DNA of 64,000 nt from Actinomycetota bacterium (GTDB taxonomy: Bacteria > Actinomycetota > Thermoleophilia > BMS3ABIN01). The DNA lies in contig JAMCPM010000008.1 of assembly GCA_023382335.1 (NCBI GenBank), positions 62,001-126,000 of the forward strand. The letters run 5' to 3'. The notes beneath the pieces are model-generated. The model did not search any database, had not been told where the DNA came from, and saw only the letters and a program-made list of their open reading frames with translations. Position numbers and translations under genes: made by a program. Below are positions 1 through 64,000 of this stretch, piece by piece (position 1 is the stretch's first letter; every line of letters begins with the position of its first letter).

Positions 1-1
1 G

Positions 2-85
2 GATATCGTCGAGCTGGCTGAGCAGCTGGAAAAAGAGGGCTTGGTGAAGGTAGTTGAAACTCCTCAGAACGCTCAAGAGACTTAA
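2..85 (+). CDS. PqqD-like protein, C-terminal end (5' truncated by window)
   Basis: An open frame enters from the left edge and ends at a TAA at 83-85, giving 27 residues ending ETPQNAQET. The segment DIVELAEQLEKEGLVKVV resembles the last helix of PqqD-family (RiPP recognition element) proteins. The stronger argument is context: the next gene, overlapping by 32 bases, encodes a lasso-peptide-B2-like protein, and PqqD/B1 and B2 genes are usual neighbours. Most of the protein lies outside the window, so this is a contextual call. Confidence 0.5.
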   Translation, partial: DIVELAEQLEKEGLVKVVETPQNAQET

Positions 86-494
86 GCATCCACGCGACCT
101 CTGGCTCTTCCTCCGGATACTGATACTGCTCATCCTGCTGCCCGGGCAGATACGCCGCCAGAGCCTGCCGGACCTGCTGGCGCGGCTTGACCCCGGCGTC
201 GGGCCGGGGCCGCGCGATCAGATCCTTCTGGAAAAGACCTCCGGCTTCATCGATTCCCTCCTCAATTACCGCTTCTTCCGGCGTTACGGCCGCTGTCTTC
301 TGAGATCGCTCGTCCTTTTCAGATTCCTTCGCGGCCAGGGCTGGCCGGTGGAGATCCATTTCGGCGTCCGCAAGACGGCTGAGGGAATGGCCGACATCAC
401 CGGCCACAGCTGGCTGGTGCTCGACGGCGAGCCCTTCCTGGAAGACGAGAGTCAGCGCGGTTCGTTCGCGACGACCATGCGGTACCCGGAATGA
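54..494 (+). CDS. Lasso peptide biosynthesis B2-like protein (transglutaminase-like)
   Basis: The 146-residue protein has a hydrophobic N-terminal half (about residues 15-32) and a C-terminal domain with the transglutaminase-like signature of the B2 family (PF13471): Cys81 in RCLLRSLVLFRFLR, His118 in GHSWLVLDG and Asp124, matching the Cys-His-Asp triad. In lasso pathways B2 cleaves the leader peptide delivered by the PqqD-like B1 protein. The start is a TTG at 54 inside the end of the PqqD-like gene, and the stop overlaps the next gene by 4 bases. No precursor peptide or asparagine-synthetase-like cyclase is visible. Together with the nucleotidyltransferase at 20.2-21.5 kb it may belong to the B1/B2/nucleotidyltransferase set often found in exopolysaccharide loci, where its role is unknown. 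Confidence 0.75.
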   Translation: MKLLRTLKRLKHPRDLWLFLRILILLILLPGQIRRQSLPDLLARLDPGVGPGPRDQILLEKTSGFIDSLLNYRFFRRYGRCLLRSLVLFRFLRGQGWPVEIHFGVRKTAEGMADITGHSWLVLDGEPFLEDESQRGSFATTMRYPE

Positions 495-2389
495 AAGCAA
501 GCGATATCGTTCACAGCCGCCGGGCCGCTGCCCCGCTGGTGGCCTTGTCGGGTTTCCTTGGCGGGGCGGTCCTGCTGACCTCCGTCGTCGAAACGGCCAA
601 TCCCCGCAACGCCGCGACCTTCGCGAGCGCGGGCCTGGCCGGCGCCGTGGTTTACTTCCTGCTGTGGCTCGGGGTGACAGCGCTCTGCTCGCGCCGCACC
701 GGCCGCGGCGCCGCCGGGTTGGCGCCGGCCACGGGCCTGGCGTTCGCCTTCAGCCTGGCGCCGCTGATCTCGTATCTGCCCTACCTGATGTACCGCACTT
801 CACTTCAGGGCGATTCGGTGGAGCTGCCAACGCTGTCATCGCGGCCGTCGGCGATAATGCTCCTGGTCTGGTCGCTGCTGCTTTTGACCCTGCTTTTGCG
901 GATGACCCTCGGCGGCGCCGACAGCCGTTTCATCCCGGCGCTCACCCGGCGTCCGGCCGTCACCCTGACGCTGATGATCGTGGCCTGGCTCGCCGTTTTC
1001 TTTCCGCTGGACTTCCTCAAGGATCAGTACATGCAGACGACGACGGTCAACAGCGCCTTCTTCCGTGAGGGCATGACACATGTGCTCGACGATCGCGGCT
1101 TCATGTTCAGTAATCTTGCCTACGGCAGCGGCGCCTCTATCTTCAGCGTTCACATCAGCGCCATCTTCATCTTCATCTTTCCGTTGTTCCGCATCTGGCC
1201 GGATTACAGGTTCCTGCTGCTATTTGGGGACATCGCCCTGGCGCTCAGCGCCGTGCCCATCTATCTGATCGCGCGCCGCCGTTTCAGCTCAGCCCTGAGC
1301 CTGCTCTTCGCCGGCATGGTCCTCCTGAGCCCGATCATCACCGCAGCCCCCGGCCGCGGCGATTTTTCCGAGATACGCTTCATGCCGGTCCTGTTCCTGA
1401 CGGCATTTTATTTTTTCGAGAAGAAACGTTTCTGGATGTTCATGCTGGCGTCGGTGGCGATGATGACCATCAGGGAAGACATGGGCCTCTTCATCGCCTT
1501 CTTCGGTTTCTACGGGATCATCCGCCGGCGCAGCCTCAAATGGATCCTGGCGCCGCTGGCGGCCGGGTTCGGCTGGTTCGGACTGATGGGCGGCATCCTG
1601 CTGCCCCGGATAGGGCCCAGCGGCACCGCCGTGCGCGCCTCCATGCGTTACGCCAACCTGGGGTCCAGCGGCAGCGAGATCGCCAGGACGATCGTCTTCA
1701 GGCCGTGGCGGGCCTTGCGGGCGGCGCTGTCGACTCCATCGCATGTCGGAGCGGTATACGGGATATTGCAGATCTCGGGACTGGGGGTGGCTTTGCTGTC
1801 GGGCGCTGTCATCTTCGCCATTCCGGCGGCGGCGGAGCTGCTGTTTCAGCAGACGACGACCTTCAACAATTTCATGGCCGTGCCGCTGGTGCCGACCCTG
1901 ACCGTCGCCGTCGTGCTCGGACTCGACCGGCTCGACCGCTTCAGCCGGCATCGTTTCAACATCGACGCCGGCAGGACCGCGGCGCTTGTGGGCGTTTTCA
2001 TCTTTTTTGTCTCGGTATCGCCTTTTCATACCTGGTTCAATCCCGGCCTCTACCAGCCCAGGTACAATTACGATGCAGCCCGGGAAGCCTTCAGCCGGGT
2101 GCCGGCAAACGCCCGCTTGATGATGCCGGAATTCATGCTGGCCTATTCGCAGCCGGATCAGACCTTGAGAGGTTACCATCAGGTCCAGTACCAGGAAGAC
2201 ATCGAGGGAAGGTTCGTTCTGACCGAGGATTACGTTATCCTCGACCGGCGGGTGCCGGCGCGGCTGGCGGCTGACAACCACTACTACGACGGCATCGAGA
2301 CGGTCAGGAACATCGTTGACAATTCGCCGGATTTTGAGAAAGTCTTTGCGCGGGATGACATCGAGCTATACGTCAGGAAGGGCTCTTAG
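491..2389 (+). CDS. DUF2079-type polytopic membrane protein
   Basis: This 632-residue protein has many hydrophobic helices. The block around residues 219-310, with SVHISAIFIFIFPLF, then GDFSEIRFMPVLFL and an REDMGLF segment, follows the pattern of DUF2079 (PF09852), a GT-C-like membrane family of unproven substrate. A soluble segment follows from about residue 515. DUF2079 proteins usually carry His in the position read here as GDFSE, so a catalytic role cannot be assumed. The ATG overlaps the stop of the B2-like gene (ATGA), implying translational coupling. Its 3' end is convergent with the glycosyltransferase at 2417 and lies in a 31-base-period tandem duplication. Confidence 0.75.
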   Translation: MKASDIVHSRRAAAPLVALSGFLGGAVLLTSVVETANPRNAATFASAGLAGAVVYFLLWLGVTALCSRRTGRGAAGLAPATGLAFAFSLAPLISYLPYLMYRTSLQGDSVELPTLSSRPSAIMLLVWSLLLLTLLLRMTLGGADSRFIPALTRRPAVTLTLMIVAWLAVFFPLDFLKDQYMQTTTVNSAFFREGMTHVLDDRGFMFSNLAYGSGASIFSVHISAIFIFIFPLFRIWPDYRFLLLFGDIALALSAVPIYLIARRRFSSALSLLFAGMVLLSPIITAAPGRGDFSEIRFMPVLFLTAFYFFEKKRFWMFMLASVAMMTIREDMGLFIAFFGFYGIIRRRSLKWILAPLAAGFGWFGLMGGILLPRIGPSGTAVRASMRYANLGSSGSEIARTIVFRPWRALRAALSTPSHVGAVYGILQISGLGVALLSGAVIFAIPAAAELLFQQTTTFNNFMAVPLVPTLTVAVVLGLDRLDRFSRHRFNIDAGRTAALVGVFIFFVSVSPFHTWFNPGLYQPRYNYDAAREAFSRVPANARLMMPEFMLAYSQPDQTLRGYHQVQYQEDIEGRFVLTEDYVILDRRVPARLAADNHYYDGIETVRNIVDNSPDFEKVFARDDIELYVRKGS

Positions 2390-2429
2390 CTTCCCAGCCT
2401 GCGTCAGAAAGGGCCCTTAGCTTCCCAGC
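2371..2429. repeat. Tandem duplication covering two convergent gene ends
   Basis: Two copies of a 28-base unit (2371-2398 and 2402-2429, period 31) differ at two positions. The left copy encodes the last codons and stop of the DUF2079 gene. The right copy, read on the minus strand, encodes the last codons and stop of the GT4 gene. The same segment therefore ends two genes in opposite orientations. Confidence 0.8.
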
Positions 2430-3565
2430 GCGTCAAGATAATCGTCGAAGCGCGAGACGAAGTGGCTCCAGTCATATTTCTGAACGTGGGCCGCGGCGGC
2501 TTCCCCCATCGTCCTGACCATCGCCGGATCGTCTGCGAGCTTTGCCATCGCGGCGGCGAAAGCCCCCACCTCCGGCGGCGTCAGGATGCCCGTCTTGCCG
2601 TCGACGATACTCTCTGCCGGCCCGCCCTGCCTGACAGCGACCACGGGCTTGCCAAACCCCATCGCCTCCAGCGGAGTCATGCCCCAGTCCTCATTGAGGC
2701 TGGGGAAAAGCAGAGCGTAGCTTGACGCGTAGGCTGCCAGCAGTTCCTGCTCGGTCGGGTCGCGCTGGAAGACGATGTCCCGCCGTCCCGCCGCCATGGA
2801 CTGCAGCTTGCGGAAGTATTCCTCGCTGCCCGGCTCCACCAGGCCCGTGATATGCAGCTCGAAATCGGCATGCCCGGGATAACGGCGCTTGAACTCAAGG
2901 AAAGAATCGATCGCCAGCTCGAGGTTCTTCCACCACTTGACGCGGCCGACGACGACGAAATATTTCTGGTAGTCCCAGGTGGGCTTCATTGCCTCGACGT
3001 CGAGGCCGGGGCTGAGGACTTCCACTTTTTCAGGCGGAGCCAGGCCCGCGGCCAGGATGCGCCGCCGGACCTCATCGCTGTTGCAGAAGACGTACTGATA
3101 GTAGCGCCAGGCCAGGCGGTCGAAGAGCTTGAAGGTCTCCGAGAACGCCAGGAAGGGCAGGCGCATGCGTGGATTGTCGCTGAGGTACTGCCGCCGGATA
3201 AAGCGGTCGTGGATGACCTTCAGCGGCGTGTGGCAATAACATACCACCGGGATGCTATGGTTGCGAAAGGTGATGAAATCCCCGATCCCTTCGGAAGAGA
3301 CCACCATCGCGTCGAAACCCTCGAGGTCGATCTTCTGCCGCATGATCGTCAGGGCGGCGCTGCCGACGTCGGAATAACCGCGGCTCACCGACACCTTGGG
3401 AAGCTCGACGATCTCAAGCTCGCTGAATTCGGGGAAGGTCTGTTCGGGATAATAATGGTTGGTGAATATCACCCATTCGTGCCGGCTGCGTTTGACGAGC
3501 TCGAGCATCATCCGCTCGACACCGGAGCGCAGATACACCCATGGATAATAAAGCGCGATTCTCAT
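2417..3565 (-). CDS. GT4-family glycosyltransferase
   Basis: The 382-residue protein has the GT-B fold signature of Glycos_transf_1. There is an N-terminal acceptor domain (MRIALYYPWVYLRSGVERMM), a linker with VVGRVKWWKNLELAI around residues 205-220, and the nucleotide-sugar binding block with the E-x7-E pattern (NEDWGMTPLEAMGFGKPVVA, about 290-310). It should transfer a sugar from an NDP-sugar to a growing glycan at the inner membrane face. The start overlaps the stop of the upstream GT2 gene by 4 bases, so the two form an operon. Sugar specificity cannot be read from sequence. Confidence 0.88.
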   Translation of the reverse strand: MRIALYYPWVYLRSGVERMMLELVKRSRHEWVIFTNHYYPEQTFPEFSELEIVELPKVSVSRGYSDVGSAALTIMRQKIDLEGFDAMVVSSEGIGDFITFRNHSIPVVCYCHTPLKVIHDRFIRRQYLSDNPRMRLPFLAFSETFKLFDRLAWRYYQYVFCNSDEVRRRILAAGLAPPEKVEVLSPGLDVEAMKPTWDYQKYFVVVGRVKWWKNLELAIDSFLEFKRRYPGHADFELHITGLVEPGSEEYFRKLQSMAAGRRDIVFQRDPTEQELLAAYASSYALLFPSLNEDWGMTPLEAMGFGKPVVAVRQGGPAESIVDGKTGILTPPEVGAFAAAMAKLADDPAMVRTMGEAAAAHVQKYDWSHFVSRFDDYLDALGS

Positions 3566-4530
3566 TTCCCTCCACCCCGCCCCTGTTTACCTGCCCGAAA
3601 AACCCGGCGCAACTTGTCCAGCCCGCCGCCTCGCCCGAAAAGAGCCGCGACCAGCCAGCCCGCCGCCTGCACGGTATAACCCGCCAGGAGCACGGCCCGG
3701 AAAACAGCGGTAGCGGCCACACCGTGATATCTCGAGTAGAAAGCCAACAGCCCTGCGGCGTGGGAACCGACCGCGGCGCCATGTTGCATCTTCATGCTCT
3801 GCCCACCGAGGTGCTCGACCTTTGCCTGCGGCAGGTACATGACTTTCCAGCCGGCGAGTCTCATCCTATAGCACCAGTCCATGTCTTCGCAGTACATGAA
3901 GACATCGGCGTTCAGAGACCCGACTTTCTCCACTGCCTCCCGCCGCACGAGCAGCGCGCACCCGCTCAACCACTCGAACTCCCGCGCCTCCATCCGGTCA
4001 GAGGACTCGTAGAGCCCGAGGGATCGGCCGAATGGATGCCGCAACCCCTGCGGCAGGAAGAACTGACCGATGATCCGCGGGATCGAAGGATAGTATCCCT
4101 TGGAATAAACCTGCAGTGAACCGTCAGGATTGACCACCCGCGGTCCGCATGCCCCAGCTTCCGGATGCGCTTCCATATATCCAACCATCCGCCCGAGCGC
4201 ACCCTCAAAAAGGGTAGCGTCATTATTCAGAAAGAACAGATACCTGCCGCGAGACGCTTCCATCCCCTGGTTGCTGGCCCGCCCGAAGCCCGCGTTCTCA
4301 CGGTTGGCGATGATGACGGCTTCGGGAAACTCATCGGCGACCATCCCGGCGCTGCCGTCAGTGGAATCGTTGTCGACGACGACGGTCTCGACGTTCAGCC
4401 CCTCCGAATCAAGGCGCACGCTCTCCAGACACCGGCGCAGCAGATCCCGAAGGTTCCAGTTGACGATGATTACCGAGACATCCGGGGCCGGACCGGCGCT
4501 ACCCGGATGCGTTGTGCGATTCGGTTTCAC
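3562..4530 (-). CDS. GT2-family glycosyltransferase (rhamnosyltransferase-like)
   Basis: From the chosen GTG start the protein has 322 residues. The GT-A domain opens with VSVIIVNWN (18-26), then VVVDNDSTDGS (50-60) with the first acidic motif and LNNDATLF (101-108) with the DxD-like metal site. A hydrophobic stretch near the C-terminus suggests membrane association. The frame stays open upstream to 4608, but the extra 26 residues are atypical, so the GTG at 4530 is preferred. No clear Shine-Dalgarno precedes it, while an AT-rich TACGATAAAT lies just upstream, so a very short leader is possible. This family commonly adds rhamnose or related sugars. Confidence 0.86.
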   Translation of the reverse strand: MKPNRTTHPGSAGPAPDVSVIIVNWNLRDLLRRCLESVRLDSEGLNVETVVVDNDSTDGSAGMVADEFPEAVIIANRENAGFGRASNQGMEASRGRYLFFLNNDATLFEGALGRMVGYMEAHPEAGACGPRVVNPDGSLQVYSKGYYPSIPRIIGQFFLPQGLRHPFGRSLGLYESSDRMEAREFEWLSGCALLVRREAVEKVGSLNADVFMYCEDMDWCYRMRLAGWKVMYLPQAKVEHLGGQSMKMQHGAAVGSHAAGLLAFYSRYHGVAATAVFRAVLLAGYTVQAAGWLVAALFGRGGGLDKLRRVFRAGKQGRGGGK

Positions 4531-4724
4531 ATATTTATCGTAACAGCATGCCAGCACGGCGTCTAGGAATGCGCTCCAACACCGGGCTGCCGAGCAAAGG
4601 CCGGCCATCCAAACTGGTTAGGGGCAGCCGGCGATGGTATCATCTTTATATGGACTTGCCCACCGGTCGGTCGACATCCAGCGCCCCGTAATCGCACCTC
4701 TTGAAATCGTGAAGGAACAGGACC

Positions 4725-5855
4725 ATGGGCAGACTCAAGCATAACTCCCTGATCGCCGCGGGCATCATCTCCCGGCGCGTGCTTACCGGCCCCCATTCCG
4801 TCCAGATCAGCATCGTCGACGCCTGCAATTACCGCTGCGTCATGTGCTGGGAACATTCTTCCGAGCTCGACGGCCTGGGAGCCGACGACCTAGCGCGCAG
4901 TTACCACGACCAGAGAAAGAACGGCGACATGGTCATGGATTTCGCTCTCTACGAATCCCTGGTGCGCAGCCTCAGCGACATGGGAACGCGGGAGATAAGC
5001 TTCGCCGGCATCGGCGAGCCGCTCCTGCACAAACGCATCGTCGAGGCGGTCGCCCTGGCGAAATCCCTGGGCCTGCGCGTCTGGATCACGACCAACGGAT
5101 CTCTCCTCGACAGGGACATCATCAAGGAACTCGCCGACGCGGGCGTCGACGACATCGGCGTCAGCATCAACGCCGGCTCCAGCGAAGAGTACGGCCTGGT
5201 CCACGCCAACCAGGAAGCCGGCCGCTTCGATGAGATCGTGGAAAACCTCGCCTGGCTGCGGGAATACAAACGCAGCCGCGGCAACGCCGGCCCGCGGGTG
5301 ACCCTTTCCAACGTCATCAGCAACCTCAACAGCCACCGCGTGATCGAGATGATGCAGACCGCGGTCAAGGTCGGGGCCGTGAGCGTGACTTACCGTCCGA
5401 TCGACGTCTTCGATAAGACCCGCAAATTCGCCTTGGGAAAAAACGAGATGGATAAGCTGGCGGGTGATTTCCGGGCTGCGGCCGACCTGGGAAAGAGGAA
5501 CAACATCGGCGAGAATATCAAGTTCTTCTACGGGCTGCTGGAGATGCGAAAGGCTGAAAATCTGCCGTCGCCCTGTTTCGCCGGCTGGCTATATCCCTTC
5601 GTGCTGGCCAACGGCGACGTGACCTATTGCTGCATCAGCCGCGAATTGCTGGGGAACCTCTCACAGCGCAGTTTTGAGTCCATCTGGTTCGATCCGGCCC
5701 GCCGCCGGCTCAACCAGGAGGCGGCGCGCATGCACAAGACACAGGCGCCGCTGCCCAAAAGCCGCTGCGTCGGCTGCGAGCTGACCCTCTCCAACCAGCG
5801 CATTTATAACCGGCTCTGGCCGCTGTGGGGGCGCCCGGCCCTTCCCCGGGGATGA
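4725..5855 (+). CDS. Radical SAM / SPASM-type enzyme
   Basis: The 376-residue protein has the radical SAM cluster motif CX3CX2C at Cys34, Cys38 and Cys41 (ACNYRCVMC), followed by the glycine-rich GIGEPL segment that contacts SAM. The C-terminal quarter has SPASM-like cysteines: SPCFAGW, TYCCISR and SRCVGC. SPASM enzymes modify peptides or act in cofactor and glycan pathways. Here it sits alone among glycosyltransferases, so a surface-glycan or lipid role is inference. Its stop overlaps the ATG of the next membrane protein gene (ATGA). The radical SAM protein at 32.4 kb shares the architecture. Confidence 0.85.
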   Translation: MGRLKHNSLIAAGIISRRVLTGPHSVQISIVDACNYRCVMCWEHSSELDGLGADDLARSYHDQRKNGDMVMDFALYESLVRSLSDMGTREISFAGIGEPLLHKRIVEAVALAKSLGLRVWITTNGSLLDRDIIKELADAGVDDIGVSINAGSSEEYGLVHANQEAGRFDEIVENLAWLREYKRSRGNAGPRVTLSNVISNLNSHRVIEMMQTAVKVGAVSVTYRPIDVFDKTRKFALGKNEMDKLAGDFRAAADLGKRNNIGENIKFFYGLLEMRKAENLPSPCFAGWLYPFVLANGDVTYCCISRELLGNLSQRSFESIWFDPARRRLNQEAARMHKTQAPLPKSRCVGCELTLSNQRIYNRLWPLWGRPALPRG

Positions 5856-7393
5856 AGCTCACCAGGCAAAAACTGAATATCCTGGCCGCGGTTTTTTTTA
5901 TCGGCCTCGGCCTCGCCGCCTACCGCTCGATCCTTAGCGGCTATCCAGTCGCCGACGACTTCGGCCACATCACCAAGATCTCCGGACTCCATTTCTATGA
6001 CATCTGGGGATTCTTCACGCTGCAGTCGCGTTATTTCATCAGGCCCATCCCTTTTTACGCGATCTGGCTGCAGTACAGTATTTTTGGCCTTAACTGGTTT
6101 CCCGACCACCTGCTGAACGTGGTCATGCACGCTCTGAACGCCGGACTGCTTTTCCTCCTGCTGAGCCGGCTGGGGGCAAACAGGCTCGGCGCTTTCGCCG
6201 CCGCCACGCTCGTGGTCCTGTCTCCGCTCGCGCCTGAGGCGGTCACCTGGACCGCGGGCAGGTTCGACGTCTGGGCGATCTTCTTCATGCTGATCGCCCT
6301 GCTCTCCTACGCCGCCTACCTGGAGAAGCGGCGCCGGGCTCTTATCGGCGTGGCGCTGGCGGCGACGGCCGCGGCCCTGCTGAGCAAGGAGACGGCCGTG
6401 ATGCTGATCGTGCTCATTCCCGCGATGGATCTGCTCTTCGGAGATATCCTGCGCAAGGCCCCCGGAGCCAAGGCGAAGCCGGTCTTGAACAGGGCGGGTA
6501 TCTTCACCTGGGAGGGAATCTATGGTTTCGGCGCCAGGATGCTGCCGTTCTTCGCGATATTCTCCGGTTATTTCGTCCTTCGCCTGGCCATATCGGGAAC
6601 GCTGGCGCGCATGCCCAGCTATATGTCTACTTCCGACTCAGCCGGCTTCAACCTCCACGCGCCCATGCGGACGCTGCTGACTCTCGCCGCGCCGCTGGAC
6701 CGGGTCGAGGTGTCCAGCCGGCAGATAATCATCCTGGGAATGTATTTCGGAATCTTGCTGCTCGCCTCGCTGCTGCTTGTCGCCACGCGATGGAAGCGGT
6801 CGACGCCTCTGGCCCGCAGGACGTGGCTCTTCATGGCGATCTTCTTCATCGCCGCCATCATGCCGGCATATTCTTCCTTCTTTTTCACCGGCATGAGCAA
6901 CTACCTCAACAACAGCCGCTTCTTTTACTGCACGATCTTTGCCACAGCGCCGCTATTGACGATCGGCCTGTTTGATTTCGGATGGAAGGCGAAGGGTTGG
7001 CGGTGGGGCCTGGGAGTTCTTCTGGCTGTGATGGCAGTGGCATATACGTGGGGCCTGGCAACAAATAACACTGTCTGGGTCAACGCATCAACGATCAGTT
7101 ATTACATCAATAACGAGACCAAGAGCCTGCTGCCGGATCCACCACGGGGCGCAAGTCTGTATTTTGAAAACGTTCCCAAACTGGAAGGCGGCCACATCTA
7201 CGCCTCGGCGCTGGACGATGCGATCTCCTTGAGCTACGGGCGCGATGACATCAATGTATTTTATGTGGATCCGGACCCCGCCATCGCCAGGCTGTTCACG
7301 ACTAATCCGGACTCACGGAACGGATTCCTTTTTGATTATGACTGGAACACGGGGAAGTTGATTCTAGTCAGGGGACCGCTGGCCGGGAACTAG
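5852..7393 (+). CDS. Polytopic membrane protein, GT-C / TMTC-like mannosyltransferase-like
   Basis: The chosen ATG overlaps the upstream stop (ATGA) and gives 513 residues with roughly ten hydrophobic helices. The N-terminal region has an acidic pair after the first helix (PVADDFGHI), then an NVVMHALNAGLLFLLL segment and a PEAVTWTAGRFDVWA segment. These resemble GT-C O-mannosyltransferase/TMTC proteins, which use polyprenyl-phosphate sugars outside the membrane. A soluble tail follows after about residue 410. An alternative start at 5825 lies inside the radical SAM gene and is less likely. It may glycosylate a surface protein or glycan. The donor is unknown. Confidence 0.7.
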   Translation: MKLTRQKLNILAAVFFIGLGLAAYRSILSGYPVADDFGHITKISGLHFYDIWGFFTLQSRYFIRPIPFYAIWLQYSIFGLNWFPDHLLNVVMHALNAGLLFLLLSRLGANRLGAFAAATLVVLSPLAPEAVTWTAGRFDVWAIFFMLIALLSYAAYLEKRRRALIGVALAATAAALLSKETAVMLIVLIPAMDLLFGDILRKAPGAKAKPVLNRAGIFTWEGIYGFGARMLPFFAIFSGYFVLRLAISGTLARMPSYMSTSDSAGFNLHAPMRTLLTLAAPLDRVEVSSRQIIILGMYFGILLLASLLLVATRWKRSTPLARRTWLFMAIFFIAAIMPAYSSFFFTGMSNYLNNSRFFYCTIFATAPLLTIGLFDFGWKAKGWRWGLGVLLAVMAVAYTWGLATNNTVWVNASTISYYINNETKSLLPDPPRGASLYFENVPKLEGGHIYASALDDAISLSYGRDDINVFYVDPDPAIARLFTTNPDSRNGFLFDYDWNTGKLILVRGPLAGN

Positions 7394-7427
7394 AGCGTCT
7401 TCAGGCGGCGGGGTGTCAATCCTGTGG

Positions 7428-8636
7428 TTACTGGAGCTCCCGGTAAACGGCTTCCATCCCGTCCGTCATCGCCTCAACGGTGAACTCCCGCTCCCAAAGC
7501 TGACGGGCCGCCCGCCCCATACGCCCGCGGCCGGCGTCATCGGCCAGCAGGGACGCCATCTCCCGCGCCAGCAGAACCGGATTTCGAAGCGGCGTCAACT
7601 CCCCGGTTTCGCCCGGTTTGACGATCTCGGGAATCCCGCCGACGCTGGTGGCGAGCATCGCTTTGCCCAGCATCGCCGCCTCGAGCAACGTCAGCGGCAG
7701 GCCTTCGGACAGGGAAGGAAGCACGAACAGGTCGGCTGCGGCAACCAGGTCCACCGCGTCTTCACGCATCCCGGTGAAGACAGCCTTGCCGGCCAGCGGC
7801 CCTTGCGAGGCTTGCCGCCTCAACTCTGCTTCCATCGGGCCGTCGCCGACGACCAGAAAACGCGCCTGAGGCAATTCCCGCGCTACGATCTCAGCCGCCT
7901 TGATGAAATCCGGGGCGCCCTTGTGAAAGGCAAGCCGGCCCACGTAAACAGCGACGCGATCCGATTCTTCGAAGCCCAGGGATCTCCGCAGCTCCGCGGG
8001 CGGCACAGAACCCGGCGAGCGGTCATCGATGCCGTTTCTGACCACAACGACTTTTGCAGGATCGATTCCGAGTTCGTTGATCAGCTCGTCGGCAGTCGCC
8101 TGGCAGACGGCGACCATCCTCCTGGAGTACCTCTGCGCGAGCCTGTCGATGCCGCCGTACTGGAGCCTTCGCATGCGGCTTTTCATGCCGTTGAAACTAC
8201 CGCTGTTGCCGATCGTGAACTGCGAAACCGATCCGTGCACGCTGCAGGCCAGCGCACAACCCGCCCGGCCCTGTTCGTGACCGCCCCGAATCCCGCGCAC
8301 CGCCAGCGATGAAAAGAAATGGGCCCTGGGCCCATGGCTGTGGACGATATCGGGCGCGGCAGCCTCGATCCGCCGTCCGACCTCCCGCTTGACCTTCAGG
8401 GCCAGCAAGGGGTCTCGTTTGGCTTTCGCCCCGAGTTGTGTGATGGTCGCGACCCGAAATCCCTCCTGCTCGAAGCGGGCGATCAGCGGCCCGGAATCCA
8501 TGCTGAGTATCTCTACCTCATGGCCCCGGTCCCGCAGCGCCCGCGATAGCGTCAGAACATGAAGAGGGAGGCCGCCCAATCTGGTGTTGGCGGCCACCTG
8601 AAGTATCTTCAGCGGCCGCGTGTCCGGGGCGCTCAT
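7428..8636 (-). CDS. GT4-family glycosyltransferase
   Basis: The 402-residue GT-B enzyme begins with a typical acceptor-domain opening (KILQVAANTRLGGLPLHV). It carries AVYVGRLAFHKGAPDFIKA near residue 220 and the donor-binding block PSLSEGLPLTLLEAAMLGKA near 315-335. It resembles the GT4 enzymes of capsule loci. It is transcribed divergently from the upstream membrane protein and is followed, upstream in its own sense, by the methyltransferase gene at 8695. The intervening 58 bases hold a partial copy of the 3' end of that gene. Confidence 0.88.
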   Translation of the reverse strand: MSAPDTRPLKILQVAANTRLGGLPLHVLTLSRALRDRGHEVEILSMDSGPLIARFEQEGFRVATITQLGAKAKRDPLLALKVKREVGRRIEAAAPDIVHSHGPRAHFFSSLAVRGIRGGHEQGRAGCALACSVHGSVSQFTIGNSGSFNGMKSRMRRLQYGGIDRLAQRYSRRMVAVCQATADELINELGIDPAKVVVVRNGIDDRSPGSVPPAELRRSLGFEESDRVAVYVGRLAFHKGAPDFIKAAEIVARELPQARFLVVGDGPMEAELRRQASQGPLAGKAVFTGMREDAVDLVAAADLFVLPSLSEGLPLTLLEAAMLGKAMLATSVGGIPEIVKPGETGELTPLRNPVLLAREMASLLADDAGRGRMGRAARQLWEREFTVEAMTDGMEAVYRELQ

Positions 8637-8661
8637 CTAATTTTTCCCGCAAAAATATGTG

Positions 8662-8717
8662 GGCTCATTTCCGATCTCGCGAGCAAGAGTAGGCTCATTT
8701 CCTGATCTCCGCGAGCA
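8662..8717. repeat. Tandem duplication of a methyltransferase gene 3' end
   Basis: Copies at 8662-8685 and 8692-8717 (period 30) match except for two single-base indels. The right copy holds the last codons (LAEIRK) and stop of the methyltransferase on the minus strand. The left copy is a non-coding duplicate. It has the same design as the repeat at 2371-2429. Confidence 0.75.
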
Positions 8718-9642
8718 TGTATGGGTTCAAAAAACTCTTGCGGATAAAAGCGGGCATGCGATTGATGTAAAGATCCGCCAGCGGTGCCAGCGGCCTGAGT
8801 ATTCCTTTTTTGAAGATGGTCAGGCCGAAGTAGCCCTTGACCGGGAGCGGCTCGAAGGATCGGGCCCCGCCCTCATCGCAAAAATGCTGCCGGACCTCGG
8901 CATAGGAGAGCAGATGATAACGGCCCCAGACAGGATGGATATTCAAGCCGGTGCGATCGCCGATGGCCGCCCTCAACCTGGTGCCGATGCCATCGCCGCT
9001 GTACTCGTCTTTGACTATGTGCTGGGGATCGACCGGGAAGCGCTTGTTCGGGCATGCGACCAGGATGCGTCCGCCGGGCCGCGTCACCCTAAGCAGTTCC
9101 GCCGCGTAGGCCCGCCGGGCTTCGCGGTAATCGTCGGCCAGCGTCGCCTCTCCGTTGATGGTGCCGACATGCTCGATGACCCCGAGAGAGATGACAGCGT
9201 CAAAAAACCCGTCAGGGAAAGGAAGATGCCCCGCGTCACAACAGAAGAACCGCTCGGGATCGTTGCCGAAGCGCCGCCAGTATTCCGAAAGGCATGGCAG
9301 ATCGATGCCGTAGGCGTCCTGCCCCTGCTCCAGCAGCCTCGAAACCGTCCGCCCGATGCCGCAGCCGGCATCCAGGTATCTTCCCTCCGGTTCCCCGAGA
9401 AGGTACGGGATGATGAATTCCTCATCCATGCGCACCGCTCCCGGAGATGACTGCATCTCGGCGTGCTCGTCGGTGGTGGATGCTGTCTCAAAGCAGCTCC
9501 TGTCCAGGGCGAATTCGAGGTATCCCTGCCCGTTGGGCTCAAACGACAGTCCACAGTTGCGGCACGACAATCCGGCGCCGTCCGGTTCAAGGCCGCCGCG
9601 GCAGACCGGACATACCAGAATTTGGGTTTTATGTTTTTTCAT
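8695..9642 (-). CDS. Zinc-ribbon class I SAM-dependent methyltransferase
   Basis: The 315-residue protein starts with a four-cysteine ribbon (Cys11, Cys14, Cys27, Cys30; CPVC...CRNC), as in Trm112-like N-termini of methyltransferases. A Rossmann methyltransferase domain follows, with motif I DAGCGIGRTVSRLL around residues 95-108 and VISLGVIEHVG near 170. The C-terminal 60 residues contain hydrophobic helices. Its place among glycosyltransferases suggests O-methylation of a glycan residue or lipid carrier. The promoter must lie in the AT-rich interval 9643-9757 shared with the divergent methyltransferase. Confidence 0.82.
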   Translation of the reverse strand: MKKHKTQILVCPVCRGGLEPDGAGLSCRNCGLSFEPNGQGYLEFALDRSCFETASTTDEHAEMQSSPGAVRMDEEFIIPYLLGEPEGRYLDAGCGIGRTVSRLLEQGQDAYGIDLPCLSEYWRRFGNDPERFFCCDAGHLPFPDGFFDAVISLGVIEHVGTINGEATLADDYREARRAYAAELLRVTRPGGRILVACPNKRFPVDPQHIVKDEYSGDGIGTRLRAAIGDRTGLNIHPVWGRYHLLSYAEVRQHFCDEGGARSFEPLPVKGYFGLTIFKKGILRPLAPLADLYINRMPAFIRKSFLNPYMLAEIRK

Positions 9643-9757
9643 CTTCTTTTCCGCTCAAACAATATATATTTACGGCTGACATAATGTTACCATTTATGCA
9701 TATGGCGATTAGCAAAGTCATAAATACCTGGCTCGCCAAGCTCGGGGAAAAGGGTTC

Positions 9758-10393
9758 GTGCCAAAAAGCAGACTGAACATGTTTTACGGCGACCAGGAGC
9801 AGCTGCGCCGCTACCATCAGGGTTACCTCTCCCGGTTGATACCAACGCGCCCCGAACTGCCCGTGCTCGATCTGGGTTGCGGATTCGGCGCGTTCATGGA
9901 GCTTGTCCGGCAGCAGGGCCTCGATGTGGTCGGCGTCGATTGCGTCGATGATGCGGTCGATAGTTGCCGCTCGATGGGCTTTGAGGTCTTCAAGGAAGAC
10001 GTTCATCATTTCCTCGAGGATAAACAGGGCGCCTACGGCGCCGTTTTCTGCAGTCACCTGATCGAGCATTTCGAATATGGCGAGGCCTGCCGGCTGTTGA
10101 AGATGATAGCCGAATCGCTCGCTCCCGGAGGGCGCACCGTGGTGATAACTCCAAACCCGGCATCTCTTGAAGTCGCTGAATATTTCTGGCTCGACCCTAC
10201 CCACGTCCGCCCCTATCCCCTGCAATTGCTTTCGAGCATGGTCGAAGACGCCGGCCTTACCGTTGTCGAAAGCGGACAGCAATCGCCATCGGGACAGCCG
10301 CGGCGGAACATTCCCAGACGGCTGCTGCTGAAACTGGTCCTCGGCCGCCATTACGGCACGCTCGATTCTTTCGTCGTTGCCGCAAAAAGCTGA
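9758..10393 (+). CDS. Class I SAM-dependent methyltransferase
   Basis: The 211-residue protein has motif I VLDLGCGFGAFMELV (36-50) and the motif IV region AVFCSHLIEHFEYGEACRLL. The GTG start at 9758 is chosen because GGGGAAAAGG lies 4-13 bases upstream. An ATG seven codons further in has no better ribosome site. The stop abuts the ATG of the GT4 gene at 10394, so the two are cotranscribed. It is probably a sugar or lipid methylase of the same glycan pathway. Confidence 0.83.
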   Translation: MPKSRLNMFYGDQEQLRRYHQGYLSRLIPTRPELPVLDLGCGFGAFMELVRQQGLDVVGVDCVDDAVDSCRSMGFEVFKEDVHHFLEDKQGAYGAVFCSHLIEHFEYGEACRLLKMIAESLAPGGRTVVITPNPASLEVAEYFWLDPTHVRPYPLQLLSSMVEDAGLTVVESGQQSPSGQPRRNIPRRLLLKLVLGRHYGTLDSFVVAAKS

Positions 10394-11500
10394 ATGAGAG
10401 TCGGTTTCGACGCCCGAGTCATCGGCTGGCCCGGCCTGGGGACGTACTCACGAAGCCTGCTAAACAATTTTTCCGGCTCCCGGGATATAAACATGGTCTG
10501 TTTTTACAACGATGAGACCCGGGACATGATCCCCAAGGCCGCAAACATCACCCTGGCGCCGCTGAATCAGGACATCTTCTCAAAACGCAACCTGAAAAAA
10601 GTCGGCGAGGTCGTCAACGAAGCCGGCTGCGAGATCTTCCATACACCCCATGTGGTCGCGCCCGAGGGCCTTGAGTGCCCGCTGCTCGTGACCGCGCACG
10701 ATCTGATCCCGCTGCTGTTCCCAAAGACGGTCCCCCTGCGCTACCGGCGCACCAGCCGCATCCTCCTGGATAATGCGATACGCCGCGCCGACCACCTGAT
10801 AACGGCTTCGAGCGCCTCCCGCGATTACATCAAGCAGTATTACGGCCTTGCCGACGGCGGCATCTCGCTGATCCCCGACGGCGTCGACGGCGGCTTTTAT
10901 TACCGCCGCGGCAGGGAAGAGATCGACGCGGTTCTAAACAAGTACCGCATCAGCTCTCCACACATCCTCTGGCTGGGATCCTGCATGCCGCACAAGAACG
11001 TCGAGGCCCTGGTCGAAGCCTTCGCCATGCTTCCCGCGGAGTTCTCGGACTACCAGCTGACGCTGGCGGGCAAACAGGCCGGACGTCACTGGCAGAAGAT
11101 CGATGGGAAAATCACTGATGCGGGCCTCGCGGATAGAGTCAACCTTCCCGGTTTCATCGATGACGCCGATCTGCCGGCGCTGTTTTCCTCCGCCGGCCTC
11201 TTCTGCTTCCCTTCCCTTTACGAGGGCTTCGGATTACCACCGCTGGAAGCGATGGCCTGCGGCACGCCCGTGCTTAGCAGCAACCTGACCTCACTGCCTG
11301 AAGTCGTGGGGGACGCCGGCATCCTTACCGATCCTACAGCGGAGTCGATCCGCGCCGGCATCATCAGGATATTGAGCGATGCGGAATTGCGGCAAGACCT
11401 CGCGAAAAAGGGGCTCGAGCGCTCGCGCGCCTATACCTGGGAAAAAACGGCTGCCCTGACTCTCGAGGTTTACGAAGAATTACTAAGGAGTGGCGGGTGA
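10394..11500 (+). CDS. GT4-family glycosyltransferase (mannosyltransferase-like)
   Basis: The 368-residue GT-B enzyme opens with VGFDARVIGWPGLGTYSRSL, typical of GT4 mannosyl/glucosyltransferases. ILWLGSCMPHKNVEALVEAF follows near residue 195, then the donor motif FPSLYEGFGLPPLEAMACG near 275-295. It is directly adjacent to the upstream methyltransferase gene. Its last 18 bases overlap the 3' end of the convergent Fn3 protein gene. It is similar in arrangement to the GT4 protein at 18.2 kb. Confidence 0.9.
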   Translation: MRVGFDARVIGWPGLGTYSRSLLNNFSGSRDINMVCFYNDETRDMIPKAANITLAPLNQDIFSKRNLKKVGEVVNEAGCEIFHTPHVVAPEGLECPLLVTAHDLIPLLFPKTVPLRYRRTSRILLDNAIRRADHLITASSASRDYIKQYYGLADGGISLIPDGVDGGFYYRRGREEIDAVLNKYRISSPHILWLGSCMPHKNVEALVEAFAMLPAEFSDYQLTLAGKQAGRHWQKIDGKITDAGLADRVNLPGFIDDADLPALFSSAGLFCFPSLYEGFGLPPLEAMACGTPVLSSNLTSLPEVVGDAGILTDPTAESIRAGIIRILSDAELRQDLAKKGLERSRAYTWEKTAALTLEVYEELLRSGG

Positions 11501-13192
11501 CGGATAGTAGAACACCACGCCGTCATCGCTGGTGGCGGCACTGTAGACCTTGGTGTTGAACCGGACCACACCGGTAGGCACGCGGTAGACAAGATCGAGC
11601 CGCGAAGTCGTCCCCGCGCCCAGAGCCCCGATCGCGACGGGCAGACGGGTCATCTCGGTTACTCCATGCGAGGAATCAGCGGCAACGATATTTATCGACC
11701 GCGCTTCAGCGGGCCCCTGATTACCGACAGAGAAACTTACCGTGAGCAGCTGATTGACATAATCGGAGTAACTGGACCAGTGAGCAACGTCTTGCGTCAG
11801 CGACAGATTGAATGGGGGGCCTGACGCGCCCGTGGCCGCGTAACCGCTGCTGACCGACAGTCTGCCGCTTCCATCCTTGCTCTTAAGCCTGAATGTATAT
11901 GTTGTCGCGGGATCGAGCTGGCCGGCCACCAGGGAATGATTCCTGGTGAGAGTGTTGTCCCGCGCGACTTCGTGCCAGGAGGTTGCGTCGTCCGGATTGG
12001 CGCTGACCTCGACAACTGAGTCCGCATCGGTGCTGCTGATCCAGGAAGCGCGAACGCTGCTGCCGGTAAGCTCCTGGACGCTCACGGCAGAGATGACGGC
12101 GCCGTTGTCGGGAACGTTCGTGGAGAGATCGATGCGATAGCTGTCGCTCCAGCTCGTGCCCGAGGTCAACAGCTTGTACCGGTTGCCGAGTGGAGGATTG
12201 CCGCCCCAGGACGCCATCCAGTTGATCACGTGAGCGTTAGCGTACTGCGACGTCAGTGTGCATTCCTCCTGGACCGGGTTCGCTGCCGAGCCCCAGGCGT
12301 TCACACCCAGTTGGTAGGAGCCCAGCCCGGCAAAGCCGAGACCGCCCGTATCCGGCGCCATGACCACGGTGGGAGCCTGCTGCGATCCGGTGAGCGCATA
12401 CCAGTCGGGGACGAACCGGTTGAGAGAATCCCAGCAATTGCAGGTCTGCGAGGAGATGCCGCTGGACCCAAGCAGATATTTTGGCTGGCCCGGCTGCAGC
12501 CAGTCGCGTCCGTATTTCACAAACTGGTCCCACCCGACGTCGTAGCTCCAGCCGTTGCGAAGAGCAGGTTCGGCGAAATAACCGGTGCTGAGGATGGTCC
12601 AGTTGATATCGAGGTGGATCGCCCCGCCGGGTTCGACGGTCCACTTTTTCGTCAGCTTGTACCAGTCTTTGCCGGTGCTCTGGTTGTGAATCCGGTAATC
12701 GAAGGTGATGACGGCATTGCCGTTTTGATCGATTGCCGCAGTATGCGAGTCAAGGACCCCGCTGAGATTATTATCTCCCAGCAGGTCATTGAAATTGTTG
12801 GTCTGATTGGCGCCCGGGTAGGTCCCGGTCGCATAGAGGGTGGTCGCGCCGAGCCCGCCGATTCCCGTCCAGACTGCAGTCGAATGCCCGTCACCCCACC
12901 CGTTGGCGCTGTGATACGAAACCAGATTGCGGGCGAAGGTGGGATCCATGGGCTTGTAATAAAGCTCGTAGATGTTGCCGCCGCTCTGGTTGTAATTCTC
13001 GGAAGCGAGGGTCTTGTAGTGCCAGACTGCCTTGATGGTTTGGGATTCAACCGTTATTTGACCGGTAGACTGATCCTCGGTCAAATAAACTGAATTGGCG
13101 TCGGCCGACGCGCTCTCGACCCTGCCGATCCCGGTTGACCACAATGCGGCAAACGCCGCAAGTGTCACTAGCATTATGAAATACCTTCGCAC
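11483..13192 (-). CDS. Secreted fibronectin type III domain protein under a c-di-GMP riboswitch
   Basis: The 569-residue protein has an N-terminal signal peptide (MRRYFIMLVTLAAFAALWSTG, cleavage expected before about residue 30). A large beta-rich region of no recognised family covers about 30-360. A fibronectin III-like domain follows (about 365-455, with ATTYTFRLKSKDGSGRLSVSS), then a beta-sandwich tail. No membrane anchor or sorting signal is seen, so it is probably released or bound to the matrix. The start is GTG at 13192 with AAGGAG seven bases upstream. The leader contains a cyclic-di-GMP-I aptamer, so expression should follow the sessile/motile switch. This fits a biofilm matrix or glycan-binding protein, but no enzyme function is claimed. 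Confidence 0.8.
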   Translation of the reverse strand: MRRYFIMLVTLAAFAALWSTGIGRVESASADANSVYLTEDQSTGQITVESQTIKAVWHYKTLASENYNQSGGNIYELYYKPMDPTFARNLVSYHSANGWGDGHSTAVWTGIGGLGATTLYATGTYPGANQTNNFNDLLGDNNLSGVLDSHTAAIDQNGNAVITFDYRIHNQSTGKDWYKLTKKWTVEPGGAIHLDINWTILSTGYFAEPALRNGWSYDVGWDQFVKYGRDWLQPGQPKYLLGSSGISSQTCNCWDSLNRFVPDWYALTGSQQAPTVVMAPDTGGLGFAGLGSYQLGVNAWGSAANPVQEECTLTSQYANAHVINWMASWGGNPPLGNRYKLLTSGTSWSDSYRIDLSTNVPDNGAVISAVSVQELTGSSVRASWISSTDADSVVEVSANPDDATSWHEVARDNTLTRNHSLVAGQLDPATTYTFRLKSKDGSGRLSVSSGYAATGASGPPFNLSLTQDVAHWSSYSDYVNQLLTVSFSVGNQGPAEARSINIVAADSSHGVTEMTRLPVAIGALGAGTTSRLDLVYRVPTGVVRFNTKVYSAATSDDGVVFYYPSPATP

Positions 13193-13290
13193 TTTATGCT
13201 CCTTAGGCAGCCAGGCCGTCTCATCGGAGACCCTTGGCTTTGCGTCCCTGCCTCACGACAGGTTTGCCTTTGTCCGGGGCTAAGTGCGAA
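13186..13290 (-). promoter_or_regulatory. Expression platform: start-codon-sequestering helix around the riboswitch
   Basis: The nine bases TTCGCACTT (plus-strand 13282-13290), just 5' of the aptamer, are perfectly complementary to AAGTGCGAA (13186-13194), which contains the GTG start codon. A competing pairing is possible between CTTAG on the 5' side and CTAAG at the start of the Shine-Dalgarno. The two helices share bases, which gives a plausible ON/OFF switch. Confidence 0.6.
13202..13280 (-). promoter_or_regulatory. Cyclic di-GMP-I (GEMM-I) riboswitch aptamer
   Basis: Read on the minus strand the leader contains, in order, AAAGGCAAACC, a CCTG/CAGG helix, the invariant GGGACGCAAAGCC, a GTCTC-CGAT-GAGAC hairpin, and GGCCTGGCTGCC closing the outer stem. 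This is the full conserved core of the GEMM-I class, which binds c-di-GMP. The aptamer ends about 10 bases before the GTG of the secreted Fn3 protein, with the Shine-Dalgarno sequence directly after its closing stem. No terminator separates them, so control is probably at translation. Confidence 0.93.
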
Positions 13291-13411
13291 CGGGATTAGG
13301 TGAGCTCTGCCTCCCCTTTGGGCACACTGTGATTCTCGTGTGCACCTGCCTCAAACCTTCTTATATTAGGTTCGGCAATCGGGGCTTATCGTTTAATTAT
13401 CCGGGGGGTAT

Positions 13412-14419
13412 TCAGTCTTTGACCGCCGAAACCGTCAATGTGCCTCCGCGGCCTGCTTTTTGGGCGATTTCGGCCAGGAGAAACGAGGGTAATGCCAGCG
13501 CTGCGATTCCGGCTGCCGTACCGAGTCTTTTTACCAACTTTGAGGCCGCAGGCCCAGTCTCGTTTCCGCCTTTTATCAGGCTGAAGACCGAGCCGGGCCT
13601 GAAACCGGCGGCGGCCATTACCGTCTGAAGCGTGCCGATGGGATTGTCTTCAAGCGAAGAAGTGGAAGTCGAAATCACACGGAAACCGGCCTGCTCGATC
13701 AGTCTTCCCAGTGAATCGGGAGAGAAATGATAAAGGTGACGGGGAACATCCAGATGGAACCACTTGGCGCGGCCCAGGCTGAAATCCCAACTGGCGCCAT
13801 TCGGGACCCTGATTATCAGCAGCCCACCGTCCCTCAACTTGCCACGCACATTTTTCAGGGTTTCATCAGGATGATAGAAGTGCTCGAGCGTGTGCCACAT
13901 GGTCACGACGTCGAAGTAGCCATCCGGCAGGTCGGCGTCCTCGAACCGGCCGCCAACGATCTTCATTCCCGATCTGTCCTGGGCGTAGGACAGGCTCCGC
14001 TGCGAAGGTTCGATCCCCCATGCCTCCCATCCGTGACGCGCAGCGACCTGCAGGAACTTGCCCTTGCCGCAACCGACATCAAGGATCTTTCCACCTGGCA
14101 TCCTTCGCGTCACCTGGCGAAGCCGGAGTTCGTGGAGCCCCTTCATGACCGGGTTGATGAGCGAGCGCTTGACCAGATTCTCGCCCTGCTCGTAAAAGCC
14201 GCTCTCGTAAAATGCGCCGATGGCGTCCGCGGTAGGCCGGGGACTGGTCATCATCAGCCCGCAACCGTTGCAGCGGACGACCGTGAACGGCGTGCTGACA
14301 ATTTGATCCATGCTCTCGGCTGTCAGCACCGGTGAGAAGTCCTGCCGGCCGCATACGGGGCATACGGCTGTCTCGGTTTCTATCGCGGGAACGGAGTTCG
14401 TCATCGGGGCGTCATGCAA
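13412..14419 (-). CDS. Zinc-ribbon SAM-dependent methyltransferase with C-terminal membrane helix
   Basis: The 335-residue protein has two cysteine pairs (Cys20/Cys23 and Cys50/Cys53) in an N-terminal zinc-ribbon-like region. The Methyltransf_23-type domain has motif I ILDVGCGKGKFLQVA near 113-127 and MWHTLEHFYHPDETL near 185-199. A hydrophobic segment (AAGIAALALPSFLLAEI) near the C-terminus suggests membrane attachment. This combination is common in O-antigen and capsule loci. It lies 9 bases downstream of the glycosyltransferase at 14429-15547 in the same orientation, so it is likely the last gene of that operon. Confidence 0.82.
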   Translation of the reverse strand: MHDAPMTNSVPAIETETAVCPVCGRQDFSPVLTAESMDQIVSTPFTVVRCNGCGLMMTSPRPTADAIGAFYESGFYEQGENLVKRSLINPVMKGLHELRLRQVTRRMPGGKILDVGCGKGKFLQVAARHGWEAWGIEPSQRSLSYAQDRSGMKIVGGRFEDADLPDGYFDVVTMWHTLEHFYHPDETLKNVRGKLRDGGLLIIRVPNGASWDFSLGRAKWFHLDVPRHLYHFSPDSLGRLIEQAGFRVISTSTSSLEDNPIGTLQTVMAAAGFRPGSVFSLIKGGNETGPAASKLVKRLGTAAGIAALALPSFLLAEIAQKAGRGGTLTVSAVKD

Positions 14420-14428
14420 TCGATTTGC

Positions 14429-15547
14429 TTACCGGTTCTTACGGCGGCGTGAGACAAGGCTGCGGCAAAGGGCCTCATACCGGTCCGTGATCGCGTTCCA
14501 GTCGTACTTTTCACGTGCGCGTTGCCTGGCCCTGCCACGATAACTCGCAACCAGGTCCGGGTCGTCCACCAGCATCTGCAGTTTTGCCTGCAGGTCCCGG
14601 GCTCCGTCAGCAGCCCTGAAACTGATGCCGGCGTTGCCGATGGTTTCCAGATTGGGGGAATGATCGCTGACGACGACGCAGTTGCCGGCAGCGAGCGCCT
14701 CGACGATCACCGGATGGGTGCCGCCGACCACGGTCGGCACGGCGGCAAGGTAAGCGTTGTGGCTCAGCTGACGGTAGCCTTCACCGAATATGTAACCGGT
14801 AAAAATGACATTGGGCCCCGCGGCTGTCCTTAGCTTCTCGATGTATTCGTCTGCGTACGAGGCGTCACCGACGATGACGAGTTTCTTGCCGGTTTTGACG
14901 CCGTTGTAGGCCTCGACGAGCACGTGCGCGCGATTTTCAGGCACGAGCCGTCCCACAAAGAGGATGTATTCCCGCGTTTGGAGGCTGAACCTGTCCAGCC
15001 ACTCGCTCCCCGGAACCTCCGCCATCTCGGCGCCATAAGGGATGAAGACGCTCTCGGCCCTGAACCGGTCCCGGTAATATTGCTGGATCACCTTGGAATC
15101 GGCGATGACTTCGTTGGCGGCAAGCGGCGCCAGCCTTTCGGCAAACCTCAGATATGCCTTGGCGACCGGGCTCCACTTCGCCCTCCGGGAATCCATGCCG
15201 TCGACGTTTATCGCTGTGGGAATTCCCGCCAGGCGCGGCAGAAACGAAAAGGGGCTGTTGCCGGCGATGAAATATAGCGCGACGTCGCATCTGTTCTTGG
15301 CCAGCATGTGAAAAGTGCTCAGGCAGGTATGGGCAAAGGTGTCCAGATGCTTGTTGGTGATCGTGGGCAGCTTAACCAGCTTGACGCCCAGATAAGTGTC
15401 GTCTTCATATTTGATCATGTGGGTGCGGCAATACACCACGACCTCGTGGCCGCGCTCGACGAGCCGTTTGCTCAGCTCCTCGACGGCGGTCTCGAAGCCG
15501 CTGTAGCCGCCCGGTATTCCCCGTGTTCCCAGCATCGCTATTTTCAT
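14429..15547 (-). CDS. DUF1972 / GT4 glycosyltransferase
   Basis: The 372-residue protein opens with MKIAMLGTRGIPGGYSGFET, the hallmark of DUF1972 glycosyltransferases (often annotated as rhamnosyltransferases), followed by a GT1-type C-terminal domain (ILFVGRLVPENRAHVLVEAY, then GGTHPVIVEALAAGNCVVV). It would extend a polyprenyl-linked glycan in the cytoplasm. The gene start overlaps the stop of the upstream GT4 gene by 4 bases, so the pair is translationally coupled. Confidence 0.88.
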   Translation of the reverse strand: MKIAMLGTRGIPGGYSGFETAVEELSKRLVERGHEVVVYCRTHMIKYEDDTYLGVKLVKLPTITNKHLDTFAHTCLSTFHMLAKNRCDVALYFIAGNSPFSFLPRLAGIPTAINVDGMDSRRAKWSPVAKAYLRFAERLAPLAANEVIADSKVIQQYYRDRFRAESVFIPYGAEMAEVPGSEWLDRFSLQTREYILFVGRLVPENRAHVLVEAYNGVKTGKKLVIVGDASYADEYIEKLRTAAGPNVIFTGYIFGEGYRQLSHNAYLAAVPTVVGGTHPVIVEALAAGNCVVVSDHSPNLETIGNAGISFRAADGARDLQAKLQMLVDDPDLVASYRGRARQRAREKYDWNAITDRYEALCRSLVSRRRKNR

Positions 15548-16692
15548 TGGTTGCTCACGTTGATGACTTCCTCAAACAGATCGGCGACCGATGCCGCCAT
15601 CTTCTCCTCGGAGTAATCCGCCAGCGCCACTTCTTTGCCGCGCCTGGCGATGCCCAGCCTCTTCTCGTCATTTTTGGCCAGATCCGTGATAGCAGCCGCC
15701 ATCTTGTCGCTGTTTCCGGAGGGCACCAGCACGCCGGTCACCCCGTCCTCAAGGATTTCAACAGCGCCGCCGCCGTCGGTGGAAATGACCGCCCGGCCCG
15801 CGGCCATGGCCTCGAGTATGACGATGCCCAGCGGCTCCGGCCGCGTCGAGGGCATAACGAAGATGTTGCACTTTTCCAGATAGGGCTGCACCTGCTCCTG
15901 GAATCCTTCGAAATGCACCCGGCCGCCGATTCCCTGCTCATCGGCCAGCGCCATCAATTCCATGCGGAAGGCATGCCGGTCGCCGTAAACGTCTCCGACC
16001 ACATATGCCTCGAGTTCCAGGCCTTCCCCGGCCGCCTTGGCCAGGGCCCGTATCAGATAATCCTGGCCCTTGTATGGGGCCAGCCGGCCGACCGTGGTCA
16101 CGACCAGCGGCGGGATGGGCGCTTCCGGCGCCGTGTCTTGAAAATCCTGTACGGGGATGCCGTCGTAAATGACCACACCCTTGCGCTTGATGCCTTCTGA
16201 AGAAAAATGGTCCCGGACCGCCACAGTGATAAATATTATCCTGGTCGAAAAGAGGTCGACGAACGGTTCGTAGAATCGCAGATATCGCTTGAACTCGGTT
16301 AGTATATCGCGGAAGTGCCAGACATGTGGCACCCGGCACAGCCTGGCGGCCAGCGCTCCGCCGACGGTAACGCCGGTATTGGTATGAACAAGCCCGATTT
16401 TTTCGCGGCGGATCAATCTGGCGAGGCGCAAGACGGACACGGGCGCGCGCAGGACCATGCCGACCATGCCCCTCAGCGACATCATCTCACGGCGGAAGAC
16501 AACAGTATCGAGCAGATGCACGCGTGCGCCTGCCGAAGCGAGCATGCCGACCAGGGCGCCGTCTTCAGGAACCGCCACATGCACGGTCGTGCCCCGGCCC
16601 ACCAGTTCCCGGGCGATCGCCACCAGGCACCTGTCGGCGCCGTAGAGTCCGGCAGAGGAATGTACTAACAGGACTTTACTCTTCGCCATCAT
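15544..16692 (-). CDS. GT4-family glycosyltransferase
   Basis: The 382-residue GT-B enzyme has an N-terminal domain opening KVLLVHSSAGLYGADRCLV, VTTVGRLAPYKGQDYLIRAL near 205-225, and the donor block MPSTRPEPLGIVILEAMAAG near 290-310. It belongs to the family that also contains N-acetylglucosaminyl and galactosyl transferases of capsule operons. The single-base stop/start overlap with the upstream O-antigen-ligase-like gene at 16692 and the 4-base overlap with the downstream gene place it centrally in one operon. Confidence 0.88.
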   Translation of the reverse strand: MMAKSKVLLVHSSAGLYGADRCLVAIARELVGRGTTVHVAVPEDGALVGMLASAGARVHLLDTVVFRREMMSLRGMVGMVLRAPVSVLRLARLIRREKIGLVHTNTGVTVGGALAARLCRVPHVWHFRDILTEFKRYLRFYEPFVDLFSTRIIFITVAVRDHFSSEGIKRKGVVIYDGIPVQDFQDTAPEAPIPPLVVTTVGRLAPYKGQDYLIRALAKAAGEGLELEAYVVGDVYGDRHAFRMELMALADEQGIGGRVHFEGFQEQVQPYLEKCNIFVMPSTRPEPLGIVILEAMAAGRAVISTDGGGAVEILEDGVTGVLVPSGNSDKMAAAITDLAKNDEKRLGIARRGKEVALADYSEEKMAASVADLFEEVINVSNQ

Positions 16693-18116
16693 CAGGCTGC
16701 GCCGGCAGCCTTCTGATGAGAAGCCTCGGACGAGGCGACGCTGGCTACCGCGACCGCGAGGCCGGCGAATATCCAGGGGAATCCCAGCCAGAGGAAAGAA
16801 GACGCCTGCGATGAGACCATCAGGGCGACATTGCTGGCAAAGAAGCCCGCAAGCACCGCCCGGTAAAACGGATCCTTTGTCTTTCTGGCAGCCTTGGCCA
16901 CGATGACCACCACCCCTATCTGGAACCAGGCAAGGATGGCGACACCGACCAGGCCGGTATCGTGGAGCGACTGGATGACTGAGCTATACAGCCATCGCGC
17001 ATCGATCGACGAGTACACGTCCGGGGACGTCATCGAAAGCGTGCCTTCGCCCAACAGGTAGGCGTTCTTCCACCTCTCGATAGCCAGCTGCTGCGTCGCG
17101 ACCCTGCCCTCTCCCGAGCCCTCGCTGAAGTTCAGCAGGTTATCGAATCGCTGTGACACCTGGTTGGCCTCGAGTGAGTTCGCCAGCGGCAGCGCCAAAA
17201 TAACAAGGGAAGCAAGTATCGCCAGGACCACGCCGGCCGCGCGGGGGTTGAAGATATTTCTCGATGGTTTCTGGAGGAAGACGAGCAGCAGGAGGCCGAT
17301 GGCGAATGCGATCCAGGCGGCCCTGGTAAATGTGAGGATCATGACGAGGAGCATGATGCCGGTTCCCGCCGCCAGTTTCATCGACGAGATACTCTTCTGC
17401 TTGCCGGTGAGCAGGGCCAGGAACATGATCGCCATGGCGGCCGCGAAGGCCCCCAGGAGGTTCGGTTCCTCGAAGCCTCCCTGCAGGCTAAGGACCGACT
17501 CGACGTGGCCGGGCGATATGCCGCCCAGGTCCATGCCGCCCTTGCTGCCCGCAAATGCGACCAGCGCATAGATGGCCTGAGCCACTCCCAGCCCCAGCAT
17601 GACCTTGACCGCGCTCTTCATCTTGCCCGGATGGTCCTGCAGGACGGTCACTGTCATCACATACATGAGAACATAGAGCATCAGCAGCACAGAGCCCTGG
17701 TAGCTGCCTGACTTGTCGAAAGAGAAAAGCGCCGAGGAGAAAAAGTTGATGCCGATATACAGCAGGGCCGGTATCAGCAGCGGCACCTTTTGAAGCTTGA
17801 ATTTGCCCGAGAGCACGGCGGGCAGCCAGCCGATGATGAGGAAGATCAGCATCAACTGGTCGATGCGGATGTTCAGCCCGGTCACGTTGTACTTGAAACC
17901 GCTGACAAGGGTGGCGGCCATCAGCAGCACCCAGGCGCGGTAGCCGCTCAGGTCGAGAAGCAGAACCGCCAGTGTTAAAATCAGCAGCAGCGCGACCAGC
18001 CAGCTGCGGTTGATCAGTTGTATCAATACCCAGCCGCATAACAACCCGAGCGCCAACCGGGTCAGGACCGCGCCCCCGCGCCATCCGGGGAGAGAATCTG
18101 TCTTTTCCATACTCAT
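16692..18116 (-). CDS. O-antigen ligase / polymerase-like membrane protein (1 of 4)
   Basis: The 474-residue protein has about twelve hydrophobic helices and a long external loop near residues 320-385 (QRFDNLLNFSEGSGEGRVATQQLAIERWKN is part of it), typical of the Wzy_C / WaaL family. A Gram-positive cell has no lipid A acceptor, so it is more likely a Wzy-type polymerase or a ligase to another carrier. It is more distant from the other three ligase-like proteins of the window than they are from each other. It heads an operon with the GT4, DUF1972 and methyltransferase genes. Confidence 0.8.
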   Translation of the reverse strand: MSMEKTDSLPGWRGGAVLTRLALGLLCGWVLIQLINRSWLVALLLILTLAVLLLDLSGYRAWVLLMAATLVSGFKYNVTGLNIRIDQLMLIFLIIGWLPAVLSGKFKLQKVPLLIPALLYIGINFFSSALFSFDKSGSYQGSVLLMLYVLMYVMTVTVLQDHPGKMKSAVKVMLGLGVAQAIYALVAFAGSKGGMDLGGISPGHVESVLSLQGGFEEPNLLGAFAAAMAIMFLALLTGKQKSISSMKLAAGTGIMLLVMILTFTRAAWIAFAIGLLLLVFLQKPSRNIFNPRAAGVVLAILASLVILALPLANSLEANQVSQRFDNLLNFSEGSGEGRVATQQLAIERWKNAYLLGEGTLSMTSPDVYSSIDARWLYSSVIQSLHDTGLVGVAILAWFQIGVVVIVAKAARKTKDPFYRAVLAGFFASNVALMVSSQASSFLWLGFPWIFAGLAVAVASVASSEASHQKAAGAA

Positions 18117-18172
18117 GTCAACCGTGCTAAGGTAATATCCTCACTGCCTAGCCCATCTGTGAACTAATAGCC

Positions 18173-19300
18173 TTGGAATCCAAAAATTCTGCAAAATCTG
18201 CGTCAACCCCGCGATACAGGGTGGGATTCGACCTTTCCATCCTCGACCGGTCACAATCGGGAACCAGTGTTTATGCCAAAAACCTTTTTCGGGCGCTGAA
18301 CGATCTGGGAGCGGACGATTTCGAGTTCGTCCCCCTGCGCGCCCCGCATCCCCTCCCACGCAAAAACATCCTCACCAAGCTGGGAAATCTCGTACTGGAG
18401 CTCGCCTGGCTGACAGTGCTGCTTCCCGTCAAGGCGCGCCGGCTGCGGCTCGACCTCCTGCACATGCCCGCCAACGTCATCTCTCCAGTCGCCAGGACGC
18501 CGCAGATCTGTTCGATCCATGACGCCCATTTCATCACCAATCCCAAAGGCCGCGACCGTCTCTGGATGTCTTACGCGCGCCTTTCGTTCCGCTTCGCCGC
18601 GCGGCACGCCGGCAGGATCATAGCCGACTCCAATTCCGCCAGGGACGAAATCGTCGAGCTCCTTGGGGCCGATGCCGGCAACATCGAGGTAATCTACCTC
18701 GGGCTCACCCATCGCACCTCAACGCCGGCCGATTCTGCATCCATAGCCCGGTACCATCCCTACATCCTCTCGGTAAGCTCCACCGAACCTACCAAAAACT
18801 TTCCCGCCCTGATCGAGGCTTTCGATCTGCTCTTACGCTCCGGCCGCCTCAGCGGATACAAACTCGTGATCGCCGGCCCCCCCGGCCATGATCACGAGCG
18901 CCTGGCTTCACTGATCAGGGAAAAGGGATTATCGCAAGACGTGTTTCTCACCGGCCGCGTTTCCGATTCCCTTCTGGCCGCCCTGTACGAGAACGCTTCC
19001 CTGTTCGTCTTTCCCTCTTTCTGTGAGGGCTTCGGCTTCCCGCCCCTGGAGGCGATGGACTCCGGCATTCCCGTTATCGCCTCGACGTCGCCCTGCATCC
19101 CGGAAACTCTCGAGGATGCGGCCCTCTATTTCGATCCCTACGACGTCGAAGGAATCGCCGAAAAGATCTCCCAGGTGCTCACCGACCCCGCGGCTCAAAG
19201 CAGGCTTGTGGAATCGGGAAAACGCCGGGCGGCGCTCTTCTCCTGGAAAAACACCGCTGAGAAGACCGTCTCAGCCTACCGCTCTTTTTTAAGCGGCTAA
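18173..19300 (+). CDS. GT4-family glycosyltransferase
   Basis: The protein is 375 residues from a TTG start. The fold begins at YRVGFDLSILDRSQSGTSVY (about 15), so the first dozen residues are uncertain and a later GTG could be used. Sequence features are ILSVSSTEPTKNFPALIEAF near 195-215 and the donor motif PSFCEGFGFPPLEAMDSGIP near 275-295. It is the only plus-strand gene between 11.5 and 30.7 kb, divergent from the operon ending at 13.4 kb and convergent with the Wzz-like gene. Confidence 0.86.
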   Translation: MESKNSAKSASTPRYRVGFDLSILDRSQSGTSVYAKNLFRALNDLGADDFEFVPLRAPHPLPRKNILTKLGNLVLELAWLTVLLPVKARRLRLDLLHMPANVISPVARTPQICSIHDAHFITNPKGRDRLWMSYARLSFRFAARHAGRIIADSNSARDEIVELLGADAGNIEVIYLGLTHRTSTPADSASIARYHPYILSVSSTEPTKNFPALIEAFDLLLRSGRLSGYKLVIAGPPGHDHERLASLIREKGLSQDVFLTGRVSDSLLAALYENASLFVFPSFCEGFGFPPLEAMDSGIPVIASTSPCIPETLEDAALYFDPYDVEGIAEKISQVLTDPAAQSRLVESGKRRAALFSWKNTAEKTVSAYRSFLSG

Positions 19301-19315
19301 AAAGGAGCCGGCAGC

Positions 19316-20155
19316 CTAGCCTTCCTGCTGGTTCGGTTTATATATCTCCTGTTTGCCGGCGCGTTCTTCCTGTTCCTTCTGACTGCTGACGCCCATTGCT
19401 TTCACAACGGCTTCGGCGATGAAGGCGAGAACGATGCCGAATATGAGGCTGATGACAAAACCGATGCCGACCCGAAAGGCAGTGGACGTGCCCACTGACG
19501 ACGCTGAAGACGCGGCGTCGGCGACGCGGATGTCGCCGGTGTTGACCGTCTGGTCGAGAATCGACACATATTTCGTCTGCACCGAAGTACGGCGGTCGAT
19601 CAGGGCCTTGAACCGGGGGTCATCAGATGCGACGCCCGAGGCCGAGAGCTTGTTCATGTCGCTCTCGATGGAAGCAAGCTCGTCGTTCACCGCGGCCTTG
19701 CTGTGATCGACGTTGCTCTGACCGACCTCCTTGATGTATTCCACCAGAGAGTTGGCCATCGCATTCGACAAGAGGATCGCGCGGTTGGGGTCCGAATCAA
19801 CGACGTCTATCTGCATGACGGTTGTGTTTTTCGGCTGATTGAAACTGACCATGCCGCTCAGTGTGTTCGGGTTCCAGTCAAGGTTCGCTTTTGCCAGCGC
19901 CTTGGTCAGAACCGGCTCGCTGGTCAGCATCTCACCGTAGGTCGCTCCGAGGCGGTCTCCACTCGACAGCAGGCTGATGCCGCTCGAGCTGCCCGTCGCC
20001 ACCTGCGACAGGCCCACAACAACCTCGGATTCAGAGGTGTAGCTCTTTGGCGTCCGCAACCCAGTGACCAGGGCATACCCGGTGACCAGGATGATCACGG
20101 GCAATACCAGCCATTTCCACTTATTTATTACTCCTATGACTTCTGACAAATCCAT
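19316..20155 (-). CDS. Wzz / chain-length determinant-like membrane protein
   Basis: The 279-residue protein has a transmembrane helix at about 14-33 (WLVLPVIILVTGYALVTGL) and a second at about 226-248 (FRVGIGFVISLIFGIVLAFI). Between them lies a periplasmic/extracellular domain with a predicted coiled region (DELASIESDMNKLSASG). This is the Wzz/PCP topology. It lacks the C-terminal tyrosine kinase domain, and no separate BY-kinase gene is in the window. It should set glycan chain length with the polymerase. An AT-rich leader of 91 bases separates it from the nucleotidyltransferase gene, so it may have its own promoter. Confidence 0.8.
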   Translation of the reverse strand: MDLSEVIGVINKWKWLVLPVIILVTGYALVTGLRTPKSYTSESEVVVGLSQVATGSSSGISLLSSGDRLGATYGEMLTSEPVLTKALAKANLDWNPNTLSGMVSFNQPKNTTVMQIDVVDSDPNRAILLSNAMANSLVEYIKEVGQSNVDHSKAAVNDELASIESDMNKLSASGVASDDPRFKALIDRRTSVQTKYVSILDQTVNTGDIRVADAASSASSVGTSTAFRVGIGFVISLIFGIVLAFIAEAVVKAMGVSSQKEQEERAGKQEIYKPNQQEG

Positions 20156-20246
20156 TAAAACTCCAAATTCCTATCTTTCATATCATTATTAAATATTCTA
20201 CCTTGAAACAACTTCACTTCCATACTTTTCCGGCACTTTTCTTGAG

Positions 20247-21497
20247 TCAATTACCCATGTTCTGCCCCGTTTTTTTCCTCGATCTGCTTTCCCTGAGCCG
20301 GATCGGGTAGTATTTCAGCAGCGCCAGCCTGTTTTGCTCATGGTACGTCTCCGACATCCAGGACAGTGAAGGCACGATCCATCGCGTCTGATAAGCCAGC
20401 TTGTCCGCCAGCCTGCCCATGACTGCGAAATTGATGAGATTCCAGCCGCTGAAAGGCTTGTAAAAATAAAAGCAGATGGAATCCTCGTTCCTGCCGGTGA
20501 ACCCGTCCAGCTGTTTGCGCGGCCAGACGGCGTTCCACAGCGCCAGCTGATAACCGCGCGGCTTGAGCCCGGCCATGATGTCCGGACTTACCAGCCGGCG
20601 GCCGAACAGCCGCTCGATATGGGTCAGAGTCGAATAGACGCTGGTCAGGATGTTCTCCCTTGTGGCAATCTCTTTTATCAGCTCCCAGTCCAGGTCATCA
20701 CTTTGGCGTAGGGTCTCGGCAATATCCACCAGCCACTTTAACTGCATGCATCCATGCCGGTTGGCGTGAACCGTGAGATGCAGCAGCTGGTCCTCAGGGC
20801 TCAGGACGAGCACGTTGCTTCCGGACGGACCCGACCGGCGGGCGCGCGCCCAGACGCCATCGATGTCGCGCATGGCGATGCCGAGCGTCAGTAGATCGAA
20901 CTGCAGCTCCAGGCAGGTTCCACCCAGCATGTACTGGATGTGAGCCTGCGTGTCGTATTTTGTTAGCTTCGGCGGCAGCTTGGCATATTCCTCCGCCCCC
21001 GATTCATATTTGTATTCTTTTAACACGTTTGTTATTTGTGGCCAATTTTTTTCCTTTACCAGCACGTCTACGTCGGCGAACGGCCGCAGCCCCAGGTCTC
21101 CGTAAACGCTTTCAGCCAGAACCACTCCCTTAAGCGCGATGACGTCGACGCCCGACTCCTCCAGCGCTTCGGCCACGGTCTTGAAATATGACATCTGCCG
21201 CATGCCCAGGGCCGCGGTCATCAGATAGGTCTTCCTCAATCGCTCCATGATCGCGGGCTCGACTGGCGCACCGCCGTCCATAGCCTTTAGATGCCTGTAG
21301 ATGAGACCCGTGGTTCCGTGGAAAGAGGCGTGGTAAAAAAGCAGGTCCCAGTTGATGGGCCCGAGGAGGATCCGGTCGAGCTCGGCCTTGCGCGCCTCGT
21401 CGAGCTCCAGGCCGGCGGTCAGCACCAGCAGCCGCCATTCCGGACCGCCGACGGTCAGATTCCTGTGATTGGGGTTATGTTGGTTTTCCGTAGCCAT
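20247..21497 (-). CDS. Nucleotidyltransferase-fold protein (PF14907-like)
   Basis: The 416-residue protein carries VIALKGVVLAESVYGDLGLRP followed by FADVDVLV near residues 117-147. This is the KG-x-D-x-D pattern of the NTP_transf_5 family (PF14907), a minimal nucleotidyltransferase fold. Such genes often occur in exopolysaccharide loci with PqqD-like and lasso-B2-like genes, both present at the left edge of this window. The acceptor is unknown. The stop of the upstream ligase-like gene at 21500 is 2 bases away, so it is cotranscribed with the ligase/flippase series. Confidence 0.8.
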   Translation of the reverse strand: MATENQHNPNHRNLTVGGPEWRLLVLTAGLELDEARKAELDRILLGPINWDLLFYHASFHGTTGLIYRHLKAMDGGAPVEPAIMERLRKTYLMTAALGMRQMSYFKTVAEALEESGVDVIALKGVVLAESVYGDLGLRPFADVDVLVKEKNWPQITNVLKEYKYESGAEEYAKLPPKLTKYDTQAHIQYMLGGTCLELQFDLLTLGIAMRDIDGVWARARRSGPSGSNVLVLSPEDQLLHLTVHANRHGCMQLKWLVDIAETLRQSDDLDWELIKEIATRENILTSVYSTLTHIERLFGRRLVSPDIMAGLKPRGYQLALWNAVWPRKQLDGFTGRNEDSICFYFYKPFSGWNLINFAVMGRLADKLAYQTRWIVPSLSWMSETYHEQNRLALLKYYPIRLRESRSRKKTGQNMGN

Positions 21498-21499
21498 AA

Positions 21500-22816
21500 T
21501 CAGCCCTTGTTGCCGTCCGGAACTGTTAACGGTCTGGAAGCGGCGCGTCTTTCGACGATCGCCCTGATCAATCCGGCCTCCAGCCAGAATAGCACCATGT
21601 TCGGCCAGACAAAGAGCGGATTGCTGGTCACGCCGATCAGCAGGACGGCGCCCATGCTCACCGCGATCGGTATTATCCAGGCATGCATCTCATCGCCGCT
21701 GCCCAGCGATCTCCAGGTCTGTTTCCCCAACAGGAAAAAGGTCCCCGCCAGAGTCACGGTCCCGACCAGCCCCTCCTCTATCAGAGTTATCAGGTACTGG
21801 TTGTCAACTGTGTACCGTGATTGCCCCAGTCCCGGACCGCCCTGCCCCACTCCCGGATCGCCCTGCCACAGCCCTGTCCCCAGCAAGGGATGCTCGGCCA
21901 GGATGCCGGGAGCCTGCTCCCACAGATACCATCTCAGGTTGACACTCTCGTCTGTCCGTTCGGTTGAGACAAGATTGTAACGTGCATTATCTGAATATAC
22001 CGCAACCATAGCAGCAATTACCACAATAGCAACTATCAGCAGTATGGAAAGGTTCCTCAGTTGCGGCATCGCCCGGCGCCTGAAGGTCCAGAAAAACAGC
22101 CCCACGGTGAGCAGCCCCGCGGTCGCGATGCTGATCTTTGAATATGAAACCCACAGCGCCGCCAGGGCCGCGGCGATCACTGCCCCCCACATGAACTTGC
22201 GGCCGGCGCCGGCGGCCCTCATGAAGAAGAAGACCATGAAGGGAGCGATCTGAACGATGGCGGTCCCCAGGATGCCCGGACCTCCCAGGGTGGACGCGGT
22301 GCGATGGAGGCTGTTGGCCCGGAAGGTCACCTTGTCACCGATCAGGCCTTCGAACAGCAGATTCCGGCCGGCGATGAACTCGATGATGGCATAGATGGAA
22401 ATGATCAGCCCTATCACCGCCAGCGAGATGAAGACCACTCTTACGGCTGCGCGCCTCTGGCCCAAAACCGCCATGCCATAATAATTCACGAGGGCGTAAG
22501 CGGCGTAGGCCAGCACCAGGAAGATGCCGTTGGCCGTGCTGGCCGCCACGGCTCCGCGCACCGTGATATAGGAAAGCAAACCGACGATGAAGAGATCGAG
22601 AGGCTGGAAATCAAGGCTGGCCCGCTGCTGCCAGAAATAGGCGATCACGGCGGGAGCGCAGAGCGCGAAACCGACGCCAAGGGGACTGATGCGCGCGCCG
22701 GCGAAAACGATAGCGCTGCCGATCAGGGTGTCCGGGTAAAGAAGAGTGACGGCCAGCAGCAGTATCAGTGAGGCCAGGGCCGCCATGAATAGTTTTTTTT
22801 CGGGAAAACGCTTCAA
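21500..22816 (-). CDS. O-antigen ligase / polymerase-like membrane protein (2 of 4)
   Basis: The 438-residue polytopic protein has the Wzy_C pattern. An N-terminal LYPDTLIG segment and RISPLGVGFAL are shared with the paralogue at 24379-25764. The central YAIIEFIAGRNLLFE, HRTASTLGGPGILGT and the extracellular loop with LGTGLWQGDPG follow. Like the other two close paralogues it is paired with a flippase gene (22821, 4 bases upstream). The pairing suggests the ligase/polymerase and flippase act on the same repeat unit. Confidence 0.8.
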   Translation of the reverse strand: MKRFPEKKLFMAALASLILLLAVTLLYPDTLIGSAIVFAGARISPLGVGFALCAPAVIAYFWQQRASLDFQPLDLFIVGLLSYITVRGAVAASTANGIFLVLAYAAYALVNYYGMAVLGQRRAAVRVVFISLAVIGLIISIYAIIEFIAGRNLLFEGLIGDKVTFRANSLHRTASTLGGPGILGTAIVQIAPFMVFFFMRAAGAGRKFMWGAVIAAALAALWVSYSKISIATAGLLTVGLFFWTFRRRAMPQLRNLSILLIVAIVVIAAMVAVYSDNARYNLVSTERTDESVNLRWYLWEQAPGILAEHPLLGTGLWQGDPGVGQGGPGLGQSRYTVDNQYLITLIEEGLVGTVTLAGTFFLLGKQTWRSLGSGDEMHAWIIPIAVSMGAVLLIGVTSNPLFVWPNMVLFWLEAGLIRAIVERRAASRPLTVPDGNKG

Positions 22817-22820
22817 AATA

Positions 22821-24386
22821 CTACACCGATGCCCGCGCCAGCCTGTCCTTCACCATCTGCAGGACAGCCTTGTCCTTTTTATCGAGGCCCATCAGCACCA
22901 TGAACAGCACGTAGAGCGCCACCATCAGCGAAGCCATCAATACCAGTTTCAGCAGTCCGGAATCCCAGTTCAATACCGTGATGATGGCATAGACTACGGC
23001 AGCGCTCAGGCAGCCCGCGAACAGCGGTTTGAAGAACTCGCGGTCATAGGCATGTATCCGCATGATACCCCAGAGCTCGGCTGAGCGCATTAGGTTGACA
23101 GTCACGAAGGCCATGGTATTGGCGATAGCCGCCCCCATGGCTCCATAGGGGGGGATCAGGGTCACGCAGAGGGCCACCTCGACGATCAGCGCCACACAGA
23201 CGTTAAGCATCTCGAGTTTGGAGCGGCCGGACATGACCACGATGAATCCGGCGGAGCCGGCCGCGGCATTGAACATCTGCCCGACCGCCAGCACCATCAG
23301 GACATGTCCGCTCTGGGCAAAATCAGCGCCGAAAAGTCTCAGGATCGGTTCCGGGAATATCAGCAGCAGGAGAAAGATGGGAAGGCTGCAGATGAACATC
23401 CAGCGCGTAACCGTCTTCAGCAGGGAGAGCAGGGCTTCCATGTTGTTCTTGTTGTAAAGGTCCGAGATCACCGGCGAGAACACGGTGCCAAAGGCCAGGA
23501 CCAGCGTCGAGGTGGCTACGCCCACCCTGAGAGCGGCGCCGTAGAGGCCCACCTCGGTCGTGGTGCGGAAATAGCCCATCGCCAGAAGATCGGCCCACAG
23601 CAGGATCATTCCCAGGGCGTACGATATCGCCAGAGGCGCCGAATAGGCGACGAGCTTGCGCGCCGGCTCGCGCACCGGCTGGGAGCGGCTGAGCGATCGC
23701 GGCAGGACTTTTGAGGCAAAATACATGGAGAGCACCGTGGCGATGAGGACCGAGGCGTCATTGGCCCAGACCACGCCGGCGAGGCCGGCGCCGGCCAGGA
23801 TGGCTACGATCGAGAGCAGGAGCTTGGAAGACTGCTCGCCGAAATCCCGGCTGAACACCTGGTACTGCATCCGGTGCATCCCCTGGGTGACGCCGTTGTA
23901 CATCCTGGCGCCGACCCAGAAAGGAATCGATATGGCGAATATCCTGATTCCCGCCACGGCGGTATCGCTATTGCTGAAGAAGGCGTCGCGGAGCGCCGGC
24001 GCCAGGAAGAACAGCGCCACGGCAGTCAGCGCTCCGATGGGGACACCGATGAAGAGGGCTATCTGCAGCACCCTGCGGGCCAGCCCCGGCTTGCCCTCGC
24101 CGGAATAGATGGAGACAAAGCGCACCACACCGACGTCGAGGCCGATCGTGGAGACCAGGCCGACGATGTTGATGATCGTGAACAGGAGGAAATATTCCCC
24201 CAGGTCGTCGACGGAAAGCATGCGCGCCAGCAGCAAGGTGTAGGCATAGAGCAGCACCGTGCGCCCGGCGGCTCCTGAAAGATTGATCAGCGCCCCCTTG
24301 GCGAGACGGGGAAGAAATGTTATCGAATCGACGGCCTTCGCTCCCGCCATGCCGCCGCTTCCCGGGATCTCAGAATTTTCACCCAT
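22821..24386 (-). CDS. Wzx-like polysaccharide flippase (1 of 3)
   Basis: This is a MATE/MVF-type flippase of about 521 residues from the ATG at 24386, with 12-14 helices. Its opening FLPRLAKGALINLSGAAGRT and RMLSVDDLGEYFLLFTIINI are shared almost word for word with the two other flippases. The frame remains open to 24431, but the ATG at 24386 overlaps the upstream stop by 8 bases and has AAAGGAAA about 10 bases before it. It should flip undecaprenyl-linked repeat units across the membrane. Confidence 0.86.
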   Translation of the reverse strand: MGENSEIPGSGGMAGAKAVDSITFLPRLAKGALINLSGAAGRTVLLYAYTLLLARMLSVDDLGEYFLLFTIINIVGLVSTIGLDVGVVRFVSIYSGEGKPGLARRVLQIALFIGVPIGALTAVALFFLAPALRDAFFSNSDTAVAGIRIFAISIPFWVGARMYNGVTQGMHRMQYQVFSRDFGEQSSKLLLSIVAILAGAGLAGVVWANDASVLIATVLSMYFASKVLPRSLSRSQPVREPARKLVAYSAPLAISYALGMILLWADLLAMGYFRTTTEVGLYGAALRVGVATSTLVLAFGTVFSPVISDLYNKNNMEALLSLLKTVTRWMFICSLPIFLLLLIFPEPILRLFGADFAQSGHVLMVLAVGQMFNAAAGSAGFIVVMSGRSKLEMLNVCVALIVEVALCVTLIPPYGAMGAAIANTMAFVTVNLMRSAELWGIMRIHAYDREFFKPLFAGCLSAAVVYAIITVLNWDSGLLKLVLMASLMVALYVLFMVLMGLDKKDKAVLQMVKDRLARASV

Positions 24387-25764
24387 AGACCACTGTTTCC
24401 TTTGGAGGATCTTTTCTCCGGTCCATTTCAACCAGCGCCCTCAATAAACCTGCACTGAGCCAGAAGACGACCATGGCGGGCCACATCCAGAGAGTATCCA
24501 TTGAAAATCCGCCCATGAGCGTCAGGACCATGCAGACGACCGGCGGCACCGCCCATCGAACCAGGCTGCTGCGGTTGCGCAGCAGCTTCCAGAACTGCCT
24601 GCCGATCAGCACCAGGGCGGTTCCCAGAAGAATGAATCCGGCCAGGCCCTGTTCCACCAGCACCGACAGATAAAGGTTGTCGATCGCGATCGGTTTGAGG
24701 TCGCCGGTGATGACCGGCGGGACGTCGGATACTATGGGGCCTCCCTGATACATGCCCACCCCGAAAATGGGGAACTGCCTGAAAACCACGGGCGCGCGCG
24801 ACCACATGTATTCGCGCGGGCTGACGCTCTGCCCGATGCGGCCCCTGGACAGGGTGCTGTCGTAAAGGCGCGAGGAGAAAGCGATGGTCAAAAGAGTCAG
24901 GGATACCGCCAGGACCAGAAGCAGGATCGACATCATCCGCCGCGATGACGGGACGTAGCGGAAGAACCAGAGCACGGCCAGGAAGCCGACGATGGCCGCA
25001 TACGCCCAGGGGCCCTTGTCAAAGGTAACCTCCAGGGCCATCATGGTGACGACGATCACGCCCCCGTAGATCAGCTTCCATTTCCTCGTCCTGGAGCTCG
25101 CCAGGAGGAAAGCGGTGAACGGCACCGCCTGGATTATGAACATGCCCAGCGCCAGCGGGTGTCCCAGCAGCGAACCGGCGCGGTGATATCCGCGCCCCTC
25201 GGGGGGAACCAGGCTCTTCTTGATAATGCTGCCGTAAATCAGATTGCGTCCGAATGCGAATTCGACCAGCGCATAAACCGACGCCAGCACCACCAGCGCC
25301 GTGAGAGTCACGAACACCACCTTCTGCACCTTGAGGCTCTGCCCCAGGATCGCGGCGCCATAATATATCAGCAGCACGTGGGCGCCGAAGATCACGACCA
25401 GGCCGACGCCGTTGATGGATACCCCCATCTGAACGGCCACTCCCCTGATGACGATGTAGGTGATGGCCGCCACCAGGAACAGGTCGGTGACGCCGAGCCT
25501 GACCCGCTTCATGTTCCACAGGCAGTAGAGCGCGATCTGGGGCGCCGTGAGCGCGAAGACGGCGCTCAGCGGGCTGATGCGAAACGGCCCCAGGCGCAGG
25601 GCCAGATCGGTCGCCGTGTCCGGATACAGATGTGAATTTGCCACTAACACCAGGACGGAGGCCAGCACCACGGCGGCGAACCAGTGCCTGCGGTCAGCCA
25701 TGCTGCCGCCGCCGGCCCCGGCGCCGGTCACGTTCTTTTTAAGGAAAGACTTCATCGCTGTCAC
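24379..25764 (-). CDS. O-antigen ligase / polymerase-like membrane protein (3 of 4)
   Basis: The 461-residue protein starts at GTG, overlapping the upstream flippase stop by 4 bases (GTGA). It has LYPDTATDLALRLGPFRISP, VYALVEFAFGRNLIYG, HRAGSLLGHPLALGMF and an external loop with FGVGMYQGGPIV, aligning along its whole length with the protein at 21500-22816. The duplication with its flippase partner indicates two closely related export/polymerisation modules in tandem. An alternative ATG start lies three codons downstream. Confidence 0.8.
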   Translation of the reverse strand: MTAMKSFLKKNVTGAGAGGGSMADRRHWFAAVVLASVLVLVANSHLYPDTATDLALRLGPFRISPLSAVFALTAPQIALYCLWNMKRVRLGVTDLFLVAAITYIVIRGVAVQMGVSINGVGLVVIFGAHVLLIYYGAAILGQSLKVQKVVFVTLTALVVLASVYALVEFAFGRNLIYGSIIKKSLVPPEGRGYHRAGSLLGHPLALGMFIIQAVPFTAFLLASSRTRKWKLIYGGVIVVTMMALEVTFDKGPWAYAAIVGFLAVLWFFRYVPSSRRMMSILLLVLAVSLTLLTIAFSSRLYDSTLSRGRIGQSVSPREYMWSRAPVVFRQFPIFGVGMYQGGPIVSDVPPVITGDLKPIAIDNLYLSVLVEQGLAGFILLGTALVLIGRQFWKLLRNRSSLVRWAVPPVVCMVLTLMGGFSMDTLWMWPAMVVFWLSAGLLRALVEMDRRKDPPKETVVYG

Positions 25765-27323
25765 GCCGCCTCGGCTCCGAGGATCCTTTTCTTGATCAGG
25801 CGAAGCACGGCGGTATCCTGTTCGCTAAGGCCCATCAGCAGCATCAACAGCAGATAGGCTACAACCAGGCCCACGGCCAGGGTTATCGAGACCAGCCTGC
25901 CGCCCTCCGGCACGAACCTCGATGAGATCAGCACCAGCGCGGCGCCGGCCGCCCCCGCGAACAGCGGTTTGAGATACTTGCGGTCAAAGGCATGCATCTT
26001 CATCAGGAACCAGACCTCGCCGGTCCGCAGGACGTTCAGGCAGGCGGTAGCGGCCACGTTGGCGATCGCGGCCCCCATGATGCCGTGCGCGGGGATCAGC
26101 AGAAAACAGGCTGCCACGTCGACGGCCAGCGAGATCGACATGTTGAGCACTTCCAGGCGGCTGCGCCCCGACATCAGCACCAGCAGGCCGGCGGGAGACA
26201 TGGAAGAATTGATCAGCAGGCTGATCGCCAGCAGGATCAGGGCGCCGCCGCCGGCTTTGAACTGGCTGCCGAAGAAGCTCAGGATCGATGCGGCGAAGAT
26301 CGTCAGTATCAGAAAGATGGGATAGCTGCAGGCAAAGATCCAGCGGTTGACTGTTTTGTAGAGGCCCATGAGCTCGGTCATCCTGCCGCGGTTGCAGAGA
26401 TCCGAGATGACCGGCATGAACATGGTGGAAAACGCGATGAGCATCACCGAACTGGCCGCGACCACCTTGAGGGCGACGCCATAGAGTCCCGCGTCCGACG
26501 CCGAGCCGAGCATGCCGAGCAGAAGCAGGTCGACCCAGATCAGGATCATGACCATGATGTTCGAGAAGGCCAGCGGCAGAGAATATGCCATCATCCGCCG
26601 GGTGGGCCACTGGCTGGCCTTTGCCGGTTTAGGCGAGCGCGGGAATTTCATCAGCGCAAACCCGACGGAGAGAGAGGCGGCGATGATGATCGAGGCAAGG
26701 TTTGCCCACACCACGCCCACGAGGCCCATCCCCAGGACCAGTACCGCGGCGGTGAACGCCACCCTGGCCACCTGTTCGCCGATGTCGCGGCTATAGACCT
26801 GGTAGCGCATCAGGTGCATTCCCTGGGTCGCGGCATTGGCAAGCCCGGCGGCGACCCAGAAGGGAAACGTCAGCGCGAAGACCCTCAGGGCGGTCACCGC
26901 CGCGGGGCTGTCGCTCATGAACCGGTGAGCGATCTCCGCGGAGAAGATGGAAAAGACCGCGGAGATCAGGCAGGCGGCGGGCAGGCCTATCCGCAGGCCG
27001 GCGTAAAGAGCCCGGCGGGCGAGGTCGATCTTGCCCTCCCCCAGGAAGATGGACACGAACCTGACGACGCCGTAGTCCAGGCCGAGCAGCGCCGCGGAGC
27101 TGAGGATCTGGACGACGGTGAACATGAGGAAGAACTTCCCCAGTTCGTCGACCTCGAGCATCCGCGCCAGCAGCAGGGTGTAGGCGAAAGCCAGGACCAT
27201 GCGCACCAGGGCGCCGGAAAAATTTATCATCGCGCCCTTGGCAAGGTGCGGCAGGAAATACGGCGGCAGATTATCATCGGGTGCGGCCGCGGCGGGCGCT
27301 CCCGGGCCTTCCTCTGTCGTCAT
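25761..27323 (-). CDS. Wzx-like polysaccharide flippase (2 of 3)
   Basis: The 520-residue polytopic protein opens with YFLPHLAKGAMINFSGALVR, then RMLEVDELGKFFLMFTVVQI and GLDYGVVRFVSIFLGEGK. It ends in a conserved soluble tail GLSEQDTAVLRLIKKRILG that also recurs in the other flippases (GLDKKDKAVLQMVKDRL; GFDENDKDLYRMIRNRL). Start and stop overlap its neighbours by 4 bases on both sides, placing it in one operon with the phosphohydrolase and ligase-like genes. Confidence 0.86.
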   Translation of the reverse strand: MTTEEGPGAPAAAAPDDNLPPYFLPHLAKGAMINFSGALVRMVLAFAYTLLLARMLEVDELGKFFLMFTVVQILSSAALLGLDYGVVRFVSIFLGEGKIDLARRALYAGLRIGLPAACLISAVFSIFSAEIAHRFMSDSPAAVTALRVFALTFPFWVAAGLANAATQGMHLMRYQVYSRDIGEQVARVAFTAAVLVLGMGLVGVVWANLASIIIAASLSVGFALMKFPRSPKPAKASQWPTRRMMAYSLPLAFSNIMVMILIWVDLLLLGMLGSASDAGLYGVALKVVAASSVMLIAFSTMFMPVISDLCNRGRMTELMGLYKTVNRWIFACSYPIFLILTIFAASILSFFGSQFKAGGGALILLAISLLINSSMSPAGLLVLMSGRSRLEVLNMSISLAVDVAACFLLIPAHGIMGAAIANVAATACLNVLRTGEVWFLMKMHAFDRKYLKPLFAGAAGAALVLISSRFVPEGGRLVSITLAVGLVVAYLLLMLLMGLSEQDTAVLRLIKKRILGAEAA

Positions 27324-28621
27324 TCCCTTACACCTGCTGCTTCCAGCATAAAGGCGACTACGTCGCGGATGTGTGCCGGCGGCGAATGCCCGTCGGCGGT
27401 GGTGAAAAAGAAAGCGTCATCGTAAGTGTGCATCCCTTCCAGGTGGCCGCGGCCGATCCACCCGGGGCTTCTCATCGAGCCCTTGAAATCAAAGCCGCGG
27501 TTGGGAACCGCCACCAGGTCGGGAGCGGTGCCGGCCGCAGGCCCATGGTAGAGCTCCTCCGCCCGCGCCACTCTCTCGACCATGGCCTCGCCGCTGTCGG
27601 GGTCCTTCAGGCCGAGCAGCATCCCGGTGAGCTCGTCGAGTATGCGGCCGGCATCCTCCGGTTTGACGATGCCGCCAGGCTCCCTTCCGGCCAGGTTCAG
27701 ATATACACGGCCGGGATCGAGACAATAGGCTTTTGTGCGCGACGGATCTATGTCGGCGATCGTGACGGGGTCCTCGACGGTGAACTCCAACAGGCCCCGG
27801 TCGCGCAGCAGCTTGTTGAGATAAATCTCTTTCTTGATAGAACAGAATCCATGATCGGATAGCATGAAAAGATCGGTGCCGGGTCTTAGCGCCTCGACCA
27901 GCTCGCCCACTTTTTCATCCAGCCTCTGATAGAACCGGACAAACTCGGGCGCGTAGGTCGGGTCTCCTTCTTCGTACCTCCGCCAGAGGAAATGATGCAG
28001 GCGGTCGGTTCCGGTGAAGACGGGGGCGAACAGATCCCAATCCTCCTGAGCCTGAAAATGCAGGAAAGCCTCCTGGCGCCTGTCCAGGGTCAGATGCAGA
28101 TCTTCCAGCAGGGCGTCGATGGATTCCCGGCCCAGCGAAGCATCGACGTCGATGCGGTAACCGGCCTTCCGCAGATACTCATAGGCCTCGGCCGGATAGA
28201 CAGCGCGCTGCAGATTCGGCGCCACGAATCCGGAGACGAGGATGCCGTTCAGAGGGCGCGCCGGATAGGTCGAGGGGACGTTGATAACGCAACAGCGTTT
28301 GCCCTGACGGCCCAGGCGTTCCCACACCGGTTCGGCCTTCAGGGTGCTGTAATTGGGAAAATATAGCTCATAGGTGCCGGGTTTGCGGTCGGTGAAGCCG
28401 TAGATCCCGTGCTCACCCGGATTCTTGCCGGTCATGAACGACGCCCACGCCGCTGAGGACACCGTGGGTATTTCCGTCTCCATAGGTCCGAACCGTCCCC
28501 GAGCAAAAAGTCCGGCCATGTTGGGAAGATTTCCCGCCCCTATTTCCCTCTGCAGAAAGCTGAAGGGCGTCCCGTCAAGGCCGATCACCGCTATTCGCCG
28601 GCTCGCGCCTGTGCCTGTCAT
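27320..28621 (-). CDS. Alkaline phosphatase superfamily phosphohydrolase (1 of 3)
   Basis: The 433-residue protein is of type I phosphodiesterase/nucleotide pyrophosphatase fold. It has IAVIGLDGTPF with the first metal Asp, PTVSSAAWASFMTGKNPGEH with the nucleophile region, TGTDRLHHFLW, the metal site LSDHGF and a late His in GMHTYDD. It lacks a signal peptide. It is shorter than the two following paralogues and lacks their acidic tail ending in LGY. Its stop overlaps the flippase ATG by 4 bases, which ties it to glycan export. It may remove a phospho-linked group from a glycan or polyprenyl carrier, but the substrate is unknown. Confidence 0.82.
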   Translation of the reverse strand: MTGTGASRRIAVIGLDGTPFSFLQREIGAGNLPNMAGLFARGRFGPMETEIPTVSSAAWASFMTGKNPGEHGIYGFTDRKPGTYELYFPNYSTLKAEPVWERLGRQGKRCCVINVPSTYPARPLNGILVSGFVAPNLQRAVYPAEAYEYLRKAGYRIDVDASLGRESIDALLEDLHLTLDRRQEAFLHFQAQEDWDLFAPVFTGTDRLHHFLWRRYEEGDPTYAPEFVRFYQRLDEKVGELVEALRPGTDLFMLSDHGFCSIKKEIYLNKLLRDRGLLEFTVEDPVTIADIDPSRTKAYCLDPGRVYLNLAGREPGGIVKPEDAGRILDELTGMLLGLKDPDSGEAMVERVARAEELYHGPAAGTAPDLVAVPNRGFDFKGSMRSPGWIGRGHLEGMHTYDDAFFFTTADGHSPPAHIRDVVAFMLEAAGVRE

Positions 28622-28712
28622 CTATTTCCTACCCCACTCCCACAAAAATATGTAATTTGCACCACATTACTCTTAAATGATTGTAGAGGGCGCTGGGGGG
28701 TTAGTCAAAGCT

Positions 28713-28787
28713 GCCGGTAACGCAAAAACGGGTGGAATCCCCGATGGCGGCGGCGATGGGGACGCCACGCAGCCCGGGGTATCCGGC
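28713..28787. other. Structured intergenic hairpin between two phosphohydrolase genes
   Basis: A 75-base segment starts one base after the stop of the 28789 gene. It can fold as nested helices: GCCGG/CCGGC, CGGG/CCCG, GTGG/CCAC and CCCC/GGGG, with symmetrical internal loops. There is no U-tract, so it is not a classic terminator. It lies about 90 bases upstream of the next phosphohydrolase start and could be a leader element or a stability hairpin. Confidence 0.45.
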
Positions 28788-28788
28788 T

Positions 28789-30468
28789 TTAGATATAGCC
28801 CAGATCCGCGAGACGCTTGCGGATCTCCTCTTCATCATCATCGGAATAGGAATAGGCCGCGCGTTGAAGCGATGCGGCCTCGTCCTGCCCAGGCTCGGCT
28901 TCCCGGGAATCCGGCGCGGGCTCCCCCGCTCCAATAACCGAACCGAGGGCCTCGCCCTCATACTGTGAGGGAACCGGCAGATGCATCAGACGCAGCACGG
29001 TCGGGGCGACGTCCACCATGTTCGCGGGTTCCTGATCCTCGCCGGTCACGTCTTTTCCGTGCAGCAGCAACATGCCTTCTCGGCGGTGGCAACCCGTCGG
29101 CGCCAGAATCCCCCAATCAGGATAGGGGGTCCGGATCACCGGTTTGGCCGAAAGCTCGGCGCAGGTGCCGAACACGCCCCGGTAGGAGCCGTTGCGCATG
29201 ACGACCACGGCCGCCGGCATCTCGTGGGACAGGCCGCCGCTGAAGAGCTCCTCGCACCGATGGAATTCATTGACGACCGGCAGGCCGTCCTCGGGATCCA
29301 CAAGACTCATCATGACCTTCTCGGTCTCGGCGATCACTTCCTCCCAGGCGCGCCCCTCGGCCACGGTCCCGTTGGGATTCCCGTTCCGGTCGTTCATGTA
29401 CAGGGTGCCGAACTGGCTCAGGGCGTAGACACTGGTGAGCTCCCAGTCGATGTCCTCGATGTAAAGATCCATGAACACAGCCTGGCGATTGATACGAAGA
29501 AAGCGCTTGATAAGGCTGCGGGCACGGGGCGGAACGAGCAGCGCCGACCCTAGCACGCGCTCCTTGATCCTGTGTTTCAGGGTCTTTTTCCGGAAGGCCA
29601 GGAGACCGGCCTTGGCCAGGACCCGGTTGAGGCAGACCTCCTTGTGCAGGCTGCCGAAACCGTGATCGGACATCATCACCAGATTGTGGTCCTTCCATGT
29701 GTCGCTGATGTCCCCGATCTCGCTGTCGATGGCCTCGTAGCAGGAAAAGACCGCTTCGGCCTTGAGCACTTCTTCCGCGGAAACGGCCGCGGGTTCATGC
29801 ATGACCTTTTCGACCTCGCGCCAGAAGGCGTGCGAGAAGGCGTCCGGCGACCTGAAGACGCCCACGAAAAGGTCCCACTCTTCCAGTCCGGTCAGATAAC
29901 GGATGGTTCGTATCTGAAGATCCAGATATTTTCTCAGCTCGGCGATGTAGCGGTTGACCGGGTCGGCGCTGCGATTAACCAGGCGGGGAACGTTGGTGGT
30001 CGGCTCGATGTCGAAATCCGGGATGGCCTCGAGCAGAGGCTCCATGAAGCTGTCGGGATAGACAGCCTTATCGTCGAACTTGGGCGCGTCCATTCCCGAA
30101 ATCAGGATGCCGTTTACCTCGGCGGCGGGATAAGTCATGGGCACGTTGTAGACGCAGACGCGCTTGCCCTGGCGGCTGGCCTGTGTCCAGATCGGAAGCC
30201 CCTGGACCATGCCTCCGTTCACGGGCGTCAGTGAGTAAGCGCCGGGTTTCTTCTTGAAGAATTCGATGGCGCCGTGGCTGCCGGGATTCGTGCCGGTATA
30301 AAAGGTCGTCCAGGCGGCCGGCGTAAGCGCGGGGGTCGTCGAGTAAAGGGTCGCGCGGCTGCCGTTCTGCATCATCGAGGAGAAGTTGGGCAGGCGCCCC
30401 TTCTTCACCAGGTAATCGATGACGTCGTAAGTGCCGCCGTCGATGCCTATGATGCAAACCTTGGACAA
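28789..30468 (-). CDS. Alkaline phosphatase superfamily phosphohydrolase (2 of 3)
   Basis: From the TTG at 30468 the protein reads MSKVCIIGIDGGTYDVIDYL, matching the start of the plus-strand paralogue. This gives about 559 residues. The frame stays open to 30582, but those extra codons are atypical. Active-site segments are GIDGGTYD, PALTPAAWTTFYTGTNPGSH, SPDAFSHAFW, MSDHGFGSLHK and GCHRREGMLLLHG. The C-terminus is a conspicuous acidic tail ending EEIRKRLADLGYI. No signal peptide is seen, so a cytoplasmic location is expected. The function is probably phosphodiester hydrolysis in glycan or lipid metabolism. Confidence 0.83.
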   Translation of the reverse strand: MSKVCIIGIDGGTYDVIDYLVKKGRLPNFSSMMQNGSRATLYSTTPALTPAAWTTFYTGTNPGSHGAIEFFKKKPGAYSLTPVNGGMVQGLPIWTQASRQGKRVCVYNVPMTYPAAEVNGILISGMDAPKFDDKAVYPDSFMEPLLEAIPDFDIEPTTNVPRLVNRSADPVNRYIAELRKYLDLQIRTIRYLTGLEEWDLFVGVFRSPDAFSHAFWREVEKVMHEPAAVSAEEVLKAEAVFSCYEAIDSEIGDISDTWKDHNLVMMSDHGFGSLHKEVCLNRVLAKAGLLAFRKKTLKHRIKERVLGSALLVPPRARSLIKRFLRINRQAVFMDLYIEDIDWELTSVYALSQFGTLYMNDRNGNPNGTVAEGRAWEEVIAETEKVMMSLVDPEDGLPVVNEFHRCEELFSGGLSHEMPAAVVVMRNGSYRGVFGTCAELSAKPVIRTPYPDWGILAPTGCHRREGMLLLHGKDVTGEDQEPANMVDVAPTVLRLMHLPVPSQYEGEALGSVIGAGEPAPDSREAEPGQDEAASLQRAAYSYSDDDEEEIRKRLADLGYI

Positions 30469-30713
30469 AGGACCCACACCCTTACCCTTATATAGCCGTG
30501 TGGCTGGGGACCGCATCGCTGAAATCCTACAAATACAGTAATATTGGGGAGTAATTATATACCTGAGGCGCTGATCGGTCAATGAATATTTTGTCCTGTC
30601 AGATGATATTTGTTGACAAGAGAAGTCAGGTATACGCTTTGAATCATGATGTTATACTCAGAATATGACCTGTAATCATGTTCTCACGAACACTCCGAAA
30701 GAAGAACCCGGCG

Positions 30714-32387
30714 ATGTCTAAAGTCACGGTCATCGGCCTGGATGGCGGCACTTTCACGGTAATAGATTACCTTACCGGGCTTGGCCGCCTCCCAAATCTT
30801 TCGCGGCTGATGCGGCAGGGAAGCCGCGCCACCCTGCTTTCGACCGCCCCTCCGGTCACATGGCCCGCATGGTCGGCTTTTCATACGGGTACAAACCCCG
30901 GAAAGAACGGCGCCGCCGACCTCTTCAGGTTCCGGACCGGCAGCTATCAGCTCGAGCCCATGAACGGCGGCAACCTCCGCGGCTCTTCCATCTGGTCACT
31001 GGCCAGCGGCAAGGACAAGAGGGTTTGCATCTACAACGTGCCGGTCACCTACCCCGCTTCCGAAGTCAACGGCATCCTCATTTCCGGCCTGGATTCGCCA
31101 AGTTTCAACGACAAGGCTATCTATCCTCTCGAGGAGAAGGAAAAGCTGATGGCGGCAGTCCCGGATTTCAAGATCAACTTCGATAACGAAGCCCGGTATC
31201 TGGTCAATCATCACAAGGATCCGGTACGGGAATGGATCCGCCAGGCGAAAGCCTACCTGGACATGGAGATCAGGACCGTCAACTACCTGTTGCAACGGGA
31301 AGACTGGGACCTCTTCGCGGCGGTGATCAGATCCACCGATATTTTTCAGCACACGCTCTGGCTGGACGCGGAGAAGGTGATGAACGGCGAGGAGGTCTCC
31401 GATGAGGTGCGCCTCAGGGCCGATGCGCTTTTTGAATGTTACGAGACCATCGACAGGCAGTTCGGCGAGGACGGTTGGGCCTCACAGGGAAACCTTGTGA
31501 TCATGTCCGATCACGGCTTCGGCGAGCTGCGCGGGCATGTCTGCCTCAACCGGGTGCTGGCGGAGGCCGGCCTGCTGAGCTTCCATTCCACGGATGCGAA
31601 GGTCAAGCCGCGAAAATATCTTGCCCGGAAGCTTGGAGCTCATCTGACCGCGGACACCAAGCACAAGATCAAGAAATACCTGGGCAAGGGCGTTTCGGAT
31701 GGCCGTTGGCGCTCATATGTGGACGTTCTGATCGCCGACATCGACTGGAGCCGGACGAAGATCTGCGCCATCGGCGGCTTCGGCTGCCTGTTCCTGAACG
31801 TCAAGGGCCGCGATCCCATGGGGACCGTTCCCCCGGAAGAGCAGGAGGAAGTACTGGCGCAGGCAGAGAGCGCGCTCTCCAAACTCAAGGACCCCAGGGA
31901 CGGGGAACCGCTTGTAACCAGGTTCTATCGCAAGGAAGAGCTGTTCAGCGGACCGCTGATGTCGGAGATGCCGGATCTGGTTGTCAATATGCGCGACTGG
32001 TCATACTGCCCGGTCATAGGCACCGCCAAGGAGCTGGCCAGTGACGAGATCATCATCCCGCCCGTCGAGGAATGGAAACAGCTGGCGCACTCCGGCACCC
32101 ATAGGCGCGAGGGGATACTGATATTGCATGGCCCGCATATCGCGGCGGCGGATCTCGGGGAAGCCGAGATGGTCGATGTCGCGCCGACGGTCATGAATAT
32201 TTTGGGGCTGCCGGCGTCGGCCGAATGGGACGGAAAGGTTTTGAAGCAAGCTTTGTCCGGCGTTGAAGCCAGCAGCGAAGAAGCGACCGGCTATGACGAG
32301 CAAGACGCCGGCGCCCGCGAACGGGTTTACTCCGAGGAAGATGAGGAAGAGGTCCGCAAACGGCTCGAGGACCTCGGGTACCTGTAG
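30714..32387 (+). CDS. Alkaline phosphatase superfamily phosphohydrolase (3 of 3)
   Basis: The protein is 557 residues from the ATG at 30714 (MSKVTVIGLDGGTF). An ATG twelve codons earlier, at 30678, is possible. It is a full-length paralogue of the preceding gene, transcribed divergently. Shared motifs are PVTWPAWSAFHTGTNPGKNG, STDIFQHTLW, MSDHGFGELRGHVCLNRVLA and GTHRREGILILHG. The tail ends EEVRKRLEDLGYL, nearly identical to its paralogue. A TTGACA at 30613-30618 in the divergent interval may be part of a promoter, but the matching -10 is uncertain. Confidence 0.83.
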   Translation: MSKVTVIGLDGGTFTVIDYLTGLGRLPNLSRLMRQGSRATLLSTAPPVTWPAWSAFHTGTNPGKNGAADLFRFRTGSYQLEPMNGGNLRGSSIWSLASGKDKRVCIYNVPVTYPASEVNGILISGLDSPSFNDKAIYPLEEKEKLMAAVPDFKINFDNEARYLVNHHKDPVREWIRQAKAYLDMEIRTVNYLLQREDWDLFAAVIRSTDIFQHTLWLDAEKVMNGEEVSDEVRLRADALFECYETIDRQFGEDGWASQGNLVIMSDHGFGELRGHVCLNRVLAEAGLLSFHSTDAKVKPRKYLARKLGAHLTADTKHKIKKYLGKGVSDGRWRSYVDVLIADIDWSRTKICAIGGFGCLFLNVKGRDPMGTVPPEEQEEVLAQAESALSKLKDPRDGEPLVTRFYRKEELFSGPLMSEMPDLVVNMRDWSYCPVIGTAKELASDEIIIPPVEEWKQLAHSGTHRREGILILHGPHIAAADLGEAEMVDVAPTVMNILGLPASAEWDGKVLKQALSGVEASSEEATGYDEQDAGARERVYSEEDEEEVRKRLEDLGYL

Positions 32388-32400
32388 GCAGCCCTAGCCT

Positions 32401-33459
32401 CTACAGGAACACGAATTGGCACTTGCCGCAAAAATCGGGGGTTTTGTTTTCATACCACATTTTCCGAAAGCTCCGGAAACTTTCTGCATTCAGGCATTCC
32501 ATCAAGGAACTGTCATTTAGATTCCCGAAATTCAATTCCTTGGGAAATGGTTTCACACAACAGGGAACCACGTACCCGTCCCAGGTCACATAGAAATTGG
32601 ACCACGGAGACGGGCACGAACGAAAGCCCTCGCCCTGCCGCTTGCATCTCCAGTACGTCAGCTCTGAATCCGAGTATTGCTTCGCCCGGCTCACAGCATC
32701 TGCATACGAATCGCTGAATTCGCCGCTTTGGAAAAATTCGTAGTAACTGATGTCGTGGTTGGTTGAAGAAACGTTGAACGGCGCCAGGTTAACGAACTTG
32801 ACGCCGATGTCGTGGGCAAGATCGATGATCTCCGAGACCTGATGATAGTTTTCTTTGGTCACCACGATATTGAACATAACGTCCGTGCTGGATGATTCAG
32901 TCGCAGCGACGATCTTCTTGACGTTCTCAAGAAATAATTCGTAGTTGCCGTCTTTCCTGATTTCGTTGTAAATGTCGCCGATGCCATCGATCGAGATCTG
33001 GATGATATCCAGGTTTCCGCGGATATCCTTGATGATCTTTTCAGTCCTTGCCAACGAGGCGTTGGTGGAAAGGCCTGTAATTATGCCCCGGTTCTTTGAC
33101 TTGATGTAACTCAAGGCAGCCGGCAGGTCTTTGTATATCAGGGATTCGCCGAGCCCGGTCAGACTGATAAAACCGACGTGCGGATACGCCTGATCCACGA
33201 TTTTTTTGAGGAGATCGATGTCCATGTAGCCGACATCCATTTCCTTGCCGAACTGGTATTGGCGGGCACAGGTAACACAATGCAGGTTGCACTGATTCGT
33301 GATCTCGAGCGCTAAGGCTTGAGGATATGCGACCGCCGTGCTTTTTGTGATCCTCTTCCCTAGATGCGAGACCCTGTTTCCAGAGTATCGAATAAGGTCA
33401 GTTCCCTTAGGTAACTGCTTTACATGAGTCTTGACCTTATTCAGATTTCGCTTGATCAT
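32401..33459 (-). CDS. Radical SAM / SPASM-type enzyme
   Basis: The protein is 352 residues from the ATG at 33459, which has AGGAAG about 10 bases upstream. The frame is open nine codons further. Radical SAM cysteines are Cys57, Cys61 and Cys64 (QCNLHCVTC). SPASM cysteines appear as RSCPSPW, VVPCCVK and PDFCGKC at the extreme C-terminus. It resembles SPASM proteins of surface-glycan loci and the protein at 4725-5855. Base composition is visibly lower in GC than that of its neighbours, so acquisition from elsewhere is possible. The reaction is unknown. Confidence 0.84.
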   Translation of the reverse strand: MIKRNLNKVKTHVKQLPKGTDLIRYSGNRVSHLGKRITKSTAVAYPQALALEITNQCNLHCVTCARQYQFGKEMDVGYMDIDLLKKIVDQAYPHVGFISLTGLGESLIYKDLPAALSYIKSKNRGIITGLSTNASLARTEKIIKDIRGNLDIIQISIDGIGDIYNEIRKDGNYELFLENVKKIVAATESSSTDVMFNIVVTKENYHQVSEIIDLAHDIGVKFVNLAPFNVSSTNHDISYYEFFQSGEFSDSYADAVSRAKQYSDSELTYWRCKRQGEGFRSCPSPWSNFYVTWDGYVVPCCVKPFPKELNFGNLNDSSLMECLNAESFRSFRKMWYENKTPDFCGKCQFVFL

Positions 33460-33582
33460 TATTGAATTCTTCCTGGTTCGTTCCAAAACCGCGCGTGGAT
33501 TGGCTGGATGTCATTTCTTCCTTGGCTTCATCTGCCGCTTGATGCCTTATTTCAGTGTAGAAGCCGGGACACGAGTTAGCAA

Positions 33583-35139
33583 TCAGGTAGCCGGCCTCAG
33601 CCGGTTGCGAATCATCCTGTAAAGGTCCTTGTCGTTCTCGTCAAAGCCGAGAGCGGCCATCACGGCGATGTAGACGACGATCAGCAGGGCGGCCAGCATC
33701 CCGACCCGGACCAGGGTTCCGGTGCCGACGACCAGATATCCGGCGAGCGACGAGACCGCCACGCCGGCGGCGGCGGCTATGAGCGGGTTGAGGAAACTCT
33801 TCTCATACGGATGCATGTGCATGAAGTGCCATACCTCGACCAGCCGCATGATGTTGACCACCATGATGGAAGACATGCTGGCGATGGCGGCGCCGACGAG
33901 ACCGTAGCGCGGTATCAGCAGGAAGCAGAGTCCGGCGTCGACGATCAGCGTCACCACGACGTTGAGCAGTTCGAGTTTTGACATGCCGCTCATGATTATC
34001 ATCACACCGGCGGTGCCGGTGCCGGCATTGACCATCTGCCCGATCGCCAGCAATATCAGGGCAACGCTGCCGGCGGTGAAACCGGCGCCAAAGATCTTCA
34101 TGATGCCATTGGCAAAGACCACCAGCACCAGCAGGACCGGCAGGTTGAGGATGACCACCCAGCGGGTTATGACCCTGAACAGCGTCTGCAGGTCGTCGGT
34201 CATCTTGCGGTTCCAGAGATCGGCGATGATCGGCGTCATGACGATGGCGAAGGCCGAGAGTATCTTTGCGCCGACCAGCGCCAGCTTCAGGGCGACGCCG
34301 TAATAACCAACGTCCGAGGTGGTGCCCAGATATCCCAGCAGCAGCATGTCCGTCTGCAACTGCACCGCCACGACGACGTTTGCCAGCGCCAGGGGGTACG
34401 AATAACGCCATAAGGCCCGGGCGGGACGGATCTGCCCGGCATCCGGAGCCGCGTCCGAACCCGCCTTCGCATACCTCAGCAGCACCTTCCAGGCAAAATA
34501 CAGCGAAAGGGCAGCCGCCATGGCCACCGCGGCGACGCTGGCCCAGATCACACCGATCAGCCCCAGGCCCAGCCCGAAGGCGCCGAGCGTCAGCGCCAGT
34601 TTGAATATCTGCTCGCCGATGTCGCGGCTGTAGACCTGGTATTGCATCTGGTGCATGCCCTGGGTCGTGCTGTTGAACATGCGCGCGATTACCATCAGCG
34701 GTATCGCGATGGCGAAGAGGCGCAGCGGGGTGATGGCGCCGGCATTCCCGTTCATGAAGATGCCGGTCACCCTCGGGGCCGCCAGGAAAAGGCCCACGGC
34801 GAACACCAGGCCCACAGGAGCTCCGATCAAAAGGGCCGTCTGCAGGGATTTCTTTGCCAGATTGTAATTCCGCTGGCCGGCATAAAGGGAGACGTATCTG
34901 ACGACGCCCATGTCCAGGCCGACGATGGCCGCGGCGCCGAGGAGATTGATGATGGTGAAGATCAGGAAATACTGGCCGAGCTCATCCGCCGAGAGCATGC
35001 GGGCCAGCACGAAGGTGTATACGTACACCAGCATCGCGCGGGAGATCGTACCGGAGAAATTGATCATCGCCCCTTTGGCGACGTGCGGAAGGCGGGCGTA
35101 TTCCTCTGTGCCCGGATCTGTTTTTGGGCTATGAGTCAT
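33583..35139 (-). CDS. Wzx-like polysaccharide flippase (3 of 3)
   Basis: The 518-residue polytopic protein opens RLPHVAKGAMINFSGTISRA, with RMLSADELGQYFLIFTIINL and GLDMGVVRYVSLYAGQ. It aligns end to end with the other two flippases. It lies 13 bases downstream of the sugar transferase gene in the same orientation. A third ligase-like paralogue is upstream at 36886, so this copy of the ligase/flippase module is split by the initiating glycosyltransferase. Confidence 0.86.
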   Translation of the reverse strand: MTHSPKTDPGTEEYARLPHVAKGAMINFSGTISRAMLVYVYTFVLARMLSADELGQYFLIFTIINLLGAAAIVGLDMGVVRYVSLYAGQRNYNLAKKSLQTALLIGAPVGLVFAVGLFLAAPRVTGIFMNGNAGAITPLRLFAIAIPLMVIARMFNSTTQGMHQMQYQVYSRDIGEQIFKLALTLGAFGLGLGLIGVIWASVAAVAMAAALSLYFAWKVLLRYAKAGSDAAPDAGQIRPARALWRYSYPLALANVVVAVQLQTDMLLLGYLGTTSDVGYYGVALKLALVGAKILSAFAIVMTPIIADLWNRKMTDDLQTLFRVITRWVVILNLPVLLVLVVFANGIMKIFGAGFTAGSVALILLAIGQMVNAGTGTAGVMIIMSGMSKLELLNVVVTLIVDAGLCFLLIPRYGLVGAAIASMSSIMVVNIMRLVEVWHFMHMHPYEKSFLNPLIAAAAGVAVSSLAGYLVVGTGTLVRVGMLAALLIVVYIAVMAALGFDENDKDLYRMIRNRLRPAT

Positions 35140-35152
35140 TCATGACGCAGAG

Positions 35153-36724
35153 CTAGTAGGCTCCGCGCTTGCGGACGATGGCCAGTACCGTACGCAGGAT
35201 TATCTTGATGTCGCCCTTGAGCGTCCAGTTGGTCACGTAGAGGTAATCCAGCTGCACCATCTCCTCGAAGGGGATGTCGCTGCGGCCGAGGATCTGCCAG
35301 AGGCCGGTTATTCCCGGCTGCACCAGGTGGCGCATGTCGGCGGTGCCGGTGCAGCTCTCGGCCTCTTCAACCGGCAGCGGCCGCGGCCCGACCAGGCTCA
35401 TCTGTCCCTTGAAGACGTTGATCAGCTGCGGCAGCTCGTCGATGCTCAGCCGCCTGATCACCCGCCCGACCCTGGTGACGCGGGGGTCTTCCTTCATCTT
35501 GAAGATCGGCCCCGAGGCCTGGTTCTGCCCGGCCAGCTCCTCCTGCTTGCGGTGGGCGCCGGTATCCATCGAGCGGAATTTGTACACCAGAAAATTCTTG
35601 TGGTCCTTCCCCATCCTCTCCTGCTTGAAGAAGACGGGGCCGGCAGAATCGAGCTTGATCAGCAGCGCCACGAGCAGCAGCAGCGGCGAGAGCATGGTGA
35701 CGATCAGGATCGTTCCCACGATGTCGATCAGGCGCTTTATCATCCTCGCCAGCGAGCGATGGCGTGAATAGCGCGGCAGGCTCAGGATCGGCAGGCCTTC
35801 GACATCCTCGATCTCGGTATGGGGCGAGAGCGCCTCGAAGAATCTGGGGACGATGCTGACGTCGACCCTCATCTCCTGGCATTCATGGATGATTCCCAGG
35901 ATGAGCGGGTGCGGCGTCCTGGTGAAGGCGATGATGACGCGGCTGATGCCGTAATGTTCGATGATCGACCGCAGCTCCGAAGGGCGTCCCAGCAGCTGCA
36001 CCGATGCCCGCTCGACACCTTCCTCCCCGTCGGGCTTGTCGACGATGGCCGTGTCCAGGAAGCCGACTACGCGCAGGCCGTATTCCTTGTGCCGGGCCAG
36101 CCGGCCGATGAGGCTGCGGCCCACCTCGCCCGAGCCGACGATGAGGGTGCTGGTGCGGAAGGGGTTGAGAAACGACAGGCTGATGCGGGCCACGGCCCGT
36201 CCAAAAGGTAAAAGGAAGATGAGCACCAGCAGCGTCAGCGCCACGTACAGCCAGACGGCACGGCCGTTGACGGCATCGTGGCCGAACACCTGCAGGTAAG
36301 AGATCTCCAGCCAGGCGCCGACGGCAAGGGCGCCGACGGTCTGCTGCAGTTCGTCAAAGGTCGAGATCGAGAGGCGCGTGACTTCGCGGCGATAGACGCC
36401 GTAATAGGCGAACACCAGCAGCCATAGCGGGATGGTGACCAACCCCGCCGACAGCGCCGAGCTGGTGATCATTCCGGTCTGCTGACCGAAAACGCTGCTC
36501 CACATGCCGCGATTGACCATGCCATCGACCAGGAGATATCCGATGAAGATGCCGGCGGTGATAGTGATGAGGTCGACAAGGGGAACCATCAGCCCGTGGA
36601 GGGCGCGCAAGATCTGGATCTCCCTGCGGGGAATCTCGTTCCCCTCTTCGTAGGGCAAGAAGCTCCAGGCTCCGGACAGCTCGCCGGGCCGGCCGAGTGT
36701 CTTGAGATCACGAGAGTTCTTCAC
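35153..36724 (-). CDS. Polyprenyl-phosphate sugar-1-phosphate transferase (WcaJ/WbaP-like)
   Basis: The 523-residue protein has five N-terminal membrane helices, a central Rossmann-like domain (STLIVGSGEVGRSLIGRLAR, about 190-210) and the C-terminal bacterial sugar transferase domain. The last contains KRLIDIVGTILIVTMLSPLL, FFKQERMGKDHKNFLVYKFR, LSIDELPQLINVFKGQMSLV, GPRPLP and a GITGLWQ segment. It starts glycan assembly by moving hexose-1-phosphate onto undecaprenyl phosphate. The start is GTG with AAGAAGG five bases upstream. A near-consensus promoter lies about 100 bases upstream, making this the first gene of a transcript that continues into the flippase. Confidence 0.92.
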   Translation of the reverse strand: MKNSRDLKTLGRPGELSGAWSFLPYEEGNEIPRREIQILRALHGLMVPLVDLITITAGIFIGYLLVDGMVNRGMWSSVFGQQTGMITSSALSAGLVTIPLWLLVFAYYGVYRREVTRLSISTFDELQQTVGALAVGAWLEISYLQVFGHDAVNGRAVWLYVALTLLVLIFLLPFGRAVARISLSFLNPFRTSTLIVGSGEVGRSLIGRLARHKEYGLRVVGFLDTAIVDKPDGEEGVERASVQLLGRPSELRSIIEHYGISRVIIAFTRTPHPLILGIIHECQEMRVDVSIVPRFFEALSPHTEIEDVEGLPILSLPRYSRHRSLARMIKRLIDIVGTILIVTMLSPLLLLVALLIKLDSAGPVFFKQERMGKDHKNFLVYKFRSMDTGAHRKQEELAGQNQASGPIFKMKEDPRVTRVGRVIRRLSIDELPQLINVFKGQMSLVGPRPLPVEEAESCTGTADMRHLVQPGITGLWQILGRSDIPFEEMVQLDYLYVTNWTLKGDIKIILRTVLAIVRKRGAY

Positions 36725-36826
36725 AATAACCTTCTTCCCCGAGTGGAGGTTCAGGAACTGAACTGGGATTTGCAGTCACTGGGGAGACTGACAGCCGGCT
36801 CATTCAGCGTCACAGAACGTTTTTTC

Positions 36827-36855
36827 TTTATACAACAGACTTGCAACATTGTCAA
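36827..36855 (-). promoter_or_regulatory. Sigma-70-type promoter of the sugar transferase operon
   Basis: On the minus strand TTGACA (36850-36855) and TATAAA (36827-36832) are separated by exactly 17 bases. This sits about 103 bases upstream of the GTG of the sugar transferase. The leader includes a small GTTCAG-TTC-CTGAAC hairpin. Confidence 0.8.
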
Positions 36856-36885
36856 CAATCCACACTACATTTGTCATGTTTAACG

Positions 36886-38199
36886 CTATCGGACATTTCC
36901 GTATCCGGCGCCCTCGCGCTGGCGGCGCCAGGCCCAGCCATGCAGGATCCCGGCGGCCAGCCAGAAGAAGACGAAATTAGGCCACAGCTGCATCGACTCG
37001 AAGGTCACGCTGTCGAGTCCGATGGCCACCACGCTTGCCAGAGCCGCGATCGCCCATGGGCGTCCAGGCCCGGGGGTGCGCGCCAGCCTGACGCCTTCCA
37101 CTAATATGTATGCCAGCGCCGCCATCCACAGGAGGAATCCCGCAATCCCCTGCTCCAGGAGCAGGCTCAGGTACTGGTTGTCTACGGGCTGGTCCGGATA
37201 GAGTCCTGCATAAAAGGACGAATCGATATATTTCTTCAGCTCCCCCGGGCCCTGTTTGAAACCAACGCCGGCCAGCGGCCGGCTCTTAAAGCCGTCGATC
37301 GCCGCCTCCCAGGTGGAGAGCCTGACATCCACGCTCTCGGCGCCGCGTTTCTGGGTCTCGCTGATGACCTGCTGTGAGAAGACCAGCAACAGCGAGGCCA
37401 CAAGGGCAGCAACCATGAGCACCGGCAGGAGGTATTTCCGCTTCTTGCCGCCGCGCAGCAGCAGCAGGGCGCCCACCGCCACGGCCATGCCGGCGATCCA
37501 GCTGCCCTTGGAGTAGGTGAAGAACAGCGCCAGGATCCCGAGCACGGTGGCGGCAATCGCCATGATCCTGGTTACCTTCCCCCTGGATTGCAGCCACATC
37601 AGCACCGAGAACGGCAATACCTGGATGATAAAGGCGCCATAAGAGACCGGATGAGCCAGGGTCGAGCCGACACGATGCAGGCCCACGGCAGGCTCGCGCA
37701 CGCTTTCGCCGATGTAGGTTGCGTAAATGAAGTTCTTCTGGGCCGCATACTCGGCCAGGCCGTAGAGGGCGGTGACGATTATCAGGCCCAGGACCACGTG
37801 CATGACCATCATCAGCAGACTCTCATAACGGCTGGCCAGCAGCGCCGCGAGGTAGAAGACCGCGAGCCCGTAAATGAAATATTTAAAAGCGGCCAGGCTC
37901 TCGAGGCCGAAGGCGTTGCGGATCAGAAAGTAGCCGAGGAACAGCACCACCAGCAGATCGACCATCCCCGGCCTGGCGAGCTTCCGCCTGGCCACGAAAT
38001 ATATGACCGTTCCCGTGATGACAAAAGGCAGCAGCAGTGACAGCGGGAAGGACCTCTGGGAAGCAAATATGGGAACGCCGGCAACAAAATTCTCGGGGAA
38101 GAGGGTAGCCGCCAGCAGCACCAGGCAGAGCAAAAGAGCTGCAGCCAGATCAAGGCGTGATTCATTTTTTGGCGTTGGAATCTCCCCCGTGAAGTTCAT
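36886..38199 (-). CDS. O-antigen ligase / polymerase-like membrane protein (4 of 4)
   Basis: The protein is about 437 residues from the ATG at 38199. It shares LYGLAEYAAQKNFIYA, HRVGSTLAHPVSYGAFIIQV and a VGFKQGPGELKKY loop with the ligase-like proteins at 21.5 and 24.4 kb. The frame is open to 38259, but that extension would read through a perfect 14-bp hairpin at 38220-38250, so the internal ATG is preferred. It is the first EPS gene after the nfn/WLP operon, separated from it by that hairpin. Confidence 0.8.
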   Translation of the reverse strand: MNFTGEIPTPKNESRLDLAAALLLCLVLLAATLFPENFVAGVPIFASQRSFPLSLLLPFVITGTVIYFVARRKLARPGMVDLLVVLFLGYFLIRNAFGLESLAAFKYFIYGLAVFYLAALLASRYESLLMMVMHVVLGLIIVTALYGLAEYAAQKNFIYATYIGESVREPAVGLHRVGSTLAHPVSYGAFIIQVLPFSVLMWLQSRGKVTRIMAIAATVLGILALFFTYSKGSWIAGMAVAVGALLLLRGGKKRKYLLPVLMVAALVASLLLVFSQQVISETQKRGAESVDVRLSTWEAAIDGFKSRPLAGVGFKQGPGELKKYIDSSFYAGLYPDQPVDNQYLSLLLEQGIAGFLLWMAALAYILVEGVRLARTPGPGRPWAIAALASVVAIGLDSVTFESMQLWPNFVFFWLAAGILHGWAWRRQREGAGYGNVR

Positions 38200-38219
38200 C
38201 TTCTGGCTGGCGGATATAT

Positions 38220-38250
38220 ACGGGGCGCGGCGCGAAGCGCCGCGCCCCGT
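38220..38250 (-). terminator. Perfect 14-bp hairpin after nfnB
   Basis: The arms 38220-38233 and 38237-38250 are perfectly complementary and almost wholly G/C, with a 3-base loop. The hairpin lies 41 bases after the nfnB stop in the direction of transcription. The sequence beyond is ATATATCC rather than a full U-tract, so termination may be partial or Rho-aided. It divides the C1 region from the EPS region. Confidence 0.65.
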
Positions 38251-38291
38251 GAATTCCATTTTTCCACTGCCGTACAGCTGGCAGATAGTTG

Positions 38292-39806
38292 TTATTTAGC
38301 AGCTGCTGTCTCGGCGGCCTTGTTCCCGGCTGCCTGGATCGCTTCTTCCTCTTCCGCGGTCAGCAGCGGCTGGCCCTGCAGGTAGCGGTCGATCGAACGC
38401 GCCGCCAGCTTGCCGGCTCCCATGGCAAGGATCACGGTGGCCGCGCCGGTGACGATGTCGCCTCCGGCGAAGACGCCTTCCTTGCTGGTGAGCAGCGTGT
38501 GCTCGTCGGCGACGATGTTGCCCCTGCTGGTGAGCTCGAGTCCACTCGTGCTCTTGGTCAGCAGCGGGTTGGCCTTGGTGCCCACCGAAACGATGACTAC
38601 GTCAATCGGTATCCGGCGCTCGGAGCCTTCCCGCGGAACCGGACGGCGGCGTCCGCTGGCGTCGGGCTCGCCCAGCTCCATCTCCACGACCTCGATCTCC
38701 TCGACCCAGCCTTCCTGGTCGCCGATGATCTGCGTCGGGTTGGTGAGCAGGTTGAAGATTATGCCTTCTTCCTCGGCGTGGTGGATCTCCTCGTTGCGGG
38801 CCGGCATCTCCTCGCGGGAGCGCCGGTAGATGAGATGCACTTCGGCGCCCAGCCTCAGGGCGGTGCGGGCCGCGTCCATGGCGACATTGCCGCCGCCGAT
38901 GACGGCTACCTTCTTGCCGACCTTGATCGGCGTGTCATATTCGGGGAAGCGGTAGGCCTTCATCAGGTTCGACCGCGTCAGGAACTCATTGGCGGAATAG
39001 ACGCCGTTGAGGTTCTCGCCGGGGATGTTCATGAACGCCGGCAGCCCGGCGCCGTTGGCCAGGAAGACGGCGTCGTGTCCGTCCTCGACCATCTGGTCGA
39101 CGGTCATGGTGCGCCCGATGACGTGGTCGAGCTTGATCTCCACGCCAAGGCTTTCGACGTAGTCGCACTCGCGCTGGACGATGTCCTTGGGCAGGCGGAA
39201 CTCGGGGATGCCGTAGACCAGAACGCCGCCCGGCTTGTGCAGGGCTTCGTAAATGGTGACGTCATAACCCATCTTGGCCAACTCGCCGGCGCAGGTCACG
39301 CCTGCGGGGCCGGAACCGACCACGCCCACGTGTTTGCCCTTGCTGGCGGCTATCTCCGGTTTGCCGGAGGGGCCGTTCAGTGCCTCCCAGTCGGCGGCGA
39401 AACGCTCCAGGCGCCCGATCGCCACCGGCTCCTGCTTCCTGCCGAGGATGCAGAGCTTCTCGCACTGCTCCTCCTGCGGGCAGACGCGGCCGCAGACGGC
39501 CGGGAAGCTCGTGGTCTCCTTGAGCTTGGCGATGGCGGCAGCGTTGTCGCCCTCCTCGATCAGCTTGATAAAGGCGGGGATGTCGATGCCGACGGGGCAG
39601 CCGAGCACGCACTTGGGCCTCTTGCACTGCAGGCAGCGGCTGGCCTCGGTGCTGGCCATGTCCTGATCGTAGCCCAGCGACACTTCCTCGAAGTTGGTCG
39701 CGCGCACCTTGGGGGGCTGTTCCGGAATGGCGGTGCGGGGCAGCTTCGGGCGCTTGGGCTTCGGCGCCGGCTTGTCGCCGGGATTATTTGTGTTTACTTC
39801 AGACAT
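38292..39806 (-). CDS. nfnB: NfnB-like / glutamate-synthase-small-subunit-like flavoprotein
   Basis: The protein is 504 residues from the ATG at 39806, chosen because AGGGGGGA lies seven bases upstream. It has an N-terminal domain with two [4Fe-4S] clusters (RCLQCKRPKCVLGCPVGIDI and VCGRVCPQEEQCEKLC), an FAD site GVVGSGPAGVTCAGELAKMG and an NADPH site VAVIGGGNVAMDAARTAL. A GGDIVTGAATVILAMGAGK segment also belongs to the FAD domain. Overlap with the NfnA-like gene supports NfnAB, the flavin-bifurcating NADH-dependent ferredoxin:NADP+ oxidoreductase. It could supply NADPH for FolD. A lone GltD role is less likely, as no large subunit is present. Confidence 0.87.
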   Translation of the reverse strand: MSEVNTNNPGDKPAPKPKRPKLPRTAIPEQPPKVRATNFEEVSLGYDQDMASTEASRCLQCKRPKCVLGCPVGIDIPAFIKLIEEGDNAAAIAKLKETTSFPAVCGRVCPQEEQCEKLCILGRKQEPVAIGRLERFAADWEALNGPSGKPEIAASKGKHVGVVGSGPAGVTCAGELAKMGYDVTIYEALHKPGGVLVYGIPEFRLPKDIVQRECDYVESLGVEIKLDHVIGRTMTVDQMVEDGHDAVFLANGAGLPAFMNIPGENLNGVYSANEFLTRSNLMKAYRFPEYDTPIKVGKKVAVIGGGNVAMDAARTALRLGAEVHLIYRRSREEMPARNEEIHHAEEEGIIFNLLTNPTQIIGDQEGWVEEIEVVEMELGEPDASGRRRPVPREGSERRIPIDVVIVSVGTKANPLLTKSTSGLELTSRGNIVADEHTLLTSKEGVFAGGDIVTGAATVILAMGAGKLAARSIDRYLQGQPLLTAEEEEAIQAAGNKAAETAAAK

Positions 39807-40639
39807 TTGTGGTCCCCCCTGCATTCCTCATAAAGCTCTTTTGATATTTTTTCCTGTTCGAGGTATTGCCTCTGGCGGGACATCAGCAGGTCGAAGTCCA
39901 CCTGGTGCCCGTCGAATTCGGGACCGTCGACGCAGACGAATTTGGTCTCGCCGCCGACGCTCACGCGGCAGGCGCCGCACATGCCGGTGCCGTCGACCAT
40001 GATCGAGTTGAGGCTGACGATGGTCTTGACATTATATTCCTCGGTGGTCTTGCAGCAGAATTTCATCATGATGCCCGGGCCGATGGCATAGATAAGATCG
40101 ACGCCGCCGGCCTCGCAAAGCTCCTTGAGAGGCTCGGTGACCAGACAATGGCGGCCGCAGCTGCCGTCGTCGGTGGTGACGATGAGCTCGTCGCTGACTT
40201 CCCTCATCTTGTCCTCCCAGAGCAGCAGGCTTTTGTTCCGGGCCGCCACGATGGAGATGACCTTGTTGCCGGCTTCCTTGAGAGCGCGCGCGATCGGATA
40301 GACCGGAGCGACGCCGACGCCGCCGCCGGCGCAGACGACGGTGCCGTAGTTCTCGATCTCGCTGGGAAGTCCCAGAGGACCGATGAAGTTAGACAGCGAG
40401 TCGCCCTTGCCCAGAGTCTGCAGGTGCCGCGTCGACTTGCCGACGGCCTGGACGACGATGGTTATGGTGCCGGCTTCGCGATCGAAATCGGCGATGGTGA
40501 GAGGGATCCTCTCCCCCTCTTCGTGGATCCTCAGGACGATGAACTGTCCCGGCTGGGCGGCCGCGGCGACCGCGGGAGCCTCGATGACCTGCATATACAC
40601 GTCATCTGAATAGTCTACTTTGTCAAGTATCTTGTACAT
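39794..40639 (-). CDS. nfnA: NfnA-like FAD/NAD-binding [2Fe-2S] protein
   Basis: The 281-residue ferredoxin-NADP reductase-type protein has FAD-binding RIPLTIADFD, NAD-binding VCAGGGVGVAPVYPIARAL, and a C-terminal [2Fe-2S] site with CCKT upstream and GTGMCGACRVSVGG followed by FVCVDGPEFDGHQVDF. These are the features of NfnA (also sulfide dehydrogenase/dihydroorotate dehydrogenase electron-transfer type subunits). It overlaps nfnB by 13 bases and starts after a GAGGAGG site. It is the NAD(H)-binding half of the bifurcating NfnAB pair. Confidence 0.87.
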   Translation of the reverse strand: MYKILDKVDYSDDVYMQVIEAPAVAAAAQPGQFIVLRIHEEGERIPLTIADFDREAGTITIVVQAVGKSTRHLQTLGKGDSLSNFIGPLGLPSEIENYGTVVCAGGGVGVAPVYPIARALKEAGNKVISIVAARNKSLLLWEDKMREVSDELIVTTDDGSCGRHCLVTEPLKELCEAGGVDLIYAIGPGIMMKFCCKTTEEYNVKTIVSLNSIMVDGTGMCGACRVSVGGETKFVCVDGPEFDGHQVDFDLLMSRQRQYLEQEKISKELYEECRGDHKCLK

Positions 40640-40690
40640 GTCCTCCTCAATCCATCTTGCCAGGTGTTGGTAAACTTCCTGCTGATCCTA

Positions 40691-41479
40691 TTATTTCAGC
40701 TCTGCGTCAGAAACAGAATAGAGCGACTCGTTCTGCAGCGCCTTGATCAGGCGGATGGTGCGCATCATCTCGGGATCCTTGGCGTTGCAGATGCATGAGG
40801 TCATGCCGCTGGCCGCCAGCATCGGCAGAAAAGCCCGCTCGATGGCGCCGCGCAGCTCGTCGGGGGCGCCGTTGGAGATGTTGGAGAGGCCGCAGGTGGT
40901 CTGGACCGGCTCCTCGAACAGGTCCGGCAGCGACTTGAGCATGTTCTGCACCGCCACCGCGTGGGCCTGGCCGACCTCGACGCCGATCGGCAGGATGATC
41001 GGATCGACCCAGATGCGCGAGTTGGGGACGCCCAGCTCGTTGGCCGCGGCGACGATCTCGTAGGCGACGGCGATGCGCTCGTCGGTGTCGATGGGAATGT
41101 GCGTCGACATGGTCAGGCCGATGATCTCGCATTCGTACTTGGCCGCCAGCGGCAGGATGCTCTCCATCTTGTCCGGCTGGGCGCTGTAGGAATTTAGCAG
41201 CGGCTTCTGGTTGCAGGCGTTGATGCCCGCTTCCATGGCCTCGGGATTGCTGGTGTCGAGGCAGAGCTGCAGGTCTGATACTTCCTGTACGGCCCTGACC
41301 ACGAACTCCATCATCTCGGCGCCGCCCTTGCGGGCCGGACCGAGGTTGATGTCGAGCAGGTCGGCGCCCGCCTCGGTGCACTCTCGCGCCAGCTGCTGGA
41401 TCGGCCCGGCGACGCCCTCTTTCATGGCGTCGCCGATGACCTTGTTCATCACATTGATATTCTCAGCTATTGCCTTCAT
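40691..41479 (-). CDS. acsE: 5-methyltetrahydrofolate:corrinoid iron-sulfur protein methyltransferase
   Basis: The ATG at 41479, with GGAGG six bases upstream, gives 262 residues, the usual length of AcsE. Pterin-binding TIM-barrel features are AGADLLDINLGPARKGG, LCLDTSNPEAMEAGINAC, KPLLNSYSA and LSNISNGAPDELR. It moves the methyl group of methyl-H4folate to the cobalt of AcsCD. It is placed between metF and nfnA in the WLP operon. A near-perfect inverted repeat lies between it and metF. Confidence 0.93.
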   Translation of the reverse strand: MKAIAENINVMNKVIGDAMKEGVAGPIQQLARECTEAGADLLDINLGPARKGGAEMMEFVVRAVQEVSDLQLCLDTSNPEAMEAGINACNQKPLLNSYSAQPDKMESILPLAAKYECEIIGLTMSTHIPIDTDERIAVAYEIVAAANELGVPNSRIWVDPIILPIGVEVGQAHAVAVQNMLKSLPDLFEEPVQTTCGLSNISNGAPDELRGAIERAFLPMLAASGMTSCICNAKDPEMMRTIRLIKALQNESLYSVSDAELK

Positions 41480-41495
41480 AAAACCTCCGTTATTT

Positions 41496-41574
41496 GGGGA
41501 CACATTACTTAATTCATGTCGATCATGTGCCAGAGCCTGTGTCCCTTTATCAATGAATTAAGTTATGTGTCCCC
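41496..41574. repeat. 22-bp inverted repeat between acsE and metF, possible REP-type element
   Basis: Arms at 41496-41517 and 41553-41574 match at 21 of 22 positions and begin with GGGGACACAT on opposite strands, enclosing 35 bases. The right arm contains the metF stop codon and encodes the final residues GGHIT of MetF. The left arm is just upstream of the acsE Shine-Dalgarno. Mobile palindromes with GGGGACA termini are common near RAYT transposases, but none is seen here. Confidence 0.7.
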
Positions 41575-42505
41575 CTGGTTGTTCCCCCTGGTTTGACGAG
41601 CCTGGTTTGAGCCCCGCCCGCCTGAGTATCTCGGGCACGGCCGATTCCCATTCTACCGCCATGATGTGCACGCCGGCGACGCCCTCGATCTCCCGCACCC
41701 GCTTGATGACCTCGACGCAGATGTCGATGCCCTCGTCCTGCGCGTCTTCGGCTTTGCTCAGCCGCTCGACGATCTCGTCAGGCACGTCCATGCCGGCGAC
41801 GCGGTTCTTCATGTACCTGGCCATGCCGGCGCCCTTGAGCGGCGCCACGCCGGCCAGGATCTTGCAGCGCTCGGTGACGCCGAGCTCGCGGCACTGCCGC
41901 ATGAATTCCTCAAACTTGTCCAGGTTGTAGATGATCTGTGTCTGGCAAAAATCGATACCGGCATCAACCTTCTTCGCCAGGCGCATGGCCCTGAAAGGAA
42001 ACGGATCGGCGTAGGGATTGGCGGCGGCGCCGATGAACAGCTTCGGCGCGAAGGTAATCTCCTCGCCGCACTGGAACTGCGGCGCGTCGCGCATGTCCTT
42101 CACCATCCTGATCAGGGTGATCGAATCGAGGTCGAAGACGCCCAGCGATTCAGGATGGTTGCCAAAGCTCTGGTGGTCGCCGGTCAGGCACAGCAGGTTC
42201 CTGATTCCCAGGGCGGCGGCGCCGAGTATATCCGCCTGCATCGCCAGCCGGTTGCGGTCGCGGCAGGTCATCTGCATGATCGGCTCAAGCCCCTGCTCGA
42301 TCGTCAGCCTGGCCGCGGCCATCGAGCTCATGCGGGCGATGGCGGTCTGGTTGTCGGTGATGTTGACAGCGTCGGCGTTGCCCTTGAGGATGTTGGCCTT
42401 GTCGATGATGACCTGCGGGTCGGCGCTCTTGGGCGGGCCCAGCTCGGCGGTCACCGCAAAGGCGCCCGACGCCAGGACTTTTTCCAGGTTTGAGCCGGCA
42501 ATCAT
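41558..42505 (-). CDS. metF: Methylenetetrahydrofolate reductase
   Basis: The 315-residue TIM-barrel flavoprotein opens GAFAVTAELGPPKSADPQVI, then shows NITDNQTAIARMSS, LCLTGDHQSF, FIGAAANPYADPF, DFCQTQIIYNLDKF and ILAGVAPLKGAGMARYMKN. It converts methylene-H4folate to methyl-H4folate. The adjacent metV gene and a large Fe-S flavoprotein indicate the ferredoxin- or multi-donor-dependent MetFV type rather than the NADH-only type. The last 15 or so residues derive from repeated AACCAGG motifs and the inverted repeat, so the natural C-terminus has been remodelled. Confidence 0.92.
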   Translation of the reverse strand: MIAGSNLEKVLASGAFAVTAELGPPKSADPQVIIDKANILKGNADAVNITDNQTAIARMSSMAAARLTIEQGLEPIMQMTCRDRNRLAMQADILGAAALGIRNLLCLTGDHQSFGNHPESLGVFDLDSITLIRMVKDMRDAPQFQCGEEITFAPKLFIGAAANPYADPFPFRAMRLAKKVDAGIDFCQTQIIYNLDKFEEFMRQCRELGVTERCKILAGVAPLKGAGMARYMKNRVAGMDVPDEIVERLSKAEDAQDEGIDICVEVIKRVREIEGVAGVHIMAVEWESAVPEILRRAGLKPGSSNQGEQPGGHIT

Positions 42506-42539
42506 GCTGTTCGACTCCCGGCTGCGGCCGTTACGCGAA

Positions 42540-43208
42540 TCATGGCTTGAACCCTTCCATCTTCATGGTCCTGGGGCCGCCGCTGTTGGATGCGTTCCAT
42601 TTCTTGGGACCGAGGATCCTTTTGAGCATGTCGAGCTGGCCCAGCGCCGCCAGGCGGTCGTAGATCTCCTGCCAGGCACAGGGCACATCCGGCGATATCT
42701 CGCAGCGGCCTCCCTGGGAGCCGCCGCAGGGGCCGTTTAAAAGTGTCTTGGCGCAACGGGCTATCGGGCAGATGCCGCCGGTAAAGGCGATGATGCAAAA
42801 GCCGCAGGCGACGCAGTACTCGGTCCAGACATGATGCTCTTTGACATAGCCCATCATGTTGGTGTTCATGGCCGGGACGACAGCCTTGGTGGGATAGCGG
42901 AAGACCAGCCCCTGGGGACCGATGCTGCACGCTGTCGAAAGCACCAGGTCAGCCTTCTGCACCTGTTCGGAGATCGAGTCGAGATACTCGTTCTCGCACT
43001 GGCGCAGGACCGTCACCGTCTCGACGCTGCCGCCGATGCCGTCCTGCTTGCGGGCCAGGCGCAACTGCGAGGCCAGGATCTCGGCTTCCTTTTCGCCGCC
43101 GGTGAGACAGACGGCCACACAGGTATTGCAGCCGACGACCAGCAGTTTTTGAGCGCCATCTGTCATGCGGCGGATCTCATCGAAATTTTTGCGTTCGGCT
43201 GTGATCAT
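42540..43208 (-). CDS. metV: Methylenetetrahydrofolate reductase C-terminal-domain protein (MetV)
   Basis: The ATG at 43208, with GGAAAGA about 10 bases upstream, gives 222 residues. The frame is open further up, but that part overlaps the next gene and looks non-coding. Cysteine-rich signatures are VVGCNTCVAVCLTGG near the N-terminus, and YCVACGFC, GGICPIARC, NGPCGGSQGGRC and VPCAW in the second half, matching PF12225. MetV pairs with MetF and is thought to carry Fe-S/zinc centres that pass electrons to the flavin. It ends 35 bases before metF. Confidence 0.87.
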   Translation of the reverse strand: MITAERKNFDEIRRMTDGAQKLLVVGCNTCVAVCLTGGEKEAEILASQLRLARKQDGIGGSVETVTVLRQCENEYLDSISEQVQKADLVLSTACSIGPQGLVFRYPTKAVVPAMNTNMMGYVKEHHVWTEYCVACGFCIIAFTGGICPIARCAKTLLNGPCGGSQGGRCEISPDVPCAWQEIYDRLAALGQLDMLKRILGPKKWNASNSGGPRTMKMEGFKP

Positions 43209-43236
43209 CGATCGGGTCTTTCCATATAGGAGTGGC

Positions 43237-45246
43237 TCATGTCGCCTTCCTGCATTTGAGTTCCGGTTCGATGCGCAGCTCGATCGAAGCGGGATCGAGC
43301 CCGGCTTCCCCGAGTGCTTTCTGCGCATCGGCGACCGCGGCGCGGGTCTGCCGGTGGCCGTGGACGAAATGGCCGTCGTCGTCCTCGCTGCAGACCGCCA
43401 CGTAGACTTTTTTTGCCCCGCTCTCAAAGGCATGCAGCAGCAGCCTGACGCTGAGCCTGCCGGTGCAGGGAAGCGATACCGCGGCTGCCTCGGGAGCGAC
43501 ACGCGACTGTGAATACCAGCAGCCGAATTCGAGCTCGCCGTTGCCTGAATCCGCAATCGCGGCAACGGTGCGGGCGGCGATGTCTTCCTCGGACATGACC
43601 GTGAGGTCGATAGCCTTGGCCGGACACTGGGTGAAACAGATGCCGCAGGCCTGGCACTTGTCCGGGTCGATACCGCCCAGGCCTTCCCCGTCGGCCCAGG
43701 GCGCGCCGTAAGGGCAGACGCGCACGCAGGTGAGACAGGCTATGCATTTGAGCTGCGAATACCTGGCGCCGCTGCCGCAGAGCAGGCAGCGAGAGGCCTC
43801 GCAGCGGCCGTCGACTTCGTCCAGGCCGGTCTCTACTTCCCCAAAATCCTTTAATCTCTCGCCGGCATCGCGCGCCGGCATCCTGCGTCGGGGCGCCTTT
43901 TTGACCTTATCCGCCACGTCAGCGGGAACCTCGCCGATGGCGGCCGGCTCGGGCCTGAAGTTGACATCGACGCCGAGATATCGTGCAACGGCGATAGCGG
44001 CCTTCTTGCCGCTCGCCAGCGCGTTGACCGCGGCGCCGGGCCCGGTCACCACCTCGCCGCTGGCAAAAACGCCGCGGCGCGTGGTCGTACACTGTTCCCG
44101 GTCGAATATGAGGATGCCGCGCTCGTTGACAGCCGGTCCCTCTTCGGGCAGGAAGGAAAGATTTGACATCTGACCGATGGAGACGATGACCGTGTCGCCG
44201 GGGACGACTGAAAGCTCGGTCTCACAGAAAGTCGGCGAGAAGCGGCCGTGCTCGTCGAAGACCGATTCGCATTTCTTTACCTGCAGCCCCTCGACCTTGC
44301 CCTCGCCCATAATTGCGTTCGGGCCCTGGCTGCAGACGATCTCGATGCCCTCGGCGCGGGCGTCCTCGATCTCCCATGCGTGAGCCGGCATCTCGTGGTC
44401 GGCCTCCAGGCAGACCATTGTCACCTTGCCGCCGGTGACGCGCCTGGCCGAACGGGCCACATCGATGGCGACGTTGCCGCCGCCGATGACGATTATTTCC
44501 TTGCCCAGTCCGGGGACTTCCCGGCCGGCGTTCACAGCTTCAAGGAACGGCACCGCCAGCAGCACCTGCGGCAGATCGGCGCCGGGAATCGGTAACGGCC
44601 GGCTTTCGGACAGCCCCGCGGCGATCAGCACCGCGTCGAATTCAGCCATAATGTCATTAAACTTTACCGCCCGGCCCACGTCGGCGTTTGTATAGATCTC
44701 GACACCCATTTTGCGGATATACTCGATGTCCTCATCAAGGATATCCTTCGGCAGCCTGTAGTTGAGGATGCCGGTCCTGAGGAAGCCGCCCGGTTCGGGC
44801 TGCTTCTCGAAAATGGTGGCCCGCACGCCCATGAGCGCCAGGTCGTGGGCCGCTCCCAGGCCTGAAGGACCCGAGCCGATTATGGCAACTTTCTTCCCCG
44901 TGGTAAATTCGATTTTCGGCGGCTCGAAGCCAAGGCCCGCTGCCCTGGCGCCGTCGCTGGCGACCCGTTTGATGTTGCAGATCGCGATTGGCTCGTCCAC
45001 GTCGCCACGCCGGCAGGCTTCTTCACAAGGATGGGGACAGATGCGCCCGATGACCTGCGGCAGAGGATTGGTTACCCTGACTACCGCAAGGGCCCGGGCA
45101 TCGTGTCCCTCGGCCACCAGCTGAATATAACGTTGAGCGTTAGTATGGATCGGACACGCGACCTCGCACGGAGGGCGCAGCATGGCATCGACCGGCCCGG
45201 GCCGCCCGAAAGATCTCGTGATGGCGCCAGTCAGTTCGCGCTCCAC
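43237..45246 (-). CDS. GltD/HdrA-like Fe-S flavoprotein fused to an MvhD-like domain
   Basis: This 669-residue protein has four parts. A GltD-type N-terminus carries cysteines CEVACPIHTN and ICPHPCEEACRRG. An FAD/NAD(P) oxidoreductase core follows (VAIIGSGPSGLGAAHDLALM; IIVIGGGNVAIDVARSAR). Two ferredoxin motifs come next (CIACLTCVRVCPYG; CQACGICFTQCPAKA). Last is an MvhD/FlpD-like C-terminal domain (FGCWYSQSR, LPCTGRLSVRLLLHAFESGA, VCSEDDDGHFVHGH). The MvhD part retains only some of the usual cysteines. Placed between acsC and metV, it is the likely electron-input subunit for MetFV, a condensed counterpart of the Moorella HdrCBA-MvhD-MetVF set. Whether it bifurcates electrons is unknown. Confidence 0.82.
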   Translation of the reverse strand: MERELTGAITRSFGRPGPVDAMLRPPCEVACPIHTNAQRYIQLVAEGHDARALAVVRVTNPLPQVIGRICPHPCEEACRRGDVDEPIAICNIKRVASDGARAAGLGFEPPKIEFTTGKKVAIIGSGPSGLGAAHDLALMGVRATIFEKQPEPGGFLRTGILNYRLPKDILDEDIEYIRKMGVEIYTNADVGRAVKFNDIMAEFDAVLIAAGLSESRPLPIPGADLPQVLLAVPFLEAVNAGREVPGLGKEIIVIGGGNVAIDVARSARRVTGGKVTMVCLEADHEMPAHAWEIEDARAEGIEIVCSQGPNAIMGEGKVEGLQVKKCESVFDEHGRFSPTFCETELSVVPGDTVIVSIGQMSNLSFLPEEGPAVNERGILIFDREQCTTTRRGVFASGEVVTGPGAAVNALASGKKAAIAVARYLGVDVNFRPEPAAIGEVPADVADKVKKAPRRRMPARDAGERLKDFGEVETGLDEVDGRCEASRCLLCGSGARYSQLKCIACLTCVRVCPYGAPWADGEGLGGIDPDKCQACGICFTQCPAKAIDLTVMSEEDIAARTVAAIADSGNGELEFGCWYSQSRVAPEAAAVSLPCTGRLSVRLLLHAFESGAKKVYVAVCSEDDDGHFVHGHRQTRAAVADAQKALGEAGLDPASIELRIEPELKCRKAT

Positions 45247-46577
45247 TGACGCAGGAATTTGGGGATGTCGGCGGCTTCACGAACCCCGACCTGCACTTCC
45301 CAGCCCTCGCCCAGCTCTTCATCGAGCTCGCCTGAGATCTGGGCCACGTAGCCGGGGATGATGACCTTCCTGTGCGGCGCCTTCTCCTCGATGCCGCTCT
45401 TCTTGAGGAAGGGCGCGATGGCGTCGGCCACGAACTTGCCGGCGGCCCAGGCGGTCAGCACCGACTGGCCCTCGACGTCCATGATGCACAGCCAGGCCGG
45501 CACCTTGCTGGCCTCGACCTCGGAGGAGACGGTGAAATATGTCAGCGAGAAGTTGGTGGTCACCAGGATCGGCGAATCCGGCCCCGGATCGTTGATCGGA
45601 TAGACGCCCTGGTCCATCTGCATCGGCCGCTGCGGGTCGGTGTAGATGTTCTGGCTCAAGTACAGCAGCGGCATCACCCGGGCCGGGTCCAGATCGGACA
45701 GGATGACAAAACCGGTGTACTTGGCGATGAAGACGGAAGCGTAGACCGCCTCGAGCATCTTGTCGCCGGTCATCAGACAGGGAAAACCTATAGTCGGGAA
45801 GCCCAGCGCGCGGAAGGTCTTCTTGATTGCGGCGCGGCGGATGAGCGTCTGGTTCATCAGCACATCGCCGAGCGAGCTGGAAGACGGGTCGAGTACGACT
45901 TCCTTGAAATCGCCGTCGAGCGCTTTCTGTCCCAGTTCGGCGAGTTTGTCAAGCGTATCGGCCTTGATGGCGAAGGGAACGTCGAGCTCCCTGGCCACCT
46001 CGGCGACGGCGTCGAAATTGGATTCGTTGGCGGCGTAGAGCAGCGGCTTGTTGGCCTTGATCGGCTCGGCGGCGGCCTTGAGCGCCGCGGCGTCGTCGCT
46101 CATGATCACGACGGCGGCACAGGCGATCTCGACGGCCATGGCCGCCAGCTTTGCGAGCTTGGCGGCGTCGTTGGACTTGACCGCCGCCAGGCGCGGCCTT
46201 AAGTTCTGGCCCACGTAGTTGAATTCAGTCTGCTTGAGCTGTGTCAGCAGGGAAGCGACCTGCGCCTCGTCCATCTCATCGGTGATCAGCACGCCCAGGC
46301 CGGGAAGATGCTCGAAGCGCTTCTCGTGCCTGTAGAGGACTGTTTCCTCACCGACGGTGACAGCCATGTCGCCGGAGCCGACGGTTACCTTGCGCACCGG
46401 GGGAGCAGAAGCCTCGCCCAGGGCTGCTTTGGCCTCATCGCTGACGTAGGGGCACTGGTCCAGCTCCGCCTTGCCGGCGGCAAGCTGCATGGCGAAAGCC
46501 ATACAAGTCGGAAACCCGCACTCCTTGCAGTTAGTCTTGGCAAGCAGCTTGAATATTTGCAGACCGCTAAGAGCCAC
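45231..46577 (-). CDS. acsC: Corrinoid iron-sulfur protein large subunit
   Basis: The 448-residue protein (the family is about 446) starts at GTG after GGGAG. The N-terminal domain has the [4Fe-4S] motif TNCKECGFPTCMAFAMQLAA and a later Cys in LDQCPY. A TIM barrel and the C-terminal cobamide-binding domain follow. With AcsD it carries the methyl group from AcsE to acetyl-CoA synthase. It overlaps the downstream oxidoreductase by 16 bases. A 337-base structured gap separates it from acsB. Confidence 0.95.
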   Translation of the reverse strand: MALSGLQIFKLLAKTNCKECGFPTCMAFAMQLAAGKAELDQCPYVSDEAKAALGEASAPPVRKVTVGSGDMAVTVGEETVLYRHEKRFEHLPGLGVLITDEMDEAQVASLLTQLKQTEFNYVGQNLRPRLAAVKSNDAAKLAKLAAMAVEIACAAVVIMSDDAAALKAAAEPIKANKPLLYAANESNFDAVAEVARELDVPFAIKADTLDKLAELGQKALDGDFKEVVLDPSSSSLGDVLMNQTLIRRAAIKKTFRALGFPTIGFPCLMTGDKMLEAVYASVFIAKYTGFVILSDLDPARVMPLLYLSQNIYTDPQRPMQMDQGVYPINDPGPDSPILVTTNFSLTYFTVSSEVEASKVPAWLCIMDVEGQSVLTAWAAGKFVADAIAPFLKKSGIEEKAPHRKVIIPGYVAQISGELDEELGEGWEVQVGVREAADIPKFLRQWSAN

Positions 46578-46632
46578 AGCTCACACTCCCTTCAAAACCG
46601 CGTACTTTGTTGATAAGAACTTTGAATAGGTC

Positions 46633-46686
46633 CAGGCTAATTTGCCCTGATGACAAGCAAGACGAGTCACATGGCAAATTAGCCTG
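46633..46686. repeat. Perfect 14-bp inverted repeat upstream of acsC
   Basis: CAGGCTAATTTGCC at 46633-46646 and its exact complement at 46673-46686 enclose 26 bases. The repeat lies about 56 bases upstream of the acsC start. It could form an RNA hairpin in the leader or bind a dimeric regulator. It is A/T-richer than its surroundings. Confidence 0.7.
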
Positions 46687-46770
46687 TACCCGTTTAACCC
46701 TTTTCAAGAAATGCACGGTCTTGCGGCCATGCGCGGAAATCAAACACAAACGAACGGTCCCGGAAAAGAC

Positions 46771-46903
46771 CCGGTGGCCGAACAGGTTTCACCGGCGGGG
46801 GCGGGCTTTCCCGCAGCGGCACTCTTGAGCGCGCAAACGGCTGGTCTTTATAGACCGGGCCTGTGCGCGAACGGTGCCGCCAGGGGAAGCCCACCCCCGC
46901 CGG
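46771..46903 (-). ncRNA. Nested intergenic hairpin between acsB and acsC (candidate cis-regulatory RNA)
   Basis: Starting 12 bases after the acsB stop, a segment of about 112 bases folds into one long hairpin. The outer imperfect arms are 46883-46903 and 46792-46812 (about 20 bp). Inside are GTGCCGC/GCGGCAC, TGCGCG/CGCGCA, and a terminal GGTCT-TTAT-AGACC stem-loop. A second helix, CCGGTG (46771-46776) with CACCGG (46790-46795), uses four bases of the outer arm, so the two folds exclude each other. I recognise no known riboswitch class. The rest of 46578-46914 holds no gene. Confidence 0.55.
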
Positions 46904-46914
46904 AAATAAACAGC

Positions 46915-49113
46915 TTAGAACATCGGGTCCATTTCCAGGGCCGGATGGCCGACCTTGGTCAGGTACTCGAGCACTTCCGATTCCTCGGTGGCCTCTTCCT
47001 CGGTGCAGATCTTGTCCACCAGGTCCGGGGCGCCGGCCTTCTCGGCCGCCTTCTCAAGGATCTCGCGCATCTCTTCCTTGAGCTCCTTGGGCATCCAGAC
47101 CAGGCGCTTGATGCCGCCGTCGGCTGAGATGAACTTGGGCGAGCCCATGTAGAAACGGGAGTGCCCCAGGAAGCCCGGGCTCTGCACGCCGCCGCCGACC
47201 GAACCGGCCAGGGTCGAGAACTTCATGCCCGAAGGCGTCTCGCCCTTGAACTCGCGGTTGACGGTCATGATGCCGTTGCACATCGGCAGGATGCAGCTGA
47301 TGACCTCGAAGCAGCCGCAGGAGGTCATGGGGTTCTCGAGCATGGAGTAGGTGTTGAACGCCTCTACCATTCCCTGTGAATGTTCCTTGACGTACTCGTT
47401 GACGCCGCTCCACTGGCCGCGGGCCTCGTCGACGGTCTCGCCCTTGGCGACCGGCTGGTTGCCACCCGTCGGATTCATCTCATAGGCGGCCTTGCCGTCG
47501 AGCCAGTTGTAAGAGCCGCAGAGGCCCGGACGCTCCGGCGTGATCACGCAGACGTGCGTGGGCGCGAAGCTCTGGCAGAGGATACAGGAATAGAAGGTGT
47601 CGACGCTCTCGTCGGTCAGGCTTCCCAGGCGCTCGTCACGCTCGTGGTATGCCTTGGTGGCCTTCTCGAGGATGCGCTCGACATCTTCCTGTTTGGTATA
47701 GATGGTGACCTGGACCTTGTCCACGACCTCGCCGAAATCGGCGTGATAGCGGGCATGGATGATCTTGCCGAGATGCTCGAAGGTGAAGCCGGCCTCCTTG
47801 GCCCGGTTGCTGATGCGCATCCAGACGGTGTCGCGCTGACCCATGTGCAGCACGCCCTCGGCCTCGTTGAAGAACGTGTGGCCCTGGCGCTCGAGGATCG
47901 GCTCGAAGTCTTTCTGCATCTTGCGGCCGGAGACCTCGACGTGGATGGCGAACGGAACCGTGGAGCCCTGCTCGAGATCGGCGATCTCGGGGCCTACCAC
48001 CGTGACCTTGCCGTCCTCGACGTCATCGGCGATCTCGGTGAACTCGCAGCCGATCGACTTGGGACCGGCCATCTCCACCCAGTACTCACCCTTGCGGATG
48101 CGCTCCCCCTCGAAAGCGGGGCTGTAGGCAACCGGCACAGGAACCTCGGTGACGACGACCTTGAGTCCGCGCACTTCGATGGCGCGGGCAACGATGTCGT
48201 TGCATTCGACGTTGCTGACCACGTGCTCGTAGGTGCAGACGCCGGTCGGCAGGATCTCGGGGATGTCGCTAGTGGCGATGGTCGGGAAGCCATAGGAGAT
48301 GGCGCCGGCCGCCGCGGCGTATTTCTTGTCGGTCACATGACCGAAGGCCAGCACGAAGGCGAAGACCCGGTCCTTGTTATATTTGAGGACGTTGCGGTAA
48401 TCGCCGGGCTGGACGCCGCCGAAGGCGAGCGCCGCGCGCGTGGCGAAACCAAGCGACCAGATATGGCCGGAGACGTAGGGGCTGAAGGGCACCAGGCGGG
48501 TGTTCCAGCCCAGCTCGACGCCGCCCTCCACCAGCTGCTCGGCGAAGCTGACGCCGTTGTCCTTGCCGGCGATGAAGACATAGAGCATCTTCTGTTTCAG
48601 TTCCTGGGCGATCTGCACCGCGGTCTCGACGTCCGGAGCCGCGCCGGTGATGGCGGCGAATCCGGGGGCGGTGCCGTCGACGAACTCGACGCCGCGCTCG
48701 CGCATGATGACGTCGTCAGCAGCACCGAGCCAGAGGTTGTCTTCCGTGGGCGCGTCGGTCTCGGAATAGAAACCGGGCTCCAGCACGTACCTCAGCGACT
48801 CGAGGATCTCGCAGGAGAACAGGGTGGCGACGCCGGCGTCCAGCGCCGTGCCCAGATACGGGGTCCACAGCTTCGCGGCCGGACCCTCGGGCAGCAGCTC
48901 GCGGGCGTGCTTTAAGGGCGCCTCCATGTCCTTGACCTTCTCGACCTTCATGCCGGTCAGGCCGTAGATGACCGGCAGATAATAGCCGGTGTTGGGCAGA
49001 TTGATGTCGGCCTCGGGGCCGGCGGTATCGATCGCCTTCTGCAGGGCTTCCTCGGCCTCGTTGACGAACTGGTGGGCTCCGGCGATAACCGATGATGCGA
49101 TTAATTTGCTCAT
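46915..49113 (-). CDS. acsB: Acetyl-CoA synthase (CO dehydrogenase/ACS complex beta subunit)
   Basis: The 732-residue protein matches bacterial AcsB in length (about 729). The A-cluster ligands are visible near residues 510-610: SCILCQSFAPTHVC, GLCGSYNWLDG and TSCGCFEV. The N-terminal domain contacts CooS, and the C-terminal domain receives the methyl group. The ATG is preceded by a strong AGGAGGAG site lying across the cooS stop. It condenses CO, methyl and CoA to acetyl-CoA. Confidence 0.97.
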   Translation of the reverse strand: MSKLIASSVIAGAHQFVNEAEEALQKAIDTAGPEADINLPNTGYYLPVIYGLTGMKVEKVKDMEAPLKHARELLPEGPAAKLWTPYLGTALDAGVATLFSCEILESLRYVLEPGFYSETDAPTEDNLWLGAADDVIMRERGVEFVDGTAPGFAAITGAAPDVETAVQIAQELKQKMLYVFIAGKDNGVSFAEQLVEGGVELGWNTRLVPFSPYVSGHIWSLGFATRAALAFGGVQPGDYRNVLKYNKDRVFAFVLAFGHVTDKKYAAAAGAISYGFPTIATSDIPEILPTGVCTYEHVVSNVECNDIVARAIEVRGLKVVVTEVPVPVAYSPAFEGERIRKGEYWVEMAGPKSIGCEFTEIADDVEDGKVTVVGPEIADLEQGSTVPFAIHVEVSGRKMQKDFEPILERQGHTFFNEAEGVLHMGQRDTVWMRISNRAKEAGFTFEHLGKIIHARYHADFGEVVDKVQVTIYTKQEDVERILEKATKAYHERDERLGSLTDESVDTFYSCILCQSFAPTHVCVITPERPGLCGSYNWLDGKAAYEMNPTGGNQPVAKGETVDEARGQWSGVNEYVKEHSQGMVEAFNTYSMLENPMTSCGCFEVISCILPMCNGIMTVNREFKGETPSGMKFSTLAGSVGGGVQSPGFLGHSRFYMGSPKFISADGGIKRLVWMPKELKEEMREILEKAAEKAGAPDLVDKICTEEEATEESEVLEYLTKVGHPALEMDPMF

Positions 49114-49122
49114 TCTCTCCTC

Positions 49123-51090
49123 CTACAGCTCTCGCCGGGCGGCCATGTCTAGCAGCACGCGCTCTTTTTCCTCGTGGATGCCGAGGGCTTCTCTCTTCTC
49201 CTGGATCTTGTTCAGCACCATCTCCAGGATCTTCTCCTTCTGAGGCTCGAAGACCAGCTGACCGCCGACCTTCTTTTCCCAGCCATTGCTCATGATGTCA
49301 ACGACTTCAGTGCAGTCAGCTACGGGATTACGTACGCCAAAGACCACATAAACGCCGGAAGCGGCCGCATAAGTGCCGATGGCCAGGGCCTTCTCGCAGT
49401 AGTATTCCGGACAGATAGCCGCGACCGGCAGGTCGGAGATGTCCTCGCCAAGCCCGCCTTCCTCGACTACCTGGGCAAGGATCGTCATGATGCGCGAATT
49501 ATCCACGCAGCTGCCCAGGTGCAGTACCGGCGGGATGCCGACGGCTTCACAGACTTCGCGCAAGCCCTCGCCCGCCTCGTCCAGCAGCTCCGGCTTCAAC
49601 AAGCCGTGCTTGGCGGACGCATGCGCCGCGCATCCTGTCTGGACCACCAGGATGTTGTTCTTGATCAGCTCTTTCACCAGGTAGATGATGCCTTCATCCT
49701 GGGTAACGCGCGGGTTGTTGCAGCCGACGATGGCGACCGCGCCCTGGATCTTGCCGTTCATGATGTTGTCGTTGAGCGGCCTGAACGAAGCGCGGTATTT
49801 GCCGCCAAGCATGTAATTGATGTATTCGTGAGAGAATCCCGCGACCATGTCGTCCTTGTACTGGGGGATCTCGACCACACCGCGATTGGCGTAGTTGTCG
49901 ATGCCCATCCTGACGATGTCCTTGGCGATGTCCAGCGCATGCTCCTCATCGAACTCGACGTGGGTGGCGTTGGGGATCTTCGCCTTGGGCGAGGTGGTGA
50001 TCAGCTTGGTGTGGAACTTCTCGGCCAGAGGCTGCAGCGCCTGCATGACACACTGCACATCGACGATCATGGCGTCGACGGCGCCGGTAATGATCGCCAG
50101 CTCCTGATGCAGGAAGTTGCCCGCGGGTGGAATGCCATGACGCTGGAGGACCTCGTTGGCGGTGCAGCAGATGCCGGCGAGGGTGATGCCCTTGGCGCCC
50201 TTGCTCCTGGCGTATTCTATGACCTCGGGGTCCTGGGCGGCGGCGACGATCATCTCCGAGAGAGTCGGCTCATGCCCGTGGACGATGATATTGACGTCCT
50301 CTTCCTTGAGAACGCCCAGGTTGGCCTCTGAAACCAGCGGTTTCGGAGTACCGAAGAGAATGTCGGAGAGGTCGGTGGCCAGCATGGCGCCGCCCCAGCC
50401 GTCGGCCAGCGAAGTGCGCATGCCCTGGTCGAGCAGATGGTCGGCGTCCTGGTCCACGCCCACGTGGGTGCGGTGCATGCTTTCGACGATCTCGCGATCG
50501 ACTCCGCGAGGCACCAGCCCGAGCTTTTGCCAGATCTCCTGCCGTTTCTTCGGGGCGCGCGCCACATAATCAAGCTCGTCATTGACTACGCCGTTGAAAT
50601 TATCCAGCGCCCGTTGCGCGACCTCGCCGGCGATGTCATTGATCTCGCGGCCTTCAGTCGGAATGTTCAGCAAGGCGGCAACAGCGTTGAGCTTTTCGGT
50701 ATCCTTGACCTCATAGCCCTGAACATCACCCTTGGAAACTGCAAGCAGCGTCCTGGCGATGTCGCGGCCGTGGTCGGAGTGCGCCGCGACGCCTCCGGCG
50801 ATGGAACGGACCATGTAGCGGGCGCCGATTGTGCCGTGCGTCGCTCCGCAGATGCCGGTCTTTTCCTCGGCGTTCTTGCCGACGAGCCGGCAGGGTCCCA
50901 TGGCGCACAGCTGGCAACAGGAGCCGGCCGCGCCGATGGGGCAGGCCTTCATCTCATCCACGCGGGAGAAGACAGTGCTCAGGCCTTCGGCGTCAGCCTT
51001 GGCGATCATCTGGAGAGCCGCCGGGTCTATGCTCTTGGCCCGTGGCTCTTCCTTCGTTTTCTTTGGTTTTGTTTCTTCTGTATCACTCAT
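49123..51090 (-). CDS. acsA: Anaerobic Ni-Fe carbon monoxide dehydrogenase catalytic subunit
   Basis: The 655-residue protein has the N-terminal B/D-cluster cysteines CPIGAAGSCCQLCAMGPCRL and GICGATHGTIGARY. Downstream it has HGHEPTLSEMIV, CCTANEVLQRHG, VDVQCVMQAL, GCNNPRV, QTGCAAHASAKHG, LHLGSCVDNSR and CPEYYCEKA, the last group including C-cluster ligands. It reversibly reduces CO2 to CO, passed through a tunnel to AcsB. The start overlaps the acsD stop (ATGA). CooC for nickel insertion is 5 kb away. Confidence 0.97.
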   Translation of the reverse strand: MSDTEETKPKKTKEEPRAKSIDPAALQMIAKADAEGLSTVFSRVDEMKACPIGAAGSCCQLCAMGPCRLVGKNAEEKTGICGATHGTIGARYMVRSIAGGVAAHSDHGRDIARTLLAVSKGDVQGYEVKDTEKLNAVAALLNIPTEGREINDIAGEVAQRALDNFNGVVNDELDYVARAPKKRQEIWQKLGLVPRGVDREIVESMHRTHVGVDQDADHLLDQGMRTSLADGWGGAMLATDLSDILFGTPKPLVSEANLGVLKEEDVNIIVHGHEPTLSEMIVAAAQDPEVIEYARSKGAKGITLAGICCTANEVLQRHGIPPAGNFLHQELAIITGAVDAMIVDVQCVMQALQPLAEKFHTKLITTSPKAKIPNATHVEFDEEHALDIAKDIVRMGIDNYANRGVVEIPQYKDDMVAGFSHEYINYMLGGKYRASFRPLNDNIMNGKIQGAVAIVGCNNPRVTQDEGIIYLVKELIKNNILVVQTGCAAHASAKHGLLKPELLDEAGEGLREVCEAVGIPPVLHLGSCVDNSRIMTILAQVVEEGGLGEDISDLPVAAICPEYYCEKALAIGTYAAASGVYVVFGVRNPVADCTEVVDIMSNGWEKKVGGQLVFEPQKEKILEMVLNKIQEKREALGIHEEKERVLLDMAARREL

Positions 51091-52043
51091 GACGCAACTT
51101 TCTCCTTAGATTGTGCCTGAAGCCCGTCTATGGCGGTCCGGACGAGTTCGACAGCCTTGGGATGACGCATCACCAGGATGTCCGTACCAGCTAACAAGAG
51201 GGTGGTAGCGGTGATTGCCTCCCAGAGGATGCCCCGTGTTTCCACATTTCCGTAGGTGGGCTCTTCTTCTTCGCTGACCCTGGATTCCTTGGCCTTCCAG
51301 GTCTCGGGAGCCAGGTTGTTGAGGATCGGCATCTGCATCTTGCCGTCGTTCTGTACAAGCGCGGCCAGCCGGTCCCTCTCCATAATAGAATAGCAATACT
51401 CCAGACCGTAGCCCAAGGCTCCAGTCGTGGGATCGATGATGATTTTGTCCTCGGGAACGCCCAGCTGCGTCAGCAGCACATTCAGCTGTTTGGCCAGGTT
51501 GACGTCCATCGAGGTGAAGCCGACCACGGTCTTCTTGTAGCCCATGGCGGCGGCGCCGATCAGCCGGTGGTTTGAATCGTCGACCGGACCCATGGGGATG
51601 TTGTCGTCAGCCATGACTTCGGCGACTTTCTTGAGCACTTCGGCGTCCTTGTCAGGGGTGCCGGTGCCGTAAACGATCAGGGGGATATCGATGGCCTCGT
51701 TGACCTTTTTGACGGTCTCGGCCGCCGACTCCGGCGAGGCGTCGCTGCCGTTGGGGTCGATGCTGCGCAGCTGCAGGCAGATGGCATCGGCCTTGAACTC
51801 GTCCTGGCACTTCTTGGCCCAGGCGACAGGGTCGCCCATGACGTCGGCGTAAACACTCTGCACGGCCTCGGGCCATTCCTGGGGCTCGTCGTAGACTTCC
51901 ATGGCCACCATCGGCGCATTCGGCATCTCGCCTTCCCAGAGGTGGAAGGGGAAGGTGGTCTCACCACCGACCTTCTTATCTTTTCCTATCGTGACTTCGC
52001 GTATCGTGCCCTTGCAGGTTTCAATTGGCGGTTCAAAAGACAA
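51087..52043 (-). CDS. acsD: Corrinoid iron-sulfur protein small subunit
   Basis: The TTG at 52043 has AAGGAGAGG six bases upstream and gives 318 residues (MSFEPPIETCKGTIREV). A GTG six codons earlier lacks a ribosome site. TIM-barrel segments are ADAICLQLRSIDPNGSD, VYGTGTPDKDAEVLKK, ANHR-like DSNHRLIGAAAMGYKK and IIIDPTTGALGYGLEY. AcsD forms the heterodimer with AcsC and faces AcsE. As first gene of the operon it has a 240-base leader with its own promoter and hairpin. Confidence 0.94.
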   Translation of the reverse strand: MSFEPPIETCKGTIREVTIGKDKKVGGETTFPFHLWEGEMPNAPMVAMEVYDEPQEWPEAVQSVYADVMGDPVAWAKKCQDEFKADAICLQLRSIDPNGSDASPESAAETVKKVNEAIDIPLIVYGTGTPDKDAEVLKKVAEVMADDNIPMGPVDDSNHRLIGAAAMGYKKTVVGFTSMDVNLAKQLNVLLTQLGVPEDKIIIDPTTGALGYGLEYCYSIMERDRLAALVQNDGKMQMPILNNLAPETWKAKESRVSEEEEPTYGNVETRGILWEAITATTLLLAGTDILVMRHPKAVELVRTAIDGLQAQSKEKVAS

Positions 52044-52187
52044 GACAGCCCTCTCCTTCACTCGGTTTTGATATCAGGGGGACATCATCGCAGCGCTCCC
52101 GCAGGAATTCCGGGGACCGACGATGGAAAAGCGGCACGCCATTTGGTTCAGCGTGCAGCTCCGGGGTCCGCCCAGCCCTAAAATATT

Positions 52188-52244
52188 AAAGGTTCGAGGC
52201 GCAAGCCGAAAAACCACACCCCGGCTTGGCGAACTCGGACCTTT
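52188..52244 (-). promoter_or_regulatory. Leader hairpin of the acs operon (possible attenuator)
   Basis: In the acsD leader, outer arms 52234-52244 and 52188-52198 pair at 10 of 11 positions, with an inner perfect CAAGCCG/CGGCTTG stem. On the transcribed strand the hairpin is followed by AATATTTTAG, which is U-rich but interrupted. It lies about 40 bases after the predicted transcription start and 145 bases before acsD. It could terminate early or protect the transcript. Confidence 0.5.
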
Positions 52245-52288
52245 GCCCGCACTTAGTACATTGTTTCACAAGCTTTGGGTAATGGGAG

Positions 52289-52318
52289 ATAATATCATCG
52301 CCGAGAGGCGACAGTCAA
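52289..52318 (-). promoter_or_regulatory. Predicted promoter of the acsD-cooS-acsB operon
   Basis: On the minus strand TTGACT (52313-52318) and TATTAT (52289-52294) are 18 bases apart. Transcription from here would start near 52282 and give a leader of about 240 bases before acsD. No gene is seen between 52044 and 52417. Confidence 0.65.
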
Positions 52319-52356
52319 TAAGTATTATAGATGCCGATCATGGTATTCAGCGTTAG

Positions 52357-52390
52357 GAAAAAGAAGAGGCGGACCCGCAGGGTCCGCCTC
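52357..52390 (-). terminator. Rho-independent terminator after the LPXTG protein gene
   Basis: The perfect 10-bp stem 52366-52375 / 52381-52390 has a 5-base loop and is followed on the minus strand by TTCTTTTTCC. It lies 28 bases beyond the stop of the 52418-52759 gene and just upstream of the acs promoter, insulating the two units. Confidence 0.88.
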
Positions 52391-52417
52391 GTTAAGTTCA
52401 GCTCAGGTCAGCTCCCG

Positions 52418-52759
52418 TTATTTGCTGGAGAGCCGCTTCCTCATCATCAGGGCTCCCATGCCCACGGCCATGAGTCCGGCGGCCGGGATCAGCAGAAAAG
52501 CTCCGGTGCTCGGCAGGGACGTGGCGCCGGTATTAACGCTGCCGGCGGTATTAGCGCTGCCGACGGAAGAACCACCGGTGCCGCTGGAGCCCGGGCCAGG
52601 CGTGGTCGGATTGGTCACGGTGCCGAGATACTGGTCGCCAGACCCTCCGTACTCTTCGCCCGCGGGAGTCGCGGCGCTGGAAGCCGCCATGGCGTGCACG
52701 GCGATCATTCCGGCAAATACCAGGACCAACATGGAAATGAGTATAATCCGGATCCTCAT
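52418..52759 (-). CDS. Small LPXTG-type cell-wall-anchored protein
   Basis: The 113-residue protein starts at ATG with AGGAG five bases upstream. It has an N-terminal signal peptide (about 28 residues, ending near VHAMAA). A Gly/Ser/Thr-rich middle of about 50 residues follows, then the sorting signal LPSTG at about 82-86 (counting from this ATG), a hydrophobic helix and the basic tail MRKRLSSK. It should be anchored to peptidoglycan by a sortase, none of which is in the window. The mature exposed part is only about 55 residues and has no recognisable domain. A second protein of this kind lies at 53740-54237. Confidence 0.8.
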   Translation of the reverse strand: MRIRIILISMLVLVFAGMIAVHAMAASSAATPAGEEYGGSGDQYLGTVTNPTTPGPGSSGTGGSSVGSANTAGSVNTGATSLPSTGAFLLIPAAGLMAVGMGALMMRKRLSSK

Positions 52760-52995
52760 CAAAACTCCTTTACGGCTCCATTCCCCTTGAAGCCTTCAAG
52801 CTTCGCTCGATTCAGGGAACATGCGAATGGAACATTACAGAAAAAAATTGTACCCCGGAAGGGTATCCGCAGTCAAATGCTTAATTTTACCCCCGATTGG
52901 ATATTTATATATCAATTACCGGCGAAGGTGAACCGGTTCCGTCTGCCGCAAAAATGTGGGAGGCAGGTCCCGGTCCCTGAAACTTAGGAGGACAA

Positions 52996-53259
52996 ATGGG
53001 CTACACCCAGGTTGGGCTCGAAGACAAGCTGTACGAGATGTACCCGGAGCTGATGGAGCACAAGATCGCCCTGAGGCTCAGCTTCGACGAGGAGAGGAAC
53101 GCGTGGGTCATCCGGTTCGAAAAGGGCGGCCACAGCCGCTATGCCTTCCTGGACAAGGCCGACGCCGACGCCTGCATGGATGGGGTCTCCTGCATCTATC
53201 TGGGCACGCTGATCGATCAGTACGTCCTCGATCTGGAAAAGGAACTGGGAATCCTCTGA
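52996..53259 (+). CDS. Unrecognised 87-residue protein upstream of a DsrC-like gene
   Basis: The ATG has an excellent ribosome site (TTAGGAGGACAA). The protein is soluble and acidic, with two cysteines close together in DACMDGVSCIYLG (near 60-66) and a mixed alpha/beta pattern. I do not recognise the family. It is followed 66 bases later by the DsrC-like gene on the same strand, and the two are probably cotranscribed. They form a two-gene plus-strand island between minus-strand WLP operons. The leader 52760-52995 contains a CTGCC/GGCAG hairpin and no clear promoter. Confidence 0.7.
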   Translation: MGYTQVGLEDKLYEMYPELMEHKIALRLSFDEERNAWVIRFEKGGHSRYAFLDKADADACMDGVSCIYLGTLIDQYVLDLEKELGIL

Positions 53260-53325
53260 TTTTTGCGAGAACTTCTAACGACACCGGGCGGGACTGGCAT
53301 CCCCCGGCCCGGAGAAAGGACTGAA

Positions 53326-53655
53326 ATGGAAACCGAGAATCCGGATGTGATCACCGATGACGAGAAGGGTTACCTCACCGATCCCGAAAGCTGGAACGAG
53401 AACATCGCCCGTCAGCTGGCCAGACGTGAGGGCATCGATGAGCTGACCGACGAGATGATGGACGTGATCCGCTTCATGCGGTCTTTCTACAAGACTTACG
53501 GCTCGTTCCCCATCCTCAACTCGGTCTGCAAGAACGTCCAGCAGCCAAAGGAGTGCGTCAACGAGGAGTTCATCGACCCCCTGAAGGCCTGGAAGATCGC
53601 CGGACTGCCATATCCGGGCGAAGAGGTCATCTATTACCTGAACCGGCCTCTCTAA
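53326..53655 (+). CDS. DsrC/TusE-like protein lacking the C-terminal redox cysteines
   Basis: The 109-residue protein starts at an ATG preceded by GGAGAAAGGA. It follows the DsrC/TusE pattern: KGYLTDPESWNENIARQLAR, EGIDELTDEMMDVIRFMRSF, then the family's closing KIAGLPYPG. The conserved cysteine before KIAGLP is Trp89, and the penultimate Cys of the C-terminal arm is replaced by a longer EEVIYYLNRPL tail. Two other cysteines exist (Cys68, Cys77). It therefore cannot work as a normal DsrC sulfur carrier and is more like the regulatory DsrC-like group. It follows the unrecognised 87-residue protein. Confidence 0.78.
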   Translation: METENPDVITDDEKGYLTDPESWNENIARQLARREGIDELTDEMMDVIRFMRSFYKTYGSFPILNSVCKNVQQPKECVNEEFIDPLKAWKIAGLPYPGEEVIYYLNRPL

Positions 53656-53667
53656 ACAGCGAAGCCC

Positions 53668-53690
53668 GGCCGGGCACTTCCGTGCCGGCC
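53668..53690 (+). terminator. Hairpin after the DsrC-like gene
   Basis: GGCCGGGCAC (53668-53677) pairs with GTGCCGGCC (53682-53690) with one bulge and a 4-base loop, 13 bases after the stop. There is no U-tract on either strand, so this is a possible bidirectional terminator between convergent genes. Confidence 0.45.
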
Positions 53691-53739
53691 AGGCTCGCCC
53701 AAAAAGGACATCAGGCGCCGGAGTGCGGACGCGTTCTTT

Positions 53740-54237
53740 CTAGTGGTTGCTGTGTCTCCTGAACATGAGGCCGCCCATGCCGGCTGCTACCAGTCCCGCT
53801 GCCGGCACTATCAGGAAGAAGCCGGTGTTGGGCAGGGTGGCGGGGGCCGGGACGGCTGCTGCCGGCGCCGCGGCGGTCGGCGGGGTCACGACCGCTTCCA
53901 CCGTGAAGGTGAAGGGGCAGCTGGCTTCGGAGGGCAACAATAAGGTGATTGTATGTTCGCCGGGAGTCGCGTCGGCGGGGATGGTCAAGTTGACGCCGAA
54001 CTCGCCGGTGCTGACGTCGGTGCTGATGTCCGGAAAAACGCCGGTCGCACCGTCCCATTCAACCTGGATCGTGGAATCGGCGAGCGTTGTTCCGGAAGCG
54101 TATACGCTGCTGCCGGCGTTCCCGGAGAGCGGCGTGACATCTACGGCGCTGCAGGCGCTCTGGGCGCTGGCGACCGATGCAAATGCGAGCATAGACACTA
54201 CCAGCAACAAACCGATGACGATGATTCTGACCTTCAT
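53740..54237 (-). CDS. LPXTG-type cell-wall-anchored protein with an immunoglobulin-like domain
   Basis: The 165-residue protein has a signal peptide (cleavage near ASVASAQ, about residue 26). A beta-sandwich-like domain follows (about 30-115, with two cysteines, Cys29 and Cys107, that may bond). A Pro/Ala linker leads to the sorting signal LPNTG at 135-139, a helix and the tail MFRRHSNH. The ATG follows GGAGGAAACC. It is likely displayed on the wall. It shares the sorting-helix style (IPAAGL / VPAAGL) with the 52.4 kb protein, so both are probably substrates of the same sortase. Confidence 0.8.
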   Translation of the reverse strand: MKVRIIVIGLLLVVSMLAFASVASAQSACSAVDVTPLSGNAGSSVYASGTTLADSTIQVEWDGATGVFPDISTDVSTGEFGVNLTIPADATPGEHTITLLLPSEASCPFTFTVEAVVTPPTAAAPAAAVPAPATLPNTGFFLIVPAAGLVAAGMGGLMFRRHSNH

Positions 54238-54356
54238 GGTTTCCTCCCTGTTTAACCCTCTGAATGATTTCGTCTTTATCGAAACCGGATGCTACATGCT
54301 GCCCGGGCGTCCGTCAAATCCTCTTCTGCGCATGATAATGACGCCGGCGGCGGCCG

Positions 54357-55202
54357 CTACAGCGTCAGCTCCGCGGCCTTGAGCGTGTTCTTCATCAGCA
54401 TGGCGATGGTCATCGGCCCGACGCCGCCGGGAACCGGGGTGATGGCGCGGGCTTTCTCCTTGACCGCTTCGAAATCGACGTCTCCGAAAAGGCCTTCGTC
54501 GGTGCGGTTCATGCCCACGTCGATCACCGTGACCCCATCCTTGACCCAGTCACCTTTTATCATCCTGTCAACACCGACGGCCGCGATCAGGATGTCAGCG
54601 CCGCGGCAGACAGAAGGGAGGTCCCTGGTCTTCGAGTGGCAGATGGTGACGGTGCAGTTCTTTGCCAGCAGCAGCAGGGCCACCGGCTTGCCGACCGTGT
54701 TGCTGCGGCCGACGATGACGGCGTTGGCGCCTTCCAGCTGGGTATTGCTGCGCTCGAGCAGCTCGATGCAGCCAGCGGGCGTGCATGACGGCAGCACGGC
54801 GTTGCCGACAACGACGCGCCCCAGGTTGATCGGATGGAACCCGTCGACGTCTTTATTGGGGTCGATCGCCAGCAGCACCGGCGTCGGATCCAGATGTTTG
54901 GGCAGCGGCATCTGCACCAGGATGCCATGAACGTCCTCACGGCCGTTGAGCTCGTCAACCAGCGCCATCAGCGTTTCCTGCGTGGTCTCGGTCGGCAGAA
55001 CGTATTTGAACGAGTTAAAGCCGACCTCGGCGCAGGCCTTCTCCTTGTTGTTGACGTAAATCTGCGAGCCGGGGTCGTCGCCCACGAGCACGACCGCCAA
55101 GCCGGGTGTCAGTCCGTATTGTTCCTTCATCTTCCTGACATCCTCGGCCACCTCGGCGCGGATGTCGGCGGAGATCTTCTTGCCGTCGATTATTTCTGCC
55201 AT
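54357..55202 (-). CDS. folD: Bifunctional methylene-H4folate dehydrogenase / methenyl-H4folate cyclohydrolase
   Basis: The 281-residue protein has YVNNKEKACAEVGF with the catalytic Lys, GILVQMPLPKHLD, KDVDGFHPINLG, PCTPAGCIELL-type SCTPAGCIELL, and the NADP-binding VIVGRSNTVGKPVALLLL. PVPGGVGPMTIAMLMKNT lies near the end. It performs two steps of the methyl branch between Fhs and MetF, so no separate fchA is needed. It is the last gene of the acsV-cooC-folD unit, 40 bases after cooC. Confidence 0.96.
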   Translation of the reverse strand: MAEIIDGKKISADIRAEVAEDVRKMKEQYGLTPGLAVVLVGDDPGSQIYVNNKEKACAEVGFNSFKYVLPTETTQETLMALVDELNGREDVHGILVQMPLPKHLDPTPVLLAIDPNKDVDGFHPINLGRVVVGNAVLPSCTPAGCIELLERSNTQLEGANAVIVGRSNTVGKPVALLLLAKNCTVTICHSKTRDLPSVCRGADILIAAVGVDRMIKGDWVKDGVTVIDVGMNRTDEGLFGDVDFEAVKEKARAITPVPGGVGPMTIAMLMKNTLKAAELTL

Positions 55203-55241
55203 GAGAGATCCTTTCGCTTTCAGGGGACGAGCGAGCTTTCC

Positions 55242-56000
55242 TTAAGATGCGGCGAAAATCTTATCAAAAAGAGGGGTGGCGCCGCCAATGCAAGGGGAAT
55301 CTTCGGGAATCTCGAGCAGGGAAAGGCCCGCGACCTCGGCATCAAAGAGCCCGGGGTCTTCGGGCAAAGTGGCTGCCAGCGGCAGCTCCAGGCGCTCGAT
55401 CTCAGGCGCAAGCGCCGCCGCGGCTCCGGGCGTGGCGCGGTTGAGCACGAAAAGCTTCTCCCCCACGTCAAGCTTCATCTCGTCCGCCAGGTCAAGGACT
55501 CTCCTGGCGGCTGTCAGTCCGCGCATGCCGGCGTCAGAGACGACCAGCAGTACGTCGGTGGTGCGGGTGGTCCGGCGCGAAAGATGCTCCAGGCCCGCCT
55601 CGTTATCCATCACCGTGTGCCTGTAATCAGAAGACAGCGAATCCATGAAGCGCCGGATGAGGTTGTTGGCGAAGCAGTAGCAGCCGGCGCCCTCGGGACG
55701 GCCCATGGTCAGCAGGTCGAAACCCTCGCCCTCGGCCAGGGCCTCCTGCATCTTGTAGTCGACGAACTGGTCCTTGGTCATGCCGCCGGGGATGTCGCGC
55801 ACGCCGGCGAAGCCCTGCTCGCGCAGGGAGCCGACTGTCAGCGGCACCTCGATGCCCAGGGTCTGGCCCATGTTGGAATTAGGATCGGCATCGACTACCA
55901 GCACCGGCGTCTCGCCCTTCTCAATCAGGTAGCGCACCGCCAGCGAGGCGATGGTGGTCTTGCCGGTGCCGCCCTTGCCGGCTACAGCGATAGTGGTCAT
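55242..56000 (-). CDS. cooC: CooC-type nickel-insertion ATPase
   Basis: The 252-residue MinD-like ATPase has the deviant Walker A GKGGTGKTT at 8-16, Walker-type VVDADPNSNMGQ near 36-45 and the CooC-specific CxC at Cys107/Cys109 (GCYCF), which binds metal at the dimer interface. It matures the C-cluster of CooS. The start overlaps the acsV stop by 4 bases. Confidence 0.94.
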   Translation of the reverse strand: MTTIAVAGKGGTGKTTIASLAVRYLIEKGETPVLVVDADPNSNMGQTLGIEVPLTVGSLREQGFAGVRDIPGGMTKDQFVDYKMQEALAEGEGFDLLTMGRPEGAGCYCFANNLIRRFMDSLSSDYRHTVMDNEAGLEHLSRRTTRTTDVLLVVSDAGMRGLTAARRVLDLADEMKLDVGEKLFVLNRATPGAAAALAPEIERLELPLAATLPEDPGLFDAEVAGLSLLEIPEDSPCIGGATPLFDKIFAAS

Positions 56001-57943
56001 GAGACCTCGTTAAGGATCGCTTCCATCCGCGGGAACCATTTCATGTCGGTGTGCGGGAAGAACAGTGCGGCCATGTATTCATCCATGAAGAACTGGTTGT
56101 CGGAGAGCTCGATGTTTGTCATCGTGCGGGCGACCTCCTCGGCCGCCAGCTGCATGTCCTTGGAGAAGGAGACCAGCCTTGCTCCCAGCAGCGAACCGTT
56201 GCCGACGAAAGTGAAGCGGTCGGGGTCCATCTCCGGGAAGAGTCCGATGGCCGCGGCGCGGTCCACCTGCAGGTACTTGCCGAAGCCGCCGGCGACGTAG
56301 ACCTGTTCCACGGCGTCGAGATCCATGCCGACGCTGTCGAGCAGCGTGTTGATGCCGGCGAAGATCGCGCCCTTGGCCCGCATGAGGTTATCGATGTCGG
56401 GCTCGGTGATGACGATGTCCTGGCCGGTGGCGGTGTACTCGGCGCGCACCAGCACGTATTCCCAGAGGCCGTCGGCGTTGCGCCGCAGCCATTCGCCCTG
56501 CCGGGCTTCCTTGAATTTTCCGTTCTGGCCGATGATGCCGGCTTCCAGCAGCTCCGCCACGGCGTCGATGATGCCCGAGCCGCAGATGCCCAGGGCCTTC
56601 TTGCCGCCGATGGTGAGGATGTGCGGCTCGCCGCTGGCGGGATCGATCTGCACCGCCTCGATGGCGCCGCGCGTCGCCCGCATGCCGTGCTCGATGCCGC
56701 CGCCCTCAAAGGCGGGCCCGGCCGAGCACGAGGTCGCCACCAGCCATTCGCTGTTGCCGACCACGGCCTCGCCGTTGGTGCCTATGTCTATATATAGAGT
56801 GACCTTCTCGGTCTGGAAGACACCCGAGCCGACAATGCCGCTGACGATGTCGCCGCCTACGTAGCTTGATACGCAGGGAAAGGTATAAAGATGCACATGG
56901 TCGCAGACATCGATGCCGAGATGCCCGGCCCGCACGGGGGGCAGGAATGTCGCCGCCGGCACATAGGGTGCGATGCGGATGTGCTTGGTGTTAACTCCGG
57001 TGAGCAGATGTGTCATGGTTGTGTTGCCCGCGGCCACCATATGTGACACCTGGCAGCGGTCCACCCCGCCCTTGTCCAGCACCTTCTCGATAACGGCGCT
57101 GATAGTGTCGACGACCGCGTCCTGCAGCTCCTTGCGGCCGGCCGCTTTCTGGGAATGGACGATGCGGGTGATGACGTCCTCGCCGTAGCTGATCTGGCCG
57201 TTGTATTCAGAGGCCTCGGCGACGGTCACGCCCTTTTCCAGATCCAGCAGCTGCGCGTAGACGCTGGTGGTGCCGATGTCCAGCACGATGGAATAATCTT
57301 CCGATGAGCGGTCGCCAGGGACCACCTGTATGACTTTTGGTCCCTTGGATCTCTCCACCAGGGTCACAGTGACCAGCCAGTCCTCCAGCCGCAAGATCAG
57401 GGGCAGGTCGCGGATGACATGGAAGTCCACCGAGACGTCCTCGATGCCGTGCTGAGATTTGAGGCCCAGCTTGAGCCGGTCGAGGTCGTTGATGTTGTTG
57501 GCGGCGTCAGGCGGATCCAGCCTGAGCACGAATTTCTTGACGACCGGATCGACGCTCCAGCCGCTCACCAGGTTCTCGAGATCCTGCGCCGTGAGCACCC
57601 GCCCCGGCCCTGGACGGCGCGCATGCGTCAGCGCCACGGCATCGCCCATGCGCGATTCCTCGGGAATGGCGACGGTCAGGTCGCCCATGACGCTGACGCG
57701 GCAGGCCAGGCGCAGCCCGGCCTTGTAATCCTCATCCGAAAGCTTGGCCGACTTGCCGCCCTCGTATTCGCCGTCTGTTATCTCGACCTTGCACTTGCCG
57801 CAGGCGCCGGTGCCGCCGCAGGAGGCGTTGATGTGGACGCCCTCGAGCAGCGCCACCCTCAGCAGGTTGGCTTCGTGCGGCACGCCATCGCAGACGATGT
57901 CGCCGGGCTGGAACGTGATTGTATGCGTCATTTCTTCTGTCAT
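55997..57943 (-). CDS. acsV: Corrinoid activation / regeneration protein (RACo-like)
   Basis: The 648-residue protein has an N-terminal [2Fe-2S] ferredoxin domain with Cys42, Cys48, Cys51 and Cys81 (NASCGGTGACGKCK; LACRVSV). A linker domain and a C-terminal ASKHA ATPase-like half follow (DYSIVLDIGTTSVYAQLLD near 233, YIDIGTNGEAVV near 385). It reductively re-activates oxidised Co(II) corrinoid in AcsCD using ATP. The ATG at 57943 is used; another lies four codons in. A promoter is predicted 30-57 bases upstream. Confidence 0.93.
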   Translation of the reverse strand: MTEEMTHTITFQPGDIVCDGVPHEANLLRVALLEGVHINASCGGTGACGKCKVEITDGEYEGGKSAKLSDEDYKAGLRLACRVSVMGDLTVAIPEESRMGDAVALTHARRPGPGRVLTAQDLENLVSGWSVDPVVKKFVLRLDPPDAANNINDLDRLKLGLKSQHGIEDVSVDFHVIRDLPLILRLEDWLVTVTLVERSKGPKVIQVVPGDRSSEDYSIVLDIGTTSVYAQLLDLEKGVTVAEASEYNGQISYGEDVITRIVHSQKAAGRKELQDAVVDTISAVIEKVLDKGGVDRCQVSHMVAAGNTTMTHLLTGVNTKHIRIAPYVPAATFLPPVRAGHLGIDVCDHVHLYTFPCVSSYVGGDIVSGIVGSGVFQTEKVTLYIDIGTNGEAVVGNSEWLVATSCSAGPAFEGGGIEHGMRATRGAIEAVQIDPASGEPHILTIGGKKALGICGSGIIDAVAELLEAGIIGQNGKFKEARQGEWLRRNADGLWEYVLVRAEYTATGQDIVITEPDIDNLMRAKGAIFAGINTLLDSVGMDLDAVEQVYVAGGFGKYLQVDRAAAIGLFPEMDPDRFTFVGNGSLLGARLVSFSKDMQLAAEEVARTMTNIELSDNQFFMDEYMAALFFPHTDMKWFPRMEAILNEVS

Positions 57944-57972
57944 GCGTCGATCGCTTCCTCGGTCATGCGTTG

Positions 57973-58000
57973 ATTATATATGTAGATATCCAAAAGTCAT
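57973..58000 (-). promoter_or_regulatory. Predicted promoter of acsV-cooC-folD
   Basis: On the minus strand ATGACT (57995-58000) and the consensus -10 TATAAT (57973-57978) are 16 bases apart, with the -10 ending 30 bases before the acsV ATG. The surrounding 57960-58080 region is A/T-rich. Confidence 0.65.
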
Positions 58001-58106
58001 TTAAGTTTCACATTATTTACCACTTTTCCCTAATTATATTTTTCCGCCAACGGGTATCGCGCAAGTAGGAGATATTTATAAGTAAGCAGAATCGAGGAGG
58101 ACCGAA

Positions 58107-58349
58107 GTGGCTAACCATATTGAGAGACATCCGGGAGCACAACCAAGCAGTTTTGCGATCGGCTTTACCGCTTTCGCGGGCCTGATGCTTGTCCTGGTCG
58201 GCGATTCAGGCCAGAGACGGCACTGGTTGATCGTACCGCCTCGAAGCATTACCGTCTGGAAACGGAAGAGGGCCGCGATTGCATCGCGGCCCTCTTCCAA
58301 CCTGCCCACCATCAAACTCTTGAGTCCGCAGCGATGCCATCTTGCCTAG
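58107..58349 (+). pseudogene. Small membrane-protein-like frame, probably truncated
   Basis: The GTG has a strong GAGGAGG six bases upstream, and TATTTATAA lies before it, so translation could begin here. About 33 residues follow, including one clear membrane helix (FAIGFTAFAGLMLVLVG). The frame then loses coding character and reads through the hairpin at 58264-58298. It may be the start of a small integral membrane protein cut short by deletion or frameshift. Confidence 0.35.
58264..58298. terminator. Perfect 16-bp hairpin beyond the PAS-Fis gene
   Basis: The arms 58264-58279 and 58283-58298 are perfectly complementary with a 3-base loop. It lies 48 bases after the stop of the PAS-Fis gene. 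The downstream minus-strand sequence GTTTCC is only weakly U-rich. It could serve both directions. Confidence 0.7.
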
Positions 58350-58879
58350 ATGTCATGATATTTGAGTTTCCGGTAAAGCGTGCTGCGCGCCCAGCCGAGC
58401 ATTTTTGCCGCGTCGCTGCGCCTGCCCCGGCTTTTTCTCAGCGCGTCGATGATCATGTCCTTTTCCACATCGTCCCACCTGGTGCTTTCTTTGCCGCCGG
58501 CGGTCTTCTCTTCGCGCAGATGTGGGACAGACGATAGCTCCTCGATAACCAGCATGGCTCCCAGCACCTCGCCGTCATGGCTTTCTATGGGTGAGATAGA
58601 AAGTCGGGCCGAAACGACCTTGCGATCGCGATCAAGAATTGTGCCCTCATGCGTCTCGACCTTCCTGTTCTCGAGGACTGCCTTGAGGCGATCGCCGAAG
58701 GAATGCAGATCGCTGCGAAGGATGAAGTCGGCCTTGATGCCCGCAACCTCTCCATTGCTGTGACCCGTCAGCGCCTCGGCGCGGCGGTTCATCCAGCTCA
58801 CTCTCAGTTCCTTGTCCACAAGAACAACGGCGTGAGGGATACCTTCCAGCAGGCATTTGATATCGGCGTTTTGAAACAT
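58346..58879 (-). CDS. PAS-domain regulator with Fis-type helix-turn-helix, no AAA+ domain
   Basis: The 177-residue protein has a PAS domain (about 5-118: GIPHAVVLVDKELRVSWMNR, LTGHSNGEVAG, VVSARLSISPIESHDGEVLG), a short linker and a C-terminal HTH_8/Fis motif (IIDALRKSRGRRSDAAKMLG, WARSTLYRKLKYH). Sigma-54 activators carry an AAA+ domain between such parts. It is absent here, so this is a stand-alone PAS-Fis protein that probably acts with sigma-70 or as a repressor. Placed between the acsV and fhs units, it is a candidate regulator of C1 genes responding to redox or a small ligand. Confidence 0.82.
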   Translation of the reverse strand: MFQNADIKCLLEGIPHAVVLVDKELRVSWMNRRAEALTGHSNGEVAGIKADFILRSDLHSFGDRLKAVLENRKVETHEGTILDRDRKVVSARLSISPIESHDGEVLGAMLVIEELSSVPHLREEKTAGGKESTRWDDVEKDMIIDALRKSRGRRSDAAKMLGWARSTLYRKLKYHDI

Positions 58880-58912
58880 AATCAGACAATATCATACACG
58901 AACTGTTCTATT

Positions 58913-58923
58913 ATGTGTCACAT
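58913..58923. promoter_or_regulatory. Palindrome in the PAS-Fis promoter region
   Basis: ATGTG-T-CACAT is an 11-base perfect odd palindrome 34 bases upstream of the ATG, overlapping the expected -35 position. The -10 may be TATGAT, nearer the gene. It could be an autoregulatory operator. No second copy was noticed near other WLP promoters. Confidence 0.4.
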
Positions 58924-58984
58924 GGTTTGTCGGGAAGAGTTCAAGTGTTTCTCCCGATAGCCCTCCGCCTGAACCGCCAAGCAA

Positions 58985-59016
58985 CAAAAAAGAGAGCCGC
59001 ATCAAGCGGCCCTCCT
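58985..59016 (-). terminator. Rho-independent terminator of fhs
   Basis: On the minus strand a GAGGGCCGC/GCGGCTCTC stem with a 5-base loop is followed by TTTTTTG, about 36 bases after the fhs stop. Confidence 0.88.
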
Positions 59017-59050
59017 GAATGAGCATGGTATGCGCCTTGTGCTTTACTCT

Positions 59051-60754
59051 CTAGAACAGCCCCTTGATCCTGCCGGTCTCGACGTCGATGTCGACGTCCA
59101 CGGCGGCCGGGCGCTCCGGCAGGCCGGGCATGGTGCTCATCGTTCCCAGCAGCGGATAGAGGAAGCCGGCGCCGATGCTCGGCCGGATGTCGCGGATCGG
59201 CACCCTGAAGCCGGTGGGCCGGTTCTTCAGCAGCGGATCGTGCGAGAGCGACAGGTGGGTCTTGGCCATGCAGATCGGCAGCTTGTCGTAGCCCGCCTCG
59301 GTGAACATCTTTATCTTCTGCTCCGCCTCCGGCATATAGTCGACGCCGTCGGCGCCGTAGACCTTGGTGGCAATGGTCTCGATCTTTTCCTTGATCGAGG
59401 CGTCATCCGGATAGAGGAACCGGAAGTTGCTGGGCCGGTCGCAGGCCTCGACCACGGCGTTGGCGGCCTCGATGGCGCCGTCGCCTCCGTGCGCGTGCAC
59501 GGTGATCGGGTTGCAGGCCTCTGCACCGAACTCGATGGCGCGTTTCTGCACCAGCTCGACCTCGGCGTCGGTATCGGAAGCAAAGCGGTTGACCGTCACC
59601 ACTACCGGGATGCCGAAGAGCTTCATGTTCTCGATCTGCTTGGCCAGGTTGGCGCAGCCCTTGTCGAGCATCTCCAGGTCTTCCTTCTCCAGCTCGGAGC
59701 GCTCCTGCATGCGGCCGAAGCCGTGCATCTTGAGCGCCCGGATGGTCGAGGTGATGTTGACGCAGCTGGCCTCGAAGCCGCCATAACGGCAGGTGATGTC
59801 CATGAACTTCTCGGCGCCCAGGTCGGCGCCGAAGCCCGACTCGGTGACGACGTAGTCGGCGAGCTTGAGGGCGACCTTGGTGGCCAGCACCGAGTTGTTG
59901 CCGTGGGCGATGTTGGCGAAGGGGCCGGCGTGCATGAAGACGGGGCCGTGCTCGAGGGTCTGGATGATGTTGGGCTTGAGGGCATCCTTCATCAGCACGG
60001 TCATGGCGCCGGCGGCGCCGATGTCCTCGGCGGTGAGCGGCTTGCCGTCGCGGTCGTAGGCGAAGACGATGCGGCCCATGCGCTCGCGCATGTCCTTGAG
60101 GCTGGTGGCCAGCGCCAGGATGGCCATGACCTCCGAAGCTACCGCGATGTCAAAACCGGTCTCGCGCGGCGTACCGTTGAGATAACCGCCGAGGCCGACG
60201 ACAGTGTGGCGCAGCACGCGGTCGTTCATGTCGATGACGCGGCGCCAGCTGACGGTCAGCGGATTGATGTTGAGCTTGTTACGGCCCTCCATCAGCTCGG
60301 TGTCGATCATGGCGGCCAGCAGATTGTTGGCGGCCGAAACTGCGTGGATATCCCCGGTGAAGTGCAGGTTGAGGTCTTCCATGGGAATTGCCTGGGCGTA
60401 ACCGCCGCCGGCCGCCCCGCCCTTGATGCCGAACACAGGGCCGAGGGAAGGTTCGCGGATGCAGAGGATGACCTTCTTGCCGATCTTCCGCAGCGATTGG
60501 GCCAGGCCCAGAGAGGTGACGGTCTTGCCCTCGCCCCAGGGGGTCGGGGTGATGGCGGTGACGTCGATGAGCTTGCCGTCGGGCTCGTCCTTGAGGCGTT
60601 CGAGGATCGACATGTAGTCGACCTTGCCCTTGTACTTGCCGTAGAGTTCCAGCTCATCCTCGAGGATCCCGGCTTCGGCCGCGATCTCGGTAATCGGCTT
60701 CATCTCCGCAGCCTGTGCTATATCAATGTCCGAGGGGACTTTGGTCTCGGTCAC
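59051..60754 (-). CDS. fhs: Formate--tetrahydrofolate ligase
   Basis: The 567-residue protein (the family is about 557) has the ATP-binding TPTPWGEGKTVTSLGLAQSL near residues 71-90, REPSLGPVFGIKGGAAGGGY, DLNLHFTGDIHAV, TVSWRRVIDMNDR, VTVNRFASDTDAE and GAGFLYPLLGTMSTMPGLP. It activates formate as 10-formyl-H4folate, the entry of the methyl branch. The GTG start has GGAG seven bases upstream. It is monocistronic, with its own promoter and terminator. Confidence 0.97.
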   Translation of the reverse strand: MTETKVPSDIDIAQAAEMKPITEIAAEAGILEDELELYGKYKGKVDYMSILERLKDEPDGKLIDVTAITPTPWGEGKTVTSLGLAQSLRKIGKKVILCIREPSLGPVFGIKGGAAGGGYAQAIPMEDLNLHFTGDIHAVSAANNLLAAMIDTELMEGRNKLNINPLTVSWRRVIDMNDRVLRHTVVGLGGYLNGTPRETGFDIAVASEVMAILALATSLKDMRERMGRIVFAYDRDGKPLTAEDIGAAGAMTVLMKDALKPNIIQTLEHGPVFMHAGPFANIAHGNNSVLATKVALKLADYVVTESGFGADLGAEKFMDITCRYGGFEASCVNITSTIRALKMHGFGRMQERSELEKEDLEMLDKGCANLAKQIENMKLFGIPVVVTVNRFASDTDAEVELVQKRAIEFGAEACNPITVHAHGGDGAIEAANAVVEACDRPSNFRFLYPDDASIKEKIETIATKVYGADGVDYMPEAEQKIKMFTEAGYDKLPICMAKTHLSLSHDPLLKNRPTGFRVPIRDIRPSIGAGFLYPLLGTMSTMPGLPERPAAVDVDIDVETGRIKGLF

Positions 60755-60838
60755 CTGGCACTCCTTTCCGCTATGTCGTTTTGATCGTTATTTCCTGCGC
60801 CCTTGCTTGTGAAGAAAAGGAACAAGATAGAAGAAGGA

Positions 60839-60868
60839 ATTATATTCGAGGGCCGCTTACGGGGTCAA
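60839..60868 (-). promoter_or_regulatory. Sigma-70-type promoter of fhs
   Basis: TTGACC (60863-60868) and TATAAT (60839-60844) on the minus strand are 18 bases apart, about 85 bases upstream of the GTG. Upstream of it a GCCGCCG/CGGCGGC hairpin (60913-60938), followed on the minus strand by TTCTTTAGCTTCTT, may stop antisense transcription from the toxin-antitoxin side. Confidence 0.75.
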
Positions 60869-60962
60869 TAAGCGATGCAGATAAGGTTAATCGGAATTAA
60901 GAAGCTAAAGAAGCCGCCGCGCGGATCGAGCCGGCGGCAATCCGGCATTTACTCTGGAACCG

Positions 60963-60999
60963 TATGACAATTGTCGTTATAATATATGACAAATGTCGT
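60963..60999 (+). promoter_or_regulatory. Promoter with twin palindromic operators of the RES-Xre pair
   Basis: TATGACAATTGTCGT (60963-60977) and TATGACAAATGTCGT (60985-60999) differ by one base, and each contains a GACA-TGTC dyad. They are 22 bases apart, two helical turns. A consensus -10 TATAAT (60978-60983) lies exactly between them, so a bound antitoxin would mask the promoter. Confidence 0.78.
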
Positions 61000-61024
61000 G
61001 GAATGAGATCGGAGGGTGATCCGG

Positions 61025-61456
61025 ATGGGGTATGTTCAGGTCGAGGAACTGCTAGGCGGCGAGAAGATCCTGGGGCGCAAGCTCAGGGGTATCAATGACT
61101 TCATCGAGCTGGGCAGGAAAGGAATAAAAAAGAGCGCCCTGCGGCATCTGGCGACCAACATGTCGCTCACCTGGCGGGACATGGCAAAATTGTTGCCGAT
61201 CACGGAAAGAACTCTGCAGAGATACGAGATGCAGAAACTCATGAATCAGATCGTCAGCGAGCAGGCGCTGCAGCTGGCCGAAGTCGTCGCCATGGGAATC
61301 GATGTCTTTGGAGACCGCGAGAATTTTCTGACCTGGCTCTCGCTGCCCTGCGCAGCCCTGGGAGAAAGGAAGCCAATCGAGCTGCTCGGCTCCCGATTCG
61401 GCATCGAGCTGGTCATCGACGAGCTGGGACGGATAGCACACGGCATCCCGGCGTAG
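61025..61456 (+). CDS. Xre/MbcA/ParS-type antitoxin (DUF2384)
   Basis: The ATG at 61025 has GGAGG nine bases upstream and gives 143 residues. The in-frame GTG at 61016 directly abuts the ribosome site and is unlikely. The N-terminal part is an Xre-like helix-turn-helix (NMSLTWRDMAKLLPITERTLQRY). The C-terminal half is the DUF2384 toxin-binding domain (AVEVAMGIDVFGD-like VVAMGIDVFGDRENFLTWLS, LLGSRFGIELVIDELGRI). It neutralises the RES toxin and probably represses the promoter above. The toxin ATG follows the stop immediately. Confidence 0.9.
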   Translation: MGYVQVEELLGGEKILGRKLRGINDFIELGRKGIKKSALRHLATNMSLTWRDMAKLLPITERTLQRYEMQKLMNQIVSEQALQLAEVVAMGIDVFGDRENFLTWLSLPCAALGERKPIELLGSRFGIELVIDELGRIAHGIPA

Positions 61457-61924
61457 ATGAGGCTTTACCGCATCGCCAAATCAGAGCACATCGGAGATCT
61501 GACCGGAGAAGGCGCTCGCGTTCACGGCAGCCGCTGGAACGACAAAGGCATCCCGGTGATATACACCTCCGAAAGCCTGTCGCTCGCGGCCCTGGAATTC
61601 CTGGCACATCTGCCCATGGTCCTGGTTCCTCCCGGGATGAAGTATCGCGGTTTTGACATCCCTGACGATGTGAGGATCACGAGCGTCCGCAAGCAGGCTC
61701 TGCCGCGAGACTGGGACGCCATGCCATTCCGGGAAGAGACGGTTCGCATCGGCGCCAAATGGGCCAGGTCGGGCAAGACGCTCCTGTTGCGCGTGCCGTC
61801 GGTGATGGTTCCCGAAGAGTTCAACTTCCTCATCAACCCGCTGCATCCCGATTTCAAAAAGGTCAAAGCAGGACGAGCCAGGACTTTCAGGTTTGATGAG
61901 CGGATAATAAAACGGGGGAATTAG
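61457..61924 (+). CDS. RES-domain toxin
   Basis: The 155-residue protein has the RES family signatures: RLYRIAKSEH at the start, GEGARVHGSRWNDKGIPVIYT with the conserved Arg/Ser of the NAD-binding site, and ESLSLAALEFLAHL with the conserved Glu. Characterised RES toxins degrade or phosphorolyse NAD+. It starts directly at the antitoxin stop, typical of Xre-RES modules, and all key residues appear intact. Confidence 0.92.
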   Translation: MRLYRIAKSEHIGDLTGEGARVHGSRWNDKGIPVIYTSESLSLAALEFLAHLPMVLVPPGMKYRGFDIPDDVRITSVRKQALPRDWDAMPFREETVRIGAKWARSGKTLLLRVPSVMVPEEFNFLINPLHPDFKKVKAGRARTFRFDERIIKRGN

Positions 61925-61949
61925 ACATAGTAAAATTGCTCTAAAATGC

Positions 61950-62253
61950 TTACACGAAAAGTTCGGCGGTTCTCACGCTCAGTTTTTTAAGGTGCTCGCG
62001 CTTTGTGGTCGCAAGGCCAGCTGCGTATCTTAGTCTCACTCAGCCTGCCGCACCCAGATCCGCAGCGATTCCGACGAAACGTCGAGTTTTGTTGAGATCG
62101 CCAGGATCGCCTGCCACTTCGATGGATACTCGTCCTTGTAGTCAAGCACCATCCTTACCGCCCGTTCATTAAGCTCCTTGGGGCACCGCTTTCATTTGTT
62201 CATGACTCCATCCTCTCAAAAGATGGAGCCTCCAGGAAAGTCGGGGCGATTCA
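61950..62253 (-). pseudogene. IS3-family transposase OrfA remnant with left terminal end
   Basis: Read on the minus strand from an ATG at 62201-62203, the translation gives CPKELNERAVRMVLDYKDEY, SKWQAILAIS and LRIWVRQAE, clearly IS3 OrfA. It has an in-frame TGA at codon 4 and a second stop plus frameshift after WVRQAE. In the shifted frame LATTKREHLKKL continues the OrfA pattern. The sequence 62228-62253, with TCGCCCCGACTTTCCTGGAG on the minus strand, resembles an IS3 terminal inverted repeat, and a CTCCATC/GATGGAG hairpin follows. OrfB is missing, so the element is dead. Confidence 0.8.
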
Positions 62254-62339
62254 CTTACGATAAATAAAGTCCACATTGATGCACTCATGATTTGGTGGAC
62301 TTGTTAATTTCTTGAATGTGGAAACGACTTTTATATGGT

Positions 62340-62543
62340 TCACGTGAAGCTATCCAAATTAGGTAAATTGCCAATAATAACGTGATTAAGCTGCGCCCCG
62401 GCAATGACTCCAGCGACCGCCCCGCCATAACCTCACGTCAAGTAACCGATAAATCCCCCGATTGCAGCACCTGCCATTGCCGCTAGAATCTCGGGTAGGC
62501 CCTGTCCAGTTGGATCAATATGAGTCACCGGATTATTCCCGCA
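62340..62543 (-). pseudogene. RHS repeat-associated core C-terminal remnant
   Basis: The minus-strand frame reads CGNNPVTHIDPTGQGLPEIL followed by glycine-rich AGAAIGGFIGYLT, a TGA, then GYGGAVAGVIAG in the same frame to a stop at 62340. NNPV-x(3)-DPTG is the hallmark of the RHS core just before its variable toxin tip. No upstream YD-repeat body exists, so this is a decayed polymorphic-toxin end. The stretch 62544-62650 shows no gene. Confidence 0.72.
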
Positions 62544-62650
62544 CCAGGCCTAGAGGTTGGCGCCGATGGCGGTCCAGGTCAGAACTCGGTTGCGACCCTG
62601 GCCAAATCGGCAATTTCCAGCGAATTGCACGAGAGTCTGGGAACTCGTGA

Positions 62651-63013
62651 TTAACCAGCAGCTCGCTTTCGCGAAGTGCTCGCGTGGCGTGCGCCTTTAC
62701 GAGAGGTCGGAACAAGTTTAATTTCAACCTCGCAGCCCACGGCATTCGCGTACTTCTTAAGAGTAGTCACGGAGGGAGAAACTTTTCCGACAGCCTCCAG
62801 CCGCGATACAGCACTTTTAGTCGTTCCCATTCGCGCCGCCACAGCTTCTTGAGTCAGACCAGCTTTTGCCCGGGCGCGAATAAGTTCGCTGACAAGTGAA
62901 TATTTCTCTCCCAGCTCATCATACGTCTCTTTGAAACCGGCGCGTTTTTGAGCCTTCTTTAGAAATTTTTCGTGGTCATGCCGCACCGGGCGATACTTGA
63001 GATCTTCAGCCAT
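62651..63013 (-). CDS. Xre-family antitoxin (HigA-like)
   Basis: The 120-residue protein has a C-terminal helix-turn-helix domain (SELIRARAKAGLTQEAVAAR, MGTTKSAVSRLEAVG, LKKYANAVGCEVEIKLV) and a basic tail. Its N-terminal 40 residues (KFLKKAQKRAGFKETYDELG) are typical of antitoxins that follow HigB/RelE toxins. It overlaps the toxin gene by 8 bases and is the second gene of the pair, the HigBA order. Confidence 0.88.
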   Translation of the reverse strand: MAEDLKYRPVRHDHEKFLKKAQKRAGFKETYDELGEKYSLVSELIRARAKAGLTQEAVAARMGTTKSAVSRLEAVGKVSPSVTTLKKYANAVGCEVEIKLVPTSRKGARHASTSRKRAAG

Positions 63014-63332
63014 TTTGTACCTCTTTCATTCTTTTCCTGGCAATCTTCAAATCACGCTCGGATGTTTTCCGAGTTTTCTTTATGAAGGCATGAACGATAA
63101 CTACACGCTTACCCATAACAAAGCAGTACATGGCGCGCCCGATACCCTCACGTCCACTAGTCCGAAGCTCGAAGAGCCCCTTTCCCATTGCCTTCGAGTG
63201 GGGCATTTTAAGATCGGGTCCGAACTCCATCAGCAATTCCGCCAGCCGCGCGTAATCGGCCAGGATGCCTACCGGCCAGCTTTCTATCTCGGCTTCCACG
63301 CGCCGGTGGAAGTACTCGATTTCGTATGGCAT
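63006..63332 (-). CDS. RelE/HigB-type toxin (Gp49-like)
   Basis: The 108-residue protein has the RelE/ParE-superfamily pattern IEYFHRRVEAEIESWPVGIL, MPHSKAMGKGLFELRTSGRE, RAMYCFVMGKRVVIVHAFIK and KKTRKTSERDLKIARKRM. These match phage-derived Gp49-like/HigB toxins that cut mRNA at the ribosome. It lies upstream of its antitoxin. The promoter palindrome is only seven bases from the ATG, so the message may be leaderless. Confidence 0.88.
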   Translation of the reverse strand: MPYEIEYFHRRVEAEIESWPVGILADYARLAELLMEFGPDLKMPHSKAMGKGLFELRTSGREGIGRAMYCFVMGKRVVIVHAFIKKTRKTSERDLKIARKRMKEVQNG

Positions 63333-63339
63333 AGGCTAT

Positions 63340-63357
63340 GTTAGCATATACGCTAAC
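63340..63357 (-). promoter_or_regulatory. Operator palindrome of the HigBA-type pair
   Basis: GTTAGC-6-GCTAAC is a perfect 6+6 dyad directly upstream of the toxin ATG. On the minus strand it contains TATATG and overlaps TAACAT, a candidate -10 about seven bases before the ATG. Binding of the antitoxin here would block transcription. Confidence 0.65.
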
Positions 63358-63423
63358 TCATTTTTATATTCAATTGATAGTCTGACCTGATGATGAGAGC
63401 GGTTCATCGATAACCTGACCACA

Positions 63424-63663
63424 ATGCAGGCGGGCCTGGGTGAGACCATTGACGGCCTTCAGAGTAATGACAAGGAAAAACTGGACGAGGCAGCCGCAAA
63501 AATGGCAGCAATCGAGGGCGGCGCGGATATGCGTCAGGCAATCAAGGCTGAACGGGAAGCAGACATCAGGCAGTACAATACGAGGATACAGCAGATGTCA
63601 GAACTGATGAGCCAGATTGGACAGGATCAACTAGATCTGCATCAGCAGTTCGATCGGCGGTGA
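63424..63663 (+). CDS. Short coiled-coil protein or remnant
   Basis: The 79-residue frame from ATG is rich in Glu, Lys, Ala and Gln with heptad-like spacing (DEAAAKMAAIEGG; RIQQMSELMSQIGQDQLDLH), suggesting a coiled coil. There is no convincing ribosome site. The in-frame sequence upstream (RFIDNLTT) stays open for only ten more codons, so this may be the tail of a lost larger gene. I recognise no family. Confidence 0.35.
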   Translation: MQAGLGETIDGLQSNDKEKLDEAAAKMAAIEGGADMRQAIKAEREADIRQYNTRIQQMSELMSQIGQDQLDLHQQFDRR

Positions 63664-63690
63664 GCCGGATGGAAATCAGCCGCCACCCTC

Positions 63691-64000
63691 TTATCCCGCC
63701 GCCGCCGCGGCTTTCGCGGCCTCGTAAACCGTCTCCAGCGGCACTCCGTGCCTCTCGGCGGCCTCGCGGCAGTCCTCATACTCGGGCGAGAAGGTGACGT
63801 CGCGCCGGCGCCAGGTGCCGATCTTGACCCGCACCGAACCGTAGTCGGTCTGCACCGTCTCGCTGCGGCGCTCCAGGCAGTGGCGCTCCACTTTGTTGAT
63901 ACGCACGCCGAAAGTTGATGAATGGTTGAAGACGGCGTCCATCAGACGCTCGAGCTTCTCGGCCGGGCAAAGCACCGAGAGCACCACTCCCGGCCTTCCC
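63691..64000 (-). CDS. larC: LarC nickel-insertion protein, C-terminal part (5' end beyond window)
   Basis: The frame enters from the right edge and encodes GRPGVVLSVLCPAEKLERLM, a GVRINKVERHCLERRSE segment, VQTDYGSVRVKIGTW and SPEYEDCREAAERHGVPLET, then VYEAAKAA. This is the C-terminal domain of LarC (formerly DUF111), which installs nickel in the pyridinium pincer cofactor of lactate racemase and relatives. The rest, and any larB/larE/larA partner, lies beyond the window. It is at least the second nickel-handling gene here, after cooC. Confidence 0.85.
   Translation of the reverse strand, partial: GRPGVVLSVLCPAEKLERLMDAVFNHSSTFGVRINKVERHCLERRSETVQTDYGSVRVKIGTWRRRDVTFSPEYEDCREAAERHGVPLETVYEAAKAAAAAG

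Follow-up and report, generated by a model that had tools for sequence, protein, structure and literature searches.

The long hairpin between acsB and acsC of an Actinomycetota genome is probably one copy of a low-copy, dispersed intergenic hairpin repeat

Results

A nested hairpin in the acsB-acsC gap

We analyzed a window of 64,000 nucleotides (the whole stretch of DNA under study) from a genome of 2.45 Mb, labelled G000. As presented in Table 1, the window carries acsB and acsC, separated by 337 bases in a cluster whose adjacent gaps are short or overlapping. The acs genes were assigned by Pfam, and gene names outside the acs cluster were read from translations. A nested hairpin of 112 bases begins 11 bases past the acsB stop codon. 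Folding of positions 46771-46903 gave -92.9 kcal/mol (z = -8.6), a value that 0 of 200 shuffles equalled or bettered, which confirms the original prediction of a nested hairpin of about 112 bases after acsB in the 337-base gap of a tight operon. The hairpin folds on the acs sense strand too, and the covariance model R1 scored the acs copy at 99.8 bits on the plus strand and at 40.8 bits on the minus strand.

Table 1. Features of the acsB-acsC region, with positions in the window.
Feature	Position	Strand	Basis or remark
acsC, corrinoid iron-sulfur protein, large subunit	45231-46577	-	Pfam CdhD, FeS
Second inverted repeat CAGGCTAATTTGCC .. GGCAAATTAGCCTG, 28-nt	46622-46697	+	Unrelated to the acs hairpin, same gap
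Weak alternative helix CCGGTG/CACCGG	46771-46795	+	46771-46776 pairs with 46790-46795
Hairpin repeat, subfamily A	46792-46903	+ (motif orientation, antisense to acs genes)	Fold, model R1 and relatives
Left arm, outer stem	46792-46812	+	Copy-specific sequence; 90% complementary to right arm
Left conserved core GCAGCGGCACTCTTGAGCGCGC	46813-46834	+	rpmA/obgE copy identical from AGCGGCAC onward; relatives in A3, A4
Variable apical part with small hairpin GGTC..GACC	46835-46864	+	
Right conserved core GCGCGAACGGTGCCGCCA	46865-46882	+	Identical in rpmA/obgE copy; relatives in A3, A4
Right arm, outer stem	46883-46903	+	90% complementary to left arm
acsB, acetyl-CoA synthase, beta subunit of CODH/ACS	46915-49113	-	Pfam CdhC, ACS_CODH_B_C, CODH_A_N

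The strong stem just past the acsB stop codon could be read as a site of intrinsic transcription termination or attenuation ahead of acsC. We consider this very improbable, as a T tract is absent on both sides of the stem, and the two terminator-like matches in the gap are weak, lie away from the stem and are no more than expected by chance. The competing CCGGTG/CACCGG helix that had been described along with the hairpin does exist and overlaps the big stem, at its outermost 4 pairs only. As a competitor it is weak: alone it reaches -10.0 kcal/mol, versus about -90 kcal/mol for the long hairpin, and it is disrupted in the ortholog of genome G007 and hence not conserved.

The second inverted repeat of the same gap is also found in G007, where a compensated double change turns one T-A pair into A-T and a position mismatched in G000 is paired.

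Relatives of the hairpin in unrelated gaps

A search of its own genome with the acs hairpin gave another copy, located in the rpmA/obgE gap (G000:C11:359375-359481), and further relatives lie in the rplJ/rplL gap and near an ahbA-like gene. Using R1 and then a wider model, R2, we found relatives in seven other genomes belonging to genera g1, g5 and g6 of one family. G007 holds the orthologous acs copy, and G016, from another genus, several dispersed copies. The rplJ/rplL site is occupied in G000, G005 and G008, in each of which the copy begins at or beside the rplJ stop codon; the site beside the ahbA-like gene in G000, G007 and G003; argB/argD in G005; lepA/murJ in G004 and G005; and acs-operon sites also in G003 and G017. 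The family is dispersed mostly at operon and gene-end sites, most members being flanked by co-directional genes or lying downstream of a gene. Since the same genome has relatives in intergenic gaps unrelated to acs, the hairpin is not acs-specific; such copies are what the original prediction had itself named as evidence against an acs-specific RNA.

The genomes compared are metagenome-assembled, and the named relatives are called Thermoleophilia or Actinomycetes. Among the 399 genomes of the class that were searched, matches were confined to the one family, with at least about 2-8 matches per positive genome, a lower bound for which up to 150 candidates were scored in each. A census of 396 kb of the genome of origin returned six strong hairpins, none from the acs hairpin family at that cut-off. 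The statement that the fold matches no RNA class holds: Rfam gave nothing above gathering score, and at loose thresholds only eukaryotic microRNA or snoRNA models or weak sRNA matches, all sub-threshold. We also found no description of the family in the literature searched.

Viral contigs gave six exact-pattern matches, of which only one was partial and core-like (21.8 bits) and the rest weaker or none, so weak that we took them as chance.

A conserved core inside variable, paired arms

In motif orientation, the family layout is an arm of about 20 nt, CCC-GYA-GC-GA-CCC, an inner part of about 8 to 50 nt, GGG-GA-GC-AA-GGG and the second arm. Of 16 aligned copies, 14 have tandem G.A/A.G mismatches (columns 23.88 and 24.87 of alignment A4), in one case as G.A/G.G; the acs and obg copies of G000 have G-C pairs there. 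These tandem mismatches suggest that the specially folding strand is the acs antisense one. The apical part is of similar length in most copies and of unrelated sequence. The acs and rpmA/obgE copies share long identical core stretches. Their outer stems are unlike, yet each remains paired in register, a number of positions having undergone double changes. Across copies, the A4 structure held 62 double-changed cells versus 25.9 in shuffles, for a covariation score of 0.385 versus 0.159, and slid registers reached at most 38 cells. Over 18 copies, an arm pairs with its own partner at 95% of positions and with the partner of another copy at 67% (best of five shifts), and the left arms of different copies share only 48% identity. 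It is therefore the pairing that is kept, not the sequence.

Occupancy and change at orthologous sites

We compared the acsB-acsC gap among relatives. It measures 337 nt in G000 and 332 nt in G007, versus 72 nt in G005, 70 nt in G004, 104 nt in G003 and 111 nt in G008, all of the same genus; overall, it spans 68-72 nt in G001, G002, G004 and G005 and 90-122 nt in G013, G003, G008 and G015. Several relatives have a gap of 68-111 nt that is free of any hairpin. The family hairpin is absent from this gap in G003, G004, G005 and G008, and a member is present in G000, G007, G016 and G017, that is, in three genera (G000/G007, G016 and G017). At one and the same site, the element is thus present in some close relatives and absent in others. 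The rplJ/rplL copy is likewise missing in G003, G006 and G007.

Other inverted repeats occur in this gap. G003 and G009 hold GGGGACAC-type palindromes instead, unrelated to the acs hairpin, and other hairpins lie in the gap of G011, G012 and G018. In the 397-nt gap of G016 (L096 6092-6490), several arms of the element, both left and right, lie nested within one another.

Compared with its G007 ortholog, the acs hairpin of G000 differs by 10 substitutions over 108 positions plus 4 gap positions, and thus changes as fast as the adjacent gap DNA (10/94). Four pairs are broken and none is compensated. This comparison is weak evidence for an acs copy that would be under no constraint, because only two genomes bear on it. 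The idea of a conserved acs regulator with covariation at the same gene did not hold, with no compensated pair in this one close ortholog pair and no hairpin in same-genus genomes.

An acs-specific riboswitch or attenuator, for example a cobamide-sensing one toggling between the long hairpin and CCGGTG/CACCGG, would draw on a stable fold and an alternative pairing that are both in the sequence. With relatives adjoining unrelated genes, no Rfam match, so weak an alternative helix and no family hairpin in the gap of four genomes, we regard it as most unlikely. We do not read the acs hairpin as a dedicated acsB/acsC switch, and the data speak neither for a riboswitch nor for a conserved switch, which removes a tempting lead on acs regulation that we take to be wrong. 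Among the three options originally offered (AcsB:AcsC stoichiometry, ligand sensing and a mobile palindrome), a dispersed palindrome is favoured by the occupancy of unrelated gaps, and a ligand-sensing riboswitch is left unsupported.

The lepA/murJ gap provided a neat case for inversion or template switching at palindromes. Between G004 and G005 (L288 and L289), flanks and arms align and the element is inverted, the interior aligning only with the hairpin reverse-complemented; in the arms, compensated double changes separate the two genomes at two positions. The orientation of the element therefore differs between two species at one site.

Another reading is a host-maintained processing or stability module, in which the core (tandem G.A/A.G and a GYA/AA loop) would be bound by a trans-acting nuclease or protein and would set the upstream:downstream product ratio in the acsB/acsC, rplJ/rplL and rpmA/obgE operons. 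Such a module would fit a nearly invariant core beside variable arms and apex, sites often directly past stop codons in operons with plausible stoichiometry differences, the compensated arm changes in the lepA/murJ orthologs and the presence of an acs gap member in three genera. It is at odds with the many species without a hairpin at the same sites, the inverted orientation at lepA/murJ and an acs copy conserved no better than its flanks. In addition, G-U pairs show no overall strand bias (72/871 versus 70/897). We therefore hold this module to be possible and rather unlikely.

Mobilising enzyme and insertion traces

We identified neither a mobilising enzyme nor a target-site duplication, nor a clean empty site; a target-site or TA call was hampered because, in relatives that lack the element, the corresponding gaps are too dissimilar. 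Inspection of 17 Y1_Tnp loci revealed no family hairpin alongside any of them, and only two isolated GYAGCGACC matches. Several of these loci adjoin GGGGACAC-type sequences. RAYT transposases were therefore rejected as the mobiliser, as they adjoin that type of sequence and not the acs-type hairpin.

Discussion

Comparison with known repeats

REPs, which RAYT mobilises, are palindromes of 20-40 bp, one of whose ends bears an unpaired tag, GTAG or CGTC (PMC3733652, PMC2817692). Like them, the acs-type elements are extragenic palindromes, mostly downstream, between co-directional or convergent ORFs, with suspected RNA-level effects (PMC3733652, PMC2817692). In contrast with REPs, they measure about 65-112 bp, occur in few copies (at least about 2-8 per positive genome) where REPs are of high copy number, have their conserved part within the stem, and lack a GTAG/CGTC tag at the hairpin foot, GYAG being inside the stem; none flanks a Y1 transposase (RAYT) gene at the 17 loci. 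ERIC, NEMIS/Correia and similar repeats, of about 100-155 bp, resemble them as long stem-loops, like MITE-like elements, in transcribed intergenic gaps that can alter neighbouring mRNA (PMC2229807, PMC2267715). In Yersinia, ERIC RNA is reported to alter upstream transcript stability in an orientation-dependent manner (PMC2229807). As a dispersed, non-coding, intergenic stem-loop, the acs-type family falls within the MITE/ERIC-like range of about 70-300 bp. MITEs keep terminal inverted repeats, often with a TA target, whereas nothing in the acs-type element varies more than its arms, and neither a TSD nor a TA target is established for it.

The TIR repeats of TIRYT transposases, GGGGWSAS (PMC3733652), share these genomes with the acs-type elements and occupy, among other places, the acsB-acsC gaps of G003 and G009, but they differ in sequence, and acs-type elements are without GGGGACAC ends. 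The palindrome GGGGACACATTACTTAATTCAT (window positions 41496-41574), at the end of a metF-like gene, is of this GGGGWSAS type of TIRYT/RAYT transposons, a kind that several Y1 transposases also have next to them.

A dispersed repeat with constrained cores

We consider that the acs hairpin is probably one copy of a low-copy dispersed intergenic hairpin repeat family, REP/ERIC-like. This family is likely peculiar, as found so far, to an uncultivated, acetogen-like Thermoleophilia-type Actinomycetota family. Copies would be placed or exchanged at the DNA level, by an enzyme or by palindrome replication and recombination, and would be tolerated in transcribed gaps right after stop codons. Much like REP and ERIC, such copies may, through their RNA stem, have a modest effect on the stability of the upstream mRNA or on expression of the downstream gene. 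A location downstream of a gene or flanked by two co-directional ones is usual for REP and ERIC (PMC3733652; PMC2229807). Since members are placed in the same way, we read the acs copy as a presumed passenger repeat with a possible local influence on mRNA stability.

Several findings run against a repeat: besides the negative result for a mobiliser and insertion traces, conservation is lowest in the arms, in contrast to the conserved terminal repeats of MITEs, copies per genome are few, and the acsB-acsC gap is occupied in three genera. Near-identical cores between copies with diverged arms hint at a constraint unlike that of a dead repeat. There is thus a tension between cores that look constrained across copies and single copies that are lost, flipped or drifting; a trans-acting factor recognising the core, or copying plus loss, would explain both. 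A speculative extension, to which we give a low probability, is a new class of element with a fixed, factor-recognised tandem-G.A core and arms remade or corrected as perfect inverted repeats, forming portable operon-gap modules. Copies of such a class would share the core and not the stem, could nest in one another and could flip orientation.

As a dispersed repeat, the family is apparently unnamed and of unusual layout, conserved inside and free but paired outside. Its orthologous sites at rplJ/rplL, ahb, lepA/murJ and acsB/acsC offer natural tests of the origin, inversion, correction and loss of palindromes, and of whether palindromes tune operon stoichiometry.

In the rpmA-obgE gap, rpmA is followed in most genomes of the family by a conserved hairpin that, with its T run, resembles a terminator (L260, L263-L267). 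Some have an extra small reading frame ahead of obgE, and a further long hairpin lies in this gap of G003.
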